A stretch of DNA of 36,866 nucleotides from Verrucomicrobiota bacterium (GTDB lineage: Bacteria; Verrucomicrobiota; Kiritimatiellia; JAAZAB01): positions 1 to 36,866 of the forward strand of contig JAHIJO010000205.1 in the NCBI GenBank assembly GCA_018898455.1, written 5' to 3'. The notes beneath the pieces are model-generated. The model had not been told where the DNA came from, did no database searches, and saw nothing but the letters and a program-made list of their open reading frames with translations. Below, piece by piece: positions 1 to 36,866 of this stretch. A program made the position numbers and the translations under genes. Position 1 is the stretch's first letter. Every line of letters begins with the position of its first letter.

Positions 1-27
1 ACAGAACCGGGAACGAAGGGGACTCAT
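1..27 (-). CDS. Possible 5' end of a gene running off the left edge
   Basis: On the minus strand an ATG at 27-25 is preceded, six bases upstream, by a strong SD (AAAGGAG, 40-34). The frame stays open to the window edge and gives only nine residues, starting MSPLRS. No product can be named. The case rests on the SD and on the structured leader in front of it. Alternatively the SD-ATG pair is a chance feature of a palindromic intergenic repeat. The sequence beyond the edge would decide. Confidence 0.3.
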
Positions 28-28
28 G

Positions 29-77
29 GCTGACTCCTTTTCGAGTCCGGTTTATTCCGGAACTCGTTGGAGTCAGC
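29..77. repeat. Imperfect 49-bp palindrome that sequesters a Shine-Dalgarno
   Basis: The outer arms GCTGACTCC (29-37) and GGAGTCAGC (69-77) are perfect 9-bp inverted repeats. The inner arms CGAGT-CCGG and CCGG-A-ACTCG pair with one bulged base. In minus-strand RNA the GGAG of the SD of the edge ORF sits in the 3' arm, so folding would block ribosome access. Confidence 0.55.
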
Positions 78-90
78 TTAGCGCATGGGA

Positions 91-129
91 AATAAAAAAC
101 CGCTCCGCGTTTCAATCCGCGAAGCGGTT
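91..129 (-). terminator. Intrinsic terminator-like hairpin, minus strand
   Basis: AACCGCTCCGCG (98-109) pairs with CGCGAAGCGGTT (118-129), 11 of 12 positions, around an 8-base loop. On the minus strand the stem is followed by a T-rich run (complement of the A-rich 91-97). It would end a small RNA or act as the attenuator hairpin of the leader. Confidence 0.5.
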
Positions 130-299
130 CCGTTCAACGCGGGATAAATCCCGGCTCATCTGTCGCCCGAAGCTGATCGCCGGCATCCCTGTCCCGATGC
201 ACGGCGTGATCGGGATTGCCTTGCTTTTTTCTCCTCCTGAGGCGAATCCGCCTGGGGCGGAGAATCCCGACAAGTCAGTAAACTGAATTCGCACCCGGG

Positions 300-305
300 A
301 TTATA
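300..305 (-). promoter_or_regulatory. Perfect -10 box, minus strand
   Basis: TATAAT is present on the minus strand. I see no convincing -35 at 16-18 bp spacing (TTGCAC lies only 13 bp upstream). Initiation near 293 would start the structured leader. Confidence 0.35.
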
Positions 306-341
306 GGGCTTCGCTCATGTGCAAATATTACAATTTTTTAC

Positions 342-369
342 TTGTGCTTTCAACGCCATATGCTATAAA
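342..369 (+). promoter_or_regulatory. Promoter candidate for the first OB-fold-like gene
   Basis: TTGTGC (342-347), a 16-bp spacer and TATAAA (364-369) with an extended TGC directly before the -10. It would give a 5' leader of about 145 nt before the start at 520. The stretch 306-519 holds nothing else I can support. The promoter is divergent from the minus-strand -10 at 300-305. Confidence 0.4.
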
Positions 370-519
370 CATTCTTTTATTGATTTCACCACGTTTTGAT
401 TGCCGGAAAATTTAACCACGGGAGGTGAAAAGAGGAATATCCCATTCACAAGAGTTGAGTTGTCGGCAGACAGATCCTAAAGAATTATAACCATTTCTAT
501 TTACAGGAGTTATAACAAA

Positions 520-924
520 ATGAAACGTTTACTGATTGGCATGATGGTGTTGGGTTTTGTTGCCTCGTTAACGGCCATGGCTGAAGAGAAAGACGCCACA
601 ACGGACGCCGATAAGCCGGTGGCTGAAAAGACCGTGAAAGCCAAGGCGAAATCATCGGCCGCAGAGATCACTGTAACGGGCAAGATTTCCAAGGAAGAGG
701 CGAAGAAGGTAGGCAACATAACCAAGTTCATACTGACGACGTCCAATGGCGACCAGATCAAGCTTCCCGAGACGAAAGCGGAAGTCGCCGACTTGGAAAA
801 ATTAGTCGGTAAAGACGTCAAGGTGGTTGGCACGGGCAAGGAAGTCGGCAAGAAAGATGACAAGAAAATCCACCTGAAGAGTATTACCAGCGTCGAAGAA
901 GTTGCCGCTCCGGCTGTGAAGTAA
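520..924 (+). CDS. Secreted small OB-fold-like protein, copy 1
   Basis: This 134-aa protein has a clear Sec signal peptide (MKRLLIGMM..., probable cleavage after AMA near residue 21). A Lys/Ala-rich linker follows, then one domain with the pattern EITVTGKI ... GDQIKLPETKA ... VGKDVKVVG. Alternating short beta strands of this kind suggest a small OB-fold or beta-barrel domain like those in periplasmic BOF proteins. That is inference, and no ligand can be named. The SD AGGAG lies 10 bases before the ATG. The protein is a tandem paralogue of the product at 1091-1495, sharing the run PETKAEVADL and VGKDVKVV. Each copy has its own terminator, so the two are probably separately expressed. Confidence 0.85.
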   Translation: MKRLLIGMMVLGFVASLTAMAEEKDATTDADKPVAEKTVKAKAKSSAAEITVTGKISKEEAKKVGNITKFILTTSNGDQIKLPETKAEVADLEKLVGKDVKVVGTGKEVGKKDDKKIHLKSITSVEEVAAPAVK

Positions 925-949
925 ATCGCATGGTCTTCGCATAAATTTC

Positions 950-988
950 AAAAAGGAAGTGTTCCCATCGGCGGGATGCTTACTTTTT
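950..988 (+). terminator. Intrinsic terminator after OB-fold-like copy 1
   Basis: A long imperfect stem (AAAAAGGAAGTGTTCC with GGGATGCTTACTTTTT; one mismatch and some G-T pairs) surrounds a short loop and ends in CTTTTT. The A-run on the left arm makes it potentially bidirectional. Confidence 0.6.
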
Positions 989-1090
989 ACTACCACACGA
1001 ATGGGGGTGAGAGGAAATTAGAGAGAAACAAAAGATCTGTGTTATCCATTATTGTTCAAAATCAATCGATAGCGTATAGGAGTTTTATCT

Positions 1091-1495
1091 ATGAAGCGTT
1101 TTCTAGTTGTTATGGCGGCTTTGTGTGTTGTAGTTTCTATGACGGCGTTGGCCCAAGAGGCGCCAGTTCCTCTTCCGGTCGCTGATGATTCCGCAGGTGC
1201 GACGCTCGCCATAGTTACTACTGAGGCGACGGAAATTACCCTGACCGGCAAGATCGTCAAAGTCGAGCCCAAGATTGAAGGCGGCAAGGCTACGTTCGTG
1301 CTGGTGACAAAGGATTCCAAGATTACCCTGCCCGAGACAAAGGCGGAAGTTGCCGACCTCGCGAAGTTTGTCGGCAAGGACGTCAAGGTTGTCGCAAATG
1401 GCGTGGAGAAGATGGTCGGCGAGAAGAAAGTTGTCCAAGTTGACAGCATCGTCAAAGTTGAGGAAGCGGTTCCGGCTCCCGCAAAGACAAACTAA
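1091..1495 (+). CDS. Secreted small OB-fold-like protein, copy 2
   Basis: This 134-aa tandem paralogue of the 520-924 product has the same length. The signal peptide is MKRFLVVMAALC..., cleaved probably after ALA near residue 21. The domain carries EITLTGKIVKVE ... ITLPETKAEVADL ... VGKDVKVV and ends in a short Pro/Ala tail. The linker differs from copy 1: acidic and Pro-rich here, Lys-rich there, so the conserved domain is the functional part. The SD AGGAG lies 8 bases before the ATG, and a strong terminator follows. The function is not known. Exported and probably periplasmic or surface-associated. Confidence 0.85.
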   Translation: MKRFLVVMAALCVVVSMTALAQEAPVPLPVADDSAGATLAIVTTEATEITLTGKIVKVEPKIEGGKATFVLVTKDSKITLPETKAEVADLAKFVGKDVKVVANGVEKMVGEKKVVQVDSIVKVEEAVPAPAKTN

Positions 1496-1518
1496 GTTCT
1501 GATGTTTTGATTGAAACC

Positions 1519-1552
1519 AAGGGGAAAGCGGGCAGCCACTTTCCCCTTTTTT
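1519..1552 (+). terminator. Strong Rho-independent terminator
   Basis: A perfect 10-bp stem (AAGGGGAAAG with CTTTCCCCTT), a 10-base loop and a T-run. It ends the OB-fold-like gene and lies inside the 5' extension that the ORF track gives to exonuclease III, so that extension is not coding. Confidence 0.85.
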
Positions 1553-1575
1553 CCGTTCTCATCTTGAGAAGTCCT

Positions 1576-2349
1576 TTGAAAATCGCCACGTTCAACGTCA
1601 ATTCGATCCGCTCCCGCTTGGACACCGTTCTGGCCTGGTTATCCCGGCATCAGCCGGATGTTTTATGTCTCCAGGAAACCAAGGTTCAAGACCTGGATTT
1701 TCCATCGCGCCCTATCATCAACGCCGGATATCAGGTGATTTTCCGAGGCGAGAAATCCTATAACGGCGTGGCCCTGATCAGCAAAACAAAGCCGACCGAT
1801 ATTCGTTTTGGTCTGGACGACGGCGCTGAACCGGACGAAACCCGCCTGGTGGCGGCCAAGGTGGGATCATGGGTTATCGTCAACACTTATGTCCCCCAGG
1901 GACGCGACATTGAGCATGCCATGTACCAGTGCAAATTGAAGTGGTTCCAGCGCCTGCACTCCTGGTTCAGCCGTCATTTCACGCCGAAAACACCCCTGGT
2001 CTGGGTCGGCGATCTAAATATCGCTCCGGAAGCCAGGGATATTCACAACGCGGAAGAACAGGCCAACCACGTCTGTTATCATCAGGCGGCCCGCCAAGCG
2101 TTTGCCGATGTTGTTGCCTGGGGGTTCGTGGATGTCTTTCGCAAGCATCACCCGGAATCCGGCCAATACAGCTATTTTGATTATCGGACACCGAACGCGG
2201 TCAAGCGGAAGATGGGATGGCGGGTGGACCATATCCTGGCCACGCCGGTGCTTGCCGCCAAATCCACTGATGCTTTCATCGACCTGGAACCCCGGTTGGG
2301 ACCCTCGCCTTCGGATCACACGGTCATGGTTGCGGATTTCAAGGTGTAA
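1576..2349 (+). CDS. xthA: Exodeoxyribonuclease III
   Basis: A 257-aa enzyme of the exonuclease III/AP endonuclease family, which cleaves at abasic sites and removes 3' blocking groups in base excision repair in the cytoplasm. Signature motifs appear in family order: KIATFNVNSIRSRL at the N-terminus, LQETK (catalytic Glu), YNGVALIS, VGDLNIAP (catalytic Asp), WRVDHILAT and PSDHTVMVADF (catalytic His). The track start at 1507 is rejected because it would translate through a terminator hairpin. The TTG at 1576 gives the usual family N-terminus (fMet-KIATFN) and length. A GAGAAG just upstream is a modest SD. The gene converges with the rhamnulokinase gene. I see no clear terminator in the 33-bp gap. 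Confidence 0.93.
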   Translation: MKIATFNVNSIRSRLDTVLAWLSRHQPDVLCLQETKVQDLDFPSRPIINAGYQVIFRGEKSYNGVALISKTKPTDIRFGLDDGAEPDETRLVAAKVGSWVIVNTYVPQGRDIEHAMYQCKLKWFQRLHSWFSRHFTPKTPLVWVGDLNIAPEARDIHNAEEQANHVCYHQAARQAFADVVAWGFVDVFRKHHPESGQYSYFDYRTPNAVKRKMGWRVDHILATPVLAAKSTDAFIDLEPRLGPSPSDHTVMVADFKV

Positions 2350-2382
2350 GATGGCGACCGGTGGCGCAGATACTCAAGACGG

Positions 2383-3960
2383 TCAAAATTGCCCGGCTAC
2401 ATTCATGGGCATTCTCCTCCAGTACCCCGGCAACATTTTCCGGAATTGCGCGTAGGCCCGGTTCCAGGACGTGATATCCCGCGGCTGATAGGGCTTGATC
2501 GGAAACGCCTGTTTGATGATCGGCATGGCTTCGGATAAAGAACGGATCCGGCCCAGGCCCATGGCTTGAACCATCAGATTGCCGACTCCAGTCGCTTCGA
2601 CAGGACCGGCCATGACAGGCAGACCGGTGGCATCAGCCGTGAATTGATTCAGCATTTCGTTCCGCGACCCGCCTCCCACAATATGTATGACGGCACTGCG
2701 CTTACCGCAGATGCGGGCGATGTCCTCGTTGATCCTCCGGTATTTCAGCGCCAAGCTTTCATACACCATACGCAAGAGCCCGCCGCGACCGGCGGGAGCC
2801 GCCTGGCCGGTTTTCCGGCAATACTCGATCAAGGCTTTCTCCATGTTCTGCGGATTATAAAATCCGGCATCATCCGGATCGATAAATGCCGCAAAGGCCG
2901 TGGCCGCCTCAGCCTGCCGATACATTTCCGCCCATGCCATTTCTTTGCCGTCCGCGCCGCGCCAGGCGCGGCGCAATTCGTGCGCCAGCCAACCGCCCAT
3001 GCAGTTCTTCAAGAGGCGGATATTGCCAATGCCTCCTTCGTTACTCAGGTTCAAGGCCATGGCTTCCGGCGTGGTGATCGGTTCCGGAACGAGCCGGCCG
3101 ACCAGCGACCACGTGCCGGAACTGATGATCAATGCTTCGCCGGGGTCAGCCACCGGCGCGGCGGCAAAAGCGCTGGCAGTATCATGCCCCCCCACCGCAA
3201 CCAATCGGGCCCGGTTCAGTCCCGCAGTCTCGGCGATCGCCTGATGCAAGGCGCCAATCACGGCGCCAGGAGAGACAATTTCCGGCAGAATGTCCGGCGG
3301 GACCTCCAGCCTATCGAGGATCTCGCGGCTCCACGTGCGGGTTCTGGCATCCATGAGCTGGGTGACACTGGCCCAGGTGGAATCCACCTTGATCACGCCG
3401 CCCAGATAATAATAAAACAGCGAGGGAATCGGCGCATACCGGCATCCGGGCAACAGGAGGTTTCGGCGGTTCCGGATCAACCACAACAACTGGTTGCTGA
3501 CGTTGAACGGCTGGAAATGAATACCGGTGATGGCGTAAATGCGCTCCGCTGAAATACGCGCCTTGACCTGCTCGATCATGGCGTCCAGACGATGATCGCG
3601 ATAGGCGTATATCTTTCCAAGCATATCCCCATCGGCGCTGAGGATATGGCCATCGGCGCCCCAAGTATCGATACCGACGGCATCTAACACGTCGCCCACC
3701 TCCCGGCGATAGGCATGGAGACCGGCCATGATGTTGGCATGGATCAAGGTGTCGTCCCAGACCATGCGTTCACGGACATCGCCGGTCCGATCGGCCACAT
3801 GAAAGGAAACGCTTTCATGCTCAAAACGGTGTATTTCCCGCATGGAAAATCCGCCGCCTTCAAAAATGCCGGCAAAGCATTTCCCGCCGGACGCTCCCAG
3901 GTCCACCGCCAGCAACCGAGTCAATTTTGGATTTCTGATTTCAGATTTATGATTTTTCAT
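2383..3960 (-). CDS. rhaB: Rhamnulokinase-type FGGY sugar kinase
   Basis: A 525-aa cytoplasmic kinase that phosphorylates L-rhamnulose (or a related ketose) at O1 with ATP. FGGY-family landmarks include LLAVDLGASGGK near residue 17, GIDTWGADG near 97, GGHDTASAFAAAP with probable catalytic base D260, ISSGTWSLVG near 280, and the C-terminal HIVGGGSRNEMLNQFTADATG. The HDTASA and SSGTWSL wording is typical of RhaB rather than of xylulo- or glycerokinases. The first dozen residues (KSEIRNPKL) come from a low-complexity AT-rich stretch and look non-homologous. The ATG has a GAGG about 9 bases upstream. This is the last gene of the minus operon, separated from the SDR gene by a MITE-like insertion. 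No rhamnose isomerase or aldolase is nearby, so the true substrate is open. Confidence 0.88.
   Translation of the reverse strand: MKNHKSEIRNPKLTRLLAVDLGASGGKCFAGIFEGGGFSMREIHRFEHESVSFHVADRTGDVRERMVWDDTLIHANIMAGLHAYRREVGDVLDAVGIDTWGADGHILSADGDMLGKIYAYRDHRLDAMIEQVKARISAERIYAITGIHFQPFNVSNQLLWLIRNRRNLLLPGCRYAPIPSLFYYYLGGVIKVDSTWASVTQLMDARTRTWSREILDRLEVPPDILPEIVSPGAVIGALHQAIAETAGLNRARLVAVGGHDTASAFAAAPVADPGEALIISSGTWSLVGRLVPEPITTPEAMALNLSNEGGIGNIRLLKNCMGGWLAHELRRAWRGADGKEMAWAEMYRQAEAATAFAAFIDPDDAGFYNPQNMEKALIEYCRKTGQAAPAGRGGLLRMVYESLALKYRRINEDIARICGKRSAVIHIVGGGSRNEMLNQFTADATGLPVMAGPVEATGVGNLMVQAMGLGRIRSLSEAMPIIKQAFPIKPYQPRDITSWNRAYAQFRKMLPGYWRRMPMNVAGQF
3922..3957. repeat. AT-rich low-complexity intergenic-type repeat inside the rhaB 5' end
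   Basis: A run of near-repeats of GATTT(C/A) encodes KSEIRNPKL on the minus strand. From memory, the same string recurs between genes in many environmental bacterial genomes; I cannot confirm this here. It suggests the annotated N-terminus absorbed repeat DNA. Confidence 0.4.
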
Positions 3961-4035
3961 GGATGGGCCCTCGATAAATTACGTTTGCTTATCCACAATC
4001 CGCAATTGAAATGGTCCGGCCGCGCGACCCTAGCG

Positions 4036-4190
4036 TAGTGTTTCATTCAGATGTGTACTTAATAGCTTGTCATGCTGAGTGTAGCGAAGCATCTCCATCA
4101 TACGAGATTCCTCGCCTCGGCTCGGAATGACAAACCAATGATTTTAAGGTGTTTTTCGATTTAATAAGTTTAATTAATTCAGGGACACTA
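4036..4190. mobile_element. MITE-like 155-bp insertion with target duplication
   Basis: The element begins TAGTGT and ends ACACTA (6-bp terminal inverted repeats). It is flanked on both sides by an identical 8-bp CCCTAGCG (4028-4035 and 4191-4198). It has no ORF and contains a long palindrome. The right-hand duplicate contains the TAG stop of the SDR gene, so insertion occurred at the stop codon without changing the protein. The element separates SDR from rhaB. No transposase is present, so it would be moved in trans. Confidence 0.55.
4067..4133. repeat. Long palindromic repeat inside the insertion
   Basis: The left arm TTGTCATGCTGAG...GCGAAGCATCTC and the right arm GAGATTCCTCGCC...CGGAATGACAA form an imperfect inverted repeat of about 29 bp per arm. 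From memory it resembles a TGTCATTCTGAG-type palindrome common between genes in many phyla; this was not checked here. It could fold as a transcript-stabilising or terminating hairpin. Confidence 0.6.
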
Positions 4191-4192
4191 CC

Positions 4193-5029
4193 CTAGCGCA
4201 TCTCCTGTCCGCCGGTCACATTGATCGCCTGACCGGTCATGTAGGATGACAGGTCCGACGCCAGAAATACCACGACATTGCCTACATCCTCATAACGGCA
4301 ACCGCGCTTCATCGGCACTTGATTGACATATTTTTGGCGCACTTCCGCCTCCGGGATGCCCTGGTTCTTCGCATATTGCTGGAACAGGCTGTTAACCCAG
4401 AGTGGCGAATCCAGCAGGTTACCGGGACAAACGGCATTGATCCGGACGCCTTTGTCGGCCATTTCCAGCGCCGCGCTCTGGACCAGGCCGATCGCGCCGA
4501 ACTTGGACGCCGCATAAGCGGAATTCTTGAAGGACCCCTTCTTGCCCGATTTTGAATTGATCTGAATATAGGACCCGCTTTTCTGCCGTTCCATGGCGCG
4601 GAGCGCGTGCTTCATACAGAGCATCTGCCCCACCAGGTTGACGTCGATAACTTTGCGCCACTTGGCAACGTCAAAGTCGGTCAGGGCATCCGAAACCAGG
4701 ATCCCCGCGTTGGCCACAAAGATATCAAGACCATTCCATTGTTTGTCAGCCCGTTCGACAAGCGCTTCAACCTGCGATTCCACGGTCACATCGCAGGGTA
4801 TGCCGATCACGTCACCGCCAAGACGCTTCTTCAGCCGGGCCGCCGCCTCAAAGATCTGCGGTTCCCGGACATCGGCGATAAGAACCCGGCAGCCTTCATG
4901 AATCAAGCGCTCGGCAATTGCCTCGCCTAACCCCTGGCCGGCTCCGGTTACAACGGCGCGCTTATCTTTCAGCATTTGACATGTATACGTCATACCCCCC
5001 CCCATTCTTGTGCTGGTAATGTTCAGCAT
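4193..5029 (-). CDS. SDR dehydrogenase, sorbitol-6-phosphate dehydrogenase (SrlD)-like
   Basis: A short-chain dehydrogenase of 278 aa from the first ATG. Residues are numbered from that start. The NAD(P) motif TGAGQGLG is at 28-35, NAG at 107-109, catalytic Ser near 159 and Tyr172-x3-Lys176 (YAASK). Beyond the general fold, QINSKSGKKGS, PGNLLDSPLW, VPMKRGCRYEDV and the ending TGQAINVTGGQ closely follow glucitol-6-phosphate dehydrogenase SrlD. Oxidation of a sugar alcohol phosphate to a ketose phosphate is therefore the best guess. The start is uncertain. The first ATG has GGTGAG just upstream, but a G9 tract lies between it and ATG codons 13 and 19, and homologues normally begin near codon 19. 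It sits 53 bp downstream of the MDR dehydrogenase gene in the same operon. Confidence 0.88.
   Translation of the reverse strand: MLNITSTRMGGGMTYTCQMLKDKRAVVTGAGQGLGEAIAERLIHEGCRVLIADVREPQIFEAAARLKKRLGGDVIGIPCDVTVESQVEALVERADKQWNGLDIFVANAGILVSDALTDFDVAKWRKVIDVNLVGQMLCMKHALRAMERQKSGSYIQINSKSGKKGSFKNSAYAASKFGAIGLVQSAALEMADKGVRINAVCPGNLLDSPLWVNSLFQQYAKNQGIPEAEVRQKYVNQVPMKRGCRYEDVGNVVVFLASDLSSYMTGQAINVTGGQEMR
4995..5003. repeat. Poly-G9 tract at the SDR start
   Basis: Nine consecutive C on the plus strand (G on the coding strand) lie between candidate start codons 9 and 13 of the SDR gene. Slippage here would put the upstream starts out of frame but leave ATG 13 or 19 usable. Confidence 0.7.
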
Positions 5030-5082
5030 TGTCGCTCACCGCAAAGATGCTTCGCATCATATTCGGTTGCGGCCTTGCCTTG

Positions 5083-9284
<4,202 letters not shown>

Positions 9285-10346
9285 CTATTTACGATTAAAG
9301 ACTCGAAAACCGCCGGCCGGCTTGTGCGCCATGGAAATCACCTTCATGACCTCCACGGCCTCCGCGAGGCTGATGGGAAACTGCGTGCCTCGGCGAATGG
9401 CCCGATACAACTCATCCCAGATGGTGCCCATATTGACTTGACACCGGGGACTCACCGGTATTGTTTTTTCAATCCAGCGCAGAGTTTCCGGATGCCCGAA
9501 ACCGGCGCCGGGCGTGCCGGGATCGGCTTTGCGGAGTTTTAGTCGTTGGCGGGGATCCAGATATTTCAACGTCATCGAGGCGCCGGTGCATGACAACGCA
9601 CCCCGCGTGCCCGCCACCAGCCATTCCGGTTCGCCGATGGCGGCGCCGCCGCTGATTTCAATATCCACGATACGCCCGTTGGCGCCGTTCAGGATCAGCT
9701 TGATATGGTCTTCGGCATCGCCGACGGCGGCCACCAGCTTCACATCGCTCCAGACCTGTTTCAGCGGCGCATCCAGCAGGCGAAGGCCGTGGTCAACCAG
9801 GTGCGGACCCCAGTTCAGGAGCTGGCCGCCGCCAAACCGTTTCAAGGTCTGCCAATCATCCCGGCGTTGAAATTGCATGCGCCGGAGCTTGATTTCATAA
9901 ACAAAACCCAGAATACCGGAGGCAATGATTTCCCGAATGTGCTGGAACGCCGGTTCAAATCTGCGGTTATGCCGGATATAGAGATGCCCATTGAGGAATC
10001 GCGCCAGTTTCTGAAGCTGGAGCGCCTGGGCATAGGTTTGACAGATGGGTTTTTCCAGGAACACTATTTTGCCGGCGTTCAAGGCCAGCCTAGCGTGCTC
10101 AAAATGATCGCAGGAACGCGTCGCAATATCCACCAGTTCCACCTGGGGATCGGCAATCAGTTCTTCAATCCGGGAATACACGCGGCATCCGTATTGCCGA
10201 ACCATGTGCTCCCGGCGTTCCGGAATAACATCGCAGGCCGCCACGATCGTAAACTTGGCCTCTTTGCCCTTGAGCTCCGCACAATGCATGCCACAGCCGG
10301 CCCGGCCGAGACCGACAAGCCCCAACTTGACAGGGTGATTGTTCAT
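9285..10346 (-). CDS. Gfo/Idh/MocA family oxidoreductase
   Basis: Codon 25 of the track ORF (MNNHPVKLGLVGLGRAG) is the natural start. It gives 353 aa, the usual family length, and avoids overlap with the upstream gene. The N-terminal Rossmann motif is GLVGLGRAG. The EKP signature is at residues 98-100 (FLEKPICQT). The C-terminal substrate domain carries GGGQLLNWGPHLVDHG with His182 and Asp185 as the usual catalytic positions. Family members oxidise or epimerise sugars and inositols with a tightly bound NAD(P). It lies between a TIM-barrel isomerase and a GH2 galactosidase, a common combination in which the pair converts an unusual sugar. The exact substrate is not determinable. Confidence 0.9.
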   Translation of the reverse strand: MNNHPVKLGLVGLGRAGCGMHCAELKGKEAKFTIVAACDVIPERREHMVRQYGCRVYSRIEELIADPQVELVDIATRSCDHFEHARLALNAGKIVFLEKPICQTYAQALQLQKLARFLNGHLYIRHNRRFEPAFQHIREIIASGILGFVYEIKLRRMQFQRRDDWQTLKRFGGGQLLNWGPHLVDHGLRLLDAPLKQVWSDVKLVAAVGDAEDHIKLILNGANGRIVDIEISGGAAIGEPEWLVAGTRGALSCTGASMTLKYLDPRQRLKLRKADPGTPGAGFGHPETLRWIEKTIPVSPRCQVNMGTIWDELYRAIRRGTQFPISLAEAVEVMKVISMAHKPAGGFRVFNRK

Positions 10347-10401
10347 AGTTTGTACCTGTTTGTTCGCGCTGATTTTTTGTGCAGGTCGTGTGTTTCGCGA
10401 A

Positions 10402-11145
10402 TTACATTCCCGCCTCATGAAGATATTGGCGGCTGACGGCCAGGTCCAGCAGGGATTCCCTCAAGTGCGTATCATGTTCCACAAAAATCCAGCCGTCATA
10501 TTCCGACTTCACCAACTCCTTGAGAAACTCCGGGTGATCCTGGCCGCTATTGCCGGCTCCCAATTCGCAAAAACGACCGCGTTCCTGCCAGCGATCCAGG
10601 CCGATACTCGGTTTGGTGACCAGCCATTCCTTAACGTGAACCGCCGCCAGACGACTGGCATATCGGCGCACGATGTCAATCGGATCGCCGCCCGCGGCAG
10701 CCAGATGTCCCGTGTCGAGGACCAGCCCGCACTCCGGACAGCGGGCAAGAAATTCCTCCAACTGGGCCTGCGATTCCACCAGCGATCCGAGATGATTATG
10801 AAGACCAACGCGGAGGCCATACCGGGCACATGCCTTGACCTGAATATTCGCCTGACGGCAGAACGTGTCAAAGTCCTTGCCATTCACACCGGCCCAGACA
10901 TACGGTTTCCCCAGCGCCGCCGTCCACTCAATGGAAGTTTCCGGCGTCGGCCCCCGGCAGGTGGTGAAATCCATGCCCAGACGCCGGTAGACCGCCGCTT
11001 TTCCGATCGCCTGATCCGCTGAAATCGCCTCCAGCCGCTCCACACCTTCAAAACCGATTTCCTTGAGGCGGACCAAGCGCTCTTCGATATCAAAACAACC
11101 GCCGTCCCAAACATTCATTCCGTAATCAGCAACGCCAATGCGCAT
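10402..11145 (-). CDS. Sugar phosphate isomerase/epimerase, xylose isomerase-like TIM barrel
   Basis: A 247-aa single-domain TIM barrel of the IolE/xylose isomerase-like family. Metal-ligand strands are recognisable: GLHNHLGSLVES (115-125), LDTGHLAAAGGDP (D144, H147), HVKEW (H170) and FVEHD (E224). Members isomerise, epimerise or dehydrate keto-sugars and inosose with a divalent metal. It is the first gene of the minus-strand operon, with an AGGAAAGGG SD and a good promoter candidate upstream, and is followed by the Gfo/Idh oxidoreductase that usually works with it. Confidence 0.88.
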   Translation of the reverse strand: MRIGVADYGMNVWDGGCFDIEERLVRLKEIGFEGVERLEAISADQAIGKAAVYRRLGMDFTTCRGPTPETSIEWTAALGKPYVWAGVNGKDFDTFCRQANIQVKACARYGLRVGLHNHLGSLVESQAQLEEFLARCPECGLVLDTGHLAAAGGDPIDIVRRYASRLAAVHVKEWLVTKPSIGLDRWQERGRFCELGAGNSGQDHPEFLKELVKSEYDGWIFVEHDTHLRESLLDLAVSRQYLHEAGM

Positions 11146-11223
11146 GGAATACCCTTTCCTTTATTACAAGCCGAATCTTGCTCTCGACCGCCGGGAGCAG
11201 GAAAAGAACCGCTAAAGTGAAAA

Positions 11224-11252
11224 TTAGTATGCTATAAATGCCCCCGAGTCAA
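11224..11252 (-). promoter_or_regulatory. Promoter of the leftward carbohydrate operon
   Basis: On the minus strand TTGACT (11252-11247), a 17-bp spacer and TACTAA (11229-11224). Predicted initiation near 11217 gives a leader of about 70 nt before the isomerase ATG at 11145. Confidence 0.45.
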
Positions 11253-11277
11253 TCTATCATTATGCACGGTTTGATCA

Positions 11278-11305
11278 TGGACAATCGTGACGATTACGCT
11301 AGAAT
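11278..11305 (+). promoter_or_regulatory. Promoter of the rightward operon
   Basis: TGGACA (11278-11283), a 16-bp spacer and TAGAAT (11300-11305), each one base off the sigma-70 consensus. Predicted initiation near 11312 lies about 35 bases before the SD of the 36-aa small ORF. It is back-to-back with the leftward promoter, leaving about 25 bp between the two -35 boxes for a shared regulator. Confidence 0.45.
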
Positions 11306-11362
11306 GCTATTACTTTGATTCAACCATCCATCGCAGGAATTGGAAACAAGGAGGGCACGATC

Positions 11363-11473
11363 ATGTGTAAATGTTGTGGCTGTAAACCCGTCAAGCGATC
11401 ATCGGCGAAGAAGCCGGCCCGCAAGGCCAAAACGAAAAAAGGAAATAAGCACGTCAGGCATCGGTCTGCATGA
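11363..11473 (+). CDS. 36-aa Cys-rich, highly basic small protein
   Basis: Not listed in the ORF track. The ATG at 11363 follows a near-ideal SD (AAGGAGG, 11348-11354, spacing 8) and is the first start after the promoter candidate. The product opens MCKCCGCK, four cysteines in six residues, then a Lys/Arg/Ala tail (KKPARKAKTKK) ending in HVRHRSA. The Cys cluster suggests metal or Fe-S binding. The histone H1-like tail suggests nucleic acid or phosphate contact. Both are inference. It is out of frame with the 5' extension of the next gene in the track, which I therefore treat as noncoding. It may be a small regulator or a leader peptide for the downstream glycosidase gene. I do not recognise the family. 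Confidence 0.6.
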   Translation: MCKCCGCKPVKRSSAKKPARKAKTKKGNKHVRHRSA

Positions 11474-11531
11474 CGCCGGCGCCGGATACTGTTCCCCCGC
11501 CGGCTTGATTGCGGCAACCATCGGAGGATGT

Positions 11532-13127
11532 ATGATCCAAGCCTGGGTATGCGATTCGTTAGAACGCGTTTTCCCATCTTCAACACCTCAACGATCCCTT
11601 TTGCGGTTGGATGTCGCGCGGGGTGAAAAATTCAGTTTTCAGGTCGCCGTCATTCCGGATTGCCCGCTTGTGCTCAACGCCAAGGTGAATTGCGCCCCGG
11701 GGCTCACCGCCATTATCCGGCGGGTTGGTTATGTTCCCCTGCTCCGCCGAAACGAGAGCGCAACGGCAAATAACACCGAAGGCTACGACGTCATCCCCGG
11801 GTTGGTGCCGGATCCTCTCTACGATGATTTTCAATATACTCTGCCGCCCAGGTCCGCCAGCGCCTTCTGGATTTCCGGTATGGCGGCACCCGACTGCCGT
11901 CCCGGTCTGAAAAAAATCCAAGTTGTTCTTGCGTCCACCGACCTGCATCGGAAAGAGGCTGTCACGCTGACCGCCGGCATTCAGGTTCATCCGGTCCGAC
12001 TTCGGCCGCGGAGCGGATTTGACGTAACCCACTGGTTCTACGCCGATGCGCTTTGCGACTGGTATAAAGCGGATCCCTGGACAGAGGATTTCTGGAGGAT
12101 CGTTCCACCATACATACGCAACGTCGCTGCCCACGGTCAGAATGTTCTCTATGTCCCGGTGTTCACTCCGCCGCTTGACGGTGTGAAACGCCCCACGCAA
12201 CTGCTGGGCGTCCGCCGGACGGGAAAGGATAAATACGCATTTGATTGGTCCCAGGTCAGGCGCTGGATCCGGACAGCCCGGCAATGCGGGATTGAAAAAT
12301 TCGAGTGGTGTCACCTGTTCACCCAATGGGGCGCCCGATTTGCCATCCGCATCTATCAGAATCAATTTAGCGAAGATACTCTCCTGTGGCCGCCTGAAAC
12401 TCCCGGCACGGGTGAAATCTACCGGGCGTTTCTGGCTCAATTTCTGCCGCAACTGCACCGGTTTTTGCTCCGGGAAAAACTACTGGACCGGTCCCTATTC
12501 CACCTCTCGGATGAGCCTCATGGCGACGAGCATCTGGAGAGCTACCGACAAACCCGGGCCATGCTCCGGGAACTGGCACCCTGGATGAAAGTCATGGACG
12601 CGCTCAGCGATATCCGCTTTGCGAAAGAAAAACTCGTGGACATGCCTGTCCCCAGCATCCGCACCGCCAAACAGTTCTGGGCGGAGCAGATTCCCTGCTG
12701 GCACTACTACTGCTGTTCGCCGCGCGGGGATTATCTTAACCGTCATCTTGAAACCCCGCTGGCGCTCATCCGCATGTCCGGCTGGCTGTTCTACCGGTTC
12801 CAGGCCCGCGGATTCCTCCACTGGGGCTACAATTACTGGTACAAGAGCCAAACCCGCCAGTTGATCAATCCTTTCTTCGAATCCGACGGTCTGGCCGCGC
12901 CGGGCTGGGTCAGCGGCGATCCGTTTGTGGTCTATCCGGGACCGAACGGGCCGCTGGATTCCATCCGCTGGGAAGTGTTCGCGGAATCACTGCAGGATTA
13001 TCAGCTGCTCCAGACCCTGAACATTTCGCCGGAAAAGCTGGCCGGAGAATTTGTGGATTACAATCAGTTCCCCAAGTCGGCAGCATGGCTCCGGAGCCGG
13101 CGGCGCCGCCTGCTACAAACAAAATAA
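11532..13127 (+). CDS. GH123/DUF4091-like glycoside hydrolase
   Basis: A protein of 531 aa from the ATG at 11532, where GGAGG lies immediately upstream. The track's 64-residue extension overlaps the small ORF and is rejected. The N-terminal beta-sandwich carries the family pattern WVCDSLERVF...RGEKFSFQVAV and RRVGYVPL. The C-terminal TIM barrel holds HLSDEPH, with D327-E328 matching the Asp-Glu pair used by GH123 N-acetyl-beta-galactosaminidases in substrate-assisted catalysis. It ends with the DUF4091-type region (GWLFYRFQARGFLHWGYNYWY and SIRWEVFAESLQDYQLL). No signal peptide, so it is cytoplasmic. A beta-glycosidase on amino or neutral sugars is likely. A paralogue lies at 25535-27325. Confidence 0.82.
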   Translation: MIQAWVCDSLERVFPSSTPQRSLLRLDVARGEKFSFQVAVIPDCPLVLNAKVNCAPGLTAIIRRVGYVPLLRRNESATANNTEGYDVIPGLVPDPLYDDFQYTLPPRSASAFWISGMAAPDCRPGLKKIQVVLASTDLHRKEAVTLTAGIQVHPVRLRPRSGFDVTHWFYADALCDWYKADPWTEDFWRIVPPYIRNVAAHGQNVLYVPVFTPPLDGVKRPTQLLGVRRTGKDKYAFDWSQVRRWIRTARQCGIEKFEWCHLFTQWGARFAIRIYQNQFSEDTLLWPPETPGTGEIYRAFLAQFLPQLHRFLLREKLLDRSLFHLSDEPHGDEHLESYRQTRAMLRELAPWMKVMDALSDIRFAKEKLVDMPVPSIRTAKQFWAEQIPCWHYYCCSPRGDYLNRHLETPLALIRMSGWLFYRFQARGFLHWGYNYWYKSQTRQLINPFFESDGLAAPGWVSGDPFVVYPGPNGPLDSIRWEVFAESLQDYQLLQTLNISPEKLAGEFVDYNQFPKSAAWLRSRRRRLLQTK

Positions 13128-13158
13128 ATCCTGGTTTTCTTTAAGGGAGGAACATGAA

Positions 13159-14418
13159 ATGAGCGAAAATTGTCCCCATGATTGTCAGGCTTCCAAATGG
13201 AAGGAGTCACGAAAAGATCCCGTTCGCGAAGAATTGCTGAGTCAAGGCAAAGAACCTGATTTTGAGACCATAAGCGCCTTGTTTTCCGCGACAACAGGTG
13301 CTGCGGCCTTTGATCAGACCGTCATCAATGGCAATATCGAGCGATTAAAGACAGTTCCCGAAGTTAATACCGGTTGTCATTTTCTGGATCTCTCCGTAAA
13401 GACAGGCCTCGCCTTTATTGATGCCACCTTCCAAGGCGACCATCCCAAGTATGGCGTGAAGGTATATGGAGAGAATTGCCATGACGGCTTCCCGCCGACG
13501 ATAATCGCCGCCGTGGACGCATTGTCAGCCTGGGGATTGAATCTGCGCGCAAGGCAAATTTTTCGGTACTGGATTCTGAACTTGATCCATGCTGATGGCA
13601 CTATTGACTATTATGGTCCTTCAATCAGCGAATACGGACAACTCCTCCACACGGCCGCCTGCCTGGAAGAACGCGCCGGCATTGAAGGATGGTGGCATGA
13701 TTGTTTCCCGCCGCTGGATCGCCTGGCAGATCACCTTCTCAAGCTTCGGACCAGTGCAGAAAAAGATGACGGACTTATTGTCGGATCCCCCGAGGCGGAT
13801 GAAAGAAAAGAATTCGGCAAATACTTCCACAATAATGCCTGGGCAGCTAAAGGACTTCAGCGGTGGGCAGACTTGTGCGAGCGACGAAGCGTTGCGCCAT
13901 CGACGGCAATCGACCGAATCCGAAATACCGCAAAGGCTATCGAAAAAGATACGCTTGAAGCAATTCGTAAATGTTGGCCGGACGATCCTGCCGACTGGTG
14001 GCTCACTCCGCGAGTAGAGCCGCTGAAACGTCCCCAATCCCTTACCGACACCAGGGAGGCGTCTTATACAAATTACCGGTATTGGCCGGAACTGCTTTCA
14101 AGCGGTGTTCTCCCAAATGAAATGGCCAACAGGATTGTCGACGCGCGCTTGTCCGCCGGCGGACAGTTCTGTGGTATGACGCGGTTCGCTGACTGGCTTG
14201 ATGATTGGCCTCTGGCCGACTACCTTTATGGGTTATGGGATTTGGGACGAAAGCGTGATTTTCTTCTTTCCCTTTATGGACACATAGCGTATCACCAGGC
14301 AAAAGATCACTTGACCGCATATGAGCAAGTCACATTTCCTCCAGGAAAAGAGAAGGCCGCTTACAGTCTGCCGTGTCAGCTGGTCGCTGCCCGTGCCGCT
14401 CGATTATTGGTGAAGTAA
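13159..14418 (+). CDS. Predicted alpha/alpha-barrel glycosidase or epimerase-like protein
   Basis: A protein of 419 aa from the ATG at 13159, preceded by AAGGGAGG at spacing 8. The track start at 13051 would overlap the previous gene by 77 bp. It is mainly helical, with repeated aromatic and His-rich turns (GTIDYYGPSISEYGQLLHTAACLEE, FGKYFHNNAWAAKGLQRWADL, CGMTRFADWLDDWPLADYLYGLW). This is consistent with a six-hairpin (alpha/alpha)6 barrel, as in several glycosidase and lyase families. I cannot assign a CAZy family or catalytic acids. The N-terminus has CPHDC and no signal peptide. It sits 31 bp behind the GH123-like gene in the operon. Confidence 0.7.
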   Translation: MSENCPHDCQASKWKESRKDPVREELLSQGKEPDFETISALFSATTGAAAFDQTVINGNIERLKTVPEVNTGCHFLDLSVKTGLAFIDATFQGDHPKYGVKVYGENCHDGFPPTIIAAVDALSAWGLNLRARQIFRYWILNLIHADGTIDYYGPSISEYGQLLHTAACLEERAGIEGWWHDCFPPLDRLADHLLKLRTSAEKDDGLIVGSPEADERKEFGKYFHNNAWAAKGLQRWADLCERRSVAPSTAIDRIRNTAKAIEKDTLEAIRKCWPDDPADWWLTPRVEPLKRPQSLTDTREASYTNYRYWPELLSSGVLPNEMANRIVDARLSAGGQFCGMTRFADWLDDWPLADYLYGLWDLGRKRDFLLSLYGHIAYHQAKDHLTAYEQVTFPPGKEKAAYSLPCQLVAARAARLLVK

Positions 14419-14556
14419 AGATGCTGACCGCCATCAAGCAGGATACTATTAACTCATAATTACCGTAAAAATAAGGGGGAAAGCAGAAGATAGATGGGCG
14501 ACGACCATCGCAAAAGTCAACCGCGTGTCAAAGTATTTAACATCGAGGAGGATATC

Positions 14557-17500
14557 ATGCGTATTCATTGGCATATGACGCGATCGGTGAAGGGGAAAAA
14601 GAATCAGGCGACAGCGAAAATTATAATGGCGGGCCTGGGTTTGTTGATCATGGCCGGGCCGCTTTCCGGCGCAACCCGGGTGGCGGTGTATGACGTCGTT
14701 GCCGACGGCGGCACAAGTTACCAGCAGAACGCGATTGTCCAGGCGCTGAAAGCCCAGCCGGATTTCCAGGTGGAGCTTATTCCGGACCTGGCTTTGGAAC
14801 GCTTGTTGAAATATGATGTGCTGGTTCTGCCGGTCGGCAGTGGAGGGATGGACGTGATTTATGCCGGCGGCGGGAAGGCCGGCGGCAGCCAGATGACAAC
14901 AACTGTACCCAGTTTTATCGAGGCCGGCGGCGGCGTGCTTGACTGTTATGGTCATGTCGGCGGCGGCTATCCTCCTGCCAAGGAAAACACGCTTTATCCG
15001 TCTGTGGCAAGTTTAGCCGGTGAATACCGGTTCTTTAAGAAAAAATCGCCTGCATTTAAATCGGTCGGTGATCATCCGGTCTCCGCCGGGATTGACGAAC
15101 TGCGCGCTTCCGTGCCGCCCAAGGGCAATGATTGGATGAAAGACAACGGCACTCTGATGAAGTGCGAACGTAATGGGCAAATCGTTTTTGCCGACCCGGA
15201 AATACCGTACTTCGGAATCGTGATTGCCGGCGACTACGGTGGGGGTCGTGTTGTCATTTCGGGTCTGCTCTTCGGATCGTTGGTGACAAACACAGCGACA
15301 AAAGACGAAATCGTCGAGAAAGAACTTTTAGGCAAGGAGCTGAAGGTAAAGGAGGCGATAGTTATCGACGAGCAGAAAACGCGTCTTCTCGTCAATAGCG
15401 TGAAGTGGTTGGCCACACCGTCAGCAGCGGATAAGTCCAGGGAATATGCCGTCGTTCGCCTGGCAGAAGTGGAAGCGCTGGTAAACGGCCGGACGCAGAA
15501 AATCCAAAAACATGTTGCGGAGTTAAAACAGGCCGAAGCCGAGGCAGGCAAACGCAACACCGACCTGACTGCGTTAAAGGACCAGATCGCCAAAGCTTCC
15601 GCGCTGGCAAGCGAACAGATCGGCAGTTTTGGTGAAGGCATCAAATCGGCCAAGACCAAGATGGACGCCGCGCTGAAGAAACCTTCGCGCGAGGGATTCG
15701 CGGATTTGTTTCTCGGCTTGAACACCTTGGCCGGCCGGCTGAACGCCGACAGCGTTGCAACCATCCTGGCCGTTGATGAGGCTGCCAATGAAACGATGCG
15801 CAAGAGCAATATTAAATTTTCGCGCGCGATGCCGAAATACCCGCGATTCATGTTTCACGTGTTGATGCATGTCCGGATGGGCGAGCCCAGCGATGTGGTC
15901 ATGGACAAGTATTTGCGCGAGCTGGCGGAGGAATTGCACTGCAACGGTGAAGCCGGTCTTGTGGAGGATGTCCGCAGTCCCGGCCAATGGTTCGCCGACG
16001 AAAAGGTCATGAGCCGTTACCTGGCCTATTGCCAGGCGCATGGCCTCAAATGGTTTGCGTTCACAACCAATCCGATGGGCACCGGTTTGGAGACGAACGG
16101 CGCCGTCGAGTTATACGCCCGGTCGCCCGCCTTTGCGGGATTGTTTCTTGACGAGCCCATTTACTTGTTTGGCCGGGGCAACTACAGCATGCAATATCCG
16201 GACATGGACGCGCATTTCCGCGAGTTCCTGAAAAAGAATTACAGCACCGAGGAACTGAAGAAGCTGTTGATCAATCCCGATACGATCCAACTGAGTAAAT
16301 TCGACGATAGCGCTCTGCTCAAAGATCCGTCAAAGGGTGCCGTCAACCCGGAACTGGACAAGGTGCTTGACCCGGTCGTGGACAGGGCGGCGCGAGACGA
16401 CTATCAAAAGGCGCTCTGGATGGTGACCGGCGAGTTTTTCCGGGACGAAATGCGGAGCACGATGGAAAAACCCATCGGCCTGATGAAGAAGATTGATCCC
16501 GACCTGACTGCATGGATCAATCTGAATATTTCTCCGGCGTACAGTTTCGGCCAAAGCGTAACTGCCAGCGGCGATATCGCCGACGTGGTAGGGTTTGATC
16601 CCTACAATTCCGGCGCGATTGCAGAATGCGTGATGATGGAGATGGCGCGCGGTGGAGGCGTCGGCAAAAAGATATGGGGCATTGCTTTTGGCGGCGGCAA
16701 ATACACCTGGAATCAGTCGCTGTATCGTCGCCACCTCTACAATCTTGTTCTGCACGCGGACGGGGTGGCCATATTCGCTTGGAGCGGAATATACAAGCAC
16801 CAGCACGGCTGGAGTGATGGGAGGCCGGGCTGGTCGCCCGGCTTCTGGGAGCAGACTGCGGATGTCTTCAAGAATGTGGAGAAGGTCGAGGACTACCTGT
16901 GCGACCGGCAATCAATGGCGAAAGTGGCGTTGCTGATGTCCGAGCGAACGATGTGGGGCAACTACTTCGTGCCTTGGGGAGGAAAAGGCCAGGGCACCCG
17001 TTACTTTAGCACGATCGTTGCCCTGTACGCGGCGCTCCAACAGTCACATGTGCCGACCGACATCATCTTTGCCGAGAAATTCAGCAAGCTAAACCTGTCC
17101 AAATACGCGGTACTCATCTGTCCGACCGCAGGGTGCCTGGAAGACGCCGAGATGGCCGCCTTGCGCGAGTGGGTGAAGGCGGGCGGCGTCCTGCTGGCCA
17201 CATCGCGCACCAGCGGGAATGACCGCTACGGCCGCCAACGCCAGGACTACGCACTGAGCGATATGTTCCGCGCGTCGTATCAGGAGACGAAGGCGGATAA
17301 GGACATCATGAAGGTGCTCAATTCCCCGCTTAGTATCCAAGCGACAAATCTTGAGTATAACGCTGATGAGCGCGACGTGCTGAAGGCGTTGTCCGGCGGG
17401 ACGGTGATCGGTCAGTGGAGCGACGGCAGTACCGCGGCGGTACTGGCCGACTACGGCAAAGGCGCCTGCATATTTGCCGGGACAACCTTCCTTGGCCTGG

Positions 17501-17985
17501 GTTATGACGGCCTCGGCAGTGCACGTCACTGGCCGGCGCGGTTCCGGTTCAAGCCGGGGGTGCGCGAGTTCCTGGACGGCTGCGTGAACTGGGGCTTAAA
17601 GCGGCAGGGTCTTGACTCGGCCGTCGTGTTGGATAAAGACCTGCTTGACCTGATGGTGGACGTGCGCACGCAGAAGACGGCGGAAGGTCAGGAGCGGCTG
17701 ATCGTGCAGTTCCTGGATTATGGCGATGTCTATACACTGGATCCGACCAAGGCCAAGAGCGTGCCGTTCAAGACCGGCGTGCCGGATGATTGTTACGTGG
17801 CGCATCCGCATAAAGCAATAACGCTGAAGGTGCGCTTGCCGGAGGGCTGGGCGCCGGACAAAGTCAAGGCCATGAATCCGCTGACGGGCAAGGAACTGGC
17901 CGGGAAAGCTGATGGAAAATATTTCAGCCTGAATATCGATCAATTTGTGCTCTACAACATCATCGTCCTGGAGGCGGGGAAATAA
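14557..17985 (+). CDS. Large secreted multidomain barrel protein with GATase-like flanks
   Basis: A protein of 1142 aa from the ATG at 14557 (SD GAGGAGG). The signal sequence is at about 20-39 (IIMAGLGLLIMAGPLSGA), after an unusual basic n-region. Residues 40-285 resemble a class I glutamine amidotransferase-like or ThuA-like fold (YDVLVLPVGSGG, EAGGGVLDCYGH, GGGRVVISG). A coiled coil follows at about 300-360. Next is a TIM-barrel-like domain with LFLDEP (D532-E533, probable catalytic acids). Then comes a second GATase-like domain resembling the GH42 trimerisation domain (KYAVLICPTAGCLEDAEM, EWVKAGGVLLATSR, GKGACIFAGTTFLG). A C-terminal beta domain ends the protein. It is probably an exported glycosidase or glycan-binding enzyme. 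I do not recognise a named family. Confidence 0.72.
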   Translation: MRIHWHMTRSVKGKKNQATAKIIMAGLGLLIMAGPLSGATRVAVYDVVADGGTSYQQNAIVQALKAQPDFQVELIPDLALERLLKYDVLVLPVGSGGMDVIYAGGGKAGGSQMTTTVPSFIEAGGGVLDCYGHVGGGYPPAKENTLYPSVASLAGEYRFFKKKSPAFKSVGDHPVSAGIDELRASVPPKGNDWMKDNGTLMKCERNGQIVFADPEIPYFGIVIAGDYGGGRVVISGLLFGSLVTNTATKDEIVEKELLGKELKVKEAIVIDEQKTRLLVNSVKWLATPSAADKSREYAVVRLAEVEALVNGRTQKIQKHVAELKQAEAEAGKRNTDLTALKDQIAKASALASEQIGSFGEGIKSAKTKMDAALKKPSREGFADLFLGLNTLAGRLNADSVATILAVDEAANETMRKSNIKFSRAMPKYPRFMFHVLMHVRMGEPSDVVMDKYLRELAEELHCNGEAGLVEDVRSPGQWFADEKVMSRYLAYCQAHGLKWFAFTTNPMGTGLETNGAVELYARSPAFAGLFLDEPIYLFGRGNYSMQYPDMDAHFREFLKKNYSTEELKKLLINPDTIQLSKFDDSALLKDPSKGAVNPELDKVLDPVVDRAARDDYQKALWMVTGEFFRDEMRSTMEKPIGLMKKIDPDLTAWINLNISPAYSFGQSVTASGDIADVVGFDPYNSGAIAECVMMEMARGGGVGKKIWGIAFGGGKYTWNQSLYRRHLYNLVLHADGVAIFAWSGIYKHQHGWSDGRPGWSPGFWEQTADVFKNVEKVEDYLCDRQSMAKVALLMSERTMWGNYFVPWGGKGQGTRYFSTIVALYAALQQSHVPTDIIFAEKFSKLNLSKYAVLICPTAGCLEDAEMAALREWVKAGGVLLATSRTSGNDRYGRQRQDYALSDMFRASYQETKADKDIMKVLNSPLSIQATNLEYNADERDVLKALSGGTVIGQWSDGSTAAVLADYGKGACIFAGTTFLGLGYDGLGSARHWPARFRFKPGVREFLDGCVNWGLKRQGLDSAVVLDKDLLDLMVDVRTQKTAEGQERLIVQFLDYGDVYTLDPTKAKSVPFKTGVPDDCYVAHPHKAITLKVRLPEGWAPDKVKAMNPLTGKELAGKADGKYFSLNIDQFVLYNIIVLEAGK

Positions 17986-18002
17986 TAGAAGGGACTAACT
18001 AC

Positions 18003-20075
18003 ATGCAAAACGAAAAGAAGTGGTACGAGAAACCGATGCGGATTGCCGCGCTGCAATGTTCTTCCGAAGGCAAGGCAATGAAAGTCCTTGATGTCTGGAG
18101 CAATTGCGGCTTTGACGTTGAGCAGTTACTGCATCTTAGCGCAACCGGGTATTCAGGCTACCTGATGAGAGACAAGGAGCCTCAGATACGCGCGTACATC
18201 AAACAGGCGCATAAGAAGGGCATGCGGATCATCTTTTATATCGCGCCGGGCGCGGGTGCGGAGGATTTTTTCAAGGAGCACCCGGATTGCATCCAGAAGA
18301 ACGCCCAGGGCGACAAATGCGGCGGGGCGTGCATGAACTCGCCGTATCGGGACAGGCTCATAGCCGACACGGTGGACGTCGCCCGCATCGGCGCCGACGG
18401 CATATTCTATGACGGCCCGTGCGTAAGCGCCTCCGGCTGCTACTGCCAATACTGCCGGAATCTCTTCCGCGAGCGCCACGGCCAGGACCTGCCCAAGAAA
18501 GAGGACGTGCATGATCCTCTCTGGCACAAATTCATCGACTTCCGCTACGACACGATCGCCAACTACCTCATTGACGCCAACGCGGCGCTGAAGGCAAAGT
18601 TTCCTGAGGCGATACTGTATATGAATGGCCATCATGTCGCCTCCGACATCGACACCGGGCGCGACAACCGCAGGCTCATCAAGGGCCAGGACATTCTTGG
18701 GGCCGAGGGCGGGTTCATCTTCTATCGCAGGCCCGAGCAGATTCCATACTGGAAGGCAGGCGGCACGGCCAAGCTCATCGAGGCCCAGTCCGGCGGGAAA
18801 CCCACGGTGATCTTCGCGGCTGGAGATCACAAGCCTTGGAACCGCTACTTGCACACCGCGGCCCAGACCAGGCTGCTCTATGCCGACAGCGTCGCCAACG
18901 GCGCCAGCGTCTGGTACGGCCTTCATTCGCCAATCGACGACATGAGCCATCCCGGCGGGCAGGCAGCCAAAGAGATGAACCGATTCCTGGCCAAGAATCA
19001 GAAATACTACGCTGGCGCCAAGTCGATGGCCCACGTGGCACTGATGCGCTCGGCCGCAACCATCGACTATTACCAGCGTGAGACGGACATGTCGGACTTC
19101 ACCTCCGAACACCAGAACAAGGTCGAGGGCCTGCTGGGCAGTTTTGCCAAGTGCTTCGCGGGCTTCTACGAAATCCTGCTCCGCTCGCACATTCCCTTCG
19201 ACCTGGTGGATGAGCAATCGCTTTGGGAAGACGTGATGACCAGGTACGACACGCTTGTCCTGCCCAACTGCGCGTGCATGGACCAGCGGACTGCCGGGGC
19301 GATAAGGGACTTCGTCGCTTCCGGCAAACAGGTCGTTGCAAGCTTTAATACGTCGCTTTATGACGAGCTGGTCGTGCAGAAAAAGGACTTCGCCCTGGCC
19401 GACGTTTTCGGCGTGTCGTTCATGGGGGATTACCACGACTTCAAGACGGCAAGCTACCTGTCGCTGGCGACCGACCACGCTGTAACCAAAGGCATTCGCC
19501 AACGGCTCATGCCCGCCCCGGCCTGGGGCTGCAAGGTGCGGGCCGACGGTGCCAAGGTGCTGGCGATGTTCAGGGAACCGACGCATTCGCAATACGTTCC
19601 TTTGAAGCCCGAAACCACGCCGGCGATTACCGTGAACACCGTCGGCAAGGGCCGGGCTGTCTTCTTCGCCGGCAACTTCGGCGAGCACTACCTTGACTAC
19701 GGCATACCCGAGCACCGGATGCTTGTGGCCAACGCCGTCGCGTCTTTCGGCAAACCGCTGGTGACACTGGCTGACGCGCCGGGTTCGCTCGAAGTCGTCC
19801 TTCGGCGGCAAGGCCCGGAGGCCATTGGCGAGGGCAACCAGGAACGGATTATTGTGCATTTGGTCAATTTCACCGGCGAGATGAGAAGGCCGCTGGAGCG
19901 AATCATTCCCTGCCGCAACGTGGAAGTTACGCTCAACATCGGCAAGAAAGTAAGCTCGGTCCGCGCCCTTGCCGCAAACAAACCCCTGAAATTCGCGGTG
20001 AAAGGCCGCTCGGTGCGGTTCGTCGTGCCCGAAGTCCGTGAATACGAGGTGATCGCCGTGGAGACGAAGAAGTAA
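18003..20075 (+). CDS. GHL6-like putative glycoside hydrolase with trimerisation-type domain
   Basis: A 690-aa protein, 17 bp behind the preceding gene. The N-terminal TIM barrel resembles the GHL6-type hypothetical glycosyl hydrolases: FYIAPG, GADGIFYDGPC (D137 is a candidate nucleophile), then the Cys motif CYCQYCRNLF and ERHGQDLP. A beta-galactosidase trimerisation-like domain follows (YDTLVLPNCACMD, IRDFVASGKQVVASFNTSLYDE, ADVFGVSF, GKGRAVFFAGNFGEHYLDYG). The protein ends in an Ig-like beta domain (ERIIVHLVNFTGEM). No signal peptide, so it is cytoplasmic. The arrangement resembles fucosidase/GH42-like enzymes, and the specificity is unknown. The long minus-strand ORF 18153-19859 is its antisense shadow. 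Confidence 0.78.
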   Translation: MQNEKKWYEKPMRIAALQCSSEGKAMKVLDVWSNCGFDVEQLLHLSATGYSGYLMRDKEPQIRAYIKQAHKKGMRIIFYIAPGAGAEDFFKEHPDCIQKNAQGDKCGGACMNSPYRDRLIADTVDVARIGADGIFYDGPCVSASGCYCQYCRNLFRERHGQDLPKKEDVHDPLWHKFIDFRYDTIANYLIDANAALKAKFPEAILYMNGHHVASDIDTGRDNRRLIKGQDILGAEGGFIFYRRPEQIPYWKAGGTAKLIEAQSGGKPTVIFAAGDHKPWNRYLHTAAQTRLLYADSVANGASVWYGLHSPIDDMSHPGGQAAKEMNRFLAKNQKYYAGAKSMAHVALMRSAATIDYYQRETDMSDFTSEHQNKVEGLLGSFAKCFAGFYEILLRSHIPFDLVDEQSLWEDVMTRYDTLVLPNCACMDQRTAGAIRDFVASGKQVVASFNTSLYDELVVQKKDFALADVFGVSFMGDYHDFKTASYLSLATDHAVTKGIRQRLMPAPAWGCKVRADGAKVLAMFREPTHSQYVPLKPETTPAITVNTVGKGRAVFFAGNFGEHYLDYGIPEHRMLVANAVASFGKPLVTLADAPGSLEVVLRRQGPEAIGEGNQERIIVHLVNFTGEMRRPLERIIPCRNVEVTLNIGKKVSSVRALAANKPLKFAVKGRSVRFVVPEVREYEVIAVETKK

Positions 20076-20088
20076 ATCAACAACTCAA

Positions 20089-20115
20089 GCCGCGAATGAC
20101 ACGAAAACGTCCGTG
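20089..20115. repeat. Possible fragment of a dispersed intergenic repeat
   Basis: CCGCGAATGACACGAA resembles, from memory, a short string often found between genes in environmental genomes. There is only one copy in this window, so support is weak. Confidence 0.25.
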
Positions 20116-20208
20116 GATAGAGATCAATCAACAGTAAGATATTAAGGTTCCTATCATTGTCTGGTCTGGACTGGTTTCGTAGGGACTGCGATCACGCATG
20201 GCCGTCTG

Positions 20209-20224
20209 TTGCGGCGCGCCGCAA
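20209..20224. repeat. Perfect 16-bp palindrome upstream of the M28 gene
   Basis: TTGCGGCGCGCCGCAA lies in the 193-bp gap between the GHL6-like gene and the peptidase gene. It could be an operator or part of a hairpin. No T-run follows. The gap otherwise holds only the repeat fragment noted at 20089 and the peptidase SD. Confidence 0.5.
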
Positions 20225-20268
20225 GCGGCGCCCCCACAATCGGTCCAGGTTATTTCAGGAAGGTTATC

Positions 20269-21192
20269 ATGACCGACGTCATTCCATCGCTGATCGCTCG
20301 TGTTGACCAGGAACGCCTCAAGCGCAGCCTCTTTTATCTTGCCAAGGATCCGCTGCCCTTCCGTAAGCTTAACTATACAATCCCCGGCCACGCCAAGAAC
20401 ACGCTTTACGAGGCCGACGATTACATTCAATCACAATTGGAATTCTCGGGCTATGCCGTGGACAAGGAGGGCGTCAAGGTCCAGGCGTTCCGCTGCGACA
20501 GCACCAAGCCCAAGTCGGACCAGTATTCCAGTCCTGCTGCCGACGACCCCTGGTACACCGCTTACAACATTTACGCAAGAAGGCCAGGCCGCGAAATGTC
20601 CGGCGAGGTCATCCTGTTGCTTGGGCACAAGGACTCGCAAAGCTGGGTTGACTCACCGGGGGCATACGACAATGCCGGCGGGACGGTCGCCCTGCTGGAG
20701 ATAGCCCGAGTGCTGAGCAAATACCGGAACCGTCGGTCCCTGTGGTTCCTGTTTTGCAACGAGGAGCACTGTCCCTGGACTAGCCCCGCTGCGGCCAAGT
20801 TGTGCAAGTCCCGCGGCGACAATCTGGTTGCCATTTTAAATCTCGACAGCATTGCCATCAAGTCCCAGGTCAACATAGATGCCGGCAGGAAGACCAACCT
20901 CTCGCTTTACACCGCCCCGGAGGGCAAATTTCTGGCCGAGCTGATGTCCGAGGTTAACCGGACCTACGGGATCAACCTGGAACAGCAGATTCACTGCCGG
21001 TCTTCGCCTGCCGGGGACGACGGCTCGTTTGTCAAAGAGGGGTTCACACGAACCATACTCAACATAGGCTCCCATGATAATGACCCCAACTACCACCTTG
21101 AGAGCGACCTGCCGGAGTACGTCGATATCGAAAATATCCGCCTGACCACCCAGGCGACCCTTGCGGCAGTGGTGAGTTTGGATCAGACCTGA
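20269..21192 (+). CDS. M28-family zinc metallopeptidase
   Basis: A protein of 307 aa from the ATG at 20269 (SD AGGAAGG). The track start lies inside a palindrome and is rejected. The co-catalytic two-zinc site of M28 aminopeptidases is complete: H120-x-D122 (GHKDS), D134 (GAYDNAGG), E165-E166 (CNEEH), D193 (NLDS) and H276 (NYHLESD). Family members release N-terminal amino acids. Some M28 proteins act on modified peptides or cyclise glutamine. No signal peptide is seen, so it is probably cytoplasmic. A peptidase at the end of a glycosidase operon hints at glycoprotein or peptidoglycan-like substrates, but that is speculation. Confidence 0.86.
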   Translation: MTDVIPSLIARVDQERLKRSLFYLAKDPLPFRKLNYTIPGHAKNTLYEADDYIQSQLEFSGYAVDKEGVKVQAFRCDSTKPKSDQYSSPAADDPWYTAYNIYARRPGREMSGEVILLLGHKDSQSWVDSPGAYDNAGGTVALLEIARVLSKYRNRRSLWFLFCNEEHCPWTSPAAAKLCKSRGDNLVAILNLDSIAIKSQVNIDAGRKTNLSLYTAPEGKFLAELMSEVNRTYGINLEQQIHCRSSPAGDDGSFVKEGFTRTILNIGSHDNDPNYHLESDLPEYVDIENIRLTTQATLAAVVSLDQT

Positions 21193-21217
21193 AACAAGCT
21201 GATAGGTAATGCAAGCC

Positions 21218-21248
21218 AAAAATCACTGGGAGGACGATTTCCGTCTCC
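21218..21248 (-). terminator. Intrinsic terminator candidate for the leftward right-hand operon
   Basis: On the minus strand GGAGACG pairs with CGT-C-CTCC (one bulge) around a 5-base loop, followed six bases later by TTTTT. It lies between the convergent M28 and SUMF1 genes. Confidence 0.35.
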
Positions 21249-21300
21249 TCTTCCGTCTTACCCCACCCTTTTTTCAGAGACCTATTGGAGCCTGTCCTGT

Positions 21301-22824
21301 TCAAGGTGCCGTGCGCACGGCACGCCCCCAAGTCCAGGAGAAGAAGTCCGCACGAGCCGTCCTCACATAGTCAACCCTGCCGCGGTCCGCTACGCGCAAC
21401 TCCCCGGTCGCGACATCAGTATAGCGCCAATCCCCGCCGCGCCACCCGGCGCCTACGTATGTCCCAGGCCACCCCGTCACGTTCGCGGTGCCGCCAACCG
21501 TTAGCGTGCCGTCCCCGTGGATCCCCGTGAATGCGCGCCCCTCCGCCGTACTCACCTTGATCGGCCATTCCCAAATATTTCCGGATAGTTGCATCATCCC
21601 ATAATATCCGGCGCCCGTGTTCGTTCTCGTCCCGAAACCAATCCCCAGACAGCCCACGCGCATTGGCCCTGCCATGCCACTGTAGCCAATTACGCAGTTG
21701 GCGTTAGCAGGCAACGGCGCCTCGTTGGCTTGGCCTGCGTTGACGACGCTCGTCGCCTTGGTTATATTCGTGGTCCCCCACGCATACTCGCCCTTCACCG
21801 GAATATTCGTTCCGCGGCACGCTTTTTCGTACTCCAGTTCCGTCATCGGCCGCAAGCCCGCCCAGTCCACAAAAGCCGCTCCATCCGCCCAATTATTGTA
21901 ATTGCACGCCACGTGGGGCGCGCTCGATGTGTAGACTCCACCCACATTCGTGATGGCGTAACGGGAGCTGGGGATGGCTATTGCATACCACCGAGAAGTC
22001 GCCTGCGCGGTGGTCAGCGTGTTGAGGAAGTCCACATATTGACCCTGGCTGATCTCGTACTTCATCCCATAGAACGCCGCATACCCCTTCGGAAACGCGA
22101 CTGGCAGCACTCCCGGCGAACCAATAGCTCCGGTGGCCCACAAACAATTTGGCTGATTGGTTAACAATATCTGGCCTTCGGTCTGAACCAGAAACGGCAT
22201 ATTGGCGCTGGTTCCATCATGAAAGCGGCCGGACTCCGTCCCATTCGTGCTCCCCACGTAGAACGCACCCGCCGGCACATATACCATCTCGATCGCACAG
22301 ACCTTGAGTTGCGCCGGCACGGAGTCCGGTACGCCGTCGGATACATAGTTCCAGCGCAGACACACATTGCTGGCCGTGAACAAACCGGAACCGTTCGTGT
22401 TCCGATAGATAAAGACGCCGGTGCCGTTGGTTCGCGGTGTTCCCGAATACCCCGGAAAATTGGTAGTGGGCGACAAGCCCACGGTAATCGTACTCCCGGC
22501 CGGGGGTACATGGTCCGCCGCGTTGGTGCTTAATGAAGCATGATGCCAATCACTCCAGGAGCTTCCGGTTGTGTTCGTGCGATATTTCACGAATATCCAA
22601 GCCGCATCCCAGTTGTACGGCTCCATCTGCCCTCCGCCAGCCAGATCACAACGCCAAGAATTTGTCCAGGCAATGTCAAACTTCACCAGCCAATGACTGC
22701 CACGAGCCCGGTTAACACCCGACACGTTGGTAACCGAAATATCATTTGCCCAGCCCGCGGCACTGACCAACCAACAGGCTATGAACACCGTCGCGCCGCT
22801 CGTTGTTGTTCTCATGTCCATCAT
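21301..22824 (-). CDS. Secreted SUMF1 (FGE-sulfatase domain) protein
   Basis: A protein of 507 aa from the ATG at 22824. The start was chosen because it overlaps the stop of the upstream small ORF as ATGA, has GGAG upstream, and places the signal peptide at the N-terminus (cleavage likely after GWA near 26). The N-terminal beta-rich domain (VTNVSG...WLVKFDIAWTNSWR...AAWIFVKY) is a type often found ahead of SUMF1 domains in PVC and Bacteroidetes proteins. The SUMF1 domain covers about 185-507 (EMVYVPAGAFYVGS, YEISQGQYVDFLNTLT, RPMTELEYEKACRG, LSGNIWEW, GWRGGDWRY). The C-terminal part has no Cys pair equivalent to the formylglycine-generating enzyme active site, so binding or a structural role is likelier than sulfatase maturation. 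It is the last gene of its operon. Confidence 0.85.
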   Translation of the reverse strand: MMDMRTTTSGATVFIACWLVSAAGWANDISVTNVSGVNRARGSHWLVKFDIAWTNSWRCDLAGGGQMEPYNWDAAWIFVKYRTNTTGSSWSDWHHASLSTNAADHVPPAGSTITVGLSPTTNFPGYSGTPRTNGTGVFIYRNTNGSGLFTASNVCLRWNYVSDGVPDSVPAQLKVCAIEMVYVPAGAFYVGSTNGTESGRFHDGTSANMPFLVQTEGQILLTNQPNCLWATGAIGSPGVLPVAFPKGYAAFYGMKYEISQGQYVDFLNTLTTAQATSRWYAIAIPSSRYAITNVGGVYTSSAPHVACNYNNWADGAAFVDWAGLRPMTELEYEKACRGTNIPVKGEYAWGTTNITKATSVVNAGQANEAPLPANANCVIGYSGMAGPMRVGCLGIGFGTRTNTGAGYYGMMQLSGNIWEWPIKVSTAEGRAFTGIHGDGTLTVGGTANVTGWPGTYVGAGWRGGDWRYTDVATGELRVADRGRVDYVRTARADFFSWTWGRAVRTAP

Positions 22825-23102
22825 GATAATCCGTTCTCCCTGATCTTTGTCCAAAAGTTCTTCGTAAAGTCCATAATGATCTTCCGGGCCAAGCAAAAAT
22901 GATCCGCAAGAGCATACGCCTCCGGTAAAGAACTTATATTTATAAACGTGCCGCGCGGTATGCTAGTGATTCCGATAGAGGACTCATACCCTTGCCCGTT
23001 ACCAGCGAAATAGGCGCCGGCCGCGGCATTATTTGACACACTGGTGAATAATATTAAAATCAGCACCACAATCACACCGGATATCGTCTTCATATTTCTC
23101 AC
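22821..23102 (-). CDS. 93-aa secreted small protein, translationally coupled
   Basis: It starts at GTG 23102 (or ATG three codons later) inside the stop of the upstream gene (GTGA) and ends overlapping the SUMF1 start (ATGA). The SD (AGGAAGAGG) lies in the end of the upstream gene. A strong signal peptide (ISGVIVVLILILFTSVS, cleavage after about residue 28) is followed by GAYFAGNGQGYESS. That reads like the N-terminal YxGGxGDGY-type repeat unit of some surface proteins of this lineage. The basic C-terminus then has no recognisable domain. It may be a genuine secreted peptide or the truncated remnant of a larger surface protein. The overlap at both ends argues that it is still translated. Confidence 0.6.
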   Translation of the reverse strand: MRNMKTISGVIVVLILILFTSVSNNAAAGAYFAGNGQGYESSIGITSIPRGTFINISSLPEAYALADHFCLARKIIMDFTKNFWTKIRENGLS

Positions 23103-25531
23103 CTCTTCCTTTTACCTATGGCAGAGATTTCAATTTTAGTAAGCGCCTTGAGCGGGAAGCTGAGATAAACTTTACTCCCATCTCTGACCCAGCCATTTTC
23201 TTTCAATTCTCTGCGGGCGGCAACTTTGGTTACCGGTTGACCGTCAATGGTTATCGCAATGTCCGTATCGATGATAAGATCGAAACTAAGCGTGAAGTCC
23301 GGACAGGTGAACGGCGCATTAAGGATCAACGTGACTTTTTCCTTTTCTTGGCTGGTGGTGATCTTGCAGGTCTGGCCGGCCGTAAAATAACGCGCTATTT
23401 CACTGACTTTCATCCATTTAACCCGGTCGCCGAGATGCTGGTTGACGCGTCGTTCAATCTCCTGTACCGCCAGGAGGCCTTTCCGGGTGCCGTTGCCATA
23501 AAGCGACTGCCAGTGCGTGTAGAAAGTAAGATAGCTCCCGGTCTTCATCAGGTCCAGGAACCGGCCTTTTTGGCCGTCGGCCGTGACGAAGTAATCCGCC
23601 ATCAGGTTGACCTCGCCCTTGCCGCTGACGGCTTCCCACATCGGTTCAACGGTGGCGGCCGGGATGCTCACCACGACTTCCCCGTTGGCCTGATCAAGAT
23701 ACATGATCTTAGGCAGAACCTTGGCTGATTTTTCATCTACGTCAAGGAAGTAATAACCGAGCTTGATCCCGTTAACTTTCTTCAAGGCGGCCAGAACCGC
23801 CGGCGCGTAAACATTGGCCTGATCGCCTTTGAATTCGCAGGGCTGAGTAACGCCGACGGCGGTAAGCCCTGTCTTTTTGAGAATCTCCATGGCAGTCGTC
23901 ATATATTCGGTCAACTGTTCCAGATTCTGACTTGACGTGAGCTTGTGTTCAGCGATCGGGAGGAGCTTTTTGGTTTTAAGGTCGAGACCAAGCGTATGGG
24001 TTAAAATTTCCGGGGTGATATCAAAAGACGGTACAATTTGTTCTCGGACAACTTTTATCCACTCGGCCACCTCTTTCCTGTCATAGCCGTCCAATCCTTC
24101 GGCGATACTACCCAATCCCATCGGGTAAGGAACGACCGAAAACTTGCCACGCACACTGCTCCGGCAAACCCAGTCGGCAAATTCCTTGAGAAAAGAAACA
24201 GGGATATCCTTTACCATAACTACGTCGGGCGAAGCTTCCCAGCTCTTGAATTGGCCGGCCGCCAGTTTGTCCACGTCGCGCCGAAAATAATACAGCGGGT
24301 TAACACCGGGCGCCGGATCATCAATTAGCAGGCTCACGGGAAAACGTCCGTTGGGGAGGTCGACCTTGACGTTGGAAATCGTCGTGCCGGCTACTACGGC
24401 GACAGCTGACCCCTGACTCCAGTTGCCGGGATAGATCGTGATGGGTTGAACATATTTTGACGGCTCAGGACGGTACCAAGTATTATCCGGATCAACGCCT
24501 TTGATTTCGCCGATAAATTTGCCGTCTTTTTCGGCCCGGATCGTATATGTATAATTAATTACCGACCGCTCTTTTCCCTGCGCATCAATGGAACGGACAC
24601 ACGATTCCGTGACCACCAGAGATTTGCCGGTGTCAGGCAATGGCGTGTGACCGTCCAGTTCGGTGAGTTGCGCGCGGTATGCCGCCATGGGAACACCGAG
24701 TTCCACCGTTCCGCCGTTTTCGGGAACAACCGTAACCTTGGCGCCAACGACGGGTTTATTGGAGGCATCCACGACCAGCACGTCTAAATAGTATTTTATG
24801 GTAACTGTACGGTTTGAACCTTCAACCACCAGCCCCGCGGCTTTTGTGTTTACCAGGACGGAATTAGCGCCCGATGTGTAAAATTTTCCTAAAAATTCGC
24901 AATCACGGATCTCCGGATTACCGGAGGCATAATTGATATAGCTATGTGGAATGCCCGCCACCCTGGTGGCAATAATGGAGGGACTCTTTTTAGGATAATT
25001 TCCGAAAGAGAAATATCCGTCACCAATAAAATTATTTATTTCGCAATGGTCAATGACGATGTCATCATGATTCAACCTTAAACCATCGGCCCAACTGTTG
25101 GTGTTGCTGAAAAGGCCTTCAAGTTTGACCCGCGTCAATCTTGTCTTGCCGTTCAGAATGATTTGATAGCTGAAACCGCGACCAGCGGAGATATGCGTAT
25201 CGGCGATGACCACGGTACCGTAATTTACGATCTTGAACTCATGGGCGCCGGCGCAATTGATTTTAAGTTTAACCGGCTGATCCGGTGTTCCGGCAATCGC
25301 GAGCTGAGCATCATTGGTGATCACCAGATTGGCGGTCAGGATTGCGGTTTGTTGCCCCGCATTCCAGGAAAAAACATTCGGGTCGGCAATATCCGCGGCC
25401 AAGGAGGCCAAAGTGTTGTCTGTCCCGCTAACGGTGATCGTCTTAGTCGCGCTGTTATAGGAACTTTTTGCCAGTCCGGTTGTGACTCCAAAGAATAAGG
25501 TCGCCACGATTGTAATCAATCTCGTCTTCAT
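23099..25531 (-). CDS. Secreted beta-helix plus deacetylase-like barrel fusion
   Basis: An 810-aa protein with a signal peptide (cleavage after GLA, about 21). Residues 25-240 are a right-handed parallel beta-helix pattern (ILTANLVITNDAQLAI, FKIVNYGTVVIADTHIS, DDIVIDHCEINNF, NPEIRDCEFLG). A carboxypeptidase-regulatory/Ig-like module follows at about 245-395 (YLDVLVVDASNKPVVGAKVTVV). The C-terminal 400 residues look like a polysaccharide-deacetylase or DUF2334-like beta/alpha barrel (FPVSLLIDDPAPG, FSVVPYPMG, TPEILTHTLG, YLTFYTHWQSLYG). The LIDDPAPG acids could bind metal. I infer an exported enzyme that grips a glycan with the helix and modifies or cleaves it. It starts 3 bp after the previous gene, whose end contains its SD. 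Confidence 0.75.
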   Translation of the reverse strand: MKTRLITIVATLFFGVTTGLAKSSYNSATKTITVSGTDNTLASLAADIADPNVFSWNAGQQTAILTANLVITNDAQLAIAGTPDQPVKLKINCAGAHEFKIVNYGTVVIADTHISAGRGFSYQIILNGKTRLTRVKLEGLFSNTNSWADGLRLNHDDIVIDHCEINNFIGDGYFSFGNYPKKSPSIIATRVAGIPHSYINYASGNPEIRDCEFLGKFYTSGANSVLVNTKAAGLVVEGSNRTVTIKYYLDVLVVDASNKPVVGAKVTVVPENGGTVELGVPMAAYRAQLTELDGHTPLPDTGKSLVVTESCVRSIDAQGKERSVINYTYTIRAEKDGKFIGEIKGVDPDNTWYRPEPSKYVQPITIYPGNWSQGSAVAVVAGTTISNVKVDLPNGRFPVSLLIDDPAPGVNPLYYFRRDVDKLAAGQFKSWEASPDVVMVKDIPVSFLKEFADWVCRSSVRGKFSVVPYPMGLGSIAEGLDGYDRKEVAEWIKVVREQIVPSFDITPEILTHTLGLDLKTKKLLPIAEHKLTSSQNLEQLTEYMTTAMEILKKTGLTAVGVTQPCEFKGDQANVYAPAVLAALKKVNGIKLGYYFLDVDEKSAKVLPKIMYLDQANGEVVVSIPAATVEPMWEAVSGKGEVNLMADYFVTADGQKGRFLDLMKTGSYLTFYTHWQSLYGNGTRKGLLAVQEIERRVNQHLGDRVKWMKVSEIARYFTAGQTCKITTSQEKEKVTLILNAPFTCPDFTLSFDLIIDTDIAITIDGQPVTKVAARRELKENGWVRDGSKVYLSFPLKALTKIEISAIGKRKR

Positions 25532-25534
25532 GGT

Positions 25535-27325
25535 TTATTTCCTTTCTGATGCAAGGTTTTCAAGCAACTGCCTCTTTGCCGCTCGAAACGCGCCAATGTC
25601 GCGTTCGTAGTCATGGGCACTTCTCATTACTTTCACTGCTATCTCTCTTGCTTTTGAGGGATTCCGATTCTCAAGGACTCGCAGGAGTTCGCAATCCTGA
25701 ATGCTTTCCAGTAATTGCTCGGCGCGGACGGAAGAATAGACGCCCAGCGCCGGACGCTGGCTGGGGTACACCAGCCAACCGGCGCCGGGCGAAACGTAGT
25801 CCCTGGGGCACGAACGAAACGGATCGTTTTCCCATTCATTCCAAGCCCAGTAGTACCAGCCGCGAAGCCTTTCCACGAAGCAATACCAGAAGATCACGCG
25901 CATCTTCATCAGGCTTAGGTCGAGGTAGTGTTGAAAGACAGCTCCGCCCACCCTTTCATCGCGATAGATGCCAACGGCTTCCTCTGCTGCTCCGCCAGTA
26001 GTGCCATCCGCGTAAATGCCTACACGGTCCCCCGCCGCTTTCCGTCCCCTGAAGAATTCCAGATGGCTCGCGTAGTAATCGGTGTGAGGCAACCAATAGT
26101 TGACCTCGCATTGCGGGTCGTGCCAGTAAAAGTAAGCATCAACCTGTCGTAGTTTCGGAGCATACTTCCGGCAAAGCTTTCTCAGGACCTGGTACTGTTC
26201 CGCATGCAAATGAGACGGCTCGGTGCAGAGATGCTGCGCAGAACTGTCCAACCATCCCTTCTCTTCCAGATGCCGTTCCAGCGCCGGGAGCCACCGGCTG
26301 AGAAAATGCTCGAAACGCGGGTGCTCGGGCCGGGCCTCGCCAAAAGACACCTTGCCGTCTTTCGCCTCGCAGATCCGACCGACCAGGTAGGGCGCATTGA
26401 AATGCGCGTGGCGAAGCTCGTCGCGGGTGGCCAGGGAACAGAAGTTCATCTCATCGCATCCCCCGGCATGCTTGAATATCTCAACAAACCTGTCAAAACG
26501 CGAGAAGTCGAAAACAAGTCTGCCGTCGTGGACCGACTTTTCGGTGAGGGCCAGCGGACTGATCGTGATGCCATTCTGCCTGTGTGTACCCATTTCCCTT
26601 GCGAACGCAGTCATCAACTCCCAATACTCATCCGAGAAAGTCCGGATTCCGAATTGCCGTTCGAGGAACGATCGGCGCTGGCCATCTTCAGAGTCCGCCG
26701 ACTTTGGCACGTCCGCTACATCCGGGCTTTGCCTGAAAAGCGCTTCCTCCTCGGGAGTCAAAGCACCCATTCCGTTCTGAAAGAGAGACCCCGATATCGC
26801 CGTCCGCTCGTTCGGGAGGTTCACTCCATAAACATGCAGTGCAATCGGGATTTCTGCTTCGTAAGCGGCATCTGCCGTGACAATCAGACGACCGTGCCAC
26901 ACCCCGACCGCTGCATCCGGTGCCACCTGAATCGTAACATAGACAGGCTGGTTCTCGCCTAGCGGGATCTCATCCGGCGGTTGCTCGAAAAGCACGTCCG
27001 GGATTTCGCAAGGCGCCTGGCGCAGGAGCTCCACCTGCTGCAATCGCCAGGAGTTCTTTTTGATCGGAATATAGCCTACATACCGGATATCATGTATCGG
27101 CAACTCCGAACCGGTCCCGCGACGTCCCGATTCCAGGCGTATGGCCAGCCCTCGTAGTGACTTCCGGCCTGCCGTCACCACTATCTGGGCGGAGACCGAC
27201 TCCCCGCGCGCGGCATCGAGGACTATTCTTCCTGCCTCGGCCGGCGCAGGTTGATTTCGGAATACTTTGACAAGTGAGTCCACCGCCCATAGAAACGGAC
27301 CACTTGCTTTACCTATCTCGCTCAT
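25535..27325 (-). CDS. GH123/DUF4091-like protein with altered catalytic pair
   Basis: A protein of 596 aa from the ATG at 27325 (SD GAGGTG, 10 bp after the upstream stop). The track's 93 extra N-terminal residues overlap the upstream gene and are rejected. The N-terminal sandwich matches the 11532-13127 protein (FLWAVDSLVKVF...RGESVSAQIVV, DIRYVGYIPI), plus GVWHGRLIV...LHVYGVNLP. In the barrel the expected SDEP motif reads CTEP (T368-E369): the acid/base Glu is kept but the assisting Asp is Thr. Catalysis may be altered or lost. No signal peptide. The C-terminal region (YYWAWNEWENDPF, SIQDCELLRVLE) is typical of DUF4091 proteins. Confidence 0.78.
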   Translation of the reverse strand: MSEIGKASGPFLWAVDSLVKVFRNQPAPAEAGRIVLDAARGESVSAQIVVTAGRKSLRGLAIRLESGRRGTGSELPIHDIRYVGYIPIKKNSWRLQQVELLRQAPCEIPDVLFEQPPDEIPLGENQPVYVTIQVAPDAAVGVWHGRLIVTADAAYEAEIPIALHVYGVNLPNERTAISGSLFQNGMGALTPEEEALFRQSPDVADVPKSADSEDGQRRSFLERQFGIRTFSDEYWELMTAFAREMGTHRQNGITISPLALTEKSVHDGRLVFDFSRFDRFVEIFKHAGGCDEMNFCSLATRDELRHAHFNAPYLVGRICEAKDGKVSFGEARPEHPRFEHFLSRWLPALERHLEEKGWLDSSAQHLCTEPSHLHAEQYQVLRKLCRKYAPKLRQVDAYFYWHDPQCEVNYWLPHTDYYASHLEFFRGRKAAGDRVGIYADGTTGGAAEEAVGIYRDERVGGAVFQHYLDLSLMKMRVIFWYCFVERLRGWYYWAWNEWENDPFRSCPRDYVSPGAGWLVYPSQRPALGVYSSVRAEQLLESIQDCELLRVLENRNPSKAREIAVKVMRSAHDYERDIGAFRAAKRQLLENLASERK

Positions 27326-27335
27326 TAAGCACCTC

Positions 27336-29129
27336 TTACGGTCGGCTCTCGCAATCCTTGATGAACTGCGATAAAATATTGCGATATTCCGGCCACAAGG
27401 AGAGGTCGTCTTGCAAGCCCATGTCGTGAGGACCGCACTGTTTATACGCCCAGCCGTACCAGTGGCAGTCCGGGAAAAGCTTCTCCACCTCGTCCAACCG
27501 GCGGCGCGCCTCGATAAGGCTCGGCTTGTTTCCACCCCAGGCATGGATTGAAAACCAGCAGTGAGCTGTGAATTTCGTCTTCCCTTTGAGGTCAGACCGG
27601 TCCACAAGTTGCCGCAGGGCAGGATCCAGCCCTTTGCCTTCGCCTGGCACCGTAACCGCGAACAGGACCACGTCGAGGGCGGGAATCACGGTGTCCCAAT
27701 CCACACAATTGTTTTCGCGTTCCTTTACCGTCGCGTCTTTGTTCGAGGGGATCGAGATGCTCCAAATAACCTTCTTTGTCGGGTCCGGTTCCTTCAAATA
27801 CTTCTGCACGTTGACAAAGAAACTTGCAGACCAGGCGCATCGCGCCTGCTGCCAGTCGGACCAACGCACCTGCAATTCTTTCGACTGTTCTGGTGTAGGC
27901 GGCAAAACATCTTCCCAAGTCCGGAAGGAGGCCACCCAATCCTTGTTCAAGCGGTCCAGCGTCTGATACTTATCGCGCAGGAAGGCGACGAATTGCTTCC
28001 GGCAGGCCGGGTCGTATCCCTGCTCTCGCGCCTTTATCCACTCCCGCAACGGTTCGTCAATGATGTAACCGGCAACGTTCGGGTTTCCTGCGTAATGCCT
28101 GGCGACCTCCGAGAGGTAGTTCCGAAGCCCGCCCTTTTCCTGCCATTCCAAGTTCCAGAGATTCTCCGTGATCACGCTCTTCTGTCCCATTCCATTCACC
28201 ATCGGCTCCGCATCGAATCCCTTCTGGCCGAGCATGAAAGGCCGCCCGCACGTATACACGCAAAAGTAGCTTCTTAACCCCTGGTTGGCGGCTTTCTTGA
28301 CTGCCGCGTCATACAGGTCGAAAACATCCGGCGTAAAGGCGGAATAGCGGGTATCGACAAGGCAAACATGCGTCAGACCCATGTTAGCCATTTCGGCCAA
28401 GTCGCGCTCCCAAGCCGCGATGTCCGTATCCGTCGACCGCATCATACAATATTCGCGTTTGGAGCCGATCTTCTTTTTCCCGACGGGATACATTGGTTTT
28501 TCGAGGGAAGAACGATCAATGGGCTTGTCTCCGGTCCTGCAGTCGGAAAGGACCAGCATTGCATCACCGGAACCGGACGCGGTCAGGATGATGCTTGCCG
28601 AAAGATACTCGGCGCCACCCTTACTCTGGGTATTCCTGCCCCAATACTCGAAGACCCGTTCACCGATCTTGGCAACATAGTGGATGGAACCGGCCCCACT
28701 GCCGAAATCTACCGAGAAGAGGCACGGCACCGAACGACCAAGGCCAATTTCGATGGCCTCTGTGCCGGGATAAAGGTTTTTGACCTCTTTCCCGGAAAGA
28801 GGGGTCTTCGGGCGATTCGTATATGCCAAGGTCAGACGATCATGCGGTTCCATTCCCGCCTGAAGGTCGGTCTTGCCGTCTGCCGCCGCCTCAATCCAGA
28901 TCCCGTTCCTTACGCCACCCTGGAACTGCTGCTCGTAGCAAAGCTGCAGGGAACAGGGAACCTTCAAAAGCTTGAGATCAAAACTCACGGCATGGATATT
29001 CTTCTCAAACTTGCCGAGTGCGATTTCCGTTCTGCCTTCTCCGATGAGCAAGGTGATTCCATCCGGTGTTTCTTCGAAACTAATGCAAGCGCCCATAACA
29101 CTATCCCGCGTGATCCGTATAGATCGCAT
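27336..29129 (-). CDS. GH42-like glycoside hydrolase
   Basis: A protein of 597 aa from the ATG at 29129, preceded by AAGGAG at spacing 8. The track's upstream 28 residues lack this support. The N-terminal 215 residues form a beta-rich domain. From about 225 there is a TIM barrel with GYIIDEP (D358-E359), followed by wording typical of GH42 enzymes (CRKQFVAFLRDKYQTLDRLNKDWVASFRTWEDVLPP). The family's usual DNE acid/base motif is replaced by DEP, so I call it GH42-like only. No signal peptide. It lies 170 bp after the lyase gene. I saw only weak promoter-like sequence in that gap. Confidence 0.78.
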   Translation of the reverse strand: MRSIRITRDSVMGACISFEETPDGITLLIGEGRTEIALGKFEKNIHAVSFDLKLLKVPCSLQLCYEQQFQGGVRNGIWIEAAADGKTDLQAGMEPHDRLTLAYTNRPKTPLSGKEVKNLYPGTEAIEIGLGRSVPCLFSVDFGSGAGSIHYVAKIGERVFEYWGRNTQSKGGAEYLSASIILTASGSGDAMLVLSDCRTGDKPIDRSSLEKPMYPVGKKKIGSKREYCMMRSTDTDIAAWERDLAEMANMGLTHVCLVDTRYSAFTPDVFDLYDAAVKKAANQGLRSYFCVYTCGRPFMLGQKGFDAEPMVNGMGQKSVITENLWNLEWQEKGGLRNYLSEVARHYAGNPNVAGYIIDEPLREWIKAREQGYDPACRKQFVAFLRDKYQTLDRLNKDWVASFRTWEDVLPPTPEQSKELQVRWSDWQQARCAWSASFFVNVQKYLKEPDPTKKVIWSISIPSNKDATVKERENNCVDWDTVIPALDVVLFAVTVPGEGKGLDPALRQLVDRSDLKGKTKFTAHCWFSIHAWGGNKPSLIEARRRLDEVEKLFPDCHWYGWAYKQCGPHDMGLQDDLSLWPEYRNILSQFIKDCESRP

Positions 29130-29299
29130 TCCCGCTTCTCCTTTCCAAGCATTGTCTTCCACTGCAATGAACGCGGCCAGAAACATGTTTAAAACCAATG
29201 GTACACAATTCAACCCTACGATTTAGTTTAATGTTCAATAACGACATTAACCATAAACACCAACATCTTTTCTTTCAAGCTGTTTTTGCAGGCAGCACT

Positions 29300-31747
29300 T
29301 CACAAAACTCCACCACGATCCGCCGGAGCCTGGTTGGAGGGGAGCCTTACGCCCTCCATGCGCACGCGATACCGTCCCGGCCCCGGCACTGCCAACCGCA
29401 CGGAGCCTCCTTCAAAACCGATAATATCCTTCGGAATCAATTTATCATCCAGCAGCACACTGCCGGGCCTCTGATCCACGGCGATGCGGATGTCGGTCGC
29501 GCCTTCCAAATCGAGGTAGCCGTACAAACAGTCGATTTCTTCGCTCCCGAAAGCAGCCGTGCAGGCGCGGCTGGCCGAAAGAAGATTGCGGCCAGCGCAG
29601 GACAGGCGCGTGGCACGATGCATGGCGAAGCGCTGGAACGAAAGCGATTCCTTGGCCGCCGCCCCGGAAAGGACCGGCCCCTGACCTGAACCGGAAGCAA
29701 GGGTCACGGCACACTTCGGTCCGTCGCAGGAGATCCCTTCGTAATCGATCGACTCTTTCCCGAACAGTATGTAGTCGGTCGCGCCTTTCCGGCCTATCCT
29801 GGCGCCATAGCAGTCGCCGGAGCCGATCTTTTCGATGGCCGGCGGCGCGGCATCCCCCTTTTGAGGGCAGAGGATGGTCAGGAATCGTCCGGTCTTGACG
29901 AGTTCGGCCGTATCCACGGAGATGAACTTGTCGCCCGCAGGCCCGGTGCGAATCCTTGCTTTGCAATTCGCAGGCTCCAGGAATGTCATGGACAGGCGCA
30001 CCTTGCCCATTTGAACGGAAATCTTTCCTCCGTTCATCTCGATTGCCGCTTTTGCCGGGGGGTGCAGCACCCAGTTGAGGCGGCGGTCCTTCTGTTTCGT
30101 CTCCGCATTGTCGAGCATCAAGAAGTAATGGGGCTTCACGAATACGATCTCGCGCCGGTGTTGCGTAAGAGTGGCGGTGGGCATCTCTCCGGTCACCGCA
30201 TCGTAGTACTTGCTGCCCACGAATTCGGTTATGCGGCCGGTGTCATCGTAGCCTTGGCTGAAAGTATCGTCGTCGACAAGGATCACGTTGTGCGATCCGG
30301 GGCGCATGTAATACGTTTTATACAGGGGATTCTCGTAGTTGCCGGGGGTACCCAAGTCTATTGCGAGGCGTTCGCCGAACGCCTCGATCATGAACGTATT
30401 CTTGGCCACGTGGCCGTGACAGAGCGGCGGGCCGCTGTAGAAGGCCAGGAAAATATCGTCGGCGCTCCAACCGGTCCGCAACGCCGCAAAGCCGAATTTG
30501 CGGAAGACTCGTGACGTCGGCAGATCGTCCGGCGGCACCGGTTTGATCTGCGGATTATAGACCAGGAAGTTCATTATGCCGCCGCTCGGCACGAAGTTGC
30601 GTCCGTGGTGAAAGAACCACTGCGGGTGCCCGTCCCCGGTATATGAAGCGCACATCGAGAAGATATGGTTGGCGACCTTGCACTCGTAGTCGGAGTCGCC
30701 GAAGTTGGCATATCCGTCCCTCTTGAGCCCAAACATGTAGGCGGGGAACATCCACACCTTGCCGAGCCCCGTCTGAGCGAAGAAATCCACCCCCGCCGCC
30801 TCCTTGGCGGCAACGACGAAAAAGGGGAGTATCTCGAATCCATACGACAGATAGGACACGCCCTCCTCGTACCCGCCGTCCGGGCAGACAGTTTTTTCTA
30901 TCAGTGCCTTGTAACGATCCACAAAGCCCTCGATGTATTTCTTCATGGCATCGGGCTTGACCTTATCGTCGCCGGCGATGGCAAGGGCGCAGATTCCCGC
31001 CCCGCCCACGTTGACGGCCATCCAGTTCGTGAGGAATTCCCTGCGGTTACCATCGACGTACTCGTCGTAGACGGGCTGGATGCCCAGACGCAGGATGCCC
31101 TCGCGGGACTTGGCCCGCTCATCCTCGGTCATCACGGCGTAGGCGGCGTCGTAGGCCATGCCCATCGCCATCGCGATGCGGCCCATGCGCAGGCCCACCT
31201 TGAGATTGTACTTCGTGTGATACTCCTTGTCGCTCCATGTCTCCCAGGTAATGAGTTCCAGCAGCGCTCGTTTGCAGACCTCGGCGTACGCCTTGTCACC
31301 CGTAAGCGAGCAGACAAGCGCAGCGTTGCCCACGGAAGAAGGGAGATACCATCCCAAGCTCCAGAATCGGTTGGCCTTCTGTTCGCGGATGGACTTCAGA
31401 ACTTCCTCGGCGTTGCCTGAGCCCTGGCGCTGGATGGCGGCCCAGATGGCGGCCAACTGCGGGTCTTGCGTCCGCTGCTGATAGATCGCCTTGTTGTCCT
31501 TGTGGATGAAGAGCCGCGGGTGTCCGGCCCGAACGTCGTTCGCATTTGCTGTCTCCCCGGCGATCCCCTGTGCCGCGGCGAACGCGGCGAGCGCGGCCAG
31601 ACAGATGTTTCCAGTTAACCGTCCGGAAGGCGATCCGCCGGTCTTCGGAGAGGATTCCTGTAGCGCCTCGTGCAACCCGGCCTGCTGCGCCAGTCCACCT
31701 GCCAGGAGATGTTCCGTCCGCATCCTATTACCATCCTCGCTATCCAC
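29300..31747 (-). CDS. Heparinase II/III-type polysaccharide lyase
   Basis: An 815-aa exported protein (starting GTG 31747 or ATG 31723). A hydrophobic signal-like segment at about 47-64 (CLAALAAFAAAQGIAG) is preceded by an unusually long polar stretch. The alpha/alpha toroid begins at HPRLFIHKDN (76-85), with NWMAVNVGGAG (241-251) and YEEGVSYLSYG (293-302), the Asn and Tyr positions used by these lyases. The beta-sandwich has CHGHVAKNTFMIEAFGERLAID (H444/H446, probable metal site). A C-terminal beta domain ends the protein. The family beta-eliminates uronic-acid glycans (heparin, alginate and others). Substrate not assignable. Periplasmic or extracellular. Confidence 0.85.
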   Translation of the reverse strand: MDSEDGNRMRTEHLLAGGLAQQAGLHEALQESSPKTGGSPSGRLTGNICLAALAAFAAAQGIAGETANANDVRAGHPRLFIHKDNKAIYQQRTQDPQLAAIWAAIQRQGSGNAEEVLKSIREQKANRFWSLGWYLPSSVGNAALVCSLTGDKAYAEVCKRALLELITWETWSDKEYHTKYNLKVGLRMGRIAMAMGMAYDAAYAVMTEDERAKSREGILRLGIQPVYDEYVDGNRREFLTNWMAVNVGGAGICALAIAGDDKVKPDAMKKYIEGFVDRYKALIEKTVCPDGGYEEGVSYLSYGFEILPFFVVAAKEAAGVDFFAQTGLGKVWMFPAYMFGLKRDGYANFGDSDYECKVANHIFSMCASYTGDGHPQWFFHHGRNFVPSGGIMNFLVYNPQIKPVPPDDLPTSRVFRKFGFAALRTGWSADDIFLAFYSGPPLCHGHVAKNTFMIEAFGERLAIDLGTPGNYENPLYKTYYMRPGSHNVILVDDDTFSQGYDDTGRITEFVGSKYYDAVTGEMPTATLTQHRREIVFVKPHYFLMLDNAETKQKDRRLNWVLHPPAKAAIEMNGGKISVQMGKVRLSMTFLEPANCKARIRTGPAGDKFISVDTAELVKTGRFLTILCPQKGDAAPPAIEKIGSGDCYGARIGRKGATDYILFGKESIDYEGISCDGPKCAVTLASGSGQGPVLSGAAAKESLSFQRFAMHRATRLSCAGRNLLSASRACTAAFGSEEIDCLYGYLDLEGATDIRIAVDQRPGSVLLDDKLIPKDIIGFEGGSVRLAVPGPGRYRVRMEGVRLPSNQAPADRGGVL

Positions 31748-31798
31748 CGGATCTCACCTTAGGTTTGAGATCGATTGAGGCCGCCTTCCCAGGAATGC

Positions 31799-32574
31799 CT
31801 ATCGAGACCGCTCTCCGCCGGTTGCCTTCCCAACATCCGTTCCGATTCCGTCAGCTCGCACGAAATGCAAACTCCTCACTTCAAAAGCCTTCACCACCTG
31901 ACACTTCCTGCCTGCGGCATCCTGGGCGTAAAGCGTGACCGTGCCTTTTCCAACTCCGAAATTGCCGGTGCTGAATTCCCCTATGTATCCGCCGGAAGCG
32001 CCCGCCACTTCGGCTACCGGCACGTCAATCTCCTGAACTCCGGGACCTCTCACCTTGACCTGAACACCCAACCGGATTGACTCTGGCCCGCCTGGATTTT
32101 CCCGCGACGGCCCAAAACATGATTTACGGAAGTCATTTCACTCTTGTCAATCATGAGCGTACCCGCCACTCCGATAACGCAACGATCCCCCAAGATCCAC
32201 TTTTCCTGCACTATCTTCAGGCCGGCGTCGTTTTTGATCAGCAAATTGGCAAGGAGCGTTATCGTATCGCCATCCTTCTTGAATACGGCCATGTCCTTGA
32301 TCGCGGCGGCGATGTCGGAGGAAGTCGCCACTTGGCCGGAAATCGCTATTTCGGGCGTTGCTCCCTTGGTCAAGGCGATGCCGCCTTTTGCCTCGCCTAC
32401 CATGCCCTGGCAAAAGTTCAGAACGCAAATGGATGCCACGGCCGCCATGCTCAGGCCGGTTGGGACACCTGACCGCACCCTCCTCGCATTCACACGCCCC
32501 ATCCCGCCTGCTACCGCGGTTACCGCACAAACCGTCGCGACCAGCTTCTCATTCATTGAGGATTGTTCCTTCAT
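31799..32574 (-). pseudogene. Frameshifted secreted beta-helix-module protein
   Basis: Two overlapping ORFs (174 aa, 32574-32050; 90 aa, 32071-31799) join into one 258-aa product if a single base is restored in the GGG/CCC run at 32087-32089. The join reads KIQAG-PESIRLGVQVKV, continuing a beta-rich Ig-like domain (VQEIDVPVAEV...GKGTVTLYAQD). The N-terminal part (residues 75-120) parallels the start of the 810-aa fusion protein: EIAISG...SDIAAAIKDMAVF...LLANLLIKNDAGLKI versus TITVSG...SLAADIADPNVF...LTANLVITNDAQLAI. A hydrophobic export segment lies near 43-58. It could be a sequencing error in a homopolymer, a recent pseudogene or programmed slippage. Confidence 0.6.
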
Positions 32575-32592
32575 GATTCTCTTCTATCGTGA

Positions 32593-33375
32593 TCACTTCT
32601 GGATGGGGACAAACTCGAACTTTCTTACGATGATCTCCAATTCTTTCCCCTCAACCGGCGGCTTGCCGCCCCAGAGCCACAGGTTGACCATGGGGACCTC
32701 TAAGCCCGGCCGGTTGACGGCCGGTCCCGTATAGTTCCATGAAAATATTTCCTTGGCATCGGCGCCGTCCCCCTCAACGCTTTGGAAGGAGACGCTTCCA
32801 GGTGTCCACGCAAAACTGTGGGTTGAAAGATCCTGCCCCATCCGAATGTCATAATTGATTCGATTGCCCTTCACGTATCCCGGACAGATCGACAGTAGCC
32901 CATATACCCGGCGCTGGTCGGTTTTACCGAACGTTCCAAATTCGAAGTCAATTTCGCGATAGTGGACCTTTTCCGCATCAGGCGATCGGCAATCATAGGT
33001 GAACAAGCCCAGAACGATGTTTCGATCCAATTGATCGATCTTACCGGCCAGGTGGAAGATGTACTTGCCGTAACCAAGGGACTTGACGGCATCAACTTCG
33101 GCGCAATACCAGATGCCGTTCTTCTGCGTTATCTTCAAATGCAACTGCTTCTTGTTATCCAGCCAGACATTGCGATCGCTATCCGAGAAATAGTTCGGTC
33201 CCGGCCCAAGCGGCGGCTTGCCAGATTTCACGGTCCAATCGTATCCCGAGAACGTTATGATCCTCGTTTTAGTTGGTTTGGTCGTCTTCACGGCTCCGGT
33301 CCGAGTCTCATTCCGGGCTACAGCCGTAACGGCAAACAGGCAACTGATCAAGGTAAATACAAGCGCAGAGATCAC
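32593..33375 (-). CDS. Secreted GH16-like glucanase-fold protein
   Basis: A 260-aa protein with a Sec signal peptide (MISALVFTLISCLF..., cleavage after AVA near 20). The concanavalin-A-like jelly roll shows FSGYDWTVKSG, NVWLDNKKQLHLKI, GYGKYIFHLAGKID and the GH16-type catalytic motif EIDFE (E141, D143, E145), then SFAWTPGSVSFQSV and a C-terminal strand. GH16 enzymes are retaining beta-1,3 or beta-1,4 glucanases and galactanases. All three catalytic acids are present, so activity is plausible. It lies 13 bp behind the DUF4838 gene and 18 bp before the frameshifted gene. No good SD is visible, which suggests coupling to the upstream gene. Confidence 0.82.
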   Translation of the reverse strand: MISALVFTLISCLFAVTAVARNETRTGAVKTTKPTKTRIITFSGYDWTVKSGKPPLGPGPNYFSDSDRNVWLDNKKQLHLKITQKNGIWYCAEVDAVKSLGYGKYIFHLAGKIDQLDRNIVLGLFTYDCRSPDAEKVHYREIDFEFGTFGKTDQRRVYGLLSICPGYVKGNRINYDIRMGQDLSTHSFAWTPGSVSFQSVEGDGADAKEIFSWNYTGPAVNRPGLEVPMVNLWLWGGKPPVEGKELEIIVRKFEFVPIQK

Positions 33376-33388
33376 GGAAATTATCGGA

Positions 33389-35218
33389 TTATTTTTTCTG
33401 CAATTGCCAGTTTTTCAGCTTCTTGAAGGAAGCTTCTTCATCCGCAATGTTGTTCTTTGCCTGTTCCGTGTCCGCCAGGAGTCGGGCGTCATCCAGATAT
33501 TTCTGGCATTCGGCCAGATTTTTATCTCTGGCTGCGGTTTTCTCGGCATTCTTGACAAAGTAGCGATTGAATTCACGGCTGTTTCTTTCAGCCGCGTTCA
33601 GGTATTTCAGCATCGGTTCGGCTGCCTTGCTGAAGCGGGCGCGCGCATATTCAGACAATATTTTTTCCGTGGGCAAGGAAATATCCCATGCATTTTTCGC
33701 AAAAACATACAGGTTGGCCGAAACAGTTTTCCGTACGGACCAGCTTGCCTGGACAGCGCAACCGGTAACGCCAATCTTCTGGAAGTACGCCAGTTCATCC
33801 GAAATAAGGCTCATCAGATAAAAACCTACCCCAGACCAGGCGGAACGGCCGCAATAGTACTCGTAGATGGTCACGTCACCTCCGCCCGGTTTGGTCAATT
33901 CGATCCACTGCTTGATGTTATCCGTATTGAGCTGGAAGGCATATGGACCCGGCGCTACCTCGCCCTTGGCGTTGCCCCAGGGCACCGTAAACCAGTTGCG
34001 GGTGAAAAACGCGTAGGAGATGAATGCCCCGGCCGGGGGTTTCGCCTTCATTGGCGGCTGAGCGTAGTTTATGTAGGCAAGAATAATGACTCGCTTACCC
34101 TGGCCCGGATAGAGCTTCTGAATGTCTTCGTTCAGTTGGCCGGCAAAGACCGTGTAGAGGTCTTGGACCGCCTGCTGGTTCTTATCCGGCCTCTCCGCCC
34201 ATGCAATCTTGTCCTTGGTGCAGAGTTCGCACTCGCACCAGCCATAGCCGTCGTTGGGGCCAGGGCCGAATATGTCCACTTCAGGATACTTCTTGGCAAT
34301 AGCAATGAAGTTCTCGCGGAAGGTTTTTACCGCATCGGGGTTGGACAGGCAGAACTGGCCGGTGGTTCGTCCGCCGGGGACGCGTTTACCTCCGACCATG
34401 GCAAACCAGTCCGGGTGGTCCTTGAAATACTTGGCGGGGTTGAGAAAGTGGTAGAATGAGTGATGGCCCACCACTATAACGGCGCCGCGCTTGATCATTT
34501 CTTTCTTCACAATATCTTCCCGCCATGCGTTGGCTTCTTCATATTGATCAAATGGAATTAAGAAATAATTCAGCTTGTTCTTGGTGGCCCAATCGACGTT
34601 GTTGCGCGGTGTGTTGCCATACCAGCCATAGGAGATGAATCCGCGATACTTGAAACTTGCTTTCTGTCGGTCATTTATTGTCGGCAGTGATATATTCTTG
34701 GAGGCTGGGATATATTCCTCTACCTGTTCCGTAAATCCGCCGGACTTTTTCTGCTCTTCAGTCTGCACCCTGTCGCCAAAGCCGGCCCACCGGCAGCCCA
34801 GGTATTTCTCCAGCAGAGTATAGACCGCATAGATTACAGCGCGCTTGTTGCTGCCGGTCAGGTAAAGGTCTTGCCCATCGGTCTTGATGACAAAAGCGTC
34901 ATACTCGGATTCCTCCTTGGTGAAACTGATGCCGGCCGGTCCTTGACCGTCCCTGGTCACCCCTACGAATATCTTTGATCCGGCGCCGGTGTCCTTGACT
35001 GGAATTTCCGCGCCGGATATCTGCCGGAGATATTTGGACAGCTCGTTTCCGGCAAATTTCTCCTGAGGCGTGGGAGCAGCGGGAATAATGATCGTGTACG
35101 GACTTTTGCCGTCTTTAACCAGCTTAATATTTTCCGGCTCGGCCGCAGAACCAAAATGGGTTCCAAGACCGGTATAAACAAGAATTGCCAATGTCATTCT
35201 GCAAATGCGATTAGCCAT
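33389..35218 (-). CDS. DUF4838 protein with alpha-glucuronidase-type N-terminal domain
   Basis: A 609-aa protein with a signal peptide (cleavage after SAA near 26). Residues 30-150 match the small domain that precedes GH67/GH20 barrels (YTIIIPAAPTPQEKFAGNELSKYL, IFVGVTR, YDAFVIKTDGQDLYLTGSNKRAVIYAVYTLLEKYLGCRW). The barrel region has the DUF4838 hallmarks FKYRGFISYGWYG, HPDWFAMVGGKR, QFCLSNPDA and GPGPNDGYGWCECELC (317-333). A helical C-terminus follows. It is probably an exported exo-glycosidase on acidic or amino sugars, and activity within DUF4838 is largely inferred. The SD AGGAGGA lies close to the ATG. It starts 17 bp after the beta-helix gene. Confidence 0.85.
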   Translation of the reverse strand: MANRICRMTLAILVYTGLGTHFGSAAEPENIKLVKDGKSPYTIIIPAAPTPQEKFAGNELSKYLRQISGAEIPVKDTGAGSKIFVGVTRDGQGPAGISFTKEESEYDAFVIKTDGQDLYLTGSNKRAVIYAVYTLLEKYLGCRWAGFGDRVQTEEQKKSGGFTEQVEEYIPASKNISLPTINDRQKASFKYRGFISYGWYGNTPRNNVDWATKNKLNYFLIPFDQYEEANAWREDIVKKEMIKRGAVIVVGHHSFYHFLNPAKYFKDHPDWFAMVGGKRVPGGRTTGQFCLSNPDAVKTFRENFIAIAKKYPEVDIFGPGPNDGYGWCECELCTKDKIAWAERPDKNQQAVQDLYTVFAGQLNEDIQKLYPGQGKRVIILAYINYAQPPMKAKPPAGAFISYAFFTRNWFTVPWGNAKGEVAPGPYAFQLNTDNIKQWIELTKPGGGDVTIYEYYCGRSAWSGVGFYLMSLISDELAYFQKIGVTGCAVQASWSVRKTVSANLYVFAKNAWDISLPTEKILSEYARARFSKAAEPMLKYLNAAERNSREFNRYFVKNAEKTAARDKNLAECQKYLDDARLLADTEQAKNNIADEEASFKKLKNWQLQKK

Positions 35219-35235
35219 GGAGTCCTCCTTATCGT

Positions 35236-36866
35236 TTAATGAAAAGAAACAACCGTTCCCGCGCTCAGGGATGTCGTTAGCCGCAACGCTTGATAACCCG
35301 AATAAAGGCCGCCATAGTCAGCGGCGCCAACGGTGACAATGCCATAAGTGTATTGGACAAAAGGCGAGGTCACGGCGCTCAGGAGGTTGGTCATGTTGTC
35401 GCTGAAGACTGCGCCGGTGATATTGGTCGCGATGAGAAAGTCCATGAAGCCCGGGGTCAGCGGCCTGAAAGAGGTGCCCGAAATGAGCGAATAGGACACC
35501 CGCGCGCGATTCAGGTTGATGGACCTGCTGATGCCCGGGAGAATCACCATATCATGTGCGCTCTCGCTGAATTCCAGAAAGAGCATGCCGTTTGTCGTGC
35601 TCGCGGCGGAGTTGGTGAAGACAAGATTGGCATTCGTGACGATCAGAGTGCCGGCGCTGTTGCTTCCACCCGGCACGAGCCGGCCCGTGCTATTAATTGT
35701 ACGCACCGTCGAAGTGCTGCCAATCATGCCGCTGCCGCTCAACGTCCCGCGCAAATCGGAATCGGCGGCGCTAACCTGAAGATTCCCGCTGTTCAGCGTC
35801 ACCGTGCTGTTACTCCATACCAACAATTTGGCGAAACCGCACGTTACGGTGCTGTTGGTGCCGATCGTCATAAATCCCCCTGGCCCACTCGGGCCACCGA
35901 CGTAGCCCCCCAGCATAATGCCGTCGCCGCCCGAGCCTGAAAGGTATGCGCTACCGCCATCCGTCACCTCAAAGCGGCCGAGTTGGTTATCGGCGCCCAA
36001 GGTAAACCCAAAGTTATAAAACTCGAAGCGTCCGCCGTTACGAACCCGGACATCAGCGCCGGCGCCGGGACCACGCCAGGTGCAGTTAGATGCCGACCTC
36101 AGCCTGGAGTTCGTACCGTCAACGATGACTTGATCATACACCCCAAAATTCCCGGTGCCAAAAATATCCATGAAGCCGCCGTCCAGCACCTCCAGAGTGG
36201 ATGTCTTGGAACTGGTGCCGTGTCCCACGAACAGACCTGGCGCCCGCAGAACCGATCCGGAGCCGGATACGACCACATGGCCCTCTCCGCTCGCCACATA
36301 GTTGCCTATGAAAAGGCTTTTGTTCGTAATTGCCAGAACGCTTCCATTGGTGACAATCAGGCGTCCGTAGCCCGCGTATCCGACATGCACCCAATTGGGC
36401 TCTCCAGAGACTTCGCCAAGCGTCTGGATGATTACCGGGCCATTTGCCACGACCAGCGTGCCGGTGGCGCCGCTGGCCTCCCCCAGGTTAAATGCATACG
36501 TTATAATCACCGTGCCGTTCGACAGCGAAAGCCAGCCGTTATCGCCGCTGCTTGTTCCGATGGAGGCGTTATTGGAAAGAGCCCGATATGTCAGGCCGTT
36601 CAGGTTGAAGGCAACCTGATCTTTGCGAACGCGGAACGTGGTGTTTGTGACGGCGACGTCAAAGGTGACCGTGTAGGGACTGCCGGCATTTTTGTTAAAA
36701 TTGGCGCCGTCCGTATTGCCCGGCGCTGTGCCGTCGGTCCAGTTGGCCCCGACGCTGAAATCGCCGTCCACGGCATTGGTCCAGTAGTCATCCGCCGCAA
36801 AGCAGGCGCCGGCGCCGGAAAACCAGATCGCCATCCCAAGGAGAAAAATCGATCCACGCTTTAATG
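35236..36866 (-). CDS. Secreted beta-helix repeat (autotransporter-passenger-like) protein, 5' end missing
   Basis: The frame is open beyond the track ATG to the window edge, and the added residues (LKRGSIFLLG) complete a signal peptide ending at about CFA. The true start therefore lies outside the window. At least 542 residues are visible. They start with the ANWTDGTAPGNTDGANF motif common to passenger-type and PEP-CTERM proteins. Gly/Ser/Thr/Asn-rich strands follow, repeating about every 20-25 residues (GRLIVTNGSVLAI, GHVVVSGSGSVLRA, STLEVLDGGFMDI, VRVRNGGRFEF). No beta-barrel, PEP-CTERM or other sorting tail is seen at the C-terminus. Probably a surface or glycan-binding protein. It is the first visible gene of the leftward operon. 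Confidence 0.8.
   Translation of the reverse strand, partial: LKRGSIFLLGMAIWFSGAGACFAADDYWTNAVDGDFSVGANWTDGTAPGNTDGANFNKNAGSPYTVTFDVAVTNTTFRVRKDQVAFNLNGLTYRALSNNASIGTSSGDNGWLSLSNGTVIITYAFNLGEASGATGTLVVANGPVIIQTLGEVSGEPNWVHVGYAGYGRLIVTNGSVLAITNKSLFIGNYVASGEGHVVVSGSGSVLRAPGLFVGHGTSSKTSTLEVLDGGFMDIFGTGNFGVYDQVIVDGTNSRLRSASNCTWRGPGAGADVRVRNGGRFEFYNFGFTLGADNQLGRFEVTDGGSAYLSGSGGDGIMLGGYVGGPSGPGGFMTIGTNSTVTCGFAKLLVWSNSTVTLNSGNLQVSAADSDLRGTLSGSGMIGSTSTVRTINSTGRLVPGGSNSAGTLIVTNANLVFTNSAASTTNGMLFLEFSESAHDMVILPGISRSINLNRARVSYSLISGTSFRPLTPGFMDFLIATNITGAVFSDNMTNLLSAVTSPFVQYTYGIVTVGAADYGGLYSGYQALRLTTSLSAGTVVSFH

Follow-up and report, generated by a model that had tools for sequence, protein, structure and literature searches.

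IS91 moves by rolling-circle transposition, with ori91 and ter91 (mechanism summarised in PMC5714925), and according to the relevant passage of PMC9229058 an IS91-like element lying beside an attC site forms a new cassette. Control through the leader has been described for another transposon, IS200 of Salmonella: a passage of PMC2515195, with reference to Beuzon et al. (1999), describes two stem-loops there, one acting as a Rho-independent terminator that counters read-through and the other sequestering the start of the ORF. No such leader control is described for IS91-type elements in the part of the literature that was covered.

The window analysed here, 36,866 nucleotides in length, is the whole of contig C139 (JAHIJO010000205.1) of a Verrucomicrobiota genome of 3.9 Mb in 236 contigs (GCA_018898455.1; G000). 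Its left edge, positions 1–138 on the minus strand, is in our judgement very likely the left end and leader of a multi-copy insertion sequence (IS) of the IS91 family, with a hairpin that would hide the Shine–Dalgarno (SD) sequence and thereby let the element silence itself under read-through. The features concerned are:

1–138, minus strand: left end of the multi-copy IS91-family element, cut off by the contig edge (from the repeat copies and complete homologues in genome G081)
139–305, no strand: host flank of the insertion, single-copy and weakly folding, which carries a TATAAT and an 8-bp stem
98–129, minus strand: terminal hairpin (arms 129–118 and 109–98), the transposon-end hairpin, also terminator-like
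90–99, minus strand: T-run after the terminal hairpin, TTTTTTATTT (sequence scan)
75–80, minus strand: TAAGCT, a possible −10 hexamer for a promoter of the element itself; it overlaps the anti-SD arm at its edge
69–77, minus strand: anti-SD arm GCTGACTCC, in perfect 9-bp pairing with 29–37
42–66, minus strand: inner stem-loop of the SD hairpin, CGAGTTCCGG/CCGGACTCG, from the fold, with changes on both sides of the inner stem
29–37, minus strand: SD arm GGAGTCAGC; the SD is AGGAG at 38–34
1–27, minus strand: first nine codons of ORF1 (MSPLRSRFC), a tyrosine recombinase by homology

A search of the genome with window positions 1–420 returned eight strong places. Positions 1–138 recur at seven other contig ends with 99–100% identity over 95–141 nt, always at the very end of the contig and each time beside different DNA, the repeated segment extending to 141 where three extra bases agree; no part of 139–420 was found repeated in this search, and 139–305 is single-copy. 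Copies placed in this manner are typical of a repeat at which the assembly broke, and the contig breaks at its left edge because the element is repeated. As only 1–138 recurs beside unrelated flanks, 139–305 is the host flank of the insertion, ordinary DNA outside the element, and there is no host-designed transcription unit joining the two. A matching right end, CGCGGCTCCGTCCAACAACGTTTTATCCC...CTTGGGATAAAACGCTATTCG, lies at about eleven further contig ends, so that eight left and about eleven right ends in unrelated flanks define a multi-copy unit with fixed, subterminally hairpinned ends. The GTT at 138–136 is probably target DNA, after which the element starts GAACGGAACCGC. The copy on contig C39 lies within an array of RCC1-like repeats (identified by eye), and to judge from the intact repeats next to it the AAC/GTT beside this copy is part of the host. 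Pairing of left and right flanks gave short shared repeats only and no clean empty site. The flanks of several copies (G000:C141, C142, C82 and C71; L115–L117, L092) share a repeat of ~30–95 nt containing, in both orientations, a GGGCGGATAACCCA/TGGGTTATCCGC palindrome; it may be a preferred target. Further into the window, on the plus strand, two adjacent ORFs of 134 amino acids with signal-peptide-like starts (520–924 and 1091–1495) share an LPETKAEVADL.K.VGKDVKVV motif and look like a tandem duplication of the gene for a probable secreted protein.

Searches of the window's own genome with PF04986 and ORF1 did not find the body of the element, and loss from the assembly is a usual fate of repeats. 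Because the body is missing, the identity of ORF1 in the window rests on homology; its reading frame, which had been proposed to continue leftwards from the ATG at 27, is readable here for nine codons only, while homologues elsewhere have an ORF at the corresponding ATG, MSPLRSRFC agreeing with the homologues both in position and in the M-x-x-L-R start. The element end was matched significantly in nine others among 193 genomes. Kiritimatiellae bacterium FR_21 (G081, five contigs) has several complete copies, with 98–99% DNA identity, each running from the end into ORF1 (281 amino acids) and then ORF2 (376 amino acids). ORF1 of the G081 copy is a tyrosine recombinase (PF00589, 1e-31; PF13495, 4e-16) and ORF2 an IS91-family transposase (PF04986, 8e-38; PF14319, 3e-32), the latter scoring 324 bits against NCBIfam NF033538 (cut-off 125); together these three profiles in the homologous copies denote a Y2 HUH transposase with the IS91 zinc-binding domain. 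A class-wide search with ORF1 led to 23 genomes; in most of them ORF2 follows ORF1 and an end of this type precedes it. By these profile matches the element would belong to an IS91 subgroup in which a gene for a tyrosine recombinase precedes that for the HUH (Y2) transposase, and by analogy with G081 it would be ~2.4 kb long and close in the right end ...GGGATAAAACGCTATTCG. The exact leader pattern was found neither in the genome collection nor in the viral contigs.

The burial of the SD was assessed by covariation and by predicted accessibility. In an alignment of seven related leaders, 95% of cells in the SD helix were paired and three pairs had changes on both sides; two helices were scored and all double changes fell in this one. 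In the terminal hairpin 89% of cells were paired, with little variation, which is what a DNA end should show. Scored jointly, the two helices had a covariation of 0.244 versus 0.162 in shuffles (0 of 500), and at most 0.112 when they were slid. Across 23 leaders, many with little common sequence, the SD was less accessible than in controls in which the upstream part alone was shuffled (Fisher p 7e-9, a value that overstates independence as the leaders are related). Tests on single leaders were often not significant (p 0.03 for G000; no effect in G139 and G161), and jointly the SD burial of seven proteobacterial relatives was not significant (p 0.054). A stem-loop covering the SD or the start codon is thus found by both structure and covariation, and from these predictions a conserved leader hairpin very probably hides the ribosome-binding site of ORF1. 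The check proposed in the sequence-only reading, a search of PVC genomes for covarying stems that precede one and the same gene, had this outcome: the SD stem shows covariation, and behind it lie the tyrosine recombinase and then the IS91 transposase. The loop of the SD hairpin in G027, G109, G129, G175, G209, G236 and G238 has a recurrent RCATGGTGY tip on a covarying short stem; the ATG of this tip shares the ORF1 frame in several leaders but not in all.

A covariance model of the leader, run over 346 genomes of the class, gave strong matches only at these elements, faint matches having E above 1e-6. Clear additional matches that were examined proved to be broken copies or solo ends and palindromes: in G235 the leader is joined directly to the right end, in G015 it is followed by transposase fragments, at G236:C364 there is a palindrome on its own and G209:C18 retains only the first part of the leader. 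This distribution fits a mobile element and not a host regulatory RNA. Short non-autonomous, MITE-like derivatives were seen at G000:C95:30535-30680 (L085, L009), G235:C9 (L130) and G236:C364 (L145), with the ends joined and the coding part mostly or wholly deleted, some with a near-perfect terminal palindrome.

The sequence-only reading had taken 28–305 for one riboswitch-like leader, and the structures it listed are real: a perfect TATAAT on the minus strand at 305–300, an 8-bp pair TCGGGATT/AATCCCGA at 263–270/210–217, a terminator-type hairpin of 14 pairs at 131–96 followed by the T-run, and a 49-nt palindrome at 29–77 whose 3' arm holds the SD next to the ATG at 27–25. They are, however, split over two objects, the element end and the host flank. 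A riboswitch or other sensing leader controlling a host gene by attenuation would account for the order of TATAAT, terminator-type hairpin and SD-covering hairpin and for the stable overall fold of 1–293 (z −5.5), but that stability is due to the 1–138 part (z −5.3, 0 of 200 shuffles as stable); 139–293 alone folds weakly better than shuffles (z −1.9, 5 of 200 as good), and 139–520 gave short matches only, none good, in genomes of the family, so that no conserved core upstream of a host gene was seen there. The TATAAT has no acceptable −35 in the promoter scan, whose promoter-like sites lie only at 353–324. With eight copies carrying different upstream DNA from the 138/139 boundary outwards, a single unit is refuted; moreover, Rfam returned nothing at gathering score and chance matches only at E ≤ 10, and what the leader precedes is a mobile-element gene. 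We therefore regard such a leader as extremely improbable. Of the attenuation logic that was proposed, the terminator-type and SD-sequestering hairpins stand while ligand sensing gives way to transposon self-control, and the dispersed repeat, named at the time as an alternative, was the right description of 1–138 given its seven further copies. A false riboswitch candidate is thereby removed, and the case illustrates a general trap, in that at contig ends host DNA and a transposon end can together mimic one regulated leader. An IS200/IS605 or RAYT-type (Y1) element is likewise extremely improbable: the two-hairpin leader is like that of IS200 and Y1_Tnp genes do occur in the genome, but none of the Y1_Tnp loci is linked to the end and the genes that follow homologous ends encode a tyrosine recombinase and a Y2 transposase, for which reasons this assignment was rejected. 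Less remote, though still improbable, is that the 29–77 structure matters only as DNA, as a second site for transposase or recombinase, with SD burial as a by-product; HUH transposases recognise hairpins and a recombinase could bind a palindrome. Yet the SD is covered by the 3' arm in one leader after another despite completely different arm sequences, some of the 23 leaders bury the start codon itself in the stem instead, and the changes in the SD helix are compensatory whereas the terminal hairpin, the DNA end, hardly varies.

Whether the repeated unit is an IS at all was considered in the light of its right end, which in several members has the layout of an attC site (R'' RYYYAAC, paired L''/L' arms, R' GTT, foldable). 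These features were present in right ends of the G000, G081, G209, E. coli and Polaromonas copies, including G000:C141 (L086 38–140), L047, L113, L119 and L122; the attC scan found none in the right ends of G153, G129, L120, L124 and L125. The best NCBIfam profile for ORF1 is integron integrase, below its cut-off (155.8 versus 265 bits). The unit might move as a gene cassette of an integron, mobilised by an integron integrase through its attC-like right end, and two further observations point this way: left flanks in other Kiritimatiellae are often attC-end-like (judged by eye), and on the E. coli plasmid pM216_AC2 (L119 2310–4960) the recombinase and IS91 transposase pair lies at G|TT in gene-cassette position, flanked by the class 1 integron cassettes aac(6')-IIa and aadA4. 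Against this, copies in the window's own genome also lie in places that are not attC, such as the RCC1-like repeats, and the element encodes an IS91 transposase; movement as a cassette in place of an IS is unlikely. Somewhat less doubtful, and put forward tentatively from the sequence features, is that this IS91-type branch may have a working attC right end and an integron-integrase-like ORF1, have production of this recombinase silenced by the hairpin formed in read-through RNA and combine HUH with cassette mobility. Were this dual mobility true, it would link the origin of gene cassettes with rolling-circle insertion sequences, and what most deserves a specialist's attention is the pairing of an attC-like right end with an integron-integrase-like gene. 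Published work on ISAzo26, or on a combination of IS91, attC and a tyrosine recombinase, had nothing on point besides a passage on ISShvi3.

For the IS91-family element with its SD-hiding leader, we propose the following mode of control, the logic of which would be that already known from other transposons such as IS200. RNA polymerase entering from host DNA would be partly stopped at the terminal hairpin, which would also serve as the DNA end recognised in transposition. The 'terminator' is this terminal hairpin, followed in the close branch by a T-run; such a T-rich run is also present in other close Kiritimatiellae leaders and absent from diverged ones, and from this arrangement the hairpin may have termination activity. 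RNA that reads through would fold with the SD buried, which would prevent synthesis of the recombinase, and perhaps the transposase would be silenced too by coupling to the recombinase. With TAAGCT as their −10, the element's own transcripts might, less surely, start inside or after the anti-SD arm and so be translated. The TA of the TAAGCT site is invariant in the seven leaders, and most of the close leaders have TA....T at this offset; no clear −35 was found for this candidate promoter. Predicted SD accessibility rose from 0.27 to 0.54 (17 of 23 leaders) for transcripts starting after the −10-like hexamer, a comparison in which the hexamer was picked as the best match and shortening a leader can free the SD by itself.

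Set beside the described systems, the leader resembles that of IS200, which in the passage cited above likewise has a terminator-type stem-loop and a start-sequestering stem-loop. IS200 differs in having a Y1 transposase and no tyrosine recombinase and is not related by sequence; the protected gene in the element described here is, unlike that of IS200, a recombinase. With IS91 the element shares, to judge from its homologous copies, the HUH Y2 transposase family, although IS91 itself has not been described with a tyrosine-recombinase gene; there is no sign here of a long target duplication. The likeness to ISShvi3, an IS91-like element of a Shewanella integron, is by description alone, the passage on it being silent on the leader. 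The nearest named relative is ISAzo26 (IS91 family; Aromatoleum aromaticum EbN1 plasmid 2, NC_006824), in which an annotated tyrosine-recombinase gene also stands ahead of the IS91 transposase. Its ORF1 is 38% identical to ORF1 of the G081 copy, its left end has a ACTAAACCGC..GCGGT hairpin of the same kind as here and its right end carries, as here, a GTCCAAC..TTTTTAGCC/GGCTAAAAA hairpin. ISAzo26 differs in its end sequence and in that its leader has no significant SD burial. The element at the edge of the window is very likely a new Kiritimatiellae member of this IS91/ISAzo26-like group.
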